From Chlorobiota bacterium (GTDB taxonomy: Bacteria; Bacteroidota; Ignavibacteria; Kapaibacteriales; NICIL-2), in assembly GCA_026415505.1 (NCBI GenBank), contig JAOAGY010000009.1, forward strand, positions 1-64,000: DNA of 64,000 nt. Reading direction: 5' to 3'. Positions 1 through 64,000 of the stretch are shown here, piece by piece. The position numbers were made by a program, and so were the translations under genes. How positions within the stretch are numbered: the stretch's first letter is position 1; the number at the start of each line of letters is the position of its first letter. Below the pieces are notes generated by a model, which saw only the letters and a program-made list of their open reading frames with translations, searched no databases and was not told where the DNA came from.

Positions 1-147
1 TGGCACTTCTGTATCCACCTTGTCGGTAGATATCTCCAGCAACACTTCGTCCCGTTCGACTCGGTCGCCGACTTTCTTGACCCATCGCAAAATCTTGCCT
101 TCCTGAACCGACTCGCCCATCTTGGGCATGACAACGTCAACTTTCAT
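1..147 (-). CDS. Lipoyl domain of 2-oxoacid dehydrogenase E2 (partial)
   Basis: This is the first 49 codons of a dihydrolipoamide acyltransferase (E2) gene; the rest lies beyond the left edge. The protein starts [14 protein letters not shown] and contains the lipoyl-attachment motif STDKVDTE, with the acceptor lysine at residue 43, the usual place for an N-terminal biotinyl/lipoyl domain. E2 proteins carry the acyl group between E1 and E3 in pyruvate, 2-oxoglutarate or branched-chain complexes; the visible part cannot say which. It follows the TPR gene and fumC on the same strand, which fits central carbon metabolism. The octanoyltransferase gene lipB lies about 56 kb away and would be needed to modify this lysine. 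Confidence 0.9.
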
Positions 148-196
148 CGCATTCAGAATCGGTAGTGAACAAACTCGACGGCGAAATTAGCAATCG

Positions 197-1285
197 CTAT
201 CGGTAGCGGCTGATGTAATTGTCGCGTGTGATGATGAGCCGATTGCGTTCGATCCATCGTTCCAAGCGCTGCAACGCATCGCGGTTGTGTTTGGCATACT
301 CCTCGTACTGCATGGGCTTGCCGTGCTGTGCCAGTACGTGAACATATGCCGAGAGCAAACCTTCCTGGCGAAGCTGACGATACCGTTCGATGACAACGTT
401 GGAGTAGCGCCGATCGTATCCACGCTCGTGCCAAAGCTCGACAAAGCGGGTCAGCATTGTATCAATCGAGGCAACCGGCAGCTCGAAATCGCGATTGAAC
501 CGTAACTGGCGAGCCGCGTCGGTCAACACCTCCGTGTACGCTTCAGCGAAGGGACGCGTCGGAGCTGCACCATCACCAATGGTACCACGAATTTCGCGCG
601 AGAGGACAATACGACCTTCTTGATCAAACTGCTCGACCGCCTCGCGAAACAGATTGTACCAGAGAGAGCTGATTTCGTCGGCTTTCGGGCTGTTGGGACG
701 TATGTTGAGAAAAATCTCGGCGTAGAATATCGCCCAAATTCGCTCGGAGGAAGCACGGTAGAAACGCGCTCCCCAGTAGTAGCTGAGCGGATACGTCGGG
801 TCGCCACTGATGGCAGTTTCGATTTCGTCGAGCGCTTCATCGAGATCGCCGTGCATGGCATGGCGGATAGCAATCTCGACATGCAACCGTGCTGACGTGG
901 GGAATCGCTGCACGCCGAGTCGGTACGTAGCATCGGCATTTGCTGTGTCGTCTTTCTGTGCGTAGAGATTGCCCAAGAGTTGAAAGTAAAGATCGCGTTG
1001 CCGCTCTTTTGGTCGGGAGGTATCGCACAGAATCTTGCACTCGCCGATAGCGTCGTCGAACCTTTGTTGAAGCGATAGCACGAGTGCCAGCTCGTACCGT
1101 GCATCGTCATAGGACGGATAGCGCCGCACCAACCGGCGCAGAGTTTTCTCGGCTTCGGGATACCGACCGGCATTCATTGCGCTGATGGCTCGATCCAACT
1201 CGCGCTTGGCTGATGGTGGCTGCGCATGGACGCTCCCACAGCAACAGATGCCGGCGACAACAACGAGTACGACGAGCGTTCTCAT
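197..1285 (-). CDS. Exported TPR-repeat protein
   Basis: The 362-residue protein begins with a hydrophobic signal segment (residues 1-22, ending VHAQ) that would send it through Sec. Residues about 30-180 are helical repeats with tetratricopeptide character, such as the stretch with [18 protein letters not shown] and the following [14 protein letters not shown]. The rest is helical without a recognisable domain. TPR proteins scaffold protein complexes, and nothing here reveals the partner. Its ATG overlaps the fumC stop codon (ATGA at 1282-1285), so the two are probably translationally coupled, although a functional link to fumarase is not obvious. Three consecutive cysteines lie at the end of the signal peptide, but the lipobox is poor, so lipoprotein status is uncertain. 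Confidence 0.8.
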
Positions 1286-2685
1286 TCCCTACCGACGTTC
1301 GGTCCGAGCATCGTTTCGGGACGCACGATACGATCGAAGGTCTCGCCATCCAAGATTCCCAGCTCGACGGCGGCTTCCTTGAGCGATTTGCCGGTTTTGT
1401 AAGCGTGTTTGGCGATCCGCGCAGCATTGTCGTAGCCGATGTAGGGATTGAGCGCGGTGACGAGCATGAGCGAATTGTTGACGTAGTATTCGAGACGCTG
1501 ACGATTCGGTTCGATACCACGAGCACAGTGTAGGTCGAACATTCGGCATGCATCGCCGAGCAATCGCGTACTCTGGAGAAAATTGTATGCGATCAACGGC
1601 TTGAACACGTTCAATTCGAAATTCCCCGATGCGCCACCGACGTTGACAGCAACGTCGTTGCCGAGTACTTGGGCACAGACCATCGTCATCGCTTCGCTCT
1701 GGGTCGGATTGACTTTCCCAGGCATGATCGAGCTGCCTGGTTCGTTCTCCGGAATAAAAATTTCGTTCAGACCGCAACGCGGACCCGACGCCATCCACCG
1801 GATATCGTTGGCGATTTTCATGAGAGAACATGCCAGCGTTTTGAGGGCACCGTGAGCGAACACGAGCGCATCGTGTGCGGCGAGGGATTCGAACTTGTTC
1901 GGTGCGCTGCGGAATGGCAAGCCGGTCAATTCTGCAATTTTCGCCGCCACGCGCTCGGCGAATTCGGGATGCGTGTTGAGTCCGGTACCCACGGCGGTAC
2001 CACCGATCGCCAGTTCATACAATCGCGGCAGCGACGATTCGATGCGCTCGATCGCCAGCGTCAATTGGTGAACGTATCCGCTGAATTCTTGACCGAGCGT
2101 CAGCGGCACAGCATCCATAAGGTGGGTGCGTCCGATTTTGATGATGTCGGAAAAAAGCTCCGCTTTCGCCGCGAGGGTATCTCGAAGCTGCGCAACTGCC
2201 GGAAGAAGATGGTTGACCAATCGCTCTGCAGCGGCGATATGCATCGCGGTCGGGAATGTGTCGTTGGAACTTTGAGATTTGTTGACATCGTCGTTGGGAT
2301 GTATCGGTGTTTTCGAACCGAGGACGCCACCAGCCAGTTCGATCGCTCGATTGGCGATGACTTCGTTGACATTCATGTTCGTTTGCGTACCCGAACCTGT
2401 TTGCCACACCGACAAAGGGAAATGCTCGTCGAGCGCACCAGCGATGACTTCGTCGGCTGCGCGAACAATCAGGTCGCGCTTATCGGGCGACAGCAAACCC
2501 AGCTCTGCATTGACTATCGCTGCAGCTTTTTTGAGAATGCCGAACGCGCGGAGAAGTTCTCGCGGCATGCGTTCAGTGCCGATTGCAAAGTGCATCAGCG
2601 AACGTGCGGTTTGTGCACCGTAGTATTTGTCCGCCGGTACCTCTACCGTACCCATTGTATCGGATTCGATACGCGTCTGATTCAT
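1282..2685 (-). CDS. fumC: Fumarate hydratase, class II
   Basis: This 467-residue enzyme reversibly hydrates fumarate to L-malate in the TCA cycle, in the cytoplasm. The family signature [11 protein letters not shown] is present, as are the substrate-site segments [12 protein letters not shown] and [11 protein letters not shown]; the length is that of typical oxygen-stable, iron-free class II fumarases. The open frame extends far upstream, but homology begins at MNQTRIESD, so the ATG at 2685 is chosen. A Bacteroidota-type -7 element (TATCTTTG, 2717-2724) lies 31 nt upstream. The stop overlaps the start of the TPR gene. Aspartase is a paralogous alternative, but the overall motifs fit fumarase better. 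Confidence 0.95.
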
Positions 2686-2716
2686 TGCAATTGACGATGG
2701 TGGTGTGAACGAACAG

Positions 2717-2724
2717 CAAAGATA
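2717..2724 (-). promoter_or_regulatory. Promoter -7 element for fumC
   Basis: TATCTTTG matches the Bacteroidota -7 consensus TAnnTTTG and lies 31 nt before the fumC ATG. No clear TTG at -33 is visible. An imperfect inverted repeat (2726-2734 with 2742-2750) overlaps the 3' end of the preceding gene just upstream. Confidence 0.5.
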
Positions 2725-2735
2725 CAGCCGGCTTT

Positions 2736-3449
2736 TCAGTTGAAGCCGACTGCAAATGTCAAGAAAATCCCGCCAAAATCTTTGATTGGTTGTCCCCGAA
2801 TACTCTCCAGTCCAGCTCCTCCGAAGGGGATGTAGTAGTAACGCACTTGCAGCGCTGCTTCGCCTCGTGATGGCGGTCCGATAAACGTACCGACACCGAC
2901 GAACGCTCCAAAGCGCACATAGCCACGTGCATAACTCCACGACTGGAAGAATTCGTATTCGTAGGGCGTCGAAACAACGAGCGTAGGACCAAATCCGCCG
3001 ATTGCAAACGGACGCATCGTCTCGCCCAGGCTTTCGGAGAACAGCCGGTGTTGTACCCCGACGGTCATCGGAAATATGAACAAGCGATTGATTTTGCCGG
3101 GCACGAGCAACCGTCCTGTGATCGGATCGTACATCGTCTCGATTTCGCTGGAATTTCTGGCGCCCGATGCGCCGATGTCTGCAAAGAGAGCAAGCTGCTC
3201 GGTCAACGCATGGCTGACGAAGAATCCAGCACCGAATCCGCTTTGCGAAAACAGAATTTGCAGCCCCCACACTGTCGAGCGTTGACCCCCTGGTGTCGCT
3301 GCGATCAATGGACGTGGCGACGAAAACACAAACACTGTATCCGGTGGAACGACTTCACCAGCTGTCGAATCCCGACCGCTGCGTCCGGGAATCGGTTCTT
3401 GGGCGAGAATCGTTGTCGCTGCCACCGCAGCCAGCAGCAAGAGTCTCAT
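2736..3449 (-). CDS. Outer-membrane beta-barrel protein
   Basis: With the ATG at 3449 the protein is 237 residues long, with a signal peptide ([16 protein letters not shown]) and a mature part rich in alternating hydrophobic/glycine segments typical of small OMP or PorT-like barrels (for example the strands around [12 protein letters not shown]). It ends in -FAVGFN, an aromatic-containing C-terminus usual for barrels. The function is unknown. An alternative ATG at 3482 would add 11 residues with extra arginines to the signal peptide n-region; neither start has a clear ribosome-binding site. It lies between ftsZ and fumC on the same strand, but with about 150 nt of upstream spacer it may be a separate unit. 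Confidence 0.75.
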
Positions 3450-3601
3450 TGTTGATCTTGCGGAACGTGTGTTCGTGTGCATAAACGGAAACAACCGTCG
3501 CTCCGTGTACGCGCAATGGAAGACAGAATGCCGGCTGCCCTCGGTCGAGCAACCGGCACCTGTGGTGTACCATGTCCCCTCGTTCAATTGGCGGTCCTTG
3601 G

Positions 3602-4891
3602 CTAATCCATGATCCGTCGCAAGAATGCTGGTTTGTCGCTGGGTGGCTTTTGCGACGTTTCGGACGACGAATTCGACAGCGGCACAGAACTGTTTCGGCG
3701 CAGGTATGCCGGTGAATTGTACTTGGCAGTTTCGAGGTGGCCAATCGGAGCAGATTCAGGCAAATCCCGTTCAGGGGATACCGGATAGACAATTGTCGGT
3801 CCATTGACCGCCAATCGCTGCTGCTCACGTTCAGGCAAGACTTCGTCTCGACGCGTTTCGACGTTGTGTTGCTGCGATATCGACGGTTCGGCTATCGCCA
3901 TCGGGGACTGGTTGAAACCAGTTGCGACGACCGTCACCATCATTGCATCGCCGATGCTATCGCTGAAAACAACGCCGAAAATCAGATTGGACTGTTCACC
4001 GGCGGCTTCTTCGATCGTTTGCACTGCTTCGCCGATCTCTGCCATGCTGACGTCGTCGCGAGCAGTGATATTGACCAGGACACCCTCGGCACCCGCGATC
4101 GAAATGCCGTCGAGCAACGGCGAATTGATCGCATTGATTGCAGCTTCGCGTGCGCGATATTCTCCCGTCGCACTCCCGATGCCCATAATCGCATCGCCTT
4201 TGTTTTTCATGATGGTGCGAACATCGGCAAAGTCAACGTTGACGTAGCCATTGCCGCTGATGATGTCGGCAATGCCGCGCGTTGCATTGTAGAGAACATC
4301 GTCAACACGCTGGAACGCCTCGATGAACGTTGTCGTTCGCTCGATGATATCCATCAATCGTTGATTCGGGATCACGATAAGTGCGTCCACTTGGCGGCGG
4401 AGCAATTCGATACCTTCGAGCGCGACGTTCATGCGCCGTCGTGCTTCCCATTGGAAGGGTTTTGTGACGATTCCGACGACGAGTGCACCCAATTCGCGAC
4501 CGATCTGCGCGATAACCGGTGCTGCCCCTGTTCCAGTACCGCCGCCCATGCCGGCAGTCACGAAGATCATATCGCTGCCGGCGAGCGCCTCGCGGACCTC
4601 GTCAATGCTTTCTTCGACGGCGCGTTGACCGATTGTCGGGTCGGCACCGGCACCCAAGCCACGCGTGAGTTGGCGCCCGAGCTGAATTTTGGTCGGTGCA
4701 GGGCTAGCAGCAAGTGCCTGGGCATCGGTGTTGGCGACGATGAAATCAACACCGACAAGCCCACGACGGATCATGCTGTTGACTGCATTGCTGCCGCCAC
4801 CACCGACACCGATGACCCGGATGCATGCACCGGCGATTGTGGGACCGTCGAGATGGATGCGAACATCCGATTGTTGTTGCTGTGGAGTCAT
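3602..4891 (-). CDS. ftsZ: Cell division protein FtsZ
   Basis: This is the tubulin-like GTPase that forms the Z-ring (429 residues). The nucleotide-binding motifs are clear: GGGGSNAVN near residue 30, NTDAQAL near 55 and the tubulin signature GGGTGTG at 116-122. A linker of about 70 polar residues precedes the conserved C-terminal peptide KPAFLRRIMD, which binds FtsA. A second, similar motif (PAYLRR, residues 394-399) sits 27 residues upstream, so the tail peptide seems duplicated. The ATG at 4891 is chosen over a TTG at 4906 because GGCGGGGG lies just ahead of it. It follows ftsA by 21 nt, completing a ftsQ-ftsA-ftsZ operon. Confidence 0.97.
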   Translation of the reverse strand: MTPQQQQSDVRIHLDGPTIAGACIRVIGVGGGGSNAVNSMIRRGLVGVDFIVANTDAQALAASPAPTKIQLGRQLTRGLGAGADPTIGQRAVEESIDEVREALAGSDMIFVTAGMGGGTGTGAAPVIAQIGRELGALVVGIVTKPFQWEARRRMNVALEGIELLRRQVDALIVIPNQRLMDIIERTTTFIEAFQRVDDVLYNATRGIADIISGNGYVNVDFADVRTIMKNKGDAIMGIGSATGEYRAREAAINAINSPLLDGISIAGAEGVLVNITARDDVSMAEIGEAVQTIEEAAGEQSNLIFGVVFSDSIGDAMMVTVVATGFNQSPMAIAEPSISQQHNVETRRDEVLPEREQQRLAVNGPTIVYPVSPERDLPESAPIGHLETAKYNSPAYLRRNSSVPLSNSSSETSQKPPSDKPAFLRRIMD

Positions 4892-4912
4892 AATCGCCCC
4901 CGCCAATGGTGA

Positions 4913-6232
4913 TTACAAGTGTTCGAAAAAATGCTTGATGCGCTCGATTACTGTGCGATAACCGAGTCGCGATCGGTGTTGTCGTCGTTGCATGTGCCGA
5001 TAGCTCATGCCGAACATATCGGACCGACGTTGTTGCGACTGACTCGCAAAGAGAACGAGTCCGACTGCTGTAGCATAGATTGGCGATTGCACTTCAGGCG
5101 CGAATCCGCCATCGAGCCCGACAGACGGTACGCCGACTTTGACCGGCATGCCGAAAATGCGCTCAGCCAGTTCTGCAGCACCACGAAGCTGGGCGCAGCC
5201 GCCTGTCAGCACTATCCCCGCCGATAATTCACGCGCATAACCGCTGCGACGAATTTCGGCGAATGCAAACTCGAAAATTTCTTCCATCCGTGGCTGGATG
5301 ATTTGGCAAAGAAGGCTTTTGGAGACCTCGATCGGCTTGCGTCCGTTGATCCCCGGTATCATGAACACCTCGTCGTCGAGGATGCTTTCTTGCAGCGCGT
5401 GACCGTATGCGATCTTGATTTGCTCGGCTTGGGCATGGACAATACCCAATCCTTTTTTGATGTCGTCGGTAACCTTGTTGCCAGCGATAGCGAACATCGC
5501 GGTATGACGGAGGACTCCTTCGTCGAAGATGGCGATGTCGGTCGTTCCGCCGCCGATGTCAATGAGAGCGACACCGACTTCTCGCTCGGCGCTATCGAGC
5601 ACCGCCAAACTGCTGGCAACCGGCTGCAAGACGATATCGGCAGCATGAAGTCCCGCGCGCTCGACACAACGTTCGAGATTGTCAATCGCCGTTCGTGCAG
5701 CAGTGACGATGTGCACATTCGCCTCCAATCGAACGCCGCTCATCCCGATCGGATCGTTGATGCCATCCTGCCCATCGAGAATGTAGTCCTGCGGGAAGAG
5801 ATGTACAATCGTGCGATCGGACGGCAGAGCAATAGTCCGTGCATCGTCGAGCAAGCGCTCCAGATCGCCGGCTGTGATTTCGCGCTCGAATCCAGAAATG
5901 GCGATCGCGTTGCGGCTCTGGAACGATTGCACGTGATCGCCAGCGATACCGACGACGACATCGGAGACGGCAACACCCGACGCTGCTTCGGCTTGTTCGA
6001 CTGCTTCTTCGATCGCACGAACGGTTTTCTCGATGTTGACAACGATACCGCGTGCCAATCCAGCATTCTCGGCTGTTCCGACACCAAGCACCGTCAGCGC
6101 ATTCGAACGTTCGTCCGGCGCAGCGACAAGGACGCATACTTTCGTTGTCCCAATGTCGAGACCCACGATAACGTCTTGACGCGCACGAAGCGAGCGAGCA
6201 GAACGCCGCAGAGACGATTGCTGCACGGTCAT
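4913..6232 (-). CDS. ftsA: Cell division protein FtsA
   Basis: This actin-fold ATPase (439 residues) tethers FtsZ to the inner membrane. It shows the phosphate-1 motif GLDIGTTKVCVLV near residue 25, the phosphate-2 motif ALIDIGGGTTDIAIF near the middle and the adenosine loop IVLTGGCAQLRG. The C-terminal end (RTVIERIKHFFEHL) is an amphipathic helix typical of the FtsA membrane-targeting sequence. The ATG at 6232 is chosen because it overlaps the ftsQ stop (ATGA) and has a good ribosome-binding site (AAAGGTGAG); a longer form from 6292 is possible but would begin inside ftsQ. Confidence 0.96.
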   Translation of the reverse strand: MTVQQSSLRRSARSLRARQDVIVGLDIGTTKVCVLVAAPDERSNALTVLGVGTAENAGLARGIVVNIEKTVRAIEEAVEQAEAASGVAVSDVVVGIAGDHVQSFQSRNAIAISGFEREITAGDLERLLDDARTIALPSDRTIVHLFPQDYILDGQDGINDPIGMSGVRLEANVHIVTAARTAIDNLERCVERAGLHAADIVLQPVASSLAVLDSAEREVGVALIDIGGGTTDIAIFDEGVLRHTAMFAIAGNKVTDDIKKGLGIVHAQAEQIKIAYGHALQESILDDEVFMIPGINGRKPIEVSKSLLCQIIQPRMEEIFEFAFAEIRRSGYARELSAGIVLTGGCAQLRGAAELAERIFGMPVKVGVPSVGLDGGFAPEVQSPIYATAVGLVLFASQSQQRRSDMFGMSYRHMQRRQHRSRLGYRTVIERIKHFFEHL

Positions 6233-6969
6233 ACACTCACCTTTCCGCTGATGGGACGATTCGTTGCCGACAGCACGATACGATTCTGCCATCGCAGATC
6301 GATCGAACGAACGCCGCTACAAAGCCACGGCGACCGTACGATAAATGCCAATCGCTCCAACTTGCTGTCGAGGTCGTCGGCAGTTCCGAGCAATACATTC
6401 GTTGCCGAGTGCGCAAGCCGAAGCGAAACATTTCCCTGGCTATCGCAACCAATTTCCGAGCACTGCGAATACACGCCCCCGTCGGTTGACAGCGTGCCAA
6501 GCACGGGTACCATGCGAAGAGCTCGACGACCATCGGGCACTGCAAGCAATGGAACATCGCAGCGCCGATAATACGCACCATATTGGATCAATGTGCTGTC
6601 AACAGTCAACCACCCCAAGGAATCGTTGCCGAGCTGCACAAGAGCCAGCGGTTGACGCTCGACCACAGTCACCGCGAGCGTCGCTCCAATTCGGCGGGCC
6701 GTCGCGGAACGAACAAACGGGAAGCGCTCGACTAATCGTTCTGCATCCGCCAAACGCTCGATCGCACCGCTCTTGACCGCTGTACTGAGTGCAATCGCTA
6801 CCGAATCGCGATACTGGCTTGCGACGACATCCCAGCCGTCGAGCTGCACTGTGGACATCGGGCGATGGCGATTCCACATCACTGCAGCCGCCAACACGGC
6901 AACAGCAAGTACCGTGACGGTGAGGAACTCGGCAAGCCCGAACGATTGTTGTTCGCTCGTTGTTTGCAT
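6229..6969 (-). CDS. ftsQ: Cell division protein FtsQ/DivIB
   Basis: This 246-residue bitopic membrane protein has a short cytoplasmic N-terminus, one transmembrane helix (about residues 12-32, FLTVTVLAVAVLAAAVM), then a periplasmic region resembling a POTRA domain (around the segment RLVERFPFVRSATARR) and the FtsQ beta domain. It links the Z-ring to the septal peptidoglycan synthases. Identity rests on topology plus its position directly before ftsA, because FtsQ sequences are poorly conserved. ATG at 6969 is preferred; a GTG at 6990 would add seven residues. The long leader (about 175 nt from the predicted promoter at 7152-7182) holds no convincing gene. Confidence 0.88.
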   Translation of the reverse strand: MQTTSEQQSFGLAEFLTVTVLAVAVLAAAVMWNRHRPMSTVQLDGWDVVASQYRDSVAIALSTAVKSGAIERLADAERLVERFPFVRSATARRIGATLAVTVVERQPLALVQLGNDSLGWLTVDSTLIQYGAYYRRCDVPLLAVPDGRRALRMVPVLGTLSTDGGVYSQCSEIGCDSQGNVSLRLAHSATNVLLGTADDLDSKLERLAFIVRSPWLCSGVRSIDLRWQNRIVLSATNRPISGKVSV

Positions 6970-7151
6970 GGGCAATCGCAATGTGAACACACGCCGGCAG
7001 TAACTCCAGCAGCCGTGCAGAACGCGCTGTCAAACGATACGCTTCCAACGCGTTGAATACACGTCTGCGCTGTTACATCTTTTCCGACCTGTGAAGGAAC
7101 TGCTCGGTTTGAGCCAGTCGCAGTAGTGCTGCATCTACTGCGAACGCGTGG

Positions 7152-7182
7152 CAAAAATAGTGCATCGAGCAGCGCTTGTCAA
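7152..7182 (-). promoter_or_regulatory. Promoter for ftsQAZ
   Basis: The minus strand reads TTGACA (7177-7182), 17 nt, TATTTTTG (7152-7159). It fits both the sigma-70 -35 pattern and the Bacteroidota -33 TTG / -7 TAnnTTTG pattern with 20 nt spacing. It overlaps the stop codon of the upstream HisA-like gene and so would let the division operon be transcribed on its own. Confidence 0.65.
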
Positions 7183-7949
7183 GAACTTTTTGGGGGCTGA
7201 ATAAAATTTTTTTCTAACGCTGCTTCCACTCGACGCCAAATGTGCTGGCAAGGGAATCGGTTCTCGGTCAGCGCACGTCCAACGACGACCGAATCCACAC
7301 CGACCGAGCGCAACCGATTGCACTGCCAAAGCTCTTCCGGGCTGTCTATACCGCCAGCGATCGTGATGCTCATATCTACTGCACGTGCAAACTCCTCGAT
7401 AAGTGCGAAGTCTGGACCGTGATAAGTTCCTTCCCACTCGATGTCGCTGTAGATCACGCGACGTATGCCGAGCGATTTAGCAGCCAGTGCGAACGTCACA
7501 TCATCCATCCACTGTCCCCCGACCCAGACACGCCGGGATCGGGCACGAATACCCGCAACGATGCGTGATGCGGAATAGCGATTGACCAACCGTTCCACGT
7601 GTGCAGGAATCCGAACGACAAGATCACTGAGGACGATGCGGAAAATGCCTTCGCCGAGCCAACGATGGCAATCCTCGTCGCTCGACGTTGTCGTGACGAG
7701 TTCGATTGGAATATCAACGCTCCGGGCAATCTCGACAATTGCTTTCCGATTCGCTTCCGAGGGAAATCCCTCGATCGCATCGAGGTCAACGATGTGCAAC
7801 GACCGTGCGTTTTCTTGCCGATACAATTGCGCTAACTCGGCGGGGTGACGTTGCAAGTGTTCGTAGTACGGCACCATCCCTGCTTCGCCGATGATACGAC
7901 GACGGCAACGTCCATTGGTCAGTTCGATCGCTGGAATGACGAGTATCAT
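7179..7949 (-). CDS. HisA/HisF-family TIM-barrel protein, active site altered
   Basis: The 256-residue protein has the fold pattern of HisA, the ProFAR isomerase: it opens MILVIPAIEL, carries LHIVDLDAIEG, then VIYSDIEWEGTYHGPD, and has an intact C-terminal phosphate loop (ITIAGGIDS, 195-203, followed by VGVDSVVVGRAL). The features expected of an active isomerase are changed. The first catalytic Asp (IPAIDL in HisA) is Glu9. The N-terminal phosphate loop GGGIRS is VTTTSS (85-90). The residue aligned with the second catalytic Asp (SLD in Thermotoga HisA) falls at Ile134 in AGIRAR. It sits 2 nt after ruvA, away from any his genes. It probably binds a ligand with one phosphate or does different chemistry; this is inference from alignment by eye. 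Confidence 0.75.
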   Translation of the reverse strand: MILVIPAIELTNGRCRRRIIGEAGMVPYYEHLQRHPAELAQLYRQENARSLHIVDLDAIEGFPSEANRKAIVEIARSVDIPIELVTTTSSDEDCHRWLGEGIFRIVLSDLVVRIPAHVERLVNRYSASRIVAGIRARSRRVWVGGQWMDDVTFALAAKSLGIRRVIYSDIEWEGTYHGPDFALIEEFARAVDMSITIAGGIDSPEELWQCNRLRSVGVDSVVVGRALTENRFPCQHIWRRVEAALEKNFIQPPKSS

Positions 7950-7951
7950 CG

Positions 7952-8560
7952 CTACCCTGCTTGGTGAAGAACACGAAGCGCACGCTTGACGAGAACTTCG
8001 ACGCTCGGCTCGATACCTTCCTGACGGCAGGATTCGACAGCAGAACGCAACGCCTTTTCAGCCAGCGAACGATTGTAACCCAGCACAACCATCGCGCTGA
8101 GCGCTTCGCTGGTCAATATGGACGAATCTCCTCCCCCCGCCTCGCTGGCAAGGCTAATCGCGCCGATCTTCTCGCGCAACTCCAACGCGACACGCTCGGC
8201 TGTCTTTCGACCGACACCGGGAATACGCTGCAACTGGAGCACATTGTTGGTGAGGATCGCATTCTGGAGCTCGCCGATACTCATCGTCGAAAGAATGCTC
8301 AACGCAATCCGCGTCCCGACACCAGGGATAGCAGTCAAAAGCAGGAAGGCATCGCGCTCGCTCGGAGTGGCAAAGCCGACAAGTTCCATTCCATCGTCGC
8401 GAACGATCAAGTGTGTATGGAGCAGTGCTCGCTCTCCGACTGCCGGCAATTGCTCGGACGTTACCAACGAAATACTCGCGCGATACCCTACGCCACCGCA
8501 TGCTATGACCGCGTGCGACGGCGATTTTTCGAGCAACGTCCCTTCGAGCCGAACGATCAT
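7952..8560 (-). CDS. ruvA: Holliday junction helicase subunit RuvA
   Basis: RuvA (202 residues) binds four-way junctions as a tetramer and loads the RuvB motor during recombinational repair. The N-terminal OB domain begins MIVRLEGTLLEKSP; two helix-hairpin-helix motifs follow (LLTAIPGVGTRIAL, and QRIPGVGRKTAERVALEL), then the flexible linker and the small C-terminal domain III that contacts RuvB (LSAMVVLGYNRSLAEKALR). The length is typical. Its ATG overlaps the stop of the upstream phosphatase gene (ATGA). No ruvB or ruvC is present in this window. Confidence 0.95.
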   Translation of the reverse strand: MIVRLEGTLLEKSPSHAVIACGGVGYRASISLVTSEQLPAVGERALLHTHLIVRDDGMELVGFATPSERDAFLLLTAIPGVGTRIALSILSTMSIGELQNAILTNNVLQLQRIPGVGRKTAERVALELREKIGAISLASEAGGGDSSILTSEALSAMVVLGYNRSLAEKALRSAVESCRQEGIEPSVEVLVKRALRVLHQAG

Positions 8561-10137
8561 GGCAGTCTCCGCATGATGAGAAACGTACAGTCATCCGAAA
8601 GCGCAGCAGTGCCACGGTGGCACGACAAGCTGACCGCCAGTGCTTTTGCTATTTCTTGAGCATTCTTATCGGCAGCTCCAGCCAAGACGCCGATCATTCG
8701 TTCCTCGCCGAATTCGTTACCATCTGTGCCGACTGCTTCGATGACGCCATCGGAATAGAGACAAAGCGCTGCTCCGGGAGGCAACGATAGTGCCGATTCT
8801 GTGTAGTCGGCGTCGTCGAGAACACCGAGCACAATCGAACCGACATCCAATCGCTGCACAGAACCATCGGGCAACAGAAGCAATGGCATCGGATGTCCGG
8901 CGTTTGCATAGCGTATCTGCGCGAGAGCAGGATCGTACTCGGCAACAACTGCGGTCACGAACGACCCGCTATCGGTGTGCTCTACTAACATGCGGTTCAA
9001 CTCCGACAGAATTTGGGATGGCGTCGCTGCTTTCCTTGCCAACAGATGGAATGCGGCGTGAAGATGTGCCATAATGAGCGCTGCTCCGATGCCTTTCCCA
9101 CAGACGTCAGCAACAACGGTAAGAACGTTGCCATCGCGCACGACAACGTCGCAATAGTCACCGCTGACGTGACGAGCAGCTTCGACGTGCACAGCGATTT
9201 CGATGTCACCAGCGACATCGAGAGATTCGGGCGGCAGCAATCGCCGTTGGATGTGCCTTGCCAGTGCCAACTCGCGCTCCAGTGATTCTCTCTCGACGAG
9301 TTGCTCGACAAGCGTCAGTTGATCGAGTGATAATGCCAAAGCGTTTGCGTAGGCGGTCACGAATGCCTCATCGTAGCGGCGCTGGTCACCTGACAACGAT
9401 TGCCCGATGCCGATCGCTCCGATCGTGCGTCCTCGAACTACCATCGGAACTAAATCGGCGATTCGCTGATGCAACAACGTCTGGCGCAAAGATGCACGTG
9501 CCAGCTCGGATGTTCGAATCGAGTGGTCGAGATGTTCGATCAAAAGCTGAGCATCGTCCTGGCTGAGGTGTACGCCACGCGACCAGATGACACATCGGCG
9601 GTTGCCGTCGGCAGCGATGAGTACGACGCGCGACGTCATCGCGTGCGCCATCAAACGCAGACCGGCTCGGTAGAGTAAACGCTCGCGCGATGTCGCCAGT
9701 GTCGCATCGCGAGCAATCTCGAACATTGTCTCCAGAAGCTGGTCGCGTTCGACCAGCGCGTGTTCGAGCGAGCGGCATCGCTGCTCTGCAGCAATCGCTG
9801 CAATCGCTCGCTCCGCGATCGCAAAAGATGCAGTCACAAGAGTGTTCGATTCGGGCACGACAATGGTCGCATTCGCTCCGGAGAGTCTGTAGGAAACGGC
9901 ATTACTCGCCTCATCCCCGCTAACGAGCTGCTCTGCATCGGAGTGCTCGATGCCGCGACATGCGACAATCCGCTCGCCTTCGTCGGCGCTCAACGTTGCA
10001 ACACACCACCGACTACCGCATTCGATGGCGACGCTGCAAAGCGTTTCGAGTACCTGCTCGATCGAGCGACACGACACCAGTTCGGCAACTCGATGGATCG
10101 ACAGTGTCGTGTCTGTCGAGCGATCATTGAGATTCAT
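8557..10137 (-). CDS. GAF-containing PP2C (SpoIIE/RsbU-type) serine phosphatase
   Basis: The 526-residue protein has two GAF-like sensory segments (about residues 15-130 and 150-280), a short coiled-coil connector (LVERESLERELALARHIQRRLLPP) and a C-terminal SpoIIE-type phosphatase domain. Metal-binding motifs are visible: SGDYCDVV, VADVCGKGIGAALIMA, the aspartates in LYSDGVIEA, and the terminal DDCTFLIM. Such proteins dephosphorylate STAS-domain anti-sigma antagonists in partner-switching pathways. No antagonist or kinase gene is nearby, so the target is unknown. The gene has no transmembrane segment. It overlaps the thioesterase by 14 nt and ruvA by 4 nt. Confidence 0.88.
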   Translation of the reverse strand: MNLNDRSTDTTLSIHRVAELVSCRSIEQVLETLCSVAIECGSRWCVATLSADEGERIVACRGIEHSDAEQLVSGDEASNAVSYRLSGANATIVVPESNTLVTASFAIAERAIAAIAAEQRCRSLEHALVERDQLLETMFEIARDATLATSRERLLYRAGLRLMAHAMTSRVVLIAADGNRRCVIWSRGVHLSQDDAQLLIEHLDHSIRTSELARASLRQTLLHQRIADLVPMVVRGRTIGAIGIGQSLSGDQRRYDEAFVTAYANALALSLDQLTLVEQLVERESLERELALARHIQRRLLPPESLDVAGDIEIAVHVEAARHVSGDYCDVVVRDGNVLTVVADVCGKGIGAALIMAHLHAAFHLLARKAATPSQILSELNRMLVEHTDSGSFVTAVVAEYDPALAQIRYANAGHPMPLLLLPDGSVQRLDVGSIVLGVLDDADYTESALSLPPGAALCLYSDGVIEAVGTDGNEFGEERMIGVLAGAADKNAQEIAKALAVSLSCHRGTAALSDDCTFLIMRRLP

Positions 10138-10645
10138 CGGCGAAGACAACGTGCTCACCTTCGAATTCCGCAATCAAGGACCGGTACGCATCGGGTATTC
10201 GCTCCGGCAGATTCGTCGCCGGGTTGAGATGAACCAGGACGGCGCTGGCTTTGACGAGCAGTTGCCCTTCGACCAATACAACCAGCTGATCGAAAACCAG
10301 CGACGACCGCCTGACCAGAGGAATACGCGTCAGGACTTCGTATTCATCGTCGAATTGAGCAGCCGCGAAATAGTCTATCTCCTGATGTGCGACGACGAAG
10401 CGATGCTTCGTGACGAACGTATCGCGATCGATGGGCAATCCGATCGCGCGGAAATACTCGACACGTGCGGCTTCCAGCCAGTAGAAGTACACCGCATTGT
10501 GAACGATTCCCTGCCGATCCACATCGTAGGTGCGGACACGCGTCCGCACAGCGTGTCTGTAGAGCGGACGCTCCTTTTCGATGATCACTTGCGCGCGCTC
10601 CGATGCGCTCGGTGTTGGGTGAGTACGAACGATACCGACACTCAT
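10124..10645 (-). CDS. Acyl-CoA thioesterase, 4HBT/YbgC type
   Basis: This 173-residue hotdog-fold protein carries the 4HBT signature YDVDRQGIVHNAVYFYWLEAAR, in which the Asp and the following histidine region form the active site of YbgC/FadM-like thioesterases. It probably hydrolyses acyl-CoA or acyl-ACP thioesters in the cytoplasm; the chain length preferred cannot be told from sequence. Homology starts at MSVGIVRTH, whose ATG overlaps the stop of the threonine aldolase gene (ATGA, 10642-10645), so the upstream part of the open frame is discarded. Confidence 0.85.
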   Translation of the reverse strand: MSVGIVRTHPTPSASERAQVIIEKERPLYRHAVRTRVRTYDVDRQGIVHNAVYFYWLEAARVEYFRAIGLPIDRDTFVTKHRFVVAHQEIDYFAAAQFDDEYEVLTRIPLVRRSSLVFDQLVVLVEGQLLVKASAVLVHLNPATNLPERIPDAYRSLIAEFEGEHVVFADESQ

Positions 10646-11712
10646 TGTCGCTCCAAAACAGTTGTTGCACGTCCGGCAAGTTCCGAGTGAACACGAAGCA
10701 TTGTCGTCGCTGCAACGAGCAACCGGTCGTCGTCGATGCCCAGGTGAAAGACCGCGCGAAGCCAATCCGACGGACCCGGCGATACGAGAATGTCGCGCTC
10801 GGCAAGTGCAGTCATGAGCAATGCAGACGACACGCGGCGACGCGAACGGAAAAGCACGATGTTCGTCGGTGGCGGATCGAGCATGATTTCGAAATCGTCG
10901 GCGATCGCTTCGGCAAAACGACGGGCACGCGCATGGTCGTCAGCCAATCGCTCGATGTGATGGTCGAGCGCATACAAACCCGCCGCTGCCAGAATGCCTG
11001 TCTGCCGCATGCCGCCGCCGAGCATTTTTCTCCACCGCCGTGCCGCCACGATCAGATCGCGCGGACCGACGAGCAGCGATCCCACCGGCGCACCGAGACC
11101 TTTCGACAAGCACACCATCACCGTCGTACATGGAGCGGCGTAATCGGCGAGCGAAATGCCCGTCGCGACAGAGGCATTCCAAAGCCGCGCACCGTCGCAG
11201 TGCAAGAAAAAACCGTGCTGCCGGCACCATGCGCCGATTGCACGAACGGTTTCGAGCGACAGGATCGCACCGCTGAGACGATTGTGCGTGTTCTCGATGC
11301 AGACACCGCGGGTACGCGGATAGTAGTACTGCGGCGGTCGGACTGCTTCCTCCAATGCAGCTATCGGATCGTCCGCTGCCGATTGCAGCGGTATCGGACG
11401 TAGTTGCACACGAGAGATCAACGACGGCGCTCCCGTCTCGTAGTGAACGATGTGACTTTCGCTGTCGAGGATGACTTCATCACCTGCTGCAGCCTGCACC
11501 GCCAACGCAAGTTGATTTCCCATCGTTCCGCTCGGAACGAACAACGCTGATTCTTTCCCGAGAAGCGTCGCGATACGCTCTTCGAGCAGATTCGTCGTCG
11601 GGTCCTCGCCGAAGACATCGTCGCCGACGTCGGCGAACGCCATCGCCCGGCGCATGGGCTCGGTGGGCGTCGTAACAGTATCGCTGCGCAGATCGATGGA
11701 TTCGTTTCTCAT
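10642..11712 (-). CDS. ltaE: Low-specificity L-threonine aldolase
   Basis: This PLP enzyme (356 residues) cleaves L-threonine or L-allo-threonine to glycine and acetaldehyde. It opens with the family hallmark IDLRSDTVTTPT, contains VPSGTMGNQLAL, HCDGARLWNA and the PLP-lysine motif CLSKGLGAPVGS (Lys204). The ATG at 11712 is fixed by homology. It lies only 6 nt after a strong Bacteroidota-type -7 element, so the message should be leaderless or nearly so. It is the first gene of a five-gene operon ending in the HisA-like gene. An SDR-type threonine dehydrogenase sits about 10 kb away, giving a second threonine-breakdown route. Confidence 0.93.
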   Translation of the reverse strand: MRNESIDLRSDTVTTPTEPMRRAMAFADVGDDVFGEDPTTNLLEERIATLLGKESALFVPSGTMGNQLALAVQAAAGDEVILDSESHIVHYETGAPSLISRVQLRPIPLQSAADDPIAALEEAVRPPQYYYPRTRGVCIENTHNRLSGAILSLETVRAIGAWCRQHGFFLHCDGARLWNASVATGISLADYAAPCTTVMVCLSKGLGAPVGSLLVGPRDLIVAARRWRKMLGGGMRQTGILAAAGLYALDHHIERLADDHARARRFAEAIADDFEIMLDPPPTNIVLFRSRRRVSSALLMTALAERDILVSPGPSDWLRAVFHLGIDDDRLLVAATTMLRVHSELAGRATTVLERQ

Positions 11713-11718
11713 ACGGCA

Positions 11719-11752
11719 CAAAAATACCAGACGCCCGAGACCGAGCAAAAAA
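11719..11752 (-). promoter_or_regulatory. Bacteroidota-type promoter for ltaE operon
   Basis: The minus strand reads TTTTTTG (11746-11752), 19 nt, TATTTTTG (11719-11726). Both boxes and the spacing match the Bacteroidota consensus. Only 6 nt separate the -7 box from the ATG of ltaE, which predicts a leaderless transcript. Confidence 0.72.
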
Positions 11753-11802
11753 CGTTTGCCGATTGCGAAATTCGCCCTCGTCGAAACGTCGCACGAACTG
11801 CA

Positions 11803-13449
11803 ATGACCGATCTGGCATCGCTCATCCTTCAAGCACAATCGGTCCGCGGCATACCGCCGCAATCGGCACCGCTACGCTATCGCTCGGTCGCAGAGATGGC
11901 TGCCGCACGACTCCGGGAGCACCGCGACCGACAGTTCCTGGTGCACTACGACGAACACGGCACGCGGCGACAGTGGACCTACCGCGAGTTCATCGAAGAA
12001 GTCTTGCGTACCGCGGCATTGCTTCGCTCGTATGGACTGGGACGCGGCGACCGCTACGCCACTGCCGCCCACAATCACGCCGACACGATCGTGCAATATT
12101 TTGCTGGCTGGATGCTCGGCTCATGCGTCGTTCCGCTCAACATGACCGAAGACGACGCGCGATTGAACTACATCCTCAAAACGTCCGGCGCTCGATTGTT
12201 GCTGTGTCGTCCGGATTACGTCGAGCGTCTCCCTGCGATCACCGCCGACACAACGATCGAAACTGTCGTCGTCGGCGATGACTATCGCGAGCAAGTTCGT
12301 AACACCGAACCACTGGCGCTCGACGCAACGACCGACGAGATGGAGACCGAAGCGCTGCTAGTCTTCACCAGCGGCACAACAGGCAACCCGAAAGGCGTCG
12401 TACTCGTGCAGCGCAATCTCATCGCCGATGCGGAAGGAATCGCATCATGGCATCGCATCACTCCGAGCGATCGGATGATGTGCGTCCTGCCGGTGCACCA
12501 CGTCAATGGGACGATCGTCACCCACGTCACGCCGTTTTTCGCCGGTGCGTCGGTTGTCCTGAACCGGAAATTCCAAACCGAGCATTTCTTCCCGCGCATC
12601 GCAGCAGAGGGCGTAACGATCGTCTCGGTCGTACCCACACTGCTGGCATTTCTCCTCGAAGCGAACGCCGATTTGTGCGGCGTTCGAGAGCGCGGATTCC
12701 GTCACATCATTTGCGGTGCAGGTCCGCTCACGTGCGAGCTTGCTGATCGTTTCGAGGAACGGTATCGCATTCCGATCGTTCATGGCTACGGACTCTCCGA
12801 AACGACTTGCTATTCGTGCTTTCTCGAACTCGATCTTTCCGGCGAGGATCATCGCCATTGGATGCAGGACTACGGTTTTCCTTCGATCGGCGCTCCGATA
12901 CCGCAAAACGAAATGGCGATCCACGACCCCAACGGCAATCCGCTCGGCGAAGGCGAGCGCGGCGAAATCGTCATCCGCGGCTGGAACGTCATGAAAGGCT
13001 ACGACGCCAACCCAGACGCCAACTACGCAGCATTCACGCACGGTTGGTTCCGCAGCGGCGACGAAGGATTCTTCATCCGTTCACGCGACGGCAAACCGTA
13101 CTTTTTCATCACCGGTCGCATCAAGGAGCTGATCATTCGTGGCGGCGTCAACATCGCACCGCTGGAGATAGACGAAGTTCTCGCGCGTGCACCGGGCGTC
13201 AAAGCTGGCATTGCGGTCGGCTTCGAGCACGACCTTTACGGCGAAGAGGTCGGCGCACTGGTGATTCCCGAAGCAGGTGCAAGCGAAGAAGCGATTCTGG
13301 CATTCTGTCGGCAGCATCTGCCGTTCCACAAATGCCCGAAAGTCGTGCTCTTCACCGATGCGCTGCCGGTGACCTCGACCGGCAAGTACCAGCGCAATCG
13401 CGTCAAGCACTTGTTTGCTCAGTGGCGCTCGGTGCAGTTTCAGAAGTGA
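11803..13449 (+). CDS. Class I adenylate-forming acyl-CoA synthetase
   Basis: This 548-residue AMP-dependent synthetase activates a carboxylic acid as acyl-AMP and then forms its CoA thioester. The core motifs are FTSGTTGNPKG (188-198), GYGLSETT, GWFRSGDEGF, the hinge GRIKELIIRGGVNI and the C-terminal catalytic lysine region TSTGKYQRNR. The substrate is not predictable; the set resembles fatty-acid or o-succinylbenzoate-type ligases. It is the only plus-strand gene between 1 and 27.6 kb and is divergent from ltaE, with 90 nt between their start codons. Its 3' end overlaps the convergent UPF0104 gene by 47 nt, so the two tails are antisense to one another. Confidence 0.92.
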   Translation: MTDLASLILQAQSVRGIPPQSAPLRYRSVAEMAAARLREHRDRQFLVHYDEHGTRRQWTYREFIEEVLRTAALLRSYGLGRGDRYATAAHNHADTIVQYFAGWMLGSCVVPLNMTEDDARLNYILKTSGARLLLCRPDYVERLPAITADTTIETVVVGDDYREQVRNTEPLALDATTDEMETEALLVFTSGTTGNPKGVVLVQRNLIADAEGIASWHRITPSDRMMCVLPVHHVNGTIVTHVTPFFAGASVVLNRKFQTEHFFPRIAAEGVTIVSVVPTLLAFLLEANADLCGVRERGFRHIICGAGPLTCELADRFEERYRIPIVHGYGLSETTCYSCFLELDLSGEDHRHWMQDYGFPSIGAPIPQNEMAIHDPNGNPLGEGERGEIVIRGWNVMKGYDANPDANYAAFTHGWFRSGDEGFFIRSRDGKPYFFITGRIKELIIRGGVNIAPLEIDEVLARAPGVKAGIAVGFEHDLYGEEVGALVIPEAGASEEAILAFCRQHLPFHKCPKVVLFTDALPVTSTGKYQRNRVKHLFAQWRSVQFQK

Positions 13450-14500
13450 GTGCCGGTTGTGTCAGTGCGACGAGCGAAATCCCCTCGCGCGCCGCGAAGA
13501 TGCCTCCGACGAGCATGACGGAAACGTAATTGACCGCATGAGCGACCGTGATGAAGACGAACGCTTCTTCCAGCGGCGCTGCATACAAACGCGTCATCGC
13601 TTCGGCGACGAGTGCATGAACGACGCCGATCGCTCCAGGAGTCGGCGCAATCATCGTCCCGACAGCGACCGCCAACAGCACGATGCATGCATCGACGAAC
13701 GTCCAGGCGTGACCGTCTGGCGTGTGCAGCGGTACTGCCAGCAGCGTTATCCACAGCGGCAATGCATAGAGCACCCAAATCGCCACTGACTCGACGAGCA
13801 ACAAAGCGACATCGCCACCGCTCCTTGCGATGCGCAGCCCGCGTCGGAACGATGCGAACACAGCCGCGATTCGTTCCGATAGCTGGCGCGAAAAGAGCCT
13901 GACGACCAGAACAGCGACGCGCTCGCCGATCGTCGTGACGCCGAGGATGACCACGCCAGCAGCGAGCACGAGCAAGACGATCGCCAGCGAGCGCATGCCC
14001 TCTCCGACAAGCCACGGCGGCAGTGCAGCGCTGGTGACACCCGGCAGCAACAGCATCGCGACCCCCAAGAAAAAAAGCAACTGCGTTACGTCCACCAGTC
14101 GCTCAGCGAACACCGATGCAAGCAGGAGTGTCGTCGGAAGCCGGTGGCGCCGTGCGACGATATACGGGCGAACGATCTCCCCACTGCGCGGCACGATATT
14201 GTTGGCGACGTAGCCGAGCATAATGGCGGAAAACAAATCCAACAGTGGCATCGGTGCAAGATCGGGGACCGAGCGGAGCATCGTTTTCCAACGCACAGCT
14301 CGCATCCAGTGCGATGCGATGACCGGCACAGCACCGAGAATGGCAAGCGGATAGTTGACCGAGCCGAGCGTCTGCCAGACTCGTTGCAGATCGAGAACCG
14401 ATGCGACCCAGAGAATTACGGCGGCAAAGACGACGCCACCGACGACGATCTTCCACAGAATCGGCTTCGACGCTCCTCGATCCGAAGCGTTGTCGGTCAT
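13403..14500 (-). CDS. UPF0104/LPG-synthase-type integral membrane protein
   Basis: The 365-residue protein has about eight hydrophobic helices and belongs to the lysylphosphatidylglycerol synthase transmembrane (UPF0104) family. The family pattern around the second and third helices is present (ADLFSAIMLGYVANNIVP-type segment, then RSGEIVRPYIVARR and SVFAERLVDVTQLL). The cytoplasmic aminoacyl-transferase domain of true MprF is absent, so it is more likely a flippase-like or glycolipid-related member. It is the last gene of the long minus-strand operon and starts 4 nt after the T9SS BNR gene. Its tail overlaps the convergent acyl-CoA synthetase gene by 47 nt. Confidence 0.82.
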   Translation of the reverse strand: MTDNASDRGASKPILWKIVVGGVVFAAVILWVASVLDLQRVWQTLGSVNYPLAILGAVPVIASHWMRAVRWKTMLRSVPDLAPMPLLDLFSAIMLGYVANNIVPRSGEIVRPYIVARRHRLPTTLLLASVFAERLVDVTQLLFFLGVAMLLLPGVTSAALPPWLVGEGMRSLAIVLLVLAAGVVILGVTTIGERVAVLVVRLFSRQLSERIAAVFASFRRGLRIARSGGDVALLLVESVAIWVLYALPLWITLLAVPLHTPDGHAWTFVDACIVLLAVAVGTMIAPTPGAIGVVHALVAEAMTRLYAAPLEEAFVFITVAHAVNYVSVMLVGGIFAAREGISLVALTQPALTSETAPSATEQTSA

Positions 14501-14504
14501 CGGT

Positions 14505-17492
14505 TCAGCGTGCGACGGTGAACTTTTCGACGGTGACACCATCTCGGCTGATGCAATGGACAAAGTACACGCCCGGTGGGAACTGCGAAACATCGAAACG
14601 CAGCTCTGTCGGGGTCGGCACAAGCGGAACATCGGATGCAACGAGCAACTGGCGACCCATCGCGTCGTAGAGCGCAATCGAAGCAGTGCTCGGCTGCGAT
14701 GCATGTGCACGAACGACCACCGCATCCGAAGCAGGATTCGGCAGAACTTCGACGCTCGCACCGGGCGCCGCCGCTCGTTGCTCGACCGATGCGACGCTGT
14801 CGGTCAAGGCGATGTTGTCGAGATACCATCCATCGTCGGCACCGAGCGCCCCAGCGACGAGAACAAAGCGAACATAGACCGTATCGCCGACATGATCGGC
14901 AAGCGAGCGATGCACCCAATACCACGGTGCATTTTGCACGGTGGCGTTGTTGCCCCATTCGGTTACCGAGGAACGATTGAACGAGCCCCACCACTGCCAC
15001 GAACGACCGAAATCGGTGCTGTACTGCACACCGCCGAAGTGGGACGACGATGCGCGAATCAAGGCGATATGCGCGAAGGAGAAAGTTGTCTTTGCTGCCG
15101 GCACAACAAATGGCGCCAGAGCAAGATAGTTCATTGTTCCTGGCACGTAGTTACCACTCGGAGAATCGGTCAGTGAATTCGGTGGTGACAGCGAGCGGAC
15201 TGTTGTGCGTGCCCACTCTGGATTGGATGGGACGATCTGCCCGTCGCTTGTACGGATGTTGTAACCATAGAATGCGATCGTATCGCTGGCATCACGGTCG
15301 AAACTCATTCGCAGGTCTTCGAGCGGACGGCCACTGTAGGCGAGCACTGGATCGGTCGGTGCACTGTAGGTAATTCGGTCGCCACGCTTTCCGACAGCTC
15401 GAAGTGTGATCCAGTAGAATCGCTTCGTCGGCAGTTGGAGTACGTATCGGCTGGACGCGCCCGCCTGCACTTGTGGTACCGAGATACTGTCCACGGGCAC
15501 ACCATCGTTGTAGAACACGATGCGATCAAAGTCGTGGAAATACGTGCTATCGGTGTGTTGGCTGGGATTGGTCCAGACAAGCTCGATACCGTCAGTGTGC
15601 GGTTTGGCAACGACATCGCTCGGTCTCTGCGGCTCGAGTCCGCCGCCCGTTACGACACTTGTACTAACAGGATTGCTTTCGAGCCCATCGCTCGATCGGA
15701 CCACGAATTCGTACGTGTAAAGAGCGCCGTCCATCAATCCAGTATCGGTATAGGTGGTGGTGCCAGCAGGTAGCACGGCAATTTGCTGCCCGTTGCGACG
15801 CACGATGATCGAATAATCACCGATCGGGTCACCGAGCATTGTCGTTGTTGGGTTCGTCCATCTGAGGATGACGCGTGTTGGGTCCTGGTACGAATTCTCC
15901 GATGTCAAATTCTCGATCGGTCGCGGACCGAGCGTCACGATCGCGACATACGTATCGTTAGTGGACATCGCCCCAGTAGGAGAATCGGGCATCCAGAAGC
16001 ACGGGAAAAATTTTCCGTTTCTCGCAGCGATGCTGGTATAATCGCCCCAGTAGTACCCACCACTGCCACCTTGTGGCGAGACAGTGCTCGGCGTACGGAA
16101 ATACCACGTCTGTGGAGTCAACCGGAGACGCCGCCATGTCGAGCCGCCATCACGAGAAATCGCTAAATACGCATCGGCACCTGTATTGTCCGGCGAATTC
16201 TGAGAGCTGTAGTAGAGCACACCGATCGCACCGGTCATCGGTTCCACCGCAATCGCCGGCATGAACACGTCGTTGTTGAGCTGGTTGTCGTCCACTCTGA
16301 TAGATGCCGACCAGGTTTGCCCTTGATCGGTCGAACGAGCAAGGTACACTCCAGGTTGCTGCGTCGTTGGGTGTTTACCAGCTTGGACCACATAGACCCA
16401 TCCTCGTCGCGGACCATTCGAGCGATCAACCGCAATTGCTGGATATGAGCTGATGCGCATGTTCTGCTTTTGTGCAAGCTCGTAGCGTCCGTTGCTGGAG
16501 TTGTACGTACCGATATTGAGGACAGTTTGCGCTACTCGCGACGGCTGGAACGACGCTCCGCCGTTTGTACTGACACGAACGACTGCATCGGTCCTACCTC
16601 CAGACTGAGAACGATACGCAACGTAGAGAATGCCGTTTGGTCCGACACATGGCATTGGCGATTGAACAGAACCATAACCGAGTTCGAGTGGAGGCTGATC
16701 CCATGTCTGTCCCCCATCGCCTGAACGAGAAAAAGCGATATAGTTCGGCTGAGAACCTTTGCTGAAATGCGTCCATGCGATGTAGATGTTGTTTTTGTAT
16801 GGCGAGGTAGGGTCGTTATCGGCATCCATAAGCCACTTGTCGTTGAAGGGTGGATTCTGCTGCCCCTCGTAGTACCACACATAAGGCAGCATCGTCCACG
16901 TCATGCCACCATCAGTGGACTTGCACACGATCACGTAGTTGTCGCCGTTTCCATCGTTCTGCGACAGACGTGCCCAGCCGTAGCCGTAATAGAGATTGCC
17001 ATTGGCATCGAATGCCAGAGCCGGATCGAAATTCGTTTGTCCGCCGCCGGCAGGCGTGCCGATATTGGCATTGCTCGGCAGCAGCGTTCGCGTCCACGTC
17101 CTCCCACCGTCTTTGCTGACGAACGCCGTCATTCTGTACCCGTTGATGCCGTTGTATTGCGTGTCGTTCGAATTGGCGACGATGTTGTTCGGATCGAGCG
17201 GATTGACCGCGATCCACGTCTCGGTTTGGTCGTACGGTGCGCCGACACTTGCATTGGCGATCGGAAAGCCGTCTGGCGATACGAGTCCGTTGAGAAACCG
17301 CGGGACGTGTTTTTCGGTGCCCGGCGGATACGACGGTGCTTTCATCCACATGGTCGGCTTGCGAAAACCGACGTTGTCTTGCTCGACCGACGGGCGCAGA
17401 TAAATCGGCACACACCGTGCATCGTACTGCGCACTCAGCCGTACTCCACCGATACACCCGAGTGCCAATACGAGATAAGTAAAGCGTCTCAT
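14505..17492 (-). CDS. Secreted BNR-repeat protein with T9SS sorting domain
   Basis: This 995-residue protein has a signal peptide (MRRFTYLVLALGCIG...LSAQ) and an N-terminal beta-propeller built of sialidase-like BNR/Asp-box repeats (SKDGGRTWT, STDGGMTWT, SGDGGQTWD, STDQGQTWS, SRDGGSTWR; about residues 100-480). Two fibronectin type III-like domains follow, each with an L/V-x-W-x-N/P pattern, then a sandwich domain and a C-terminal T9SS type A sorting domain (VEVLPNPASD... to the end, with the GVYFV segment). It is therefore exported across the outer membrane and attached or released. BNR repeats alone do not prove sialidase activity, and no catalytic FRIP-type motif was seen. It starts 7 nt after adk. 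Confidence 0.87.
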   Translation of the reverse strand: MRRFTYLVLALGCIGGVRLSAQYDARCVPIYLRPSVEQDNVGFRKPTMWMKAPSYPPGTEKHVPRFLNGLVSPDGFPIANASVGAPYDQTETWIAVNPLDPNNIVANSNDTQYNGINGYRMTAFVSKDGGRTWTRTLLPSNANIGTPAGGGQTNFDPALAFDANGNLYYGYGWARLSQNDGNGDNYVIVCKSTDGGMTWTMLPYVWYYEGQQNPPFNDKWLMDADNDPTSPYKNNIYIAWTHFSKGSQPNYIAFSRSGDGGQTWDQPPLELGYGSVQSPMPCVGPNGILYVAYRSQSGGRTDAVVRVSTNGGASFQPSRVAQTVLNIGTYNSSNGRYELAQKQNMRISSYPAIAVDRSNGPRRGWVYVVQAGKHPTTQQPGVYLARSTDQGQTWSASIRVDDNQLNNDVFMPAIAVEPMTGAIGVLYYSSQNSPDNTGADAYLAISRDGGSTWRRLRLTPQTWYFRTPSTVSPQGGSGGYYWGDYTSIAARNGKFFPCFWMPDSPTGAMSTNDTYVAIVTLGPRPIENLTSENSYQDPTRVILRWTNPTTTMLGDPIGDYSIIVRRNGQQIAVLPAGTTTYTDTGLMDGALYTYEFVVRSSDGLESNPVSTSVVTGGGLEPQRPSDVVAKPHTDGIELVWTNPSQHTDSTYFHDFDRIVFYNDGVPVDSISVPQVQAGASSRYVLQLPTKRFYWITLRAVGKRGDRITYSAPTDPVLAYSGRPLEDLRMSFDRDASDTIAFYGYNIRTSDGQIVPSNPEWARTTVRSLSPPNSLTDSPSGNYVPGTMNYLALAPFVVPAAKTTFSFAHIALIRASSSHFGGVQYSTDFGRSWQWWGSFNRSSVTEWGNNATVQNAPWYWVHRSLADHVGDTVYVRFVLVAGALGADDGWYLDNIALTDSVASVEQRAAAPGASVEVLPNPASDAVVVRAHASQPSTASIALYDAMGRQLLVASDVPLVPTPTELRFDVSQFPPGVYFVHCISRDGVTVEKFTVAR

Positions 17493-17499
17493 AGCAGCC

Positions 17500-18084
17500 T
17501 CAGCGATTATTGGACATGTTCGCATCTACTGTCACGGATTTGATGGCTTCGACGATCGCTCGATGAACATCTTCGACTGCCATATCGCCGGCAATCCGCT
17601 GCAATTTTCCCTGCCGCGCGTAGTAATCCAGCACAGGTGCCGTCCGTTCCTCGTACACACGAAGACGCTCGCGGATGACTTGCTCGGTATCGTCGCTGCG
17701 TCCACGCTGCAGCATGCGACGAACGAGCTCTTCTTCAGGCACTTCGATCGTCAACACCGATTCGATTTTTTGTCCGCGCTCGGCGAGCATGCGATCGAGC
17801 GCGCGTGCTTGCTCCAGCGTGCGTGGGAAGCCGTCGAAAACGACGCCGCTGGCAAACGCCGGATCGTCGAGTGCACGCTCGACCACTTCGAGGACAATCT
17901 CGTCGGGGACCAAATCGCCCGATTCGACGATGGCACGAATGCGATTCCCCAATTCGGAACCGCTTGCGATGTGTCGGCGGAATTCTTCGCCCGTCGAAAA
18001 ATGCGCCATGCCCAAACGCTCGCGCAAAAGCGCCGCTTGAGTGCCTTTCCCCGCACCAGGCGGACCGAACAGTACGACGTTCAT
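17500..18084 (-). CDS. adk: Adenylate kinase, short form
   Basis: Adk (194 residues) interconverts ATP+AMP and 2 ADP. The P-loop GPPGAGKGTQ is at residues 7-16, the AMP-binding FDGFPRTLEQA segment is intact, and the arginines of the LID region (RMLQRGRSDDTEQVIRERL) are present. The length shows the short LID without the zinc-type insert. The usual GDMLR segment reads GEEFRRH, a small deviation. The start ATG at 18084 is set by the P-loop position. It is in the TDH-folD-rluA operon, 25 nt after the pseudouridine synthase gene. Confidence 0.94.
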   Translation of the reverse strand: MNVVLFGPPGAGKGTQAALLRERLGMAHFSTGEEFRRHIASGSELGNRIRAIVESGDLVPDEIVLEVVERALDDPAFASGVVFDGFPRTLEQARALDRMLAERGQKIESVLTIEVPEEELVRRMLQRGRSDDTEQVIRERLRVYEERTAPVLDYYARQGKLQRIAGDMAVEDVHRAIVEAIKSVTVDANMSNNR

Positions 18085-18109
18085 TCGACTCGATTCCAGA
18101 ATTGACACG

Positions 18110-18868
18110 CTACAAGTTACTAAACCGACCTGCAACAACGGGCGATGCGTATTTCCGCAGCACCTGCAGTAACGCGCGGAAGTCCTTCGGATACTCCGCG
18201 ACAAACCGAACTCGCTCGCCACTGGCGGGATGAACGATGGCAATGCTCGATGCATGCAATGTGGCTCGCTCGATGATCGGGCGCTCCGGTTCATCCTTCG
18301 ACTTCTTGTATCGGTGCTTCAGTGCCGACATGTACACACCGTCGCCGACTCCGTAGAGCGGATCGACGAGCAACGGATGACCGATCGCTGCCATGTGCAC
18401 GCGCACTTGATGTTGCCGCCCGGTCACCGGCTGGCATTCGAGCAGCGTCGAACCGTTGAAGCGTTCGAGCACGCGCACGCGCGTGAGCGACTCTTTCCCG
18501 CGCGCCGATGGTATGACCTTTCCTGGTTTGGCTGGGTCAGCCATCAGCGGAATGTCCACGTCGAACTCGTCCGTTTCGACGACGCCGACAACGACGGCAT
18601 GGTAGATTTTTTCCACCGTGCGATGTTCGAACTGCAACGACAAATCCCGATGCGCTTCTGCAGTACGAGCAAAGACCATTGCACCGCTGGTGTCGTGATC
18701 GAGGCGGTGCACGACGAAAATCTCGCCGTAACGCCGACGGAGCCAATCGCGCACGTTCGGTAGATCGTGACGGAACCGGTCGGGCAGCGTATGCAACGAC
18801 GGCGGTTTGGCAATAGCGACGATCGCCTCGTCTTCGTGGAGAATCACTGGAACAGCGGCTTTTGCCAT
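18110..18868 (-). CDS. RluA-family pseudouridine synthase
   Basis: The 252-residue enzyme converts uridine to pseudouridine in rRNA or tRNA. The catalytic motif HRLDHDTSG carries Asp57, and the RluA-family segments KPPSLHTLP, EKIYHAVVVG and PVTGRQHQVRVHMAAIGHPLLVD are all recognisable. There is no N-terminal S4 domain, so it resembles the RluA/TruC subgroup rather than RluD. The target uridine cannot be named. Its start lies 25 nt inside the end of folD. Confidence 0.9.
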   Translation of the reverse strand: MAKAAVPVILHEDEAIVAIAKPPSLHTLPDRFRHDLPNVRDWLRRRYGEIFVVHRLDHDTSGAMVFARTAEAHRDLSLQFEHRTVEKIYHAVVVGVVETDEFDVDIPLMADPAKPGKVIPSARGKESLTRVRVLERFNGSTLLECQPVTGRQHQVRVHMAAIGHPLLVDPLYGVGDGVYMSALKHRYKKSKDEPERPIIERATLHASSIAIVHPASGERVRFVAEYPKDFRALLQVLRKYASPVVAGRFSNL

Positions 18869-19737
18869 GCGTTACCCTCTGCAGCGATGACAGTATTCCG
18901 AAGGAGCATCGCAATCGTCATCGGACCGACACCGCCCGGAACGGGTGTTATCGCCGATGCTTTCGGTGCGACACTTGCCCACTCGACGTCGCCGACGATG
19001 CGATAACCTTTCGGCGAGGACGGGTCCTCGATACGATTGATGCCGACATCCACCACGACGGCTCCATCGCGGACATCGTCGCCTGTGATGAACCCTGCAC
19101 GCCCGATTGCGACGATGAGCACATCGGCATTGCGCGTGAGCGCGCGCAGGTCTGCGGCTGCGCTGTGGCAGATCGTCACGACCGCATCGGCCCACTCGGC
19201 TTTTTGCACGAGCAGGTTCGCGATCGGTTTGCCCACGATGTTGCTCCGACCGACGACAACGACGTGTTTGCCGCGTACCGATTGCCTGTAGCGCCGAAGC
19301 AATTCGACGATTCCCGCAGGGGTGCACGGAACGAGCGTCGGTAGCCCCAGAACCAATCGCCCGACGTTGACTGGATGAAAGCCGTCCACGTCTTTCTGCG
19401 GATCGATCGTCTGCAGAATGTCGTCGGCGTTCACGTGCGGCGGCAGCGGCAGTTGAACCAAGATGCCGTGAATATCGGGGTCTGCGTTCCACCGTTGCAC
19501 GATACCGAGCACCTCTTCGTGCGTCGTCTCTGCTGGCAGATGCAAGACGGTCGAACGAATGCCGACGTGCTCGCAGGCACGACTTTTCGAGCGGACATAC
19601 GACAGCGATGCCGGGTTGTCACCGACGAGCAGCAGCGCGATATGCGGACGGATACCTCGCTGACCGAGCCGCGCGACCTCGGCACGCAGTTCCTGGTGAA
19701 TCTCGGCAGCCAGTGCTTTTCCGTCGAGCAGAATCAT
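18844..19737 (-). CDS. folD: Methylenetetrahydrofolate dehydrogenase/cyclohydrolase
   Basis: FolD (297 residues) oxidises 5,10-methylene-THF and hydrolyses the product to 10-formyl-THF, feeding purine and formyl-Met synthesis. The substrate motif [11 protein letters not shown] contains the conserved Tyr47 and catalytic Lys51; the second signature [11 protein letters not shown], and the Rossmann segment [17 protein letters not shown] plus [16 protein letters not shown], are intact. The ATG at 19737 overlaps the stop of the DUF255 gene (ATGA). Confidence 0.96.
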
Positions 19738-21776
19738 TGCACATCCGTTCGCTGATGGTTCGTTTGCGGCACGTTCGTCAGTGCGCGTTCGATTTCGTCC
19801 CAACCGACGATCGGCGGCGTGCACTCGGTCGCTGTGCAGATGGTTGCTTGCGGCGACATCCCGTCGGCGACCGTTTCGATCGTCACAAGCGTCAGCGGAT
19901 TGCAAGTGCGCTGCACGATTGCATGCAGTCGCTGCTTGTCATGAGCCGCAGCTCGGAATTCGATCGCACGTCCGTGCTCGGCGAGCAGCCACGCCGCCAA
20001 CATCGTCGAGTGCGAAGCAGGATCGGACGAAACCGTTCCCCCGTACCGCTCGAAAATGCGCATTGCACTCTGGCGGAAATGCTCGCCACCATCGAAGAAA
20101 CCGAGCGCAGTAGCAGTCCACGCAATCGCACCGACTGCCGATACCGTCGCACCGTCGGCGGCTTCCGTCACCGGCAGAACGTCGGCACTGGGAACGTTGA
20201 CCAGTACACCGTCGGCACCGACGAAATGCTGCTCGACCAAGGACAGAAGCTCGCGTGCGCGGTCGAAATAGCTGCGGGTGCCGGTAGCTTGGTACAGCTC
20301 GATCGCCGCCCATGCAGCAGTAGCCTGATCGTCGAGCGTCGCAAGCTGGGTCGGTTCGCCGTCGTACGAACAGTGAGCGAGCAATCCCGATGGCTGGCGG
20401 TGCGTTCGATCGAGATATGCCCACACACGCTCGGCACGCTCGACGAACCACCTCTCGCCGAACACACGTCCGGCTCGCGCCAATGCCAGCGCAGCGAGTG
20501 CATTCCAATCGCAGAGCACTTTGTCGTCGCGCATCGGACGCTGTCGCTTTGCACGCGCCGCGTACAACTGCTGGCGAATCGGTTCCCACCACGCAAAAAA
20601 TTCGTCGAGACTCTCACCGCCGAGCCGCTCGAGAACATCATCGGTGCCGGAGCCGGCGAAGAGAATGTTTCGCCCTGTCGGTTTACCGGTCGCTTCGTCG
20701 TGTGCGTTGCCATCCGGATGCACCGAAAATGCGACGGCGAACCGATCGAGATCATCCGGACCAAGAAGCGCCGCCAGCTCTTCGTAGCGCCACTGATAGA
20801 ACGCACCTTCCCCCTCGGCAGTGTCGGCATCTTCCGATGCAGCGAAGGCACCGCAATCGAGCACCATTTCGGCATCGAGATAGCGTGCGATATCCCAAGC
20901 GGTGCGGCGGAACAGCTCGTTGCCACCGAGTGCGGCTGACTCGGCATAAACGAGCAGAAGCAGTGCTTGGTCGTAGAGCATTTTTTCGAAGTGCGGCAGA
21001 AACCACCGCCGATCGGTCGAATAGCGATGGAAGCCGCCACCGACGTGATCCCACAATCCGCCCCACCGCATAGCTTCGAGCGTGCGGAAAACCATGCGGC
21101 GCCCATCCGCATCGCCGCTGGCTTGGCTCCATGCGAGCAGAAACCACAATGCTGCGGGCATCGGGAATTTCGGCTGATGACCGAAGCCGCCGTACTCCGG
21201 ATCGAAGGCACGCCGAAATGTCTCCGCAGCATGCCGACAGGTCTCGAGCGTGATACGACCGCGATCGGCACTGCGAAGATGGTCGGCGATGCGTCGCATG
21301 ACTTCGCGGGCATTCGATACGAGCCGCTCGCGGTCGGTCTGCCACAGTTCTGCGATGCGTTCGAGCAGTTCGATGAGCCCGATGCGATACGGCGTGCTGC
21401 GCTTGGGGAAATACGTCCCGACGAACACCACCTCTTTGTCCGGCGTGAGAACGACGGTCAGCGGCCAACCCCCATGCCCCGTCATCGCTTGACACACGCT
21501 CATGTACACTGCGTCGATGTCGGGTCGTTCTTCGCGATCGACTTTGACGGGAACATACCACCGATCGAGAATCGCAGCGACCTGGTCATCGGCGAACGAT
21601 TCGTGTTCCATCACATGGCACCAGTGGCACGACGAATAACCGATGCTCAGGAACACGAGCTTGTCTTCGCGCCTGGCGTGCTCGAAAACCTCGTCGCTCC
21701 ACGGGTGCCAGGGAACGGGATTGTGTGCGTGCTGACGCAAGTACAGCGAGCGTTCCGTTGCGAGTGCATTCGGCAT
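19734..21776 (-). CDS. DUF255 thioredoxin-domain protein (YyaL/SPATA20-like)
   Basis: This 680-residue protein has an N-terminal thioredoxin-like domain with the family hallmark [18 protein letters not shown] (CHWC at 50-53), and a large (alpha/alpha)6 barrel like those of cellobiose epimerases and N-acylglucosamine epimerases (for example [23 protein letters not shown] and [14 protein letters not shown]). The family is widespread but its reaction is unestablished. The conserved [10 protein letters not shown] segment is present. It lies between the threonine dehydrogenase gene (7 nt gap) and folD (ATGA overlap). No signal peptide is visible, so it is cytoplasmic. Confidence 0.9.
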
Positions 21777-21783
21777 GATGCAA

Positions 21784-22821
21784 TCAGCGACGTTCCGTTG
21801 TTTCGACGCTCGCGTATCGGCGCGTGACTGCCGGCACCAAGTACTCGGCGAATGCACGTTCGAAGTCGTACTGCGGCTGCCATCCCCAGTCGTGACGTGC
21901 GGCAGAATCGTCCACATCGGCACACCACGAATCGACGATCGCTTGTCGGTGCACATCGGGAGCGAATTCGATCGAAGCGTCGGGGAAATATCGGCGCACC
22001 GCCGCCGCAATCTCGGCAGCGGTCGGTGCGAATGCACCGATGTTGTAAACGCGCCGCGAGAGCCGCTCGACGGGTGCTTCTGCAAGTTGAAGCAACGCTC
22101 GCACGCCATCGGGCATCGCCATAAACGGGATTTGCGTGTCCGGGCGGACAAAGCAAGCATACGGCTCGCCGCGAGCTGCTGCATGGAGCATTTCCGGTGC
22201 GTAGTCGCTCGTGCCGCCTGTCGGAAGCGTGTCGGCACTGATGAGTCCGGGAAAACGGAGCGCACGAAAATCCACACGCGGCTTCTCACCGGAGAGCCGA
22301 CGATAAAAACTGCTGTAGTAAATGCCGAGCCGTTCGCAATGAAGCTTTGCGATGCCGTAGAGCGTCTGTGGCTCCAACGCATCGTTTTCGCGGACACGAC
22401 CGCAGCGCACTTTGTCGTCGAGCGAGGCAAAACCGTACACAGCGATCGTACTGGGGAACAGCACGCGTACCGAACGATCGTGGCGACGACCGAGCATCTG
22501 CGCAAGCTCCAATACGTTCAACGTTCCCTCGACGTTGACACGATGCGCAGCTACCGGATCGCGTTCGGCAGCAGTCGAGAGAACTGCAGCCAAGTGGAAG
22601 ATGCGCTCGATCGGGTATTCGGCAGCAGCGCGGACGAATGCTGGATCGGTCACATCGCCATCGCGACCGTGCAGCACTGCGACGCAACGCTCGGCTATGT
22701 TCGATGGCAGCGGTCGCAGATCGGTTGCGACAATCGCGACCTCGGCGTCGGCGAGCGCCTCGATGAGTGCATGTCCCATTTCGCCGCCGGCACCGGTGAT
22801 GAGAATTGTCGGTGTGGACAT
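21784..22821 (-). CDS. L-threonine 3-dehydrogenase, SDR type
   Basis: The 345-residue extended SDR protein has the NAD motif TGAGGEMG (residues 9-16), the ATDLRP acidic loop and the catalytic pair Tyr155-Lys159 (YGIAK). The C-terminal half matches the epimerase-like threonine dehydrogenases of Bacteroidota and psychrophilic Flavobacterium: [20 protein letters not shown], then [22 protein letters not shown]. These oxidise L-threonine to 2-amino-3-ketobutyrate with NAD+. The specificity is inferred from motif resemblance; a sugar-nucleotide epimerase remains possible. It is the first gene of a seven-gene operon, with a promoter -7 element 24 nt upstream. Confidence 0.83.
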
Positions 22822-22845
22822 TCGACACTGTGGTTGGTTGGCGTG

Positions 22846-22853
22846 CAAAAATA
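22846..22853 (-). promoter_or_regulatory. Promoter -7 element for TDH operon
   Basis: TATTTTTG matches TAnnTTTG and lies 24 nt before the ATG of the threonine dehydrogenase gene, in the short gap after the DUF2851 stop. No clear -33 TTG is visible. Confidence 0.5.
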
Positions 22854-22872
22854 GAACGCCGCTTGCAGCCGG

Positions 22873-23892
22873 TCAGCGTTCGTCCTCGAGCAACGGCGGC
22901 TCTTCAGCCGATCGGTAAAAGTCGAGCGCCACGAGCGTCCCATAGCTGCGGAAGATTTCTCCGATCGTCGTCTCTGTCGGTCGGCGCATCAGTTCGAGCA
23001 AACCTTGCTGTTGCCAAACGTACTTCTGCGGCATGTCGGGATAGCGGCGACCGATCACACCGTAGCGGCATGTTGCCGGTGCGCTCCAGTACCATGTGAA
23101 CACACCGATACGATCGGCGTCGGAAGCGAGCACACATGCCGACGGCAACACACAGTTGGTCATGATCTCACCGCGAAGATGAGTGCCTTCGTCGGCGATC
23201 GATCGTGTGGACAGCTCCGCAAGCCGTTTGGCGACGTCGGCGACACTGCGCAGCACAAGCGACTCCAAAAACCGCACGTGTTCGGATTCGGCAGCCCGTG
23301 CAGCAATGCGATCGAGCTGGGCTGCCGCATACGCCGGACGCCGCTGCTTTTCGGCAAAGCGACGAAGAAACGCTCGAACCGAGAGAGCGAATCCTTCCTT
23401 GACCGACCGCATGTGGAAATACGCGACGTGCTCGGTGCTCATCCGGAGGAGCCTCGCCAGCGCATAGCTCTGCACTTCTTCGAGCGGCACATGGTGCGGC
23501 AAATCCGCGCGATGCTGCTCCACGATCGCCGCAAGCTCGTCGGCAGGAACGACGACCGCTTCGGGCAGATCGTCCCCTTCCGCATCGCATTCGATCACGG
23601 CGTGGAGCACGACGCGACGATACTCCGCGCGGCTACTGTGCCCGTGCTGGCGCCAATAACTGCGGCGTTTGTCGAACTCGATCGAACCGGTGAGAACGCT
23701 TGCATCGAGCATGATCGCAGCACCCAGAAAATCCGGTCCTTCGTGCGGGTTGAGCATGCCGGGCGACAGTATCTGCAACCGTCTGCCCGATACGGTTCGA
23801 TGAACGCGAGAAGGATCGCTCATCCACCGATGAACGGCAGCGTGCAATTCCGATTCGTGTCGGGACACGATTGCTTCGATGTCCTGGTTCAT
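22873..23892 (-). CDS. DUF2851 family protein
   Basis: The 339-residue protein shows the DUF2851 pattern: LQILSPGMLNPHEGPDFLGA near residue 42, then GSIEFDKRRSYWRQHGH and VVLHAVIECD. This family is common in Bacteroidota and Chlorobiota and has no known function; the clustered histidine, aspartate and glutamate residues suggest a metal-dependent enzyme, which is inference. In most members the first motif reads VEIH, whereas here it is IEFD. The start codon overlaps the pyrF stop (ATGA). It is last in an operon with mtaB, truA, a peptidase and pyrF. Confidence 0.85.
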   Translation of the reverse strand: MNQDIEAIVSRHESELHAAVHRWMSDPSRVHRTVSGRRLQILSPGMLNPHEGPDFLGAAIMLDASVLTGSIEFDKRRSYWRQHGHSSRAEYRRVVLHAVIECDAEGDDLPEAVVVPADELAAIVEQHRADLPHHVPLEEVQSYALARLLRMSTEHVAYFHMRSVKEGFALSVRAFLRRFAEKQRRPAYAAAQLDRIAARAAESEHVRFLESLVLRSVADVAKRLAELSTRSIADEGTHLRGEIMTNCVLPSACVLASDADRIGVFTWYWSAPATCRYGVIGRRYPDMPQKYVWQQQGLLELMRRPTETTIGEIFRSYGTLVALDFYRSAEEPPLLEDER

Positions 23893-24668
23893 CGCGTTGC
23901 AAGCAAGCGTCGGTACCGATCGAGCACTGCGGCGAACTCTCCTGCCGTGCCGCCAGCGAAACGTTCGTGCAGCGCGCGCGAAACATTGACGAGCATGATA
24001 CCGCCGGCATTTGCATCGAGGACAGCAGCGATGTCGCCGCCTTGCGCACCGACGCCAGGAACGAGCAGTGGCACGTCACTGCCGACGATCTTCCGGACTG
24101 CCGCCAAAAGTTCGGCACGAGTGGCTCCGACCACATAACCGAGTCGATCGCGCCACTCGGTCCGGTCGAACGTCCGAACGACATGCTCGTACAACGGCAC
24201 TCCCCCGCAGTCGAGCATTTGGAAATCGTCGGCACCGGAATTGGACGTCACCGCCAGCACGAACGCGAGCTGCTCTGGCGTGCGCACGAACGGCTCGACG
24301 GCATCGCGTCCCATGTACGGATTGACCGTTACGGCATCGGCACCGAGCCGAGCAAAAAGCGCGTGCGCATAGGCTTCTGCAGTCGAGCCGATGTCGGCTC
24401 TCTTGGCATCCACGATGACGTAGCGACGTTCGGGAACCGATGCGATCAACTCTGCGAGCGCATCGAAGCCGGCTCCACCGTGGGCTTCGAAGAACGCGCT
24501 GTTGAACTTGAACGCGGCGCAGTAATCGCTGGCGATTCGGACGAGTGTTCGTCCCGCTTCGATCAGTGCATCGGGCGAGCGATAGACGTCGAGCGGCGGA
24601 TCGAACCCGACGCAGAGATACGTTCCCGCATCGGCGATCGCTGCGACGAGTTTTTCTCTGCTCGTCAT
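23889..24668 (-). CDS. pyrF: Orotidine 5'-phosphate decarboxylase
   Basis: PyrF (259 residues) makes UMP from OMP. The sequence fits the type 2 subfamily: CVGFDPPLD near residue 19, AAFKFNSAFFEAHG, and the catalytic DAKRADIGSTA segment with Lys89 flanked by Asp87 and Asp92. The phosphate-binding end reads LVPGVGAQGGD. The open frame continues upstream but homology starts at MTSREKLV, where the ATG overlaps the stop of the M48 peptidase gene. Confidence 0.95.
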   Translation of the reverse strand: MTSREKLVAAIADAGTYLCVGFDPPLDVYRSPDALIEAGRTLVRIASDYCAAFKFNSAFFEAHGGAGFDALAELIASVPERRYVIVDAKRADIGSTAEAYAHALFARLGADAVTVNPYMGRDAVEPFVRTPEQLAFVLAVTSNSGADDFQMLDCGGVPLYEHVVRTFDRTEWRDRLGYVVGATRAELLAAVRKIVGSDVPLLVPGVGAQGGDIAAVLDANAGGIMLVNVSRALHERFAGGTAGEFAAVLDRYRRLLATR

Positions 24669-25459
24669 GGCAAGAGTCTTTTGAGTTCCTGATACGGCTG
24701 CGAGCGGAGGTTCGCTTCGGTCGGCGGCGGCAGATTCGCTTTGCGCACGCGTTCGGCGTTGGCTTCGATGCGGTCCTGCGGCAGAGGATGCGTGCTCAAC
24801 AAACGCTCGATCGCACCGCCGCTGCGGCTTTTGATTTTCTCGAAGAAAAAGCCGAGCGCTCCCGGATACCACCGCGTCGTTTGCAAGTAGCGGAACGAGT
24901 ACTCGTCGCTTTCGGCTTCGTCGTCGCGACTGTTTTTGAGCAGCGCCAATCCGACGAAGAGATTCGCGGCAAGCTCGGTCGTGCGCGAAGAGTTGTTCCC
25001 CAATGCGATGTCGAGCAACAGTTGCGCGCCGAGCGCTTTCGTCATGCGTTTGGTCGCGTGGCGCCGTTCGGCATGAGCGATCTCGTGTCCGAGCACTGCT
25101 GCGAGCGTCGCTTCGTTGTCCACCACCTTCATCAAGCCAGTGTACACGTAGATGTAACCGCCGGGCGTGCAGAACGCGTTGAGCGTGTTCGGATCGTTGA
25201 TGATGCTGACCTTGTAAGCGAAGCGATCGCGATACTCCACCAGCGGCGAGCGAATGATTTCGTTGACCATCGCTTGCACCGCCGATCGCACGCGCTCGTC
25301 GTTCAAGACCGGGTATTCGCGCGGATTGCGGCGAATTTCCTGGTCGAGATTGGCACCGAGCTGCGCATCGTACGACGCCGGAAAGATGTTGACACCGCAC
25401 GTGACCGCACCGATCGTCACTGCAATGGCAATCGCTGCACGCAAGAGAATCTGCTTCAT
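24665..25459 (-). CDS. M48-family zinc metallopeptidase, exported
   Basis: The 264-residue protein has a hydrophobic signal segment (1-20) followed by Cys21, which could be a lipoprotein cleavage site (AVTC) although the lipobox is weak. The catalytic HEIAH is at 125-129, with a downstream EAESDEYS segment supplying the third zinc ligand. It resembles BepA/YfgC and LoiP-type peptidases that act on misfolded or misassembled outer-membrane proteins in the periplasm. There is no TPR domain. It is coupled by ATGA overlaps to truA upstream and pyrF downstream. Confidence 0.88.
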   Translation of the reverse strand: MKQILLRAAIAIAVTIGAVTCGVNIFPASYDAQLGANLDQEIRRNPREYPVLNDERVRSAVQAMVNEIIRSPLVEYRDRFAYKVSIINDPNTLNAFCTPGGYIYVYTGLMKVVDNEATLAAVLGHEIAHAERRHATKRMTKALGAQLLLDIALGNNSSRTTELAANLFVGLALLKNSRDDEAESDEYSFRYLQTTRWYPGALGFFFEKIKSRSGGAIERLLSTHPLPQDRIEANAERVRKANLPPPTEANLRSQPYQELKRLLP

Positions 25460-26241
25460 CGTTCCTCGCAGTTGGAGTGAAACGTCACACCGAGCCGAGC
25501 AGGATATTCGACCGATTCGAAGACCAAGCCGTGTGGTGGCGCCAGCGGACTCGCGTGCCGGCGATCGCAGAGCCGGAGTGCGTCGGCGATCTCGTCGAGC
25601 GTGCGTTTGCCGCGCGCACAATCGAGCATCGCACCGACGAGCGCACGCACCATGCCGTACACGAACCGATTGGCAGTGATGACCAGCCGAAAGCGCCCTC
25701 CGCCGAGATCGTGCCACGTGCACTGCTCAACGGTGCAAATGTACGAGCGCTGTTCGGGGTTGAGCTTCGAAAAGGTCGTAAAGTCGTGCGTGCCGAGAAA
25801 AACGCCGGCACACTGCTGCAAAACGTCCTCGCGAAACGGTGCGCACTGATGCCAGGTGTAGCGCCGCAGAAGCGGATCGTCGCAGCGGGAAATCGTGTAG
25901 CTGTACGTGCGGCGAAGGGCATCGTAGCGCGCGTGGAACGTGCAATCCTGGCGAAGATGAACACCGACGACGCGGACGTCGTCCGGCAGCACGCCGTTGA
26001 AGGCTCGCTGGATTCGATCGAGCGGAATTCGATCGGCTCGCTCCAAACGCGCATGAACGACCATGCCGCGCGCGTGAACGCCAGCATCGGTGCGCCCCGC
26101 AGCAACGATCGTCGTCCGTTCGCCGTAGAGTCGCTCGACTGCTGCTGTGAGGACTTCCTCGACCGTTCGTCCGTTCGGCTGGCGTTGCATGCCGACGAAA
26201 TCGGTTCCGTCGTAGGCGATTTTGAGTACGAGCGTTTTCAC
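25456..26241 (-). CDS. truA: tRNA pseudouridine(38-40) synthase TruA
   Basis: TruA (261 residues) isomerises uridines 38-40 in the anticodon arm of tRNAs. The catalytic Asp52 lies in AAGRTDAGVHA, and the family segments IAYDGTDFVGMQRQPNGRT and FLGTHDFTTFSK, then VYGMVRALVGAMLD, are intact. The most likely start is a GTG at 26241, which gives MKTLVLKIAYDG and lies 7 nt after the mtaB stop. Grouping with the tRNA-modifying mtaB supports a tRNA-maturation role. Confidence 0.94.
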   Translation of the reverse strand: MKTLVLKIAYDGTDFVGMQRQPNGRTVEEVLTAAVERLYGERTTIVAAGRTDAGVHARGMVVHARLERADRIPLDRIQRAFNGVLPDDVRVVGVHLRQDCTFHARYDALRRTYSYTISRCDDPLLRRYTWHQCAPFREDVLQQCAGVFLGTHDFTTFSKLNPEQRSYICTVEQCTWHDLGGGRFRLVITANRFVYGMVRALVGAMLDCARGKRTLDEIADALRLCDRRHASPLAPPHGLVFESVEYPARLGVTFHSNCEER

Positions 26242-26248
26242 CGCCGCT

Positions 26249-27589
26249 TTATGCGACAACCGGCAGTGCGATGTAGTGCGGCTGGCTCGGTCGCGTCGAG
26301 TGGGCTGCAGCACGCAGCAACGCACCGTCGAAGCGTTCGATCGCGACTTCCACAGCTTCTCCTTCGGTGGCATCGGGCACGACGACGCGACAGTAGTTTT
26401 CCGAGTAACCGACCCAGCCGCCTGCGGCGACGTCGTAGGATTCCACCAGCACCGTCAATCGTACCCCGACGTTGCTCTGGTAAAAGTCGCGGCGTTTGTT
26501 CTCGCCGAGCTGACGCAAACGAGCCGTGCGCTCTTTGCGGACGCGAAGCGGAACACGATCGTGGTAGTGTGCGGCATCGGTGCGTTCCCGCTCGCTGTAG
26601 GTGAACACGTGCAAGTACGAAATCGGCAGCGACGCAATGAATGCATACGTTTCCTCGAAGTGACGGTCGGTCTCACCGGGAAACCCCGTCAGGACGTCCG
26701 CACCGATGCACGCATGCGGCATGAGCTCTTTGATCCGGTGCACGCGCTCGGCGTACAACTCGCGTTTGTAGCGCCGGCGCATGCGGCGTAGGATTTCCGG
26801 CGAACCGCTCTGGAGCGGCATGTGAAAGTGCGGACACACTTGCGGATGTTCGGCGATGAATTCGACGATGTCCGGATGCATGCGATTCGGCTCGACCGAA
26901 CTGAGTCGAAAGCGACAGCCGAGGTCGAGCGACACCAGGAGCTCGAGAACATCGAGCAAACGTTCGCCCGTCGGAGAGCGATACTCGCCGAGGTTGATGC
27001 CCGTCAGCACGATCTCCCGGTAGCCAGCCTTCGTCAAGCGCTCGACGTGATGGCTGATTTCGTCGAACGGCATGGAGCGACTTTTTCCCCGTGCATGCGG
27101 TATCGTGCAGAACGAACACGAATAGTCGCAGCCGTCTTGCAGCTTCAAGAATGCACGTGTGCGACTGTCGTGCTCGGAAAATGCCGCAGGAACGAACGCC
27201 ACATCGCGCGAGCGAAGATCGTCGCTGCACTCGACGATCGGACGGTCGGTCGTCAGTGCACGTTCGAGCAGCTCGCCGAGCGCGTGTTTTTCCGCATTGC
27301 CGACGACCAATCGCACACCGTCCATCCGAGCGATCGCCTCCGGATGCAGTTGCGCATAGCAGCCGGTGACGACGATCGCGGCATGCGGCGATCGGCGCAA
27401 CGCACGGCGCACGATCTTGTGGCATTCCCGGTCGGCAGTCTCGGTGACCGTGCACGTGTTGACGACGACGACGTCGGCATCGTCGCCGAACGGCACGATC
27501 GCATAACCGAGCTGTTCCAGTTGCCGTGCCAGCGCCGAGCTTTCGGCGTAGTTTTGCTTGCAACCGAATGTGTAGATGGCAGCTTTCAT
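26249..27589 (-). CDS. mtaB: tRNA t6A37 methylthiotransferase MtaB
   Basis: This 446-residue radical SAM enzyme adds a methylthio group to threonylcarbamoyl-A37 in ANN-decoding tRNAs. The N-terminal UPF0004 domain supplies Cys10, Cys46 and Cys77 for the auxiliary 4Fe-4S cluster; the radical SAM cluster motif CDYSCSFC holds Cys154, Cys158 and Cys161; a TRAM-type domain ends the protein. The first-residue pattern MKAAIYTFGCKQN is typical of MtaB. The ATG is only 5 nt after a TAATTTTG element, so the transcript may be leaderless. MiaB and RimO are relatives, but the sequence fits MtaB better. Confidence 0.92.
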   Translation of the reverse strand: MKAAIYTFGCKQNYAESSALARQLEQLGYAIVPFGDDADVVVVNTCTVTETADRECHKIVRRALRRSPHAAIVVTGCYAQLHPEAIARMDGVRLVVGNAEKHALGELLERALTTDRPIVECSDDLRSRDVAFVPAAFSEHDSRTRAFLKLQDGCDYSCSFCTIPHARGKSRSMPFDEISHHVERLTKAGYREIVLTGINLGEYRSPTGERLLDVLELLVSLDLGCRFRLSSVEPNRMHPDIVEFIAEHPQVCPHFHMPLQSGSPEILRRMRRRYKRELYAERVHRIKELMPHACIGADVLTGFPGETDRHFEETYAFIASLPISYLHVFTYSERERTDAAHYHDRVPLRVRKERTARLRQLGENKRRDFYQSNVGVRLTVLVESYDVAAGGWVGYSENYCRVVVPDATEGEAVEVAIERFDGALLRAAAHSTRPSQPHYIALPVVA

Positions 27590-27594
27590 CGTCG

Positions 27595-27602
27595 CAAAAT
27601 TA
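27595..27602 (-). promoter_or_regulatory. Promoter -7 element for mtaB operon
   Basis: TAATTTTG matches TAnnTTTG and is separated from the mtaB ATG by only 5 nt, implying a leaderless or nearly leaderless message. The -33 box is not clear. Confidence 0.45.
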
Positions 27603-27627
27603 GTCGCTTTCGCAGAAGCTCATCGGC

Positions 27628-28050
27628 ATGAAATCAGAAGTGCAGCGCAGCAGTGCGACAGTATCGGTCACCGTCACGTGCGATATGGCGGCATCGCTCG
27701 ACGGACACCGCATCCATCCGCTCTACTCGACGTTTTGGCTTGCATACCACGCCGAAGTCGCCGCGCGCAAAGCGATCGAGCCGTATTTCGACGAGGGCGA
27801 GAATGCCCTCGGTGCCGGAATCACGATCGAGCATCGCGCGATGTGTCCGATCGGCGCTCAGGTTCATGTGACCGCGACGGTGACCAGTGTCGAGGAAAAT
27901 CGCATCGTGTGCACTATCGTCGCGCGTACCGATCACGCAGAAATTGCACGCGGCACACAGACGCAAATCGTACTTCCGGCATCGGCAATCGAAGAAAAAA
28001 TCCGCTCCACCTACGCCCGACACGGTATCGAACTACCGCACCAACCCTAA
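27628..28050 (+). CDS. FlK-like hotdog thioesterase
   Basis: The 140-residue protein resembles the fluoroacetyl-CoA thioesterase FlK family. It contains HPLYSTFWLAYHAEVAARKAI and the later AGITIEHRAMCPIG. Thr35, Glu43 and His69 have exactly the spacing of the FlK catalytic triad Thr42-Glu50-His76. The biological substrate is probably a small acyl-CoA, since FlK-type members also occur in bacteria that never meet fluoroacetate. It is a single plus-strand gene, divergent from mtaB, and its last 18 nt overlap the convergent SET gene. Confidence 0.8.
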   Translation: MKSEVQRSSATVSVTVTCDMAASLDGHRIHPLYSTFWLAYHAEVAARKAIEPYFDEGENALGAGITIEHRAMCPIGAQVHVTATVTSVEENRIVCTIVARTDHAEIARGTQTQIVLPASAIEEKIRSTYARHGIELPHQP

Positions 28051-28575
28051 CGCGACGACCATTTCCCTGCCGTAGTCGGCAAGCAGCTCATCGCCCGGTT
28101 CGATGGGACGGATCGTCCAGATTTCGACACGTCGACCGGTGCTGTAGTAGCGCACATTCGGTCTGCGTCCGGAGCCGTGATACGTGCAGATATACCGGGC
28201 GATACCGGCATCGGTGCGGTATGCATCGATGATGACCGACGGCGACAGCTCGATCGCATATGGACCGAAACCGAGTTCGGCATAACGCTCGGTGTACTCG
28301 CTCACCGATAGTCGGTCGCCGTCGTAGTCGAACAAGTACACGTCCTTCGGAATGTGCCGAACAGCGAACAGCCCCATGCCTGCACCGGGAATCGTCGAGC
28401 GGCGCACCTCGACTCCGTGCACCATGCGCGTGTGATGCGCACAGTACGGATGCGTGATAGTCGTCAGCCGTCGGCAACGCGTGCCATCGGGCGCGACGAA
28501 TGCGCACTGCTTCGTGACGTACTCGGTAATGCTGTTCGTCGCTACTTGAGAACCTCGCCGGCTTCGATTGCCCAT
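28033..28575 (-). CDS. SET-domain protein with N-terminal Cys/His cluster
   Basis: The 180-residue protein has a SET lysine-methyltransferase fold: GAGMGLFAV (65-72) is the SAM-binding start, PIEPGDELLADYG (157-169) the C-terminal signature. The usual NHSCxPN segment is replaced by ICTYHGSGRRPN (129-140), so the knot is present but the key NHS is altered. In front lies Cys24, Cys34, Cys45 and His48, spaced like a small zinc site. Bacterial SET proteins methylate ribosomal or cell proteins; the target is unknown. The ATG at 28575 overlaps the end of the DNA glycosylase gene by 34 nt. Confidence 0.8.
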   Translation of the reverse strand: MGNRSRRGSQVATNSITEYVTKQCAFVAPDGTRCRRLTTITHPYCAHHTRMVHGVEVRRSTIPGAGMGLFAVRHIPKDVYLFDYDGDRLSVSEYTERYAELGFGPYAIELSPSVIIDAYRTDAGIARYICTYHGSGRRPNVRYYSTGRRVEIWTIRPIEPGDELLADYGREMVVALGLVR

Positions 28576-29165
28576 AACAACAGATCGAGTGCTTGAAGTT
28601 CGATACTACAGCGGGACGCGAAATTGCTGAATGCCGACTCGATCGCTTCGTATTCGAGTCTGGTGCGCGGCGGCTCGGACGTTGCGATCACGCCGAGCAG
28701 CTCAAGATGCCGCAGGATGTGCCGATCGAGTATCGCCAGCTCGAGACGACCGAGATTGCGCAAGACGTGGCTGGCTTCCTTCATCCCGAAGCCTTCGACG
28801 TTGTCAGTGATCCAGGTTCGCAACTGGCGTGCATCGCAAGCAGAGTTCAGCGCTGCGACGATCTCGCCGAATCTCTCCCGCAGAGCCAACAGTCGTGCTG
28901 CCTTTGTGCGATGGAAACGAATGTAGTGCGTTCGATCGGCGAGCACCGGCGTCGGGTCGAACGGGCGCTCGAAGAACTCTCGCTCGCGCAAGATGCGCTC
29001 GACGTGCCAGGCATGACGCGCCTTGCTTTGGGGTGTGCAGATGCAGTAACAGAACTCGTAGAACACCTTGCGCTCGTCCTTCGGCGCAGCAAATTGGCGC
29101 AGTCGTTCCGCAATCGCATCGGCGAAGCGCTCGTAATGACGATCGAGCGGTGGCGGCAACGTCAT
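28542..29165 (-). CDS. 8-oxoguanine DNA glycosylase/AP lyase, OGG2 type
   Basis: This 207-residue helix-hairpin-helix enzyme excises 8-oxoguanine and cleaves the abasic strand. It resembles the archaeal Ogg2 family: KVFYEFCYCICTPQSKAR near residue 33, then GFGMKEASHVLRNLG with catalytic Lys129 and ELAILDRHILRHL with Asp147. These two positions coincide with the catalytic numbers described for the Methanocaldococcus enzyme. A long upstream extension of the frame is ignored, because the ATG at 29165 overlaps the stop of the preceding oxidase gene. Confidence 0.88.
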   Translation of the reverse strand: MTLPPPLDRHYERFADAIAERLRQFAAPKDERKVFYEFCYCICTPQSKARHAWHVERILREREFFERPFDPTPVLADRTHYIRFHRTKAARLLALRERFGEIVAALNSACDARQLRTWITDNVEGFGMKEASHVLRNLGRLELAILDRHILRHLELLGVIATSEPPRTRLEYEAIESAFSNFASRCSIELQALDLLLWAIEAGEVLK

Positions 29166-31930
29166 CGGTACAGACGATGGAGTGCTTCCCACAGCGAAAC
29201 GAAGCGCTTTCCCGTTCGATACGACAACTGCCACTGACACGGCAGATTCGTGCTCGCATGCAGCTCGGCATCGCTCGTGGCAATTTCGGTTGCTTCCCAG
29301 CGCAACGCAGCAGCGGGCAACTCTGGATACCGCAATCCTCGATCGCCCGCCATACCACAGCACGAGGCAGTCTGCGGAACGACCACCTGACACCCTGCTT
29401 GCCGGAGAAGCTCGACAGCTCGCTGGTCGTGACCGAGTCGGCTCTGCGAACACGTCGGATGAAGCAGCACACGCACGCTGCGGGATGCGCGACCGAGCCG
29501 CTCGACGATGAGCGTAGCCAATTCGACTGGACCCAAAATGCGCATCGCTAACAAACGTTCATCGGCACGTTGCTCCGCTGCATGGCGAAGCAAGTGGAGG
29601 CACGAGCTGCTATCGGTGACCACCAGAACGCGCCCGTGATCGCTTTCGGCATACACCGCTTCGCACCACTGTTGCAATACTCGGCGGTACTGCCGATCGA
29701 GTCCATTCGTATGCCACGGATGTCCGCAACAGATTTTTCCCGCTGCCGATGCGATGGCGATTCCGATACCGGCTCGCTCGGCGAGCTCCATAAGTACTCG
29801 GGTTTGTGACGAACCATCAGCGCTCTGCCCACCGAAACATGCCATACACGAGGGGACGTAGATCAGCTCGGCATCGGCACGATACGAAACGGGAAACGCA
29901 TCCGGCACTCCCATCGTCGGCAGCCACGACGGCAGGCGCAAACGCTCGGCAAACCATCCCATCGCGCGATGAACACGAGTGCTGCCGAACACGCTCGCAG
30001 CTTTCTGCGTAAGCCGCAATCCAACCCCGACCGCTCCGATCCACACTCCGACGTTGCGCGAAGCGACATTCCAGACAATACTGCTCGACAAAGTTTGCGA
30101 GCGGTGCTCGACGATGTAATCGCCTGTGTTGATGCCTACCGGACATGCGAGCATACACATGCCGTCGGCAGCGCACGTAGCGTTGCCAGCATAGCCGAAG
30201 TCGCGTTCGAGCGACCGGGCACTGCGATCACCGCCGCGACGAACGATTTCGCGCTGGACGACGATGCGCTGTCGCGGCGAGAGCGTCAATTCTGTCGAGG
30301 GACAAACCCGCTCGCAGAAACCGCACTCGATGCACCGATCCACGAGCGGATGCACTGCCGGTAGCTGCTTGATGTTTTGCAGGTGGATCGTCCGATCGCG
30401 TGTGAAAATCACGTCGGGACCGAGCAGACCATCGGGATCGAGCAACTGTTTGACTTGGCGCATGAGCATCGTTGCACGCTCGCCCCACTGCGCTTCGAGG
30501 TACGGCGCCATATTGCGACCGGTGCTGTGCTCGGCTTTGAGCGAGCCGTCGTAGCGGGCGACAACGAGTTCGGCAAGGCGATCCATGAACTCGCCATAGT
30601 GTTCGATCGAGCGCGGCGAGCTGTCGAGCGAAAAAGCAAAATGCATGTTGCCGTCGCGCGCGTGACCGAAGACGACGGCATCGTCGAAACGATACGCAGC
30701 CAGCAGTCGTTTGAGATCGCTGGTGGCACTCGCCAAGCGATCGCGCGGGAATGCAACGTCCTCGTTGATGAGTGCAGTGCCATCGGGACGCGCTGCCCCG
30801 ACAGCCGGCATCGCACCCTTGCGCAATTTCCACAGCACCGCACGCTCGCGCTCGTCTTTGGCAACGGTCAAGGTGCGCACAGGGAGCTTGCGCGCCAACT
30901 CTTCGAGTCGCAAGCGAACGACGCTCTGCAAGGCAGGATCGTCGAAACGGAATTCGACCAACAACGCAGCATGCTGCGGCAACTCGACCGATGCGCTCGA
31001 CCGAGCATGACGTGCGATTGCGCGGAGCGTCGCATCGTCCATCAGCTCGATCGCAACCGCGCCCTCGCTGTCGAATGCCGATACGGCGGCGCACGCATCG
31101 GCAAGCGAATCGAAACCGACCAAAGCAGTCGTTGCAAACGGCGGTTCGGGTATCGTCTCGAGCGTCACGTCGGCGATGAAGCCGAGCGTTCCTTCGCTGC
31201 CGACCATCAAGTGCTGGAGAATGTCCGCAGGGCGATCGAAGTCGAGAAACGCAGCGATCGAATATCCCATCGTGTTCTTCAGTCGCGTTCGATGGCGGAT
31301 CGTTCGCACAAGCTCGGCATCGCCTCGTGTTCGATCGCGCAGCGTCGTCAACTGTTCATAGACTCCTGGTTCGCGCTCTGCGAGCAGGCGGTCGGCTTCG
31401 GAGATGTCGCGCGTCGAGAGTACCAGTCCCGATGGCAGCACGAGCGTCATCGCACGGAGCGTATGGTAGGCGTTCTGCGCGATCCCGCAACACATGCCGC
31501 TGGCGTTGTTGGCGACGATACCACCGATCGTGCACGCATCGATCGAAGCGGGATCGGGACCGATGCGGCGATGGTACGCTCGCAGTCGCCCGTTGACGAA
31601 TCCCCCACGAAGCGAGCATCCAGCGGTGACCAGCTCGCCGCCTTTTTCAATGCGCAGCTCCTCGAAGCGGCGAACGACCACGAGCGCGTGTTCGGTGACC
31701 GCTTGTCCCGAAAGGCTCGTCCCTGCTGCTCGGAACGTCAGCGGTATGCGTTCCGTTCTGCTCCACCGAAAAATTTCTTGCACGTCGGCAATCGTTTCTG
31801 CGCGGACGACGACACGCGGCACGAGCCGATAGAGGCTGGCATCGCACGAATACGCAACCCGATCGAGCAGCGATGTCGAAACTTTTTCGGCACCGATGCT
31901 TCCAGCGAGGCGTTCTTCTGCGCTGCTCAC
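29162..31930 (-). CDS. FAD-linked oxidase fused to Fe-S (CCG-domain) protein
   Basis: The 922-residue fusion combines a PCMH-type FAD domain (TFRAAGTSLSGQAV near residue 65, TIGGIVANNASGMCCG near 130), a C-terminal FAD-oxidase domain, two 4Fe-4S binding motifs (CIECGFCERVCP and CAADGMCMLACP) and a CCG-repeat region like the glycolate oxidase Fe-S subunit (YVPSCMACFGG, KICCGHPW, TASCCGMAGD). Such fusions oxidise D-lactate, glycolate or D-2-hydroxyglutarate and pass electrons to the respiratory chain. The acid used cannot be fixed. A GTG at 31930, 9 nt after the thiolase stop, is the probable start. Confidence 0.9.
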   Translation of the reverse strand: MSSAEERLAGSIGAEKVSTSLLDRVAYSCDASLYRLVPRVVVRAETIADVQEIFRWSRTERIPLTFRAAGTSLSGQAVTEHALVVVRRFEELRIEKGGELVTAGCSLRGGFVNGRLRAYHRRIGPDPASIDACTIGGIVANNASGMCCGIAQNAYHTLRAMTLVLPSGLVLSTRDISEADRLLAEREPGVYEQLTTLRDRTRGDAELVRTIRHRTRLKNTMGYSIAAFLDFDRPADILQHLMVGSEGTLGFIADVTLETIPEPPFATTALVGFDSLADACAAVSAFDSEGAVAIELMDDATLRAIARHARSSASVELPQHAALLVEFRFDDPALQSVVRLRLEELARKLPVRTLTVAKDERERAVLWKLRKGAMPAVGAARPDGTALINEDVAFPRDRLASATSDLKRLLAAYRFDDAVVFGHARDGNMHFAFSLDSSPRSIEHYGEFMDRLAELVVARYDGSLKAEHSTGRNMAPYLEAQWGERATMLMRQVKQLLDPDGLLGPDVIFTRDRTIHLQNIKQLPAVHPLVDRCIECGFCERVCPSTELTLSPRQRIVVQREIVRRGGDRSARSLERDFGYAGNATCAADGMCMLACPVGINTGDYIVEHRSQTLSSSIVWNVASRNVGVWIGAVGVGLRLTQKAASVFGSTRVHRAMGWFAERLRLPSWLPTMGVPDAFPVSYRADAELIYVPSCMACFGGQSADGSSQTRVLMELAERAGIGIAIASAAGKICCGHPWHTNGLDRQYRRVLQQWCEAVYAESDHGRVLVVTDSSSCLHLLRHAAEQRADERLLAMRILGPVELATLIVERLGRASRSVRVLLHPTCSQSRLGHDQRAVELLRQAGCQVVVPQTASCCGMAGDRGLRYPELPAAALRWEATEIATSDAELHASTNLPCQWQLSYRTGKRFVSLWEALHRLYR

Positions 31931-31939
31931 TGCCGGCGA

Positions 31940-33142
31940 TCACACACGTTCGACGACTGCAGCCAACCCTTGACCGACGCCGATGCAGAGCGAGGCAACG
32001 CCGTACTGCACCGAATGGCGATGGAGCGCGCGCACGAGCGTTCCCATGATGCGCACACCGCTCATGCCGAGCGGATGACCGATCGCGATCGCTCCGCCGT
32101 GGACGTTGAGTTTGTCGAGCGGTATGCCGAGCAAGCGCTGACATGCGAGCACCTGTGCAGCGAAAGCTTCGTTGATTTCGAACAGCCCGATGTCACCGAT
32201 CGCCAATCCTGCCTTGCGAAGAGCGCCCGGTATCGCTTCGACCGGTCCGATGCCCATGCAGCGTGGATCGACACCGGCTGCGTGACCTGCAAGGTACCGT
32301 GCCAGCGGACGGAGATTGTGCCGACGCACCGCTTCCTCGCTGGCGACGATTATCGCACCTGCTCCGTCGTTGAGCGACGATGAATTTCCCGCCGTGACGC
32401 TTCCGCCTTTTCGGAATGCGGGCGGCAGAGTCGAGAGCTTTTCCAGTGATGTATCGGCACGCGGTCCTTCGTCGCGTTCGACGAGCGTTTCGTTGCCCCT
32501 CGCATCGCGAATCGGCACCGGAACGATCTCTTCCTGCAAGAAACCATCGTCGTAGGCTGCCAGTGCGAGCTGGTGCGAGCGGAGCGCATATTCGTCTTGG
32601 TCGCGGCGTTCGATGCCGTATCGTTCGGCGACGTTTTCAGCCGTTTCACCCATTGATTCGAGTGGGAAAAGTTTTTCCATCGCCGGGTTGGGGAATCGCC
32701 AGCCGAGTGCAGTGTCGTATGCCGTGAGATTGCCGAAAACCGCTCGACCGCTGACGTTCTTCGGCAGCGCATACGGCGCACGCGACATGGATTCGACACC
32801 GCCAGCAATGATCAACTCGGCTTCTCCCGCACGTATCGCACGAGCTGCGACGATGATCGCTTCGAGCGACGATGCACACAAACGATTGACCGTCACACCG
32901 GGCACGCTGTGAGGAAATCCAGCCAACAGCAATGCCATGCGTGCGACGTTGCGATTGTCCTCGCCGGCTTGATTGGCGCAGCCGAGCACGACGTCGTCCA
33001 CTGCTGCCGGATCGAGCCGATTGCGCTCGACGATCGCACGAAGCACGAGCGCTGCCATATCGTCGGGACGAACGGAGCTGAGCGCACCGCCGTATTTGCC
33101 GACCGGTGTGCGAAGCGGACTGCACAAGTACACCTGGCGCAT
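31940..33142 (-). CDS. Acetyl-CoA C-acyltransferase (thiolase)
   Basis: The 400-residue thiolase condenses or cleaves acyl-CoA chains. The nucleophile Cys89 is in NRLCASSLEA; the other active-site motifs are EINEAFAAQ, GGAIAIGHPLG and CIGVGQG. The N-terminal GCANQAGEDNRNVARMA region is closest to PcaF/PaaJ 3-oxoadipyl-CoA thiolases, but no aromatic degradation genes are nearby, so fatty-acid beta-oxidation is as likely. An in-frame GTG lies directly before the chosen ATG, and that GTG overlaps the valS stop. Confidence 0.92.
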   Translation of the reverse strand: MRQVYLCSPLRTPVGKYGGALSSVRPDDMAALVLRAIVERNRLDPAAVDDVVLGCANQAGEDNRNVARMALLLAGFPHSVPGVTVNRLCASSLEAIIVAARAIRAGEAELIIAGGVESMSRAPYALPKNVSGRAVFGNLTAYDTALGWRFPNPAMEKLFPLESMGETAENVAERYGIERRDQDEYALRSHQLALAAYDDGFLQEEIVPVPIRDARGNETLVERDEGPRADTSLEKLSTLPPAFRKGGSVTAGNSSSLNDGAGAIIVASEEAVRRHNLRPLARYLAGHAAGVDPRCMGIGPVEAIPGALRKAGLAIGDIGLFEINEAFAAQVLACQRLLGIPLDKLNVHGGAIAIGHPLGMSGVRIMGTLVRALHRHSVQYGVASLCIGVGQGLAAVVERV

Positions 33143-35856
33143 CACGACTGCTCTGAAAGGTGACGCAAACTATCTTCGACTTTCGCAAGCGATTCGGCGA
33201 ACGATGCTTCTTTGGCGCGTTCGGCAGCGACGACTTCGGGTTTTGCACGCTCGACGAAATTTTTGTTCGCCAGCCGCGCGCGTGTTTGTTCGAGCAGGGC
33301 GGCGAGCCGCTGGCGTTCGGCTACAAGGCGCTGCCGCTCGCGTTCGAGCACGTGGTCGCCGACGACGAGGAACAACTCCGCATCGCGTGCGAGTGCCGAC
33401 AGAGCACCGCTCGGTTTGGCGGCGTCACGATCGAGAATACTCGGCGATGCAATCCGCGCCAACGCTGCGATCAACGGTGCCGAGTCGGCGATAAGTGCAG
33501 CGGTGGTGTCGGAGCAGCGCACCAGCGCTGGCGGTTGCTCGCTCGGCTTCAGACCGGCGGTCGCTTTGAGCATGCGGAATTGCTCGACGGCGAGCATGAC
33601 AAGTTCCATGTCGCGTTCGACCTCCGGCTGCTCGTACTCGGCGCGATACTGCGGCAGAAGCGTCGTGCAGAGCGACTCGTTCCGATCGCGCTCGCCGAGC
33701 CGATGCCAGATTTCTTCCGTTACGAACGGCATCAGTGGATGCAACAGTCCGAGCGCATCCTCGAAGACGGCGAGCGCAAAGCGTACCAAGCGCTGCCGTT
33801 GCTCCAATGATTCGACCGATTGCAGGCGGACTTTGAGCATCTCGATGTACCAGTCGCAGTAGTCGTGCCAGAAAAAGTCGTAGAGCGTGCGGACGTACTC
33901 GTTGATGCGGTAGCGACCGAGATGCTCGTCCACGCTGCGCATCGTCGCATGCAAACGCGAGCGAATCCAGCGTTCAGTGATGCCGAGCTCGTCGTCGCTG
34001 GGTGGAGGCGAGCGCTCGCCGCCGACGCCGGCTTGATCGGCATTGAGCGCCAAAAATCGCGCGGCATTCCAGAGTTTGTTGGCGAAGTTTCGCCCCAATT
34101 CCATTTGCGGCGCATCTTGCGTGACGGGGTCGACTGTGATGCGGACGTCCTGCCCCACCGGCGCAAGGTACAGCACCGTGTACCGCACAGCATCGGCACC
34201 GTATTTGGCGATGAGTTGCAGCGGGTCAGGTGAATTGCCTAGCGACTTGGACATTTTTCGCCCTTTGTCGTCGCGAATGATGCTCGTAAAGTACACGTCG
34301 CGAAACGGCACGACACCGCGGAAATACAGCGATGCCATGATCATGCGCGCCACCCAGAAAAAGATGATGTCCGGTCCCGTCACGAGCAAATCGGTCGGCA
34401 AATAGGTGCGCAGTACCGGCGTATCCTCGGTCTTGCCGTCGTGGAGCCAGCGCATGGTGGTCAGCATCCACAGCCACGACGAAAACCACGTGTCGAGCGA
34501 GTCTTCGTCCTGACGCAGCGGAACTTCGGAACCGACACCGAGTTTTTCGCGAGCATGCTGCTCGTCGCGTGCTGCGGTGTAGCGCCCGTCGGGTGTGTAG
34601 TACACCGGGATGCGATGCCCCCACCAAAGCTGACGCGAAATGCACCAATCGCGGATGTTGCGCATCCAGTGCTCGTAGGTTTTCACCCAGTGTTCGGGGA
34701 AAAATCGAATCTGCCCGTCGAGCACGACGTGCAATGCCGGTTCAGCCAGTGGCTTCATCTGAACGAACCACTGATCGCTGTAGAACGGTTCGATCGGCTC
34801 GCCGCTGCGCTCGGAGAATCCGACATTGTGCGTGTACGGTTCTTCGGCGAGAATCAGACCAGCCGAGCGCAAATCTTCGACGATGCGCCGACGCGCCTCG
34901 AATCGTTCCAATCCTGCATAGCGCCCGGCGACGTGGTTGAGCGTTCCGTCGGCATCGATGGACACCAGTACAGGCAAACCATGGCGCATACCGACCTCGT
35001 AGTCGTTCGGATCGTGCGCCGGAGTGATTTTCAGGCATCCAGTGCCGAACGTCGGATCGACGTAGCTATCGGCGATCACTGGCACGAAGCGATCGGTCAG
35101 CGGCACGCGGACGCGCTTGCCGACGAAGTGGCGGTAGCGCTCGTCGTCCGGATGAACGGCAACGGCGACATCGCCGAAGATCGTTTCCGGTCTGACCGTC
35201 GCGACCGCGAGATAGTCGGTATCGGACCCCTCGAGCTGGTAGCGGAGCGTGTAGAGCGTATCCTCGACCGGACGATAGACGACCTCTTCGTCCGACAGTG
35301 CCGACTGTAGTCGCGGCGACCAATTGATGATGCGTTTGCCGCGATAGATCAAGCCGGCGTCGAACAAACGAATGAACACTTCGCGGACAGCGTTCGAGGC
35401 GCTTTCGTCCATCGTAAAGAGCGTGCGCTTCCAATCGCACGAGACACCGAGCGAACGAAGCTGCCGCAAGATGATGCCGCCGTACTGCTCCTTCCATTGC
35501 CAGACGCGACGCAGAAATTCCTCGCGACCGAGATCCCAGCGCGTTTTGCCTTCGGTGCGCATCAGCTCGGCTTCCACCTTGCTTTGCGTGGCGATACCGG
35601 CGTGATCGAGACCAGGAAACCAGCACGCTACCTTGCCGAGCTTGCGGTGATAGCGAATGTAGAGGTCTTGGATCGTGTTGTTGAGTACGTGCCCCATCGT
35701 CAGAACGCCGGTGACGTTCGGCGGGGGCATCAAAATGCTGTAGCGTGGCTTGTCTGTTTCGTCCGGACACGAGAACAAATCGAGCGAGAGCCAATGCTCG
35801 TACCACGATCCCTCGACAGCCGATGGATCGTACTGACGTTCGAAACGACGCTGCAT
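33142..35856 (-). CDS. valS: Valyl-tRNA synthetase
   Basis: ValS (904 residues) charges tRNA-Val. The class I signatures are PPPNVTGVLTMGH (44-56, HIGH) and GRKMSKSLGN (KMSKS). The editing (CP1) domain, the anticodon-binding region and a C-terminal tRNA-binding coiled coil (QRLVAERQRLAALLEQTRARL) follow in order, and the total length is normal. A TATCTTTG promoter element is 33 nt before the ATG. It heads an operon with the thiolase, the fused oxidase, the DNA glycosylase and the SET gene. Confidence 0.97.
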   Translation of the reverse strand: MQRRFERQYDPSAVEGSWYEHWLSLDLFSCPDETDKPRYSILMPPPNVTGVLTMGHVLNNTIQDLYIRYHRKLGKVACWFPGLDHAGIATQSKVEAELMRTEGKTRWDLGREEFLRRVWQWKEQYGGIILRQLRSLGVSCDWKRTLFTMDESASNAVREVFIRLFDAGLIYRGKRIINWSPRLQSALSDEEVVYRPVEDTLYTLRYQLEGSDTDYLAVATVRPETIFGDVAVAVHPDDERYRHFVGKRVRVPLTDRFVPVIADSYVDPTFGTGCLKITPAHDPNDYEVGMRHGLPVLVSIDADGTLNHVAGRYAGLERFEARRRIVEDLRSAGLILAEEPYTHNVGFSERSGEPIEPFYSDQWFVQMKPLAEPALHVVLDGQIRFFPEHWVKTYEHWMRNIRDWCISRQLWWGHRIPVYYTPDGRYTAARDEQHAREKLGVGSEVPLRQDEDSLDTWFSSWLWMLTTMRWLHDGKTEDTPVLRTYLPTDLLVTGPDIIFFWVARMIMASLYFRGVVPFRDVYFTSIIRDDKGRKMSKSLGNSPDPLQLIAKYGADAVRYTVLYLAPVGQDVRITVDPVTQDAPQMELGRNFANKLWNAARFLALNADQAGVGGERSPPPSDDELGITERWIRSRLHATMRSVDEHLGRYRINEYVRTLYDFFWHDYCDWYIEMLKVRLQSVESLEQRQRLVRFALAVFEDALGLLHPLMPFVTEEIWHRLGERDRNESLCTTLLPQYRAEYEQPEVERDMELVMLAVEQFRMLKATAGLKPSEQPPALVRCSDTTAALIADSAPLIAALARIASPSILDRDAAKPSGALSALARDAELFLVVGDHVLERERQRLVAERQRLAALLEQTRARLANKNFVERAKPEVVAAERAKEASFAESLAKVEDSLRHLSEQS

Positions 35857-35889
35857 AGTGGAAATTCGGTTGCCATTGGTTCAGCGCTG

Positions 35890-35897
35890 CAAAGATA
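35890..35897 (-). promoter_or_regulatory. Promoter -7 element for valS operon
   Basis: TATCTTTG matches TAnnTTTG. It lies 33 nt before the valS ATG in the 51-nt gap after the PorU-like gene. A -33 TTG is not clear. Confidence 0.5.
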
Positions 35898-35907
35898 GCA
35901 GCACCGC

Positions 35908-38900
35908 TCATCGCACGACGACGAGCATCCCACCGATCGCCTCGTCTGCTCCGAGCGATTCGAGCCACACGCGCCAGTAATATGCGCCGCTCTGCAACGC
36001 TCCCCCGCTCGATTGATCCACCAGCGGCAATACAATCTCGTTGGTGCCGAATCGAAGCTGCAACGGCTGCGAGTGGACGCGTCGCCCGAGTACATCGTAG
36101 AGTTCGAGCATTGCCGCGGCTGTCTGGTCGAAACCGCGATAGACAATGCGGAACGTTGCTTCGCTACCACTGACCGAGGGATTCGGTGCGACCGAGGAGC
36201 TATCGAGCGACAGGTAGTTCGGCACGAGCAGAACGTACTGCTGCGTCGTCGTGTTGCCCGATGCATCGCGGGCTGTGACGATGAGGACATTCGTGCCGCG
36301 TTCGAGTTCGACGTCTGCTTCGACGGCAGCTCGCACGAGCAACCGGCTGCGCCAGCGATCGAGCATCGTTGCTTGGGGAGTCGGATAGAAGACGTATCGC
36401 ATCGCCCCTGCGGGCAATCGGACTCCGTTGAGACGAAGCACGAGCGCGGTGCTGTCGGTGATGGCAATGCGCGACGAATCGAGCAATGCACACTCGAGCG
36501 TCGTGCGCAGCGGGACAAGCGTCGTATCGCCCAGTTGACTCCCACTTGCATATCCGATGATGTCTGGGGGTACGTCGTCGGTTCGCACTGCAAACGATAG
36601 CACCGCGTTGTCGTTGAAGTCGTAGAGATCCATGGGCGATTTCAATTCGACACCGAGCGTGCACAACTCAGGCAGGCTGAGTGTCGGGATTTGCATGGCT
36701 ACCGTTGTGTCGGGCGAAAAGACAGCGATGCTGTCGGGAAGTGTAGCGAGCGGAATCGGTGCGCCATCGCTGCCTTTGAGTTCGAAACGCGCTACACCAC
36801 GACGGATTCCGCATCGAGTGACGAGATTGACCAACCGCATCGAGGCAATCAGTGTATCGCCACGCAGCGGTGCTGAGTCGAGAGAATCGAACCGAACAAC
36901 AAATTCCGGCAGCGGAACATATCGAACAAGCGCTTTCGATATCGAGCATGGCGAGAAATCTCCGCTATCGCGTTCGAATGTCACATAGAGGCGAAGGTAT
37001 CGAAAGCGTTCGGCTGGAATTTCGACGAGCGAGATCGAGTCTGCATCGCGTTCGACAATAAGAGTTTGCTGACCATCTGGCGCGTCGCTTCCGTATGCAG
37101 CAATGTGAATGCGCTTGTCGCTGCATTGACTAACGACAGTCGCATTTTCCCAACGCTCGGCTGGACCAGCGACCGGCAGATCGAGTTCTGCTCGAAGCGG
37201 GAAGATCGGAAGCGCAACTGATGCGGCAATCGTATCGCCTCCGCCACCGAGTGTGTCGAGATTGATTTTTTCGAACACGTAGGGGCGCGATTGCGACCGC
37301 ATGCCGATGAAAATGTACGAGCGCGATCCGCTCAACTGGGATGCACGCTGTGCACCAAAGTCGGCAAGAACACGACTGAACTGGTCAGCATATTGCGCAA
37401 ACTGCAGCGCCCAGGCATTCCCGCAAGAGGTCAGCAGGATGTATTCATCGTCACGAACGCTGTCGCGAAGAAAGCTGATCAGCGATGCCGCTCCACCCCA
37501 GCTACGTCCGACTGCTGACGTCGTCCAGGTCGTGTACCATCGTACTGTTCGCGGTACACTGTCGGCAGCGGGGATGACCGCAAGGTGCACGCCGACTTCG
37601 TCACTTCGTTCTGTTGCGACATTCGTACCATTGACGCGAAGACGGTAGCCAGGTTGCACAGCGACACTGACGGTATCGCCATGCAGGTACTGGTAGCCGC
37701 CGGCGGACATCAGCTCGACGGGAATATGAGTGCCGAGGAACAATTCACCGGTGGAACGTTGCTCGAAACCAATGGCGGTCGCGCTGGACCAGTCTCCACC
37801 GATCCCCTCGGCATGTTCGATACGGTCTGTCTCCGCAGTATCGGTAACGAAAACAGGAAGTAGGAGCCACGGTGTCCAAACTTGTCGTTGAGTGTTGTAT
37901 CCTCGGAGCAAAATCGTGTAGCGTTTGCCTGGACTGAGCGTTGACACAAGACGCCACTGGCAGTGAGTCGCAAGCTCGACGACCGGCTCCCGATCGCTCG
38001 ATTGCAGCGTATCGCCATTCGATGACAGCAACAGAGCTTGGTACCGGAACGGTACACGAGCGGAGGTGGGATTGAGAAATCGGACAATCGTATCGTGTGG
38101 GGACACATTCCACCCCGCTTGCGGCTGAACAGGATACAGCCTATCGGCATAGACATAGAGCGGTATTTCGAACGGCGGGTATGACTGCCCGAGTTTCCCC
38201 TCAGGATCGATCTCGAACCGAAGGCGATGTTCGCCAGGCATATCTCGAATCGGGAAAACGATACCGATACGTTCGGAATGACACAGCGCCTCGATCGTCG
38301 TGCTTGCAGTATCGGAGCGATCCCTGTATGTTCGAACGATGCGGACGTCGAACGCGGAATCGGCATAGAGACCAGCATTGAAGACGGTAGCTTCGATTCT
38401 GACGCTGTCGGCATCGGAGGTAAGTAACTGCGCTGGCGGAATACTCGATACATGCAAAGACGACTGGTCGAGTACAGGATGCGGAACGGAATCTATGGGC
38501 ACACGCATGAGCGGATCTCCCAACAGCGTCGTCTGCATGATTGTATTGATCGCCGTTTGCGTACCGTCGAAAAGAAATTGCTTTGCCCTGTTCAGTACGT
38601 CGCCAACCGTGCGGACAGGGGTCCGGGCTATCGTTGCGAGGAGTCCTGCATTGACGATGTCGTCATAAGAACGGATGCCGAAACCGGTAGTCGCTATGAC
38701 GGCAGCCATACCTGCAGACGGTGCAGAGAGGAAATCTTCGCCGAGCGCTTGTGTGGTCGGTTCAGCGAAGGCGCCGATTTGGCATGAAAAACTCGCAAGT
38801 ATCGGATAGCGCCCCTTGTTGTTGAGTCGCTCAGGTTCCCAGCCGCCGACCTCCAACGAACGCGGTGCACCGTGACCGATGTAATTGACCCAGCCCGTTC

Positions 38901-41127
38901 CAGCATTGATGCGTTCGACTATCGCTGTCGGTAGAGGTAGCCCGCTCGTCGTTCCTGCATACGACGAGACGATGGTCGTATCGGCACAGAGTGCTCGCTG
39001 AACTGGTTCGACCAGTAACGGCACAAGTGTGTAAATAGCAGATTGGTAGAAATCGTACTGCTCGCTCGGATCGGCGCCACCAGTGATGAGGAGAAATTGT
39101 TTTTGCCAGCGTTGCCATGGCATGGTGTCGTTCTCGATGAGTTTGTCAGTGATTGCGTCGGCTTGCTCGGGCGTTTTCACTGGTAATCTGCCGATGCTCA
39201 TTTCGGGAATGAAATCGTCGCCTTCGATCAGTGTGTACCAGAAGTCGCTGACAGGCTTGCCGTAAGACGGAATGAAGTCGTCGTTGATCGCATCGCTGGA
39301 GACTTTTCGCGGATCCCACGATGCATCGCCGACGAGCAACACTGCTCGGGGTGCTGGTTTTCGCCACTGCTCGTAAGCATAGCGGAGAAACGATTTGAGG
39401 GCGTGCGGCGATTTTTCCCCTCTGCCGAAAGCATCGAAAACGTCGGCGATGTCCACAACACGCGCAAACACACCGTTACGAGCCGAGCGGAACGATGCCA
39501 ACCGCTCAGCGGCTGATCGGAAATTCCGATGCGTAATGACCAGATAGTCGGCTCTGTTGGTATCGGCGAACAACTCGGCGCCGGTTGCTTTTCTGAGGCG
39601 AGCATGCTCGACCGCCGCAACACCCGTTATCACGAGTGCATGGTCGCCGCTGTCGAGCGGTACGATCGTCTTGTACGCGGCACCCCGGCTTGTCGGAAGC
39701 CAGTCAATCATTGCTGCTGCTCCCAACCCAGATTCTTCTCGATACACAGTACGATCACCGCGAATACCAACTGCAACGTATGCCTGCTGTGCCGAGACAG
39801 TCGCGATCGTCGTACTACCCTCACTCTCCAATCTGGAGCGAAGCTGATCATCGAGGACGCCGCCATCAGCAATCGCGATCACAAACGGGGTTCCTACACC
39901 GAGCGCACCGATAAATGCTGCAGCCGATGACGCATTGCGATCGGTGTAGAGTTGAACGTTACCTCTAACATCAATCCACGCAATGGCAATCGGATCACGC
40001 AGGACAACGAACGCCGTATCACCGACGCCGATACTCAATCGTGCCGGCTGTGTGCGCGCTGCCAGTCGGAACAATGCCCCTTGCTCAGTGCGATCGAGAA
40101 TATTCCACCGCATGGCGACGGTATCGCACATTATCACGCGCGACGATCGGAAATTTTCAAGGTTCAAGCGTTCAGCCTGAGCAGAATGGCACGAGCCGAC
40201 GATCTGGTCACGATATGCGACAGCTCGTTCAATGCCAGCAGTGGTAATGTAGTCCACTGCTTGGGCGGCAGTCGTTGCAACCGTATTACGAAATATCAGC
40301 GAGTCCACCGAACACCCATCGCGATCGGGTCGCAGCCAAAAACTCATCGTGCTGTCGCGCACGCCATCGTACGTCGCACTATCGCGAACTGCGCCGCCAT
40401 AGAGCAATTGCAACCGATTGTCTGGAGTAGTGTAGGCGTCGTCGCTGATGGATGAATACCGCAGTGTTACGCGGATGCTGTCATCGTGATCGGGTTCTGG
40501 CGCAGTAAAAAGCACAGTACGGAATGGACGCAGCGAGTATGTGACCGCCCACGCCCAACCTTCACCGGGTACAGTTTCGGTTACGAACGTCGTATTCGTT
40601 TGACTATACCGACCATTGTCGAGCCAGCCTTGGACGTATTCGTGTTCTTCTTCGATGTGTCGAGCGACAAACAGACGCGTCCGAACGGTGGTGGGAAGAT
40701 TAGTGGTGGTGTCTCTCCACATGCGAAGTGGATTCCGAGTCGTATCGAACCATACTTCGAATGCGGCGACCGATGAATAGGCATCGAAATACGTCGTATC
40801 GCCCGAAGGACGTGAGCCTACGAAGTACAGCGTATCGCCGTCATCGAGAATGCCGTTGTTATCGGCGAGCGCCAGCGGAATGCTTTGCGATCGCCGCACA
40901 AGGTGAAGTCCACGGCTCGGCATTCCCCGCAATTCGGGTTCAACCGACAACAATTCGGCAATCGGAAGCATCGCGACACCATCGCGGCTTGTCTCGATGT
41001 ATGCAATCGGCAGGGCAGGAAATTGTTGCACACGTGAATTGTTCTCCTTTCGATGCTGTGGCATCGAAACGCCGAGCTGCATGAGCGTGACAAGAAGAAC
41101 AGGCAAGACCGCGCTGAGACGTAACAT
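35908..41127 (-). CDS. porU: PorU-like C25 peptidase, long form (T9SS)
   Basis: This 1739-residue exported protein has a signal segment, a long N-terminal region with beta-strand repeats, and a gingipain-like C25 peptidase domain at about residues 525-880. The catalytic histidine is His752 in YIGHGAP and the nucleophile is Cys782 in ASFSCQIGAFAEP. A long series of beta-sandwich domains with CARDB-like character follows, and the end is a T9SS-type C-terminal domain (SVAPNPSVSG... with YYWRVWLES). In Bacteroidota PorU is the T9SS sortase that removes C-terminal signals and attaches LPS; this form is longer than classic PorU. Whether it is the sortase or a secreted C25 peptidase cannot be settled from sequence. 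Confidence 0.8.
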   Translation of the reverse strand: MLRLSAVLPVLLVTLMQLGVSMPQHRKENNSRVQQFPALPIAYIETSRDGVAMLPIAELLSVEPELRGMPSRGLHLVRRSQSIPLALADNNGILDDGDTLYFVGSRPSGDTTYFDAYSSVAAFEVWFDTTRNPLRMWRDTTTNLPTTVRTRLFVARHIEEEHEYVQGWLDNGRYSQTNTTFVTETVPGEGWAWAVTYSLRPFRTVLFTAPEPDHDDSIRVTLRYSSISDDAYTTPDNRLQLLYGGAVRDSATYDGVRDSTMSFWLRPDRDGCSVDSLIFRNTVATTAAQAVDYITTAGIERAVAYRDQIVGSCHSAQAERLNLENFRSSRVIMCDTVAMRWNILDRTEQGALFRLAARTQPARLSIGVGDTAFVVLRDPIAIAWIDVRGNVQLYTDRNASSAAAFIGALGVGTPFVIAIADGGVLDDQLRSRLESEGSTTIATVSAQQAYVAVGIRGDRTVYREESGLGAAAMIDWLPTSRGAAYKTIVPLDSGDHALVITGVAAVEHARLRKATGAELFADTNRADYLVITHRNFRSAAERLASFRSARNGVFARVVDIADVFDAFGRGEKSPHALKSFLRYAYEQWRKPAPRAVLLVGDASWDPRKVSSDAINDDFIPSYGKPVSDFWYTLIEGDDFIPEMSIGRLPVKTPEQADAITDKLIENDTMPWQRWQKQFLLITGGADPSEQYDFYQSAIYTLVPLLVEPVQRALCADTTIVSSYAGTTSGLPLPTAIVERINAGTGWVNYIGHGAPRSLEVGGWEPERLNNKGRYPILASFSCQIGAFAEPTTQALGEDFLSAPSAGMAAVIATTGFGIRSYDDIVNAGLLATIARTPVRTVGDVLNRAKQFLFDGTQTAINTIMQTTLLGDPLMRVPIDSVPHPVLDQSSLHVSSIPPAQLLTSDADSVRIEATVFNAGLYADSAFDVRIVRTYRDRSDTASTTIEALCHSERIGIVFPIRDMPGEHRLRFEIDPEGKLGQSYPPFEIPLYVYADRLYPVQPQAGWNVSPHDTIVRFLNPTSARVPFRYQALLLSSNGDTLQSSDREPVVELATHCQWRLVSTLSPGKRYTILLRGYNTQRQVWTPWLLLPVFVTDTAETDRIEHAEGIGGDWSSATAIGFEQRSTGELFLGTHIPVELMSAGGYQYLHGDTVSVAVQPGYRLRVNGTNVATERSDEVGVHLAVIPAADSVPRTVRWYTTWTTSAVGRSWGGAASLISFLRDSVRDDEYILLTSCGNAWALQFAQYADQFSRVLADFGAQRASQLSGSRSYIFIGMRSQSRPYVFEKINLDTLGGGGDTIAASVALPIFPLRAELDLPVAGPAERWENATVVSQCSDKRIHIAAYGSDAPDGQQTLIVERDADSISLVEIPAERFRYLRLYVTFERDSGDFSPCSISKALVRYVPLPEFVVRFDSLDSAPLRGDTLIASMRLVNLVTRCGIRRGVARFELKGSDGAPIPLATLPDSIAVFSPDTTVAMQIPTLSLPELCTLGVELKSPMDLYDFNDNAVLSFAVRTDDVPPDIIGYASGSQLGDTTLVPLRTTLECALLDSSRIAITDSTALVLRLNGVRLPAGAMRYVFYPTPQATMLDRWRSRLLVRAAVEADVELERGTNVLIVTARDASGNTTTQQYVLLVPNYLSLDSSSVAPNPSVSGSEATFRIVYRGFDQTAAAMLELYDVLGRRVHSQPLQLRFGTNEIVLPLVDQSSGGALQSGAYYWRVWLESLGADEAIGGMLVVVR

Positions 41128-41201
41128 CGTGAATGCGTACCAGTGACAACAGGCAATAATACACCACGGGCGGCACCAGTTTCGATCCAGTCAGAAATGA
41201 C

Positions 41202-41234
41202 GGCAGCGCTGGACACAGAAAGCCCAGCGCTGCC
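41202..41234 (-). terminator. Hairpin after the coiled-coil membrane protein gene
   Basis: A perfect 11-bp stem (GGCAGCGCTGG with CCAGCGCTGCC, 41202-41212 and 41224-41234) with an 11-nt loop lies 29 nt downstream of the stop of the minus-strand membrane protein gene. Only a weak T-rich run follows on the minus strand, so termination is likely but not certain. Confidence 0.5.
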
Positions 41235-41263
41235 CAACCAACTACAACCCGATGCGACGAATC

Positions 41264-42592
41264 TTATTGATCGAGTTGTTCTTTGAAACCGATCTTGAGG
41301 TTTTCGACGATCGCTTTGCTGATCTTCTCGCGCATTGCTTCATCGTTGGAGAGATGCTCGCTGAGCGCCTCCTCGACACGGCGTTTGATCATCTCGGACG
41401 ACTCACCGATGAGCTTGTCGACGAACAAGCGAATGTCTCGCTGTTGCTCTTGGAGAATGTCGAGCTGGCTCCTGCTGGCATCTTCCATTTTCTTGAGCAT
41501 CTTGTCCATGCGCTCTTCTTCTTCGGTGTAGAGCAGCGTGAACGCTAACAGCGAGAGCATCGAGAACTCCAGAAATATCGCGCCGAGAATCAACGACGGG
41601 CGAGTAGGCGGTATGAACTTCAGCCCACGGATACCGACCGCTACAATGAGCAATGCCGCACCACCGTATGCCAAACCTGTGACGTTGTTCGAGTATTGTT
41701 CTGTGAAGTGGTGTGCCATGTATAGGCGGAGTGCGGCTGTAATCCGCAGGCGATTTCGTTGCCAATCGAGTGCTGCCTTCAAATCCTCGATACTGCGCTC
41801 GACGAATTCGCTGAAGTGTTCACGAATGCGGATGTACAGCACCGTATTTCGAAACACCACCGGATCGGTATTCCGATCGAACGCTTCGTCGAATGAAACA
41901 ATGTGCCGTTGCGAGCCGCCGACCTCTTCTTCCGGGATCGTTCGATTCCACACGATGCGAAATGCTTCGACGACTTTCCGGCGATCGGTTTCAGCGAGCG
42001 CTGCAAGCCGATCATCGGGCATGACCAGCAATTCGACGATCTCTTCCGAAAAGCCCGTTTGCAAACGAACCTTTGCTTTGTTGTTGTGAATCTCGCGAAC
42101 AACTTTCAGCGACATGATCCCCAGACTGGGCGGGAGCACAAGGGTCACCAGCAGGGCTACAACGAAACCGATATCAATCGAGAAAATTATGAATCCGACG
42201 TCCGGATCGAGATAGATCGGATCGTCGCCGAGCTTGGGAGCTTTGACGACCCACTCGTTTGGTGCTTTCGTGTAGCCGTGTACTTTCTCATCACGCGCCT
42301 TGCCAGTAAAATCGAAGATGTACTCCGGTTTGATGTACTCACGCCGCACATCTTCGCCGATGTGCTTTTCGCCTTCTGCAGTGGGTACCGCTTTGACGCC
42401 GTTGAAGTCTGCCAGTTGCTCGCGTTCTGGCTTGAATTGGAACACCACGAAACTTTCGACGATGCGGACGAGCAAGAGCTTGTGGAAAATCACTGCTGTC
42501 GCCAAGAAGACCGCGAAAAAGACCACGTAATGCACCACCCCAGCTTTGTAGAGCGTATGCTCCGGCGCGTTCGGATTGGTACGTGCGTTCAT
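41264..42592 (-). CDS. Unknown four-helix membrane protein with coiled coil
   Basis: I do not recognise this 442-residue protein. It has one transmembrane helix near residues 20-45, a soluble loop with ordered acidic segments, a second helix near 130-155 (FIIFSIDIGFVVALLVTLVL), a large soluble domain (about 165-300), two more helices near 305-330 and 338-358, and then an acidic-basic coiled coil to the C-terminus (EEEERMDKMLKKMEDASRSQ onward). No enzyme motif is visible. A full Bacteroidota-type promoter (42672-42707) lies upstream. It is divergent from the lysine 6-transaminase gene. Confidence 0.72.
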   Translation of the reverse strand: MNARTNPNAPEHTLYKAGVVHYVVFFAVFLATAVIFHKLLLVRIVESFVVFQFKPEREQLADFNGVKAVPTAEGEKHIGEDVRREYIKPEYIFDFTGKARDEKVHGYTKAPNEWVVKAPKLGDDPIYLDPDVGFIIFSIDIGFVVALLVTLVLPPSLGIMSLKVVREIHNNKAKVRLQTGFSEEIVELLVMPDDRLAALAETDRRKVVEAFRIVWNRTIPEEEVGGSQRHIVSFDEAFDRNTDPVVFRNTVLYIRIREHFSEFVERSIEDLKAALDWQRNRLRITAALRLYMAHHFTEQYSNNVTGLAYGGAALLIVAVGIRGLKFIPPTRPSLILGAIFLEFSMLSLLAFTLLYTEEEERMDKMLKKMEDASRSQLDILQEQQRDIRLFVDKLIGESSEMIKRRVEEALSEHLSNDEAMREKISKAIVENLKIGFKEQLDQ

Positions 42593-42671
42593 GGAGAGAA
42601 CCTTCCTTCGACGATTGAACAAACAACGTTGACGAAAATGCTACTTCAGTGAAGGCAGCATCGTTGCACAG

Positions 42672-42707
42672 CAAAAATAGCAACCATTTATTTCACAGGC
42701 AAAAAAA
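42672..42707 (-). promoter_or_regulatory. Bacteroidota-type promoter for the membrane protein gene
   Basis: The minus strand reads TTTTTTTG (42700-42707), 20 nt, TATTTTTG (42672-42679). Both boxes and spacing match the Bacteroidota consensus. The start codon is about 80 nt downstream. Confidence 0.7.
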
Positions 42708-42739
42708 TCTGCGACCGACAAGTGCCGCTTCCCGCGCTG

Positions 42740-42747
42740 TATATTTG
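42740..42747 (+). promoter_or_regulatory. Possible -7 element toward lysine 6-transaminase
   Basis: TATATTTG matches TAnnTTTG on the plus strand, but no -33 TTG is present and the ATG of the transaminase is about 240 nt away. It may be the promoter of a long leader. Confidence 0.35.
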
Positions 42748-42988
42748 CTACCGTATGAGAACGTGCACTTTAGTTGGTTCGACAGTTCGAATTGGACACG
42801 GTACAATCCGTGGCAGTTCGTTCGTCAGCGCGCATTCGGTACGGAACGCGCTGCTGGCGGCTGTCATTCTTTCCAGCCTCCCTCACGCCGGCACACCCTC
42901 CTCGGTAGCGTAACGCCTCAGCGGCGTAATAACTCGCACTTTTTTGTTTGTTTCGCTGTTCGTAGTTGATTTTTCTGCACTGTGCGCT

Positions 42989-44323
42989 ATGAAGTTGCCG
43001 TTGGTGGACACTTCTCAGGTTTTTCCGATTCTTCGGTCGCACTTGCTGGTAGATGGATTCGATCTTGTGCTCGATCTCGAACACAGCAAGTGTGGCTATT
43101 TTGTTGATGCACGCAGCGGCAGACGTTATGTGGATATGTTTTCATGTTTCGCCTCGCTGCCGCTATCGCTCAATCATCCCGATATCCGGACACCGGAATT
43201 CATAGAGCAACTCGGCACGATTGCGCTCCATAAAATCACCAATTCGGATCTCTACACCCACGTCTATGCGACGTTCGTCGAGACGCTGTTTCGTATCGCC
43301 GTACCGTCGCCACCGTTCAAATACGCATTTTTCGTCGAAGGCGGTGCACTGGCTAACGAAAACGCTCTGAAGATCGCGTTCGACTGGAAGGTGCGGAAGA
43401 ATTTCCGCAAAGGCTACACACGCGAAGTTGGACATAGAGTTCTTCACTTCCGGCAAGCATTTCACGGCCGGAGTGGTTATACACTATCGCTGACGAACAC
43501 CGACCCGACAAAAACTGCATATTTCCCGAAGTTCGATTGGCCGCGCATCATCAATCCGAAGCTTCATTTTCCGCTGACGGAAGAATCGCTCGCCCAAACG
43601 ATCGCCGACGAGAAACTTGCCATCAAGCAAATCGAAACTGCTCTCCGTGAGCATGGCGACGACATCGCTGCGCTCATCATCGAACCGATCCAAGGCGAAG
43701 GAGGCGATAATCATTTTCGTCCCGAATTTCTGCAGCAGCTTCGACGGATCTGCGACGAGCACGACATCCTCTTGATCTTCGACGAAGTGCAAACCGGGGT
43801 CGGTATCACTGGTACGTGGTGGGCATACGAGCAGATGGGCGTTGTGCCCGACATTATGACGTTTGGCAAGAAAATGCAAGTGTGCGGGTTGGTCTGCACC
43901 GAACGGATAGATGATATTCCTGACAATGTCTTCCACGTATCCAGTCGCATCAACTCGACCTGGGGCGGCAACATCGTGGATATGGCGCGAGCGACAGCAT
44001 TCTTGGAGATTATCGCTCGGCGCGGTTACCTCGACAATGCTCGGCAGATCGGCGAATACCTGCAAAGTCAGCTCATACAACTGGGAGAGACATATCCACA
44101 GCTCATCAGCAATCCACGAGGACGCGGATTGTTTTGTGCGTTCGATCTTCCCTCACCTCAAGTGCGAAAAGATTTTCTCCAGCGCTGTTTTGCCGAGGGT
44201 TTACTCGTACTCGGCAGCGGTGAGCGGAGCGTTCGTTTCCGTCCCACACTCGACATTACACGCCAACGAATAGACGAAGCGATCGCTATCATGGACAAAG
44301 TGCTGCGCCTCATGGGTACGTAG
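42989..44323 (+). CDS. lat: L-lysine 6-transaminase
   Basis: This 444-residue class III PLP aminotransferase moves the epsilon-amino group of L-lysine to 2-oxoglutarate, giving the 2-aminoadipate semialdehyde that cyclises to piperideine carboxylate. Family-specific stretches are strong: FFVEGGALANENALKIAFDWK, QAFHGRSGYTLSLTNTDP, YFPKFDWPRI and IIEPIQGEGGDNHFR. The PLP lysine lies in TFGKKMQVCG (Lys294 or 295). The ATG at 42989 fits the family's usual N-terminus; a longer frame begins at 42944. A strong intrinsic terminator follows (44353-44390). Confidence 0.92.
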   Translation: MKLPLVDTSQVFPILRSHLLVDGFDLVLDLEHSKCGYFVDARSGRRYVDMFSCFASLPLSLNHPDIRTPEFIEQLGTIALHKITNSDLYTHVYATFVETLFRIAVPSPPFKYAFFVEGGALANENALKIAFDWKVRKNFRKGYTREVGHRVLHFRQAFHGRSGYTLSLTNTDPTKTAYFPKFDWPRIINPKLHFPLTEESLAQTIADEKLAIKQIETALREHGDDIAALIIEPIQGEGGDNHFRPEFLQQLRRICDEHDILLIFDEVQTGVGITGTWWAYEQMGVVPDIMTFGKKMQVCGLVCTERIDDIPDNVFHVSSRINSTWGGNIVDMARATAFLEIIARRGYLDNARQIGEYLQSQLIQLGETYPQLISNPRGRGLFCAFDLPSPQVRKDFLQRCFAEGLLVLGSGERSVRFRPTLDITRQRIDEAIAIMDKVLRLMGT

Positions 44324-44352
44324 CACGTTTCGTGGTTCCTCCTCCATCCCCT

Positions 44353-44390
44353 GTGCCCTTTTGCCTCCGTGCAGAAGGGCACGCTTTTTA
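44353..44390 (+). terminator. Intrinsic terminator after lat
   Basis: GTGCCCTT (44353-44360) and AAGGGCAC (44375-44382) form a perfect 8-bp stem, and five T residues follow at 44385-44389. This is a standard rho-independent terminator 30 nt after the lat stop, so the next plus-strand gene needs its own promoter. Confidence 0.85.
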
Positions 44391-44441
44391 TTGAACGCAC
44401 TGGAAAGTAATTTCGAGTTGACTTACGTTTCGAGGCATGTC

Positions 44442-47393
44442 ATGCGCTGTTTTGTTGTTTTTGTCTTTGTCACGGTGGTGGTCGGTGCGCAACCATTGCA
44501 AAATGCCTTCGACTGGACACTCGATCCATGGCGTCCACTCGACAATACGTTTCTTCCTGGTTTGCCGAATCGTAGCACCGCGGTAAGCGGCAGAATCAGC
44601 ATCCGCGATGGCAAGCTCGTCTATCCCGATGGATCACGAGCGCGACTGTATGGTGTCACTATTGCGGGTCCAGCAGTTTTCCCAGACAGTGCGCAAGCAA
44701 TCGCCGTCGCCCAACGCCTCCGTAGTCTCGGGGTCAACCTTGTTCGCTTGACGTACTTCGATTACACATACTACAACGATGCTTCGATTCTGGTGCGTTC
44801 CAATACCATTAGTCGCGGATTCGACAGCAGCATGCTGCGACGGTTCGATTGGTTCATCGCGCAACTCCGCCAGAATGGCATCTATGTATCGCTCGTGCTG
44901 CGATCTGTTCGTCAGGCACGGCGCGACGATGGGGTTACTGGATGGGATTCGGTACGCTACGCGGGACGTATTTACTCGTACTTCCTGCCAGGATATCAAA
45001 TGCTTGTACGGGACTTTGTGTACGATCTCCTTACACGCCGGAATCAGTTCACCGGCATCCCGTACAAAGACGATCCGACAATTGCTATCGTCGAGCTCGA
45101 CCAAGACAATTCGCTGCTGACCCAATGGTACATCAACACAGTGTTCCCGATTCCACAAGGCGGACAACTCTCCTATCACCATTCGAGACTACTCGATACG
45201 ATGTTCGTGCGCTTTCTGTTGACGAAATATCGAAGTGCCCAAGCGGTGCAGTCGGCATGGCAATTCTCTCCGCGATCGACGGCGAATGTCATCGGCAATC
45301 CAAGTTTCGAAGATCCGTTCGACAATTCATGGACGCTCACTCTCAACAACAATGCGCTCGCAATTACCGAACGCGATCCTCTCGATAAAAAAGACGGCGG
45401 CTATTCCATGCGGATTCGCATTTCACAGCCCGGTACGCGAGCATCGAGCATTCGATTCATCAATCAGGCTCCACAGTTGCAGCGTTACGCCCTCTACCGA
45501 ATCCAGTTCTGGGCAAGGACCGACGCAACACGCCGTCTGGCGACATTCTCGATTGCGAATTTCTCGTTTCGCGATACACTGACTCCTTCGTGGAAGGAGT
45601 ACACTTATACATTCCGCAACAACGTCGAAGGAGCCGCTGCGTTCGTTGCCGATGTCGGTGGAACAAGCGGCGACGTCTGGCTCGACAACGTTCGCGTCAC
45701 GGCTCTATCGGAACCTGCCTTGCAAAGCGGGGAATCGTTCTCGTCTTACACCGTCGCTCGCAGCCGGTACGATCAACATGCAGTGTATTCGCTGGCACGG
45801 TGGCGTGACAATTTGGAGTTTTACCAGACTCTGACTGAATCGTGGTTCGAGTGGATGCGACGGCTTATCAAGGACACGATTCGCTGCCAAGCATTGATCG
45901 CACCAGGCAACCAGCACGTATTGCTCAACGAAATCTACGCGTCTCGCCTGCTCGATCTGCCGTCCGTCGGTACGGGCTGGGATAGCCCCTATCGTCGCAT
46001 AACCGGTGCAACCAGCGACTCGGCATGGTATATCCTCAACGATCCTCAACTCGGCAATCGCAATGGCGGCATCATCTACGTCCCAGCACGTGCCCGATTG
46101 GTGGGTAAGCCGCTCATGCTCGATGCATTCAGCATGCCGTATCCTCATGCATCGCTCAGCGAAATGACCGTGCTACTGCCCGTCTATCTCGCCTATCAAG
46201 ATGCCGACATTTACACGTTGGCGTATTACGCGTACAATCGGTCGAGTCTGACGACTCCGTGGGTTCGCGATCGCTATGGACCCAATGCTGCAGGAACAAT
46301 TACGCATTACGAATATGCCGGCAACCCCACGGTCACATCGTCACTGTCGCTATCGTCGCATGTATTCAGAAACGGTCTGATCGCACCAGCACGCGAAACG
46401 CTTTTGCTGGAGCATACACGTGAAGTGTTGGATTATCCTCCGTACAACCAATTCGGAGCATTTTTCATCGCCAGCGGTGCCGACGCACGAATTCCCCTCT
46501 TCCGTCGTGTTGCAATTGATTCGTTTACGGCATCGCTGCAGAGCTATCAGCCACACCGAGAGATACCTGCACTTGCAGATCAAGGCAGCGTCAATACCGC
46601 CGATTTGCGCAGCGACACCGATGAGCTACTTTGGAATGCCAATGATACAGTGCTCCTTGTTCGAACGCCGTATTACCGAGCTGCATCAGGCATTTTACGC
46701 GGCAAAATTCTCGACATCAGCGGTCGCAACACACACACCGTCGAGCGGCTCGATAATGGTTGGATGGGTACCGTCGAATTTCTCTCACGAGACACCCTTT
46801 CGCTCGATTCATCGAGTGCGGTTCTTCTATCGCTCATCACTCGCAGTTGTACCAGCGGTGCAGTATGGAGCGGGGATTCTTCGATCTACCGTAACTGGGG
46901 GACAGCTCCGATGCAAATGGAAGCGATGACACTGACGGTCACATGGCGGCACAGCGCCGATTCGTTGATCATCATTCCGCTCGATTCCGCCGGTACTCCT
47001 CTCTCTTCTCGTGCACGAGGTGTTGGTAAAGCATCCAGTGGACGCTTTCGGTTTACTCTCGACCAACGGGCTGATCGCACGGCATGGTATGCACTACGTT
47101 TTCTCCACAACGAAGCAAGCCAGGTTACAGCATCGTCCAATCGGGAACGCATACGTGTTTACACAGCGACCGATCGCTTAGTCATCGAAGCAGATGATTT
47201 TGCGGAAGGCACTCCGATCGTAGCGTCATTGCACTCGCTCGACGGACGATCCATCCAGACCTGGACGAGCCGTGTACGTAGTGACAACGATGTCTGCGTA
47301 TTGCAGTTGCCGTCGTTGCCGGCGGGCGTTTATATCGCTCGTGCGACAATCGGTTCTCGAACCGTTGCAGAAAAATTGATGCTCACTCCCTGA
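44442..47393 (+). CDS. Secreted GH-A-like protein, catalytic Glu replaced, T9SS end
   Basis: The 983-residue protein has a signal peptide (MRCFVVFVFVTVVVGAQ) and a TIM-barrel domain of glycosidase clan A: YPDGSRARLYGVTIAG near residue 61, RLRSLGVNLVRLTYFD near 92. A carbohydrate-binding-like sandwich (IGNPSFEDP... about 284-420) interrupts the barrel, as in some related families. The acid/base motif usually written NEN reads Q-D-N, with Asp222, and the nucleophile strand usually ending TE reads LMLDAF, with Asp561. The C-terminus has a short T9SS-like sorting segment ending AEKLMLTP. By eye it looks like an inactive or altered glycosidase. Confidence 0.7.
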   Translation: MRCFVVFVFVTVVVGAQPLQNAFDWTLDPWRPLDNTFLPGLPNRSTAVSGRISIRDGKLVYPDGSRARLYGVTIAGPAVFPDSAQAIAVAQRLRSLGVNLVRLTYFDYTYYNDASILVRSNTISRGFDSSMLRRFDWFIAQLRQNGIYVSLVLRSVRQARRDDGVTGWDSVRYAGRIYSYFLPGYQMLVRDFVYDLLTRRNQFTGIPYKDDPTIAIVELDQDNSLLTQWYINTVFPIPQGGQLSYHHSRLLDTMFVRFLLTKYRSAQAVQSAWQFSPRSTANVIGNPSFEDPFDNSWTLTLNNNALAITERDPLDKKDGGYSMRIRISQPGTRASSIRFINQAPQLQRYALYRIQFWARTDATRRLATFSIANFSFRDTLTPSWKEYTYTFRNNVEGAAAFVADVGGTSGDVWLDNVRVTALSEPALQSGESFSSYTVARSRYDQHAVYSLARWRDNLEFYQTLTESWFEWMRRLIKDTIRCQALIAPGNQHVLLNEIYASRLLDLPSVGTGWDSPYRRITGATSDSAWYILNDPQLGNRNGGIIYVPARARLVGKPLMLDAFSMPYPHASLSEMTVLLPVYLAYQDADIYTLAYYAYNRSSLTTPWVRDRYGPNAAGTITHYEYAGNPTVTSSLSLSSHVFRNGLIAPARETLLLEHTREVLDYPPYNQFGAFFIASGADARIPLFRRVAIDSFTASLQSYQPHREIPALADQGSVNTADLRSDTDELLWNANDTVLLVRTPYYRAASGILRGKILDISGRNTHTVERLDNGWMGTVEFLSRDTLSLDSSSAVLLSLITRSCTSGAVWSGDSSIYRNWGTAPMQMEAMTLTVTWRHSADSLIIIPLDSAGTPLSSRARGVGKASSGRFRFTLDQRADRTAWYALRFLHNEASQVTASSNRERIRVYTATDRLVIEADDFAEGTPIVASLHSLDGRSIQTWTSRVRSDNDVCVLQLPSLPAGVYIARATIGSRTVAEKLMLTP

Positions 47394-47409
47394 AGCAGGA
47401 GTGAGCATC
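47378..47409 (-). terminator. Convergent terminator hairpin overlapping a stop codon
   Basis: A perfect 12-bp inverted repeat (GATGCTCACTCC, 47378-47389, with its complement at 47398-47409, 8-nt loop) spans the stop codon of the plus-strand gene. On the minus strand it is followed by five T residues, so it should terminate the ostA-IgGFc-barrel operon; on the plus strand there is no clear T-run. It lies 34 nt after the minus-strand gene's stop. Confidence 0.7.
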
Positions 47410-47443
47410 GTGAAATCTTCTGCTCTGGCGTTAGAGGTAAGAA

Positions 47444-48262
47444 TCAGAACGCAAAACGCACATCTACTTGTGCTTGAATTGCGCTGACACGCCAGCTTTC
47501 GTTTCGTGTCAAGTTCGTAATGCCAAAGTTGTAGTTGAGCGACGGTACGATCGTCATCCGGCGGAGGAAGATTTCGTACTGGATACCAGCTTTCAAGCCG
47601 ATGCGCAGAGCGTTCGATTCGGGGATGTCGCCACTGTAAATCACCACGGTACGATTGAAATCACGATACTGATAGTTCGGGTCAGGGACGAATTGCGCAT
47701 TCGGCGGATCGACGAGCTTGAGCAATTGCTCGACCTTCTTTTCGAGAGCATAGCTGATAACCGGTCCGGCTTGGATACCGAAGCCGCTCGTTCCGATGCC
47801 GAAGCGATACATTGCTTCGAAGTCAATCAGTGTATATGTCACGTCGGCAGTGAACTCGGTCGTGGTCAAGATGGTGCGTGTATCGTTCCCCACGATTGCA
47901 CGACTTGGCAATTTATCGTTGATCTGTGTGAAGGACGACGGCAAGCGATCGTAGAGAAGACGAAAAATGAGAGAAGAGCGAGAATCTTTCGGATTGCCCA
48001 AAATGATTTCAGCATTGATCCCCACAAAAAACCCGTTGGCGCTTCCATCTTCCAACGTCGGGCAAAGCGGAGCATTGTCCGGGTTGGCGTAGTATTGGAA
48101 TCCGCCGGTCTGCATCACTCGGTTGTACCCGATAACCGGACCGACAAAAATGCGCGACGGAGCTTTCGCCGGCTCGAGAGGATTGGCAAGGTCCTGGGCA
48201 GCAGCGGTCATAGTTGCACCGAGAAGCCCAATGGCTACCGATACAGCGCGCAATTTGGACAT
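47444..48262 (-). CDS. Outer-membrane beta-barrel protein, PorT-like
   Basis: This 272-residue protein has a signal peptide ending MTAAAQ and an alternating beta-strand pattern ending in the barrel-type C-terminus VDVRFAF. Segments such as RIFVGPVIGYNR, GIQAGPVISYAL and RIGLKAGIQYEIFL look like outer-membrane strands. The function is unknown. The ATG at 48262 is preceded by GGAG. It is the third gene in an operon with the OstA-like and IgGFc-like genes, hinting at a cell-envelope role. Confidence 0.72.
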   Translation of the reverse strand: MSKLRAVSVAIGLLGATMTAAAQDLANPLEPAKAPSRIFVGPVIGYNRVMQTGGFQYYANPDNAPLCPTLEDGSANGFFVGINAEIILGNPKDSRSSLIFRLLYDRLPSSFTQINDKLPSRAIVGNDTRTILTTTEFTADVTYTLIDFEAMYRFGIGTSGFGIQAGPVISYALEKKVEQLLKLVDPPNAQFVPDPNYQYRDFNRTVVIYSGDIPESNALRIGLKAGIQYEIFLRRMTIVPSLNYNFGITNLTRNESWRVSAIQAQVDVRFAF

Positions 48263-48275
48263 GGTACCGACTCCA

Positions 48276-51200
48276 TTAGTGTTTGAGGAAACAACATTCA
48301 ACGTATCCCCTACCGTCGGCAGATTCGACGATGAATGCGTACCAGCCGCTCGGTAGGTGCTCGGTGTCAAAAATAACAACTCGCCTCCCCACATCCAAAC
48401 GCTCGGTTTGCCCAATAAAAATTCGCCTGCCAGCAAGATCGGTCGCTTGCAATCGCAGTTGTTGTGGTGAGTACACATCTACCTCGACGTGCACGGAACT
48501 GCCGATCGGATTCGGAGCGATGTTCACAAGAGCGAATCCATCGAGCCTGACTGCTCGCAGGGAATGCCCGCAGACTCGATCGGTCGTTACGACGGCACGA
48601 GCAGTGTCCGATCGAAAACACGGACCTGCTGAGAAGTACCCGACCACATCGCCAGTTGGAACGAGCGCGTAAAGCAAGCGGAGCGGGACTGCAAGCTCCC
48701 AGCGACACGTATCGGTAAACGCCGGCAAAGTCCAGCGGCAACGCAACATCGGACCATCGAACGCAATCGAAGCAGTCGTCTGCAGCAGAGCACCATCACT
48801 GTGTATCGAAACAGGCAACCCAATACCTCCGCGATACTCGGCAATCAGATCGGGCAAGGTAATGTCCACACCGACATCGAACGGTACTGCCGAACCACCC
48901 GTCAAAAGCCCCTGCACACGTAACGACACTGTGCTATCAATGCTCCCTTGTACATCCTCGATCATAAACCGGAGAAGACCGTCGTTCGGCACGATACGCA
49001 CCAGGCGTTGCCGCACGATCGTGTCGTTGGCGACGATCCGAACGAGCAAATCGCGGCGCACCTGCACGGGCGGTATCGTGATCTTGATCCGGAGCTGCTC
49101 GCCGCTCATGAGCGAATCGGGGAACCGCTGACGAATGCTCGTTCGCGTGCTTCCCTCGATCAGCTCTGCTGCGGTGATTCGAACGGTCGTATTGCCGGTG
49201 TTCGTAACGATCAACGTTATCGGCAGCTCGCTGCAACGATGCGGATTCGGATCGTACTCGACATCGAATCGAAAGTCGAGCGTATCGGTGATCTCGGTCG
49301 TATCGGTCGGACCGCCGCCGCTCGTATCGCGAGCGACACCGATGCCCCATATCGCCGAGCTGGCTGTCGCGCGAAGATAGTTCGGACGTGCATCGTGAAC
49401 GACATGCATCGAAACACTGTGCAACCCAGCGCGACTCGGCTCGAAGACGATCGGAACGACGAGTTCGCTATCGGGCTTGACGCGAATTGGGAACGACGGT
49501 GTTTGCTGAAACCAAAACGACGTCCGGTCAGGACCATCGAGCCACATCGAATCGAGCGTGAGCTCCTCGTTCCCCTCGGAACGAAGCACAACGACACCAT
49601 ACGGTCTTCGATCGCCGACCGTGACCGGACCGAGTGTTGTATCGCGCATCGAGAGAGCCGGCAATGTACCGACCCCGCTGAGCGCAACCGTCAGCGTCGT
49701 GCTGTCGCCGCTGGAAAATTCGAGCCAGCTCGTCACCGATCCGATCCCTTGTGGCGCGAATCGTATCGGTATGGTCGCTACTCCGTATCGTGGCACGATG
49801 AGCCGATCGCCCGCTTGCAACGAATGAAGGAAGGACGCTCGATCGCCCGCCTGCGAGCGAAATGTCAGCGTCGCGTCGGCACTGCCGCGATTGACAATGC
49901 GAGCCACGGTATCGAATCGAACTCCAACGCGACGCAGCCCACAATTGAGCGATTCAGCTACGAGAATTGCCCTAATGCCTCGTCCAGTCAGTCGAGCGAG
50001 AACGTTGAGCTGCTTGTCATTGACGATCGTCATCGTGGCGAGAACGCTGCCGGTGTCGCCAGGTGTAAAACACACGCGGATGCGGAGCGTATCTCCTGGT
50101 GCAAGCAATGATGGCAACGTCGGTGCAAATGCACGAAAGACAGCATCAGCAAGCTGCACCCCGGTCACCGTGACAGGCTCGGTGCCGGTGTTGACGATCG
50201 CAAGTTCTCTGCACACCGAATCGCCGACGAATACTTCGCCGAAATCGGCATCGGCGATCGTCAATTCGGGCAGGGGCGTCCGCCCCTGCAGCGGCTGGCG
50301 AAACGTTCGACCACATCCGACATCCCACACGAGCGTATCTCGCTGCTCACCTTCGACTGCAGCAGTATAGCACACCGTTACTTTCACCTCGCGACGTGGC
50401 GGGCAGATCAGCGGGAATGTTCCAGTGACGGAGAATATTCCTCCGCTGCTGCCGACCAACGACGCAGCAGTGACGATCAGTGTGTCGCGAAAGCTGAAAT
50501 TGCGCAGAATTGCATCCTGGCAAAGCTGCTGCCCCATTGCAGTAGCAGTCAACCGCAAGGGACGCGGCACAATGTCCACGACTGGCGCCGCGTAGCGATA
50601 CCGATACCGCACACCATTGCCTGCTCGATCGCGCACGACGATTGCAATCTTGGCATCACGGTACGGATCGCCCAGAGCCGCGCGAAAGCCCATGCCGTCG
50701 GCAAGGGAAGTCACATGCAGCTCGTAATTGGTCGTGCTGTCAGGTTCGATCGTGACGTATGCTAAGCCGGAACCACCTGCGTCGCGCGCGATACCGATGA
50801 GCCAGCCGCAACTATCGCGAACGCTGAGCGATGGTACGATCGTGTCGCGACCGACGAACGAGGTCACACCGATCGGATGCGCATACGAGTCGGTGTAGCC
50901 CATGCCGTAGAGCACACCGGTGAAAACGCCACTGTCTGCTTCGAGCACATGCACACCGGGAGAAACCGGTATTTGCGCCCAGAACATGCCGCTGCTGCGG
51001 AATTTTTGCGTGGCAAGTCCGGGCGCGATCGTATTTGCGACGACAGCACCATCGAGCTTGAGTGAACGACTTGCCCGCTCGTCGCAAATCACGTTGATCC
51101 AGTGCCGATCGAACTGCCGCGAAAACGTTGCATCGGTGAGGTTCGCCGGTGCTTGAAACACCGCACGCGAGACATAGCGCCCGATCGGCATCGCGATTGC

Positions 51201-52349
51201 CATCGCCGGATCGAACATGATCGAGTTGGCAACCGTCCCCGTCGTCATGAACTGCGCCAATACGAATGGCTTGGTCGAATACCACCAGGTCGGCGAATTC
51301 ACGCCGGGCAGCGTCAGCGTGTCCCCTTCGCTTGCGAGAACGAACGTCAAATCGGCACGCTCGGTGTACACCGTGATGCGTGTGTCCGGCTCGATAGCGA
51401 CTGCACGCAAATAGTCACCCGCGGGAATCCTGCCACCTGTTGCAAACGGCACTGTCACATAACTCGAACCCAAGAGACTCTTGGGCAACAGCATTTCGCA
51501 CAGATGATCTTTGCTGTCGAGTCGCTGCGGCAATCCGATCGGCACCGACGCACGCACATGCCCCGCCAACACACCGATCGGTTTGTTCGAGCGGATGAGC
51601 GTTCCCGACAAATCTCCCGTTCCTTGCTGTGATGGATACGCCTTGACCAAATAACACTGACCTGCATCGAGCATCACGGAGTGCCACGTTCCCGGTTGTT
51701 TGCCGTTCTCGGTAGGTGCTTTCGGTTTGAATTCGACCTGTGTGCCGTTCTCGGCAGCGATGATCATGAATTCCGATTGACGAATGTCGAGCGGATCGAC
51801 CGGTGTACCGAGACCATCGCCGTAGGTGTCGTTCGGCAGCGATACGACGACGTACTCGGTGCCCCACAGATCCACCGGCAATGCCGTGTAGCTATCGCTG
51901 GTGGTGTATTGGCTGCTCATGGCGAACACCGAGACCGGTAGCTCCGAACGAATCTCGACAGCGCGACGGAGAGGCATTTCCGACTGTCGAACCTCGAACG
52001 TGTCGGCAAGCAGCAGCGGTAGTGTTTCGCCTGCCGATAGCCGAACGCTCTGCTGCCGACCATCCGGATACACGACCGTAATCGTGTTCGGATAAGCCGA
52101 TGCTACCAGTACTCGCAGTCGCAATCCGGACGACTGAATGGTGATCTCGTTTTCCATGAACGACACGAGAAAGCGCGTCCCCTCCATTTGGCTCGGTCGT
52201 TGGACGGGAAGAGTGTCGAGCACTTGTGCAATCGTCCGCATCGGCAATAGCAGCGGGCTCAGCACGAGCACGATTGCGGCAAGCGTCCACTGCACGATGC
52301 ACCGGTGGTCAGTGGGTTTTCGATTCTGCGCTCGCGTGCAGTAATTCAT
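48276..52349 (-). CDS. Large secreted IgGFc-binding-like T9SS protein
   Basis: The protein is 1357 residues from the ATG at 52349. A signal peptide with a long basic n-region is followed by an IgGFc-binding-type N-terminal domain (about residues 50-450, with TRFLVSFMENE and GDLSGTLIRSNKPIGVLAGH). Many repeated sandwich domains then follow (choice-of-anchor or ASH-like, with LTIADADFGEVFVGDSVCRELAI and LSMRDTTLGPVTVGDRR), and the C-terminus is a T9SS sorting domain (VNIAPNPIGSS...). It is probably a surface adhesin or matrix protein; no ligand can be assigned. The start overlaps the OstA gene by 41 nt, and a GTG at 52295 is an alternative. Confidence 0.8.
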   Translation of the reverse strand: MNYCTRAQNRKPTDHRCIVQWTLAAIVLVLSPLLLPMRTIAQVLDTLPVQRPSQMEGTRFLVSFMENEITIQSSGLRLRVLVASAYPNTITVVYPDGRQQSVRLSAGETLPLLLADTFEVRQSEMPLRRAVEIRSELPVSVFAMSSQYTTSDSYTALPVDLWGTEYVVVSLPNDTYGDGLGTPVDPLDIRQSEFMIIAAENGTQVEFKPKAPTENGKQPGTWHSVMLDAGQCYLVKAYPSQQGTGDLSGTLIRSNKPIGVLAGHVRASVPIGLPQRLDSKDHLCEMLLPKSLLGSSYVTVPFATGGRIPAGDYLRAVAIEPDTRITVYTERADLTFVLASEGDTLTLPGVNSPTWWYSTKPFVLAQFMTTGTVANSIMFDPAMAIAMPIGRYVSRAVFQAPANLTDATFSRQFDRHWINVICDERASRSLKLDGAVVANTIAPGLATQKFRSSGMFWAQIPVSPGVHVLEADSGVFTGVLYGMGYTDSYAHPIGVTSFVGRDTIVPSLSVRDSCGWLIGIARDAGGSGLAYVTIEPDSTTNYELHVTSLADGMGFRAALGDPYRDAKIAIVVRDRAGNGVRYRYRYAAPVVDIVPRPLRLTATAMGQQLCQDAILRNFSFRDTLIVTAASLVGSSGGIFSVTGTFPLICPPRREVKVTVCYTAAVEGEQRDTLVWDVGCGRTFRQPLQGRTPLPELTIADADFGEVFVGDSVCRELAIVNTGTEPVTVTGVQLADAVFRAFAPTLPSLLAPGDTLRIRVCFTPGDTGSVLATMTIVNDKQLNVLARLTGRGIRAILVAESLNCGLRRVGVRFDTVARIVNRGSADATLTFRSQAGDRASFLHSLQAGDRLIVPRYGVATIPIRFAPQGIGSVTSWLEFSSGDSTTLTVALSGVGTLPALSMRDTTLGPVTVGDRRPYGVVVLRSEGNEELTLDSMWLDGPDRTSFWFQQTPSFPIRVKPDSELVVPIVFEPSRAGLHSVSMHVVHDARPNYLRATASSAIWGIGVARDTSGGGPTDTTEITDTLDFRFDVEYDPNPHRCSELPITLIVTNTGNTTVRITAAELIEGSTRTSIRQRFPDSLMSGEQLRIKITIPPVQVRRDLLVRIVANDTIVRQRLVRIVPNDGLLRFMIEDVQGSIDSTVSLRVQGLLTGGSAVPFDVGVDITLPDLIAEYRGGIGLPVSIHSDGALLQTTASIAFDGPMLRCRWTLPAFTDTCRWELAVPLRLLYALVPTGDVVGYFSAGPCFRSDTARAVVTTDRVCGHSLRAVRLDGFALVNIAPNPIGSSVHVEVDVYSPQQLRLQATDLAGRRIFIGQTERLDVGRRVVIFDTEHLPSGWYAFIVESADGRGYVECCFLKH

Positions 52350-53592
52350 CGCGCGACGGTTTTGTTTCGGTGCGCCAAACGAAGCCACGCAAATATCGTT
52401 CCGCTGGCGTCGTCCGGTGCTCCGGCACGTATTCGCTCTCGACGCCGCCGAGCCATGTGCACCGCTGGATGCGTCCACTGCCGAACGCGATGACGATGCT
52501 ATCGCTGGCGACTCGCGTGATGCCGTCGGGTTTGCCGTCATCGGTTCGGTTTTGGTAAAGCGTGTACACCTGACCGCTTCCTCTGACCGTGCGGAGCGAA
52601 TCGCTGTCGAACTCCAGCACGATCGAATGCGCCATGAGCTGATGCGGCGCGCTCGCTACCGAATCTTCGACGATTCCTAACGCTGCATTTCCATCGGCTC
52701 GAACGATGCGAAGCCGCCGCCGGACGAGCTCCGCACGGATCGTCTCGCCGGTCAACTGCGCCGAATCTGCCCACACGATCGGATTGCCGACGAGAACGAT
52801 CGTTTCTTCGCCGACTAACTCTGCACTATCGCTCCGCGCTCGGATAGCTCCTCGCACCAGGCGAACATTTCCTTCCGCTCTCGACACGCGACGCGACAGC
52901 GAATCGTCGCGCAGCCGAAGTCGCTCCGCACGAAGAAACAGCGTATCGCTCGCAGTCGAATCCCACTCGACGAGCAACGTTCGCCCGCCGAACACAGCCA
53001 CTCGAGTAGCTGGATACTGATACGCAGAATCGCTCCGCACCGTCGCATGTTGCCATGTCGCATCGAGTCGAACGCGTCCCCACGCCCAGCGCTCACCGGT
53101 CGTGCGATTGTACGCCATGCTATCGGCAACGATCGTCGTGCTGCTGTCGCGGAGTCGAACGCCGCCATGGAACACTGCACGACGTCGGTCGAGCAGGTAC
53201 TCTCCCTGTGGTGCTTCGAGCGTTGCGATGCTGTCGCGAATCGTGACATCGCCGACGCCGCGCGCCACACGCTGAGCCGAAAGATATTCGCCGCGCTGCA
53301 TGGTCATCCGAAGCGCTCCCTGAACGATCACGACATTGCCGATCAATTCAGCCCGACCGGTGGCGAGTTCTTGCCGCGCTCGATCGCAGCGGATTTCGAC
53401 GTCACCGTGTGTCATCACGACGTTTCCGTGCAACTCGCGCACCGCCCCGGCGTCGGTCTCGAAGCCGACCATCTCATCGGCATGGCGAATGACCAGCGGC
53501 GTGCGCTCCGTAATTTGTCCCCAGCCGGTGTGCAGCACGAAAACCATGCACACGAGCGTCAATAGCCATTGCCAAAGTCGAACGACGCGCAT
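52309..53592 (-). CDS. OstA/LptA-like LPS transport protein
   Basis: This 427-residue exported protein (signal peptide about 1-26) has the beta-jellyroll repeats of the OstA/LptA/LptD-N family, here visible as AVRELHGNVVMTHGDVEIRCDRAR and GVRLRDSSTTIVADSMAYNRTTG. Each turn shows the family's alternating G-N-V and D-x-A spacing. In Bacteroidota such OstA-like proteins form or extend the periplasmic lipopolysaccharide bridge. Its start is only 19 nt from that of hflX on the other strand. It heads an operon with the IgGFc-like and barrel genes. Confidence 0.82.
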   Translation of the reverse strand: MRVVRLWQWLLTLVCMVFVLHTGWGQITERTPLVIRHADEMVGFETDAGAVRELHGNVVMTHGDVEIRCDRARQELATGRAELIGNVVIVQGALRMTMQRGEYLSAQRVARGVGDVTIRDSIATLEAPQGEYLLDRRRAVFHGGVRLRDSSTTIVADSMAYNRTTGERWAWGRVRLDATWQHATVRSDSAYQYPATRVAVFGGRTLLVEWDSTASDTLFLRAERLRLRDDSLSRRVSRAEGNVRLVRGAIRARSDSAELVGEETIVLVGNPIVWADSAQLTGETIRAELVRRRLRIVRADGNAALGIVEDSVASAPHQLMAHSIVLEFDSDSLRTVRGSGQVYTLYQNRTDDGKPDGITRVASDSIVIAFGSGRIQRCTWLGGVESEYVPEHRTTPAERYLRGFVWRTETKPSRDELLHASAESKTH

Positions 53593-53611
53593 CGGAGCTG
53601 CAGACGAGTAC

Positions 53612-54940
53612 ATGCGGACATTGCTATCGCTCAACGAAATCGAACGGCGCGACGAACAACAACGCGAACGCGGAATTGCCGTCGCCGTCGTTCGCAAAGG
53701 TACTGATCGCGACATCGTCAACGAATATCTCGACGAAATCGAGCAACTGTGCCACACAGCCGGAGCAGAGATCGTCCTGCGCATCGTGCAGGAGCGTGAG
53801 CGGCTCGATCCAGCCACTTTCATCGGCAAAGGGAAAGTCGCCGAGCTGCAAGAGCTCGTTAGCGAGTACGGCGTGCAGTTCGTCATCTTCGACGAAAGCC
53901 TCTCGCCGGTGCAGGTACGCAACCTTCAACAAGCGCTCGAGGTGAAGGTTCTCGATCGTTCGATGCTCATTCTCGACATTTTCGCCAAACATGCACGAAC
54001 GACCGAAGCCAAAACACAGGTCGAACTGGCGCAGTTGCAATACCTCTACCCTCGCCTGACACGACTGTGGACGCACCTGTCGCGCCAGTACGGTGGCATC
54101 GGCACAAAAGGACCCGGTGAAACGCAGATCGAAACCGACCGCCGCTTGATCAAAGAGCGCATCGCACACCTTCAACGGCGACTGGAAGACATCGAACAGC
54201 AGCGCCACCAACAGCGAAAGGAACGTCATCGCCTGATTCGCTTCGCGCTCGTCGGCTATACCAATGCGGGGAAATCCACGCTGTTCAACCTGATCACCGG
54301 CGCCGGCGTCGAAGCCGAAGACAAGCTCTTTGCGACGCTCGATACGACGGTGCGCCGTTTTACGCTGCCAAGCGGTATCGAGGCGTTGATCTCGGACACG
54401 GTGGGATTCATCCGCAAACTGCCGGCACATCTGGTCGCCTCGTTCCACAGCACGCTCGCCGAAGCAGTCGAGTCGGACATTCTCGTGCACGTCGCCGATG
54501 CATCGCACCCCGCGCTCGAGCGCCACGTCCGAACTGTCGAAGAAACACTGCTGACGCTCGGTATCGCATCGAAACCGACTATTCTGGTGCTCAACAAAAT
54601 CGACCGACTCACCGATCGCGATGCGATCGTAGCATTGCGAGAGCATTATCCCACGGCAATGTTGGTATCGGCAGAAACGGGCTACAACGTGCATTCCCTT
54701 CTCCGTCGGATGGAACAGCTCGTTCTCGATAGCAGCGTTCGCATTGCAGCAGTGCTCCCCTACAGCGCGATGAAAGAGTTGTCGTATCTTTACGAGCACA
54801 CCGTCGTCGAACATCGCGAGGACACGCCCGAGGGCATCGCGATCGAAGTGCGTGCACCACGCGCTCGCGAGCATGCTATTCGGTCGATGCTCGCCACGGC
54901 GACGGCGCAACTGGTCGAATCAACGACACCGGAAGAATGA
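53612..54940 (+). CDS. hflX: Ribosome-associated GTPase HflX
   Basis: HflX (442 residues) binds and splits stalled 70S ribosomes. The N-terminal domain contains RLDPATFIGKGKVAEL, the linker GGIGTKGPGETQIETDRR, then a coiled coil, then the GTPase domain with G1 GYTNAGKST (215-223), G3 DTVGFI and G4 NKID. The usual length and domain order are kept. The start ATG at 53612 is chosen because homology begins there; upstream in-frame sequence lies in the ostA gene. Its stop overlaps the start of a 55-residue membrane-protein gene (ATGA). Confidence 0.95.
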   Translation: MRTLLSLNEIERRDEQQRERGIAVAVVRKGTDRDIVNEYLDEIEQLCHTAGAEIVLRIVQERERLDPATFIGKGKVAELQELVSEYGVQFVIFDESLSPVQVRNLQQALEVKVLDRSMLILDIFAKHARTTEAKTQVELAQLQYLYPRLTRLWTHLSRQYGGIGTKGPGETQIETDRRLIKERIAHLQRRLEDIEQQRHQQRKERHRLIRFALVGYTNAGKSTLFNLITGAGVEAEDKLFATLDTTVRRFTLPSGIEALISDTVGFIRKLPAHLVASFHSTLAEAVESDILVHVADASHPALERHVRTVEETLLTLGIASKPTILVLNKIDRLTDRDAIVALREHYPTAMLVSAETGYNVHSLLRRMEQLVLDSSVRIAAVLPYSAMKELSYLYEHTVVEHREDTPEGIAIEVRAPRAREHAIRSMLATATAQLVESTTPEE

Positions 54941-55104
54941 AAACGCTGCTTGCACTGTTGCTGCTTGCCGTTGCTGTTTTCTTCTGCACGATCGCGCTCG
55001 TCGTCATCGGGCAAGAGGTGAGCATTCTGCTTGCCGTGATTCTTTTTGTCGCCTTGGTGTACGCAGCAGTCCGCTTCGGTATCGGTCGCTTGGTGCGATT
55101 GTAG
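54937..55104 (+). CDS. Small two-helix membrane protein
   Basis: This 55-residue protein has two predicted transmembrane helices (about 4-25 and 28-46) and a basic end. It has no homologue that I recognise. The ATG overlaps the hflX stop (ATGA), so translation should be coupled. Its stop at 55104 is 7 nt before the convergent stress-protein gene. It may be a small membrane partner of HflX, which is speculation. The coding length and overlap support a real gene. Confidence 0.6.
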   Translation: MKTLLALLLLAVAVFFCTIALVVIGQEVSILLAVILFVALVYAAVRFGIGRLVRL

Positions 55105-55111
55105 TGATCGG

Positions 55112-55561
55112 CTAACTGCTTGCCCGCACGACGAAGACCGGACACGGCGCACGGCGAACCACGCGCTCGGTCGTGCTCCCCAGAATCAAATGGCTGAACC
55201 CTCTCCGCCCGTGCGTCGAAATGCAAATCAGCGAAATCGCATGCTGCTGTGCGTACTCGACGATCGCTTCCGAGGCTCTTCCTTCGCGCACAGCAGTATG
55301 AACCGTCAACCCTGCGTTACCCAGTTCGGTGGCGATCTGCGCCAGCCGCTCTTCTGCCGATGCCCGAAGGTCTTTGAGCACGTCGAAGTAAATGCTCTGC
55401 TCGACCCCGTTGATCGTGGCGAACGTATCGATCGGCTCGACAGCGTAAAGGTAATGCAACGTCGAACCGAATGTCCGAGCAAGCTCCACGCCGTACTGTT
55501 CGGCGTAGCGCGCACAATCGGAAAAGTCGGTCGGAACGAGAATCGAATCGAAACGAATCAT
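55112..55561 (-). CDS. Universal stress protein A family
   Basis: The 149-residue protein has the single UspA domain: ILVPTDFSDCARYAEQYG at the start, and at the end the ATP-binding pattern STHGRRGFSHLILGSTTERVVRRAPCPVFVV. The G-x2-G-x9-G-(S/T) motif is present, so it should bind ATP. Universal stress proteins respond to starvation or stress; the specific role is not known. The ATG at 55561 lies downstream of the tRNA terminator, so it needs its own promoter, and only a weak candidate (TATTTTGG near 55594-55601) was seen. Confidence 0.9.
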   Translation of the reverse strand: MIRFDSILVPTDFSDCARYAEQYGVELARTFGSTLHYLYAVEPIDTFATINGVEQSIYFDVLKDLRASAEERLAQIATELGNAGLTVHTAVREGRASEAIVEYAQQHAISLICISTHGRRGFSHLILGSTTERVVRRAPCPVFVVRASS

Positions 55562-55612
55562 CGCAACGGGCGTCGGTAATTCTACATCCGACTCCAAAAT
55601 ACGACGACGGCG

Positions 55613-55656
55613 AAAAAAAATGCCCGACAGTCTGGGGGGAAAGCGACTGCCGGACA
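55613..55656 (-). terminator. Intrinsic terminator after tRNA-Gly
   Basis: On the minus strand a 12-bp stem (TGTCCGGCAGTC with GACTGTCGGGCA, two G-U pairs) with a 12-nt loop is followed by eight T residues. It lies 46 nt downstream of the tRNA 3' end and 51 nt before the stress-protein ATG. Confidence 0.85.
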
Positions 55657-55702
55657 TGCAGCATAAGGGAGGCAAAACTGAGGCCGACATTTCGAACCTC
55701 GA

Positions 55703-55774
55703 GCGGGAAACGGGACTCGAACCCGCGACCCCAACCTTGGCAAGGTTGTGCTCTACCAACTGAGCTATTCCCGC
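55703..55774 (-). tRNA. tRNA-Gly (GCC)
   Basis: The 72-nt minus-strand sequence folds as a complete cloverleaf: acceptor stem GCGGGAA/TTCCCGC, D arm GCTC...GAGC, anticodon stem CAACC/GGTTG with loop TTGCCAA (anticodon GCC), and T arm GCGGG-TTCGAGT-CCCGT. The CCA end is not encoded. It has its own promoter and terminator. Confidence 0.97.
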
Positions 55775-55792
55775 ACCTCGAAGATCACGGCG

Positions 55793-55823
55793 CAAAAATA
55801 CAGCTCCGACCGGATTTCTGCAA
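55793..55823 (-). promoter_or_regulatory. Bacteroidota-type promoter for tRNA-Gly
   Basis: The minus strand reads TTG (55821-55823), 20 nt, TATTTTTG (55793-55800), matching the Bacteroidota consensus. The -7 box lies 18 nt before the mature tRNA 5' end, so a short leader is expected. Confidence 0.72.
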
Positions 55824-55830
55824 GTCCTCG

Positions 55831-56460
55831 TTACGAGAACGCTGCAATGAACTCCTCGGCGACTGCATGCGCGACGTCATCGAGCGCAATCTTTGTGCCA
55901 AGCTCACGCTCCATGGACGTCACATCGCGATCGCGAATGCCGCACGGAACGATGCACTCGAACTGGCTCAAGTCGTTGACGACATTGAGCGCAAAGCCGT
56001 GCGAGGTCACCCACCGCGAGCAGCGAATACCGATGGCGCAAATTTTCCTTTGCTGCTCGACCCATACACCCGTGAGTCCCTCGACCTGCTCGCCATGGAT
56101 GCCCCAGCGAGCGATTGCACCGATGATACATCGCTCGATTTGCCGCACGAACCAGTGCAAGTCCTGACGAAACGCCGTCAGATCGAAGATCGGATAACCG
56201 ACGAGCTGCCCCGGATTGTGGAGCGTCACATCGCCGCCACGATCGGTCTCGACCAACTGGATACCGCGTCGAGAAAGCTCTTCGTCGGTGCAGAGCACGT
56301 TCGCTGCCGATCCGGCACGTCCGATCGTTATCACCGCAGGATGCTCGCATAGCACGAGTGTGCTGCACCGCTCACCGCGTTGGATTTCCTGCACGTAGCG
56401 GCGTTGGCGTTCCCATGCAGCGACGTATTCGATCAGACCCCACCGTTCGACCGCAATCAT
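55831..56460 (-). CDS. lipB: Octanoyltransferase LipB
   Basis: LipB (209 residues) transfers octanoate from acyl carrier protein to the lipoyl domains of E2 and GcvH. The catalytic pair Lys139 (RKICAIGIRC) and Cys173 (VPCGIRDRDVTSM) are present, and the RGGDVTLHNPGQLVGYPI motif is intact. The ATG at 56460 overlaps the uvrA stop. Lipoyl synthase (lipA) is not in this window; an E2 with a lipoyl lysine is at the window's left edge. Confidence 0.95.
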   Translation of the reverse strand: MIAVERWGLIEYVAAWERQRRYVQEIQRGERCSTLVLCEHPAVITIGRAGSAANVLCTDEELSRRGIQLVETDRGGDVTLHNPGQLVGYPIFDLTAFRQDLHWFVRQIERCIIGAIARWGIHGEQVEGLTGVWVEQQRKICAIGIRCSRWVTSHGFALNVVNDLSQFECIVPCGIRDRDVTSMERELGTKIALDDVAHAVAEEFIAAFS

Positions 56461-59273
56461 CGTTTCTTCCCGCCACGACGTGTTTTCGGTTTCGACGGAG
56501 TCATCGTCGCGAAAAAGTCGCGCAGCGCTTTGCCTGTCCAGGATTCCTCGCATGCCGCGATTTGCTCGGGCGTGCCGACACAAACGACTCGACCGCCGCG
56601 TTCGCCGCCTTCGGGTCCGAGATCGATAACCCAATCGGCTGCTGCAATGACGTGCAAATTGTGTTCGATGACGACGATGCTCTGCCCTCGCTCGATCAAC
56701 CGCTGAAAACAACCGATGAGCGTTGCGATGTCGTGCAGATGCAGTCCCGTCGTCGGTTCGTCGAACAGGTACAGAACGTGTCCGGTGGCGGAGGAATCCA
56801 GATACGACGCGAGTTTGAGCCGCTGCGCTTCGCCGCCGCTGAGCGTCATGCTCGACTGCCCGAGCCGTACATATCCCAGACCGACATCTTGCAGCACTTT
56901 GAGACGTTGGACGACGTTTCGCTTGCCCTTGAAAAACTCGGCAGCCTCGTCCACGGTCATGTCGAGCACGTCCACGATGGATTTGCCGTTGTAGAGTATC
57001 GAGCGTGCTTGGTGTTTGTAGCGCGTGCCTTTGCACGCTTCGCACGGCACTTCGATATCGGGCAGAAATTGCATCTCGATCAACACGTTTCCTGCACCCT
57101 CGCAAACGTCACAGCGACCACCAGGGACGTTGAACGAAAAATGACTGCTCGTCCACCCCAGCTCGCGTGCAGCAGGCGTTTCGGCGAACACTTCGCGAAT
57201 GGCGTCGAATGCTTTTGTGTACGTCGCAGGCGTCGAACGCGACGATCGTCCGACCGGCGATTGATCCACGAGCACGACATCGGTGAGCTGATCCAAACCG
57301 CGGATTTCCTGGCAACGCCCTGCTGGAACCGATGCACCGCCGAAGTGACGCTTCGCATTGCCGTAGAGAACGCTTTCGACGAGCGTGCTTTTGCCGGAGC
57401 CGCTCACACCCGTGACGACGACCAAACACCCGAGCGGAATGTCGAGCTGCTCGATCCGGAGGTTGTGCTCGCACGCACCGACGATCGTGATCGCTCGATC
57501 GCTACTTCGGCGGCGGCGTGGCGGTTCGATACGCATGCGTCCGGACAAATATGCACCCGTCAGCGATTCGGAATGCGAACAAATCTCCTCGACCGTACCA
57601 CACGCGACGACGCGCCCGCCGGCTTCTCCAGCACCTGGTCCCATGTCCACAATGAAATCGGCTGAACGAATGATGTCGGGATCGTGCTCGACGACGACGA
57701 CCGTATTGCCAAGATTGCGCAAGCGGTGGAGCATCCCGATGAGCCGACCGGTATCGCGCCAGTGCAAACCGATACTCGGTTCGTCGAGCACGTACAGCGT
57801 CCCGACGAGCGTCGAGCCGAGCGACGTCGCGATACTGAGCCGTTGTGCTTCGCCGCCGCTGAGCGTGTGCGATGTTCGGTCGAGCGTCAGATACTCCACG
57901 CCGATGTCGCACAGCAGTTGCAATCGCCACCGTATTTCGCGCAGCACATGTTCGACGATCGCAAGCTCGGCATCGTCGAGCTGAAGCCGGTCGAAGAAGT
58001 CCCGCGCTTGCTCGATCGTCATGCGCAGGAGTGTCGGGACATTGACGCCACCGACGAACACCTGTCGCGCCGAACGTCGCAGGCGGGAACCCTCGCAGCT
58101 CGGACAGCGCGTGTAACCGCGGTAGCGCGCCAGCGCGATGCGGTTCTGCACCTTGTACGCATGATCTTCGAGAAATTTGAAATACCCGCGAATGCCGATG
58201 AATTCATCGTCTCCTTCCCACAGCCACCGATACTGCTCCGGCGTCAATTTCGAGACGGGAACATCGGTCGGTATGCCGCGCTTGCGCGCAGCAGCGAGCA
58301 TTTCCGCTTGAACCGGATAGTTGCGGAACGGATGTACTGCTCCCATCGCAAGCGAACGCGACCGATCGGGAATGACCAAATCCTCGTCTATGCCGATTGT
58401 CCGACCGAATCCTTCGCACGTCGGACACGCACCGTAGGGACTGTTGAACGAAAACAATCGCGGCGACGGTTCTTCGAACGGAATACCACAAGAGCTGCAC
58501 TCGTACCGTGGCGAATACCAGCGCGTCTGTCCGCTGCCAAGGCGATGGACAGCGACTTTCGTCCCCAATCGAAACGCCGTCTCGAGCGCATCGCCGAGTC
58601 GCATGGCAAAATCGCCGTCATCGCGGCGCACGACCAACCGATCGGCGACAATAGCGGTAGCCGATGGATCGGGGAACGTCGCAGTATCGTCGAGCGGCAA
58701 CACTTCCCAGCGACGAAGATCGACATACCGAACGAATCCGCTCGCGCGAAATGCAGCCGGATCGAACATTCCGTCGCTCGGTACGAAAGCGACGACGATC
58801 CGCTCCCCATCGTCCCACTGCCGAACCTCGTCGGCAACGAGTTGCGGCGTGTCCTTCCGCACACGCTGACCGCACTCGTGACAGTAGGTCTTGCCGATGT
58901 GCCCGTAGAGCAACCGGATGTAATCGTACACTTCGGTCGTCGTCGCGACGATCGAACGCGGATTTCGTGCCAATGGCTTTTGTTCGAGCGCGATCGCTGG
59001 CGGCAAGCCGGTGATTCGTTCGACTGCAGGACGCCCTTTGCGTTCGAGAAACTGCCGTGCGTATGCGGACAGCGACTCGACAAAGCGCCGTTGCCCCTCG
59101 GCGTAGAGCGTGTCGAATGCAAGCGAGGATTTCCCCGAACCGCTGACGCCGGTAACGACAGTCAGCCGATTCCGTGGAATACGCACGCTTACGTTCTTGA
59201 GATTGTTCACCTGTGCCCCGACGATCTCGATCGCTGCGTCGGTGTGCACACGGCGTTGTGTTTTCGTCGGCAT
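56457..59273 (-). CDS. uvrA: Excinuclease ABC subunit A
   Basis: UvrA (938 residues) recognises bulky DNA damage and recruits UvrB in nucleotide excision repair. It has two ABC ATPase modules: GVSGSGKSS in the N-terminal half and [17 protein letters not shown] in the C-terminal half, each followed by an SGGEAQRL signature. The zinc modules are [33 protein letters not shown] and [16 protein letters not shown]. The ATG at 59273 begins the homology ([12 protein letters not shown]). The -7 element TAGTTTTG (59304-59311) is 30 nt upstream, partly overlapping the end of the BtuB-like gene. Confidence 0.97.
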
Positions 59274-59303
59274 GATACGGAGCGAAAGACCGATGCAGGA
59301 ACG

Positions 59304-59311
59304 CAAAACTA
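59304..59311 (-). promoter_or_regulatory. Promoter -7 element for uvrA
   Basis: TAGTTTTG matches TAnnTTTG and lies 30 nt before the uvrA ATG, overlapping the 3' end of the BtuB-like gene. There is no clear -33 TTG. Confidence 0.4.
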
Positions 59312-61240
59312 CGCCCCGCCGTTCCAGCGTGCCCCCACGCGCAGACGCCAGCTTCGTCCGGGCATCGGGAAATTCCGCACGATCGCGTACTGTGCATCGA
59401 ACAGATTGAGCGCATCGGCTTCGAGCACGAGCACGAGTGGTTCCATCGGTAGCCCAACGCGAAGCGATAGATCGAAGGTCACCGCCGGATCGAGCGCAGA
59501 CGACGGTGCGTTGTCGGTCTGTGTGTATCGCGTGCCGAGGTAGGTCACCTGTCCCGTGACCACGACAGCATCCCACAGCCGATGCTCCAAGCGCGCCATG
59601 CCGACGAGCTCCGGAGTGTAGATCACTTGCCGACCGTAGGTAAAGCTCGACCGATCGTCGTAAGTCACGCGCTGGTACGTCCCCGATGCGACCATGCGCC
59701 AACGATCGTCGCGCCAATCGAGCAACAGTTCCGCTCCGCGCGAAAACACACGTCCGGCATTTTGCACAGACCATGTGATCGCGCTTCGCGGCACGGCGAT
59801 GATTTGATCGCGAATCCACAGTGCGAATGCATCCAGATCGCAGCGAAGCGTGCTGCCGACCAGCGACGCACCGAGATTGACATCGAAGGAGCGCTCGGGA
59901 CGAACGTCGGTCGATCCGAAGTTTTGGTAGTACAGTTCGTTGAACGAGGGCGGACGGTAACTGGTACCGATGCTGGCGCGTCCACCGACAGGAAACGTTC
60001 GAGGTAACCACCGCAGTTGCAGCGAACCCGTCACTGCGCTGCCGACGTCCGAGTACCGATCGCCGCGCAGTGCCGACTCGACCGCAACGAGCTGTGCCGA
60101 ATCGAGCAGGTGCGACCAACCCGCCTCGATCGCCGCTCCGAGCTGCAGTCGCTCGGCATACGAGCCTGCCCCGATGCGATAGAGGTTGCCCCTGAGCGTG
60201 TTGAGGTATGCTTCGGCTTTCGGAGCGATCCACCACTCCGACGAGCGCAGCCGCGGCGCTTCGATTACCGACGCAACATCGAACGCCGAGAAGCGATCGT
60301 CAGCGCCGCTCGGTCCACGAAATCGCGCCAGTGAATCGCGATAGTGTTGATCGAATCGCCGCAGCGCAAAACGGAACGTCCAGCGTCGCTGTGACTCCGT
60401 GCCTGTCTCAACACGACCGATCGCGAGCAGTTCACGATCGTCGAGCCGTGCTGCTGCATTTTCGATGGCGCCTTGCAACACTGCACCCGGCGCTCCGCGC
60501 TCGCTGGTGCGACCGAACACAACGAGCGACGTTGCAACCGACGGCAATTGCCACGACCATTGCAGCACGGCACTGCCGAGCAACGCATCGCCGTTGGTAC
60601 GTTCGACGCGTCGGACGGTGCCGAACTCCGAAAACGTGAAAGGATAGTTGCCACGGCTGTACTGAAGATCGCCCGCAACCGAGATGCTGTGTCGTCCGAA
60701 CCCGTGGGCGAGTTCGAATCGCAGCGACCGCTCTCCGAACGCGCCGATACCGCCGACGATCGCAGCCTCGTTGGTTGCTCGGTGGAGCGAGAGTTCCAGC
60801 ACGCCGCCGATCGCTCCTGCTCCCCATGCGGCGCTCCGGCTGCCACGTTCGATCGCGACGTGCTCGACGAGCGACGTCGGGATTTGTCCCAGGTCCACAA
60901 GACCATTGGCTGCGACGTTGAGGCGAATGCCGTCGAGCACGACGACCGTATGCGTTGCAGATGCTCCCCGCAGCGAGACCGTTTTCAATCCGCCCAAGCC
61001 CCCGTAGTTCCGCACAAAGACTCCCGGCATCGCCTGCACGGCATCGCCGACGGTCGTAGCCGGCAATTGCACAAGCTCGTTCCGGTTCAGCTCGGCACGC
61101 GGCACTGCATAGACGACGCGACGAAGCGAATCCTCGACGACGACAGGGCGAAACACGTAGCGGACAGAATCCCCGCGCTGTGCGAAAAGATGGGCAGTCG
61201 CAATCGCCAGCGCGAGGACCTGTCCACTCCACGTTCTCAT
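59309..61240 (-). CDS. btuB: TonB-dependent receptor, BtuB-like
   Basis: The 643-residue protein has a signal peptide (1-20), a plug domain ([37 protein letters not shown]) and a C-terminal barrel ending VGARWNGGA with aromatic-rich strands. It resembles the BtuB cobalamin receptor family in size and plug pattern. The ligand is inferred chiefly from context: the gene lies 16 nt after a propeller lipoprotein and both follow a cobalamin riboswitch. It would import B12 across the outer membrane with TonB-ExbBD energy; no tonB, btuF or btuCD is in the window. Confidence 0.85.
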
Positions 61241-61256
61241 CGCTCGATTAGCCGCG

Positions 61257-62348
61257 TCAGTACAGAACCGCTCGCACTGGTGCAACGCCGCACTCGTACT
61301 CACGCAGAACTTGACCGCTCGAGCTCAGCACAATCACACGACCATTGCTTTGATAGTCGCGGGCATCGAATAGCACTATCGAGCCATCGCGCCGGTTGAA
61401 TACGAAACCGCTCGGTGTTGTGCCCGTCGGCAGTGGAATGCTCGTCGGATTGACCGTCTGTTGCGACACGTCGAAGCGAAGAATGTTCTTTGCGCTGTAA
61501 ATGGCTGGGTCGTAATCGAACGCATAGAGCGAGCCGCGATAGAACTGCAACGATCCGCCGCAACGCAGTCGCCAGCGCCGGAGCTCCTGGTAGGTCTCGG
61601 CGTCGTACTCGACGATACCTTGCAGCGAATCGGGCTGGCTGTAGATGTGCTGATAGAAGGCATAGAGCCGCTTGCCATCGTCGGACAGCACAAGCTCGCG
61701 CACGTTCGGTCCGGCATTCAGGTAGCGCTCGACTTGCCTGGTGGTGAGATTGACAACCGCGATTGTGCCCGCATGTGGCTCGCCTTGCCGCAAGTCGCCA
61801 AAGCCACTGTTGGCAACGAACGCGTAGTTGCCACGCACGACGACACCTTCGGTCGCAGGACCTGTGGTGATCGTCGTCACCAGTTGGATCGTCGTCGGAT
61901 CGAAGATCGCGATGCCGTCGCCGTTGGTCGTCGTCACAACGCCGAGCGTCGGCGATACGATCGTGATTCGCCACGGCTCGCTTTGTCCGGTGAATTGAAT
62001 CCTACCGACCGATTTGCCTGTGCGAATATTGATCGCTTCGATGGTTTTCGAGGTCGTCACGGTGATGAAAGCCGTGTCGCCTTTGAGCGCGACGTCGTTG
62101 GCTATCGCGCCGAGTTTCTGTCCGTTGTTGGCTGCACCGAACCAATCGAGATCCACTGCACCGGTGCGAAAGTTTATGCGCGTCAAGCTGGCATTGTCTT
62201 GCCCGAAAGTTCCTTGATTGACCACAAGAGCAACGCTATCGGCAGGAGTCGGTTCTGGGGTCGGTTCCGTCGTTGTGTTGGACCCACATGCAGACAGTAC
62301 AAGCAGCATCGCTGCAACGACGAGCAATCGAAGATGGTGCAAACGCAT
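61257..62348 (-). CDS. btuG: YncE-type beta-propeller lipoprotein, BtuG-like
   Basis: The 363-residue lipoprotein has the lipobox LSAC (Cys21) followed by a Thr/Pro-rich spacer, then YncE-like propeller repeats (VNQGTFGQDNASLTRINFRTG, AFITVTTSKTIEAINIRTGKSVG, GIAIFDPTTIQLVTTI, AFVANSGFG, TIAVVNLTTRQVERYL). In Bacteroides, the seven-bladed propeller lipoprotein BtuG sits on the cell surface over BtuB and captures B12. The order here (propeller, then BtuB, both behind a cobalamin riboswitch) is the same, so BtuG function is proposed. A strong ribosome-binding site, GGAGG, is 4 nt before the ATG. Confidence 0.8.
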   Translation of the reverse strand: MRLHHLRLLVVAAMLLVLSACGSNTTTEPTPEPTPADSVALVVNQGTFGQDNASLTRINFRTGAVDLDWFGAANNGQKLGAIANDVALKGDTAFITVTTSKTIEAINIRTGKSVGRIQFTGQSEPWRITIVSPTLGVVTTTNGDGIAIFDPTTIQLVTTITTGPATEGVVVRGNYAFVANSGFGDLRQGEPHAGTIAVVNLTTRQVERYLNAGPNVRELVLSDDGKRLYAFYQHIYSQPDSLQGIVEYDAETYQELRRWRLRCGGSLQFYRGSLYAFDYDPAIYSAKNILRFDVSQQTVNPTSIPLPTGTTPSGFVFNRRDGSIVLFDARDYQSNGRVIVLSSSGQVLREYECGVAPVRAVLY

Positions 62349-62376
62349 AAGTCCTCCGAAGAAAGTTGAACATATC

Positions 62377-62394
62377 CACGTGCGCAAGCACATG
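62377..62394 (-). promoter_or_regulatory. Leader hairpin before btuG-like start
   Basis: CATGTGC and GCACGTG form a 7-bp stem with a 4-nt loop about 30 nt upstream of the ATG and 20 nt before the GGAGG. It may be part of the riboswitch expression platform, since no intrinsic terminator is visible in the leader. This is a weak proposal. Confidence 0.35.
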
Positions 62395-62519
62395 GCTTAC
62401 ACTCGATCGAAAAGGATGAAAGAGAACTCCAGCGTTTGCTCTGCGGGGCGAGAGCGTGCGGGAGCGTCTCTCTCATCGCGCTGTGTGCGCAGCGCTGTAC
62501 GAGCGTACCGATGAGCATC

Positions 62520-62690
62520 GCAGGCAGGTCTTCCGGCTTCGGGGTCATCCTCGGCGTTCGCCTTCCCACAGCACGGTGGCTGCAGTGGCACGTGTGAACG
62601 CGTCGTCGCCCGTTACGGCGGCGCAACCGCGCAGGATTTGCACCTGCTTCCCTATTCTCCCGCGTTTCGAGCGGGCACCTGCGATGAACG
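62520..62690 (-). ncRNA. Cobalamin riboswitch
   Basis: Reading the minus strand, the canonical cobalamin-element pieces occur in order: GCAGGTGCCC (start of P1/P2), AATAGGGAAGCAGGTGCAAATCCTGC, GCCGCCGTAACGG, GCCACTG, TGGGAAGGCG and finally GAAGCCGGAAGACCTGCC (the B12-box end, 62523-62540). The 5' GCAGGT pairs with the 3' ACCTGC to close P1. A -7-like element (TATTTTCG, 62696-62703) is just upstream. The RNA leads into the btuG-like and btuB-like genes, so adenosylcobalamin should repress them. The leader between aptamer and ATG is about 170 nt. Confidence 0.92.
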
Positions 62691-62695
62691 CACTG

Positions 62696-62703
62696 CGAAA
62701 ATA
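62696..62703 (-). promoter_or_regulatory. Candidate -7 element for riboswitch leader
   Basis: TATTTTCG differs from TAnnTTTG at one base and lies just before the 5' end of the riboswitch aptamer, where transcription should begin. No -33 TTG is visible. Confidence 0.4.
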
Positions 62704-62719
62704 CGTCGCCCGGTGCTGT

Positions 62720-62727
62720 TAGTTTTG
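62720..62727 (+). promoter_or_regulatory. Candidate -7 element for GT2 gene
   Basis: TAGTTTTG matches TAnnTTTG on the plus strand, 26 nt before the ATG of the glycosyltransferase gene. It lies back-to-back with the riboswitch promoter, 16 nt apart. Confidence 0.4.
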
Positions 62728-62753
62728 CGCCCGGTCAACGACTCGCCAGGACC

Positions 62754-63641
62754 ATGCCAACACTTTCCGGAATCACGTTCATTCGCAACGGCATCGAGCG
62801 CGGCTATCCGTTCATCGAAGCGATCGCGACGCTTGCGGCATTGTGCGATGAAGTCGTCGTTGCGGTCGGCAATTCGACCGACGGCACGCGCGAGGCGATC
62901 GTCGCTGCAGGATTTTCGAACGTTCGCATTCTCGACACTGTCTGGGACGACACCAACCGCACCGGCGGGACCGAGCTGGCTCGTCAAACGAACATCGCAC
63001 TCCGGAATGCTAGTGGCCAGTGGTGTCTCTACCTCCAAGGCGACGAGATCATCCATGAAGACGACTACTGGCTGCTGCTCGACGAAATCGCACGCGCCGA
63101 TCGAGATCGTCACGTCGAAGCACTCCTTTTTCGCTGGCTGCACTTCTACGGCAGCTACGACTACATCGGCATCGGGCGGCAGTGGTATCGCCGCGAAATC
63201 CGGGCGTTTCGCAATACTGGACTTGTCATGTCGTGGGGCGATGCGCAAGGCTTCCGCACGCGGGACGAACGCGGACGTATCCGCAAGCTGCGCGCACGAC
63301 AAACCGACGTTCGCATCTTCCACTACGGCTGGGTGCGGCATCCCCGCGCTCATCTTGCCAAACAACGCGCGCTCGATAGTCTCTTCCACGACGACGCATG
63401 GATCGCAGCGAACTTGCCGACCGCAGAAGATTTCCCGCACCACTGTTACGAGCTGGCTCGCTACGAAGGCACACACCCGGCAGTGATGCACGACCGCATC
63501 GAGCGCGATCGCGTCTGGTGTCGGCATTTCGATCCGAACCGTCGCCCACGCAAGCCGCTCGCAGTTGCCGTAAGCGATTGGATCGAAAAGCACACCGGCT
63601 GGCGGATCGGCGAGTATCGGAACTTCATCGAGGTGCGATGA
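62754..63641 (+). CDS. Family 2-like glycosyltransferase
   Basis: This 295-residue cytoplasmic protein has a GT-A fold start (SGITFIRNGIERGYPFIEAI) and an EVVVAVGNSTDGTREAI segment, then LYLQGDEIIHEDDYW, in which QGDE takes the place of the usual D-x-D metal site. No transmembrane segment is visible. It is typical of family 2-type transferases that modify surface polysaccharide or lipooligosaccharide. It is followed 37 nt later by a heptosyltransferase-like gene, so a cell-surface glycan operon probably continues beyond the window. Confidence 0.82.
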   Translation: MPTLSGITFIRNGIERGYPFIEAIATLAALCDEVVVAVGNSTDGTREAIVAAGFSNVRILDTVWDDTNRTGGTELARQTNIALRNASGQWCLYLQGDEIIHEDDYWLLLDEIARADRDRHVEALLFRWLHFYGSYDYIGIGRQWYRREIRAFRNTGLVMSWGDAQGFRTRDERGRIRKLRARQTDVRIFHYGWVRHPRAHLAKQRALDSLFHDDAWIAANLPTAEDFPHHCYELARYEGTHPAVMHDRIERDRVWCRHFDPNRRPRKPLAVAVSDWIEKHTGWRIGEYRNFIEVR

Positions 63642-63678
63642 GACCGCCAGCACGCCGACGTACCACCGGAACACAGTC

Positions 63679-64000
63679 ATGAAGCACGTTCTCAAACGAG
63701 CCGAGCTGCTCATCCGGCGACGTTTCATCGAGCACAGTCGCAAACCGTTCACCGGAAAGCTGGTGCAGTCTCCGGCACCGATTGTCAACACACCGACACC
63801 ACGCATTCTGCTGTTGCGTCAGGACCGACTCGGCGACGTGATTTGCTCGACGCCGGTTCTCCACGCACTTCGCGAACACTTCCCGCGTGGACGGCTCGAC
63901 GTGCTGCTCAGCCGGAACAATATCGCGCTGGCGAATCTGGTGCAGAATTGGTGCGACCGCGTGTGGTGCTACGACAAAACGCTCGTGTCGTTCCTTCGGT
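63679..64000 (+). CDS. Family 9 glycosyltransferase (heptosyltransferase-like), partial
   Basis: The visible 107 residues include RILLLRQDRLGDVICSTPVLHALREHFP, a family 9 N-terminal signature (the D-R-L-G-D and S-T-P-V patterns of WaaC/WaaF-like ADP-heptose transferases), then RLDVLLSRNN. A basic N-terminus (MKHVLKRAELLIRRRF) precedes it. It would add a sugar to the lipopolysaccharide core. The 3' end lies beyond the window, so its donor and substrate cannot be assigned. Confidence 0.85.
   Translation, partial: MKHVLKRAELLIRRRFIEHSRKPFTGKLVQSPAPIVNTPTPRILLLRQDRLGDVICSTPVLHALREHFPRGRLDVLLSRNNIALANLVQNWCDRVWCYDKTLVSFLR

Follow-up and report, generated by a model that had tools for sequence, protein, structure and literature searches.

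A predicted BtuG-BtuB cobamide capture operon under a cobalamin riboswitch in a Candidatus Kapabacteria bacterium

Background

The closest described counterparts of the locus analyzed here are BtuG1, BtuG2 and BtuG3 of Bacteroides thetaiotaomicron (PDB 8ptd, 8bmy and 8okv), propeller lipoproteins that are likewise encoded beside btuB under a cobalamin riboswitch (PMC6143338, PMC10404256). Published work associates the family with Bacteroidetes and sees it as a response to life in the crowded gut (PMC6143338, PMC10404256). BtuG2 carries a net charge of -18, and the EL8 aromatic residue of the partner receptors (Tyr538 in BtuB3, Trp in BtuB1, Phe in BtuB2) is thought to help dislodge B12 (PMC10404256). 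The loci of B. thetaiotaomicron also encode accessory B12 binders, namely BtuH (7biz; the H domain of 8blw_B) and BtuK1 (9s6c), the latter also a propeller. More recently, the case has been made from DUF4465 (BtuJ), an unrelated jelly roll fold, that bacteria outside the gut have dedicated B12 scavengers as well (PMC13398666, 2026). A search of a literature library for BtuG in Kapabacteria found no paper.

Results and Discussion

A riboswitch-btuG-btuB locus outside the gut

The window analyzed here is a 64,000-nucleotide stretch of a contig from a Candidatus Kapabacteria metagenome-assembled genome (MAG) of 2.29 Mb that is 99% complete. Its minus strand carries, in this order, a riboswitch, btuG and btuB, followed by uvrA:

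62506-62697, minus strand: cobalamin riboswitch aptamer, RF00174 (111.4 bits, E 4.5e-27)
62349-62505 (157 nt), minus strand: leader with a putative expression platform and a Shine-Dalgarno-like GGAGGA (from sequence, genus alignment and fold)
61257-62348, minus strand: btuG (P0001), 363 aa, seven-bladed-type propeller lipoprotein, DUF5074 (PF16819)
59309-61240, minus strand: btuB (P0002), 643 aa, TonB-dependent cobamide receptor with a TonB-box-like PVVVED
56457-59273, minus strand: uvrA, starting 35 nt after btuB

The original prediction, made from the letters alone, placed a cobalamin riboswitch at 62520-62690, ahead of a lipoprotein with a lipobox and, 16 nt further on, a BtuB-like receptor, and all three elements are borne out. 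The RF00174 match is full-length (model positions 1-189 of 189) and, at 111.4 bits, lies far above the gathering threshold of 31.5; it is the single copy in a scan of the whole genome; the lipobox of P0001 reads LSAC, with the cysteine at position 21; and P0002 starts 16 nt after the btuG stop, on the same strand. The btuG reading frame begins with ATG behind the GGAGGA motif, and the leader between the aptamer and btuG folds into strong hairpins that are partly conserved across the genus. A scan found neither an intrinsic terminator on the minus strand of the leader nor a consensus promoter.

Four further genomes of the genus, among them the two single-contig MAGs KatS3mg040 and KatS3mg039, repeat the riboswitch-btuG-btuB order, as does another genus in the family, and this recurrence excludes a chance join in the assembly. 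The uvrA gene follows btuB in a sister genome, too (locus L093 of G209); it is probably an incidental neighbor or a case of read-through, and could come partly under riboswitch control.

The propeller lipoprotein belongs with BtuG

The lipobox cysteine of P0001 is invariant in alignments of 28 and 37 homologs. No Bacteroides-type charged export signal stands straight after the cysteine (CGSNTTTEPTPEP), and the Bacteroides rule may not suit this class. The best sequence matches of P0001 in the PDB (phmmer) are BtuG1 (4.8e-21), then BtuG3 and BtuG2, with 24-27% identity to BtuG1 and BtuG3 of B. thetaiotaomicron, and there are weak matches to the NCBIfam models YncE and PQQ_ABC_repeats, far under their cut-offs.

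An AlphaFold model built on an alignment of 37 homologs reached a pLDDT of 92.2 (the single-sequence model, with a pLDDT of 44, was unusable). The original prediction had proposed to compare the propeller with BtuG structures, and in a Foldseek search of the PDB the model indeed matches BtuG before any other propeller: ranks 1 to 16 go exclusively to BtuG chains (E 1e-24 to 2e-19); below them come a surface-layer propeller from an archaeon (8e-14), BtuK1 shortly thereafter (5e-13) and E. coli YncE (4e-10). The VIA Z scores are 36-40 for the BtuG chains and 33.4 for the next best structure.

Clustering with YncE proteins unrelated to B12 would have spoken against the original prediction; in the tree, P0001 groups with propellers that are linked to BtuB and riboswitches. 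It nests inside a clade of Kapabacteria BtuGs (support 99/96), next to a clade (97/91) that comprises BtuGs from other classes, including BtuG1 and BtuG3 of B. thetaiotaomicron, and also takes in the three generic propellers, on a long branch; propellers with type IX secretion system (T9SS) tails lie outside both clades (100/100). This topology fits vertical descent of BtuG from early in the phylum; a transfer of BtuG remains compatible with the tree, because some of the families assigned to the same class fall in the other clade.

A second propeller gene, of about 430-510 aa, occurs in the genus, both in the host genome (L041, on G000:C29) and in another member of the genus (L060, in G043); these propellers have no riboswitch or btuB nearby and are weakly similar to Cytochrom_D1. 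Three plasmid records of Bacteroides finegoldii and Phocaeicola massiliensis contain BtuG/DUF5074 homologs with 26-27% identity to P0001, and B12-capture genes may thus travel on plasmids in the gut. Finally, two records whose titles name Armatimonadetes bacterium SJ842 and a Melioribacter roseus MAG (L165, L172) contain Kapabacteria-type BtuG genes; mislabelled bins seem likelier here than transfer.

The receptor resembles lid-carrying BtuBs

P0002 contains the Plug (9e-20) and TonB-dependent barrel (2e-22) domains, and its best PDB matches are BtuB1 of the BtuB1G1 complex (3.3e-43; PDB 8blw), followed by BtuB3, BtuB2 and E. coli BtuB. The top family model is the NCBIfam vitamin B12 receptor (TonB-B12 equivalog), with 136 bits against a cut-off of 600, and the sequence is divergent from BtuB1, with which P0002 shares both domains, the EL8 tryptophan and the C-terminal motif NFPMPGRS. 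In the phmmer and MAFFT alignments, the EL8 residue of P0002, Trp490, is aligned with Tyr538 of BtuB3 and the Trp of BtuB1; tryptophan occupies this column in 35 of the 53 aligned receptors. By its sequence affinities, P0002 is assigned to the lid-carrying type of BtuB.

A partly altered predicted cobamide pocket

A comparison with the named BtuG2 residues, which are a partial set of the hydrogen-bonding residues, shows that the equivalents of Tyr239 and Tyr335 are tyrosines in P0001 as well, whereas Glu55 is replaced by Gln, Trp194 and Tyr316 by Ser, and Trp272 falls in a gap. At the Tyr316 position, the sister genomes have Asn where P0001 has Ser. The Gln and Asn/Ser states at the Glu55 and Tyr316 positions are specific to the family to which the window belongs, whereas most Kapabacteria have Glu and Tyr. 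BtuG1 itself has Ser and Phe at the Trp194 and Tyr316 positions, and its structure (8ptd) contains cyanocobalamin. The N-terminal loop equivalent to Asn54-Thr64 of BtuG2 (N-x-G-x-F...N-A-S/T) is largely kept in P0001, and G46, N52, N180, S181, G182 and N215 are nearly invariant among the homologs. The net charge of mature P0001 is about -3. Given the changed pocket positions and the weaker negative charge, the affinity of P0001 may differ from that of BtuG2.

The host as a likely cobamide scavenger

NCBI taxonomy places Kapaibacterium within the phylum Bacteroidota, in the class Eximiradiia. The nearest loci come from MAGs titled Candidatus Kapabacteria, Kapaibacterium or Chlorobiota. Some isolate names among these relatives (KatS3mg040, KatS3mg039, SKYG14, J074 and SKW269) presumably denote a hot-spring origin, and the host, a free-living bacterium, is probably a thermophile or hot-spring organism. 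The titles of MAGs from the wider order, as read, suggest groundwater, lakes, reactors and deep-sea vents, and none is titled gut.

Among the B12-dependent enzymes, the host genome encodes methylmalonyl-CoA mutase (1119 bits) and a MetH with corrinoid and activation domains; a PduO gene is present, too. A search of the host genome for CbiC found none, so that, with this one enzyme of the pathway covered, the host looks like a cobamide scavenger. No FecCD/BtuC permease was found in six genomes of the genus, including the single-contig ones; the host genome contains one BtuF-like protein (G000:C13:65196-65882).

BtuG loci across the order and phylum

A BtuG homolog is present in 95 of the 99 sampled genomes of the host's order, and a cobalamin riboswitch in 83. 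Outside the order, we selected 21 loci by propeller similarity alone; all 21 include a cobalamin riboswitch, and in 19 a BtuB-like receptor is encoded beside the propeller. Within the order, most of the relatives that were read have no riboswitch directly ahead of the propeller. The fullest arrangement, riboswitch-Y-BtuB-X-BtuG (L027, L102, L103, L104, L106 and L131), includes two additional genes that we denote X and Y; in one family (f3), the riboswitch stays with Y and BtuB-X-BtuG is found elsewhere, and in the family of the window the locus is stripped to riboswitch-BtuG-BtuB. The pairing of btuG with btuB is kept across families even though the gene order changes.

Gene Y encodes a BtuG-like propeller, mostly with a T9SS tail, and its profile matches BtuG1 best (8.9e-19). 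We considered Y as a BtuK homolog and rejected this assignment: the profile favors BtuG1 (9e-19), and there is no BtuK chain among the 60 matches listed. A riboswitch lies directly ahead of secreted Y in 11 loci (L061, L098, L102, L103, L106, L113, L118, L121, L124, L125 and L126). From these sequences, Y is apparently a B12-regulated extracellular protein, so far undescribed.

Gene X is located between BtuB and BtuG in L024, L027, L030, L034, L102, L104, L106 and L131, and also in L037, L043, L045 and L053. Its product has a T9SS tail, the only part assigned by Pfam, and a core that, as a 20-sequence profile, matches the BtuH domain of BtuG1 (4.6e-4) and, weakly, BtuH2 (0.16); a profile of only 5 sequences gave no significant match to BtuH. 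X also matches the LIC_13355 lipoprotein family (4e-10). Some f3 genomes encode X as an in-frame fusion with a DUF5522 domain at the N terminus, which has a CCGN-CRHCP motif (L024:3590-4648, L029:6047-7087 and L026). The riboswitch-less BtuB-X-BtuG loci of f3 had raised the suspicion of a ligand other than B12, which we set aside because other families have one riboswitch-led cluster and X resembles BtuH.

Compared with the three rich loci of B. thetaiotaomicron, P0001 comes from a free-living host with a single, minimal locus, from which BtuH and BtuK1 are absent and in which DUF4465/BtuJ was not found. The Kapabacteria X and most Y proteins have T9SS sorting tails, in contrast to the lipoboxes of BtuH and BtuK1 in B. 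thetaiotaomicron. It is conceivable, as a tentative proposal that we regard as somewhat less probable than its negation, that a more extensive extracellular B12-scavenging chain is built around the BtuBG pair in Kapabacteria, in which riboswitch-controlled, T9SS-secreted Y and T9SS-delivered, BtuH-like X would pass cobamide to the BtuG lid, and that the genus of the window lost both and compensates with a retuned pocket (Gln45, Ser/Asn313).

Probable function of the locus and competing interpretations

The riboswitch score, the Foldseek ranking and the grouping in the tree jointly support the BtuG-BtuB reading of the original prediction, and we consider it very probable that this free-living and probably thermophilic species of Ca. 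Kapabacteria captures cobamides with a BtuG-BtuB operon, where cobamide binding by P0001 is inferred from fold, family and partner. Under low intracellular cobamide, the riboswitch would permit expression of btuG and btuB. BtuG would then be held at the outer membrane by its lipid anchor, form a propeller lid over BtuB and, as its fold, family and partner suggest, bind cobamide at the center of the propeller face, from which EL8 of BtuB, given its conserved aromatic residue, may dislodge the vitamin and push it into the TonB-driven barrel. The cobamide would be adenosylated by PduO for methylmalonyl-CoA mutase and used unadenosylated by MetH.

The same architecture could in principle serve another ligand, such as a metallophore, heme or a cobalt complex, taken up by a propeller lid and a TonB receptor that happen to be under a cobalamin riboswitch. 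The altered equivalents of Glu55 and Tyr316 in the genus of the window, the net charge far less negative than that of BtuG2, and the many same-order relatives in which the riboswitch does not adjoin the gene are all compatible with such a ligand; yet P0002 is most closely related to the three BtuBs with BtuG lids, followed by E. coli BtuB, relatives of the propeller are found under cobalamin riboswitches throughout the phylum sample, five loci of the order (L102, L103, L104, L106 and L131) have a riboswitch upstream of a cluster of BtuB, BtuH-like X and BtuG, and the host genome has B12 enzymes and no CbiC, so that we regard this interpretation as quite improbable. We assign a still lower probability to the view that P0001 is an ordinary YncE-type periplasmic propeller that lies between the riboswitch and btuB and has no role in B12 uptake. 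The weak, far sub-threshold matches to the YncE and PQQ_ABC_repeats models are in its favor, as is the propeller without B12 context in the same genome (L041), but in Foldseek the E values of BtuG chains surpass that of E. coli YncE by 14 orders of magnitude, the tree sets the genus's own generic propellers (L041 and L060) apart as a group with a long branch, and the pairing with btuB survives the change of gene order across families.

Implications

We regard the BtuG-BtuB pair in Kapabacteria as a further member of an already known kind of system, accompanied in relatives by what appears to be a T9SS-linked extension that is so far unstudied. The original prediction further held that, if BtuG exists in this lineage, B12 capture of the piracy type is older or more widespread than its gut setting suggests. 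The presence of the locus in a free-living order breaks the link with the gut; Kapaibacterium still falls inside Bacteroidota in the NCBI taxonomy, and therefore the published restriction to Bacteroidetes remains intact. The term piracy does not carry over, as taking B12 from intrinsic factor is a matter of the gut host and is not implied here. On the practical side, the BtuG of a hot-spring organism may serve as a stable reagent for corrinoid quenching, for which protein stability is a stated limit (PMC13374852).

For the biology of the family, the salient observation is its distribution, in nearly all sampled genomes of a free-living order and under riboswitches in other classes. This distribution raises the likelihood that uptake of B12 with the help of a lid is ancient in the phylum, and that the gut lineages received it by inheritance and built on it.
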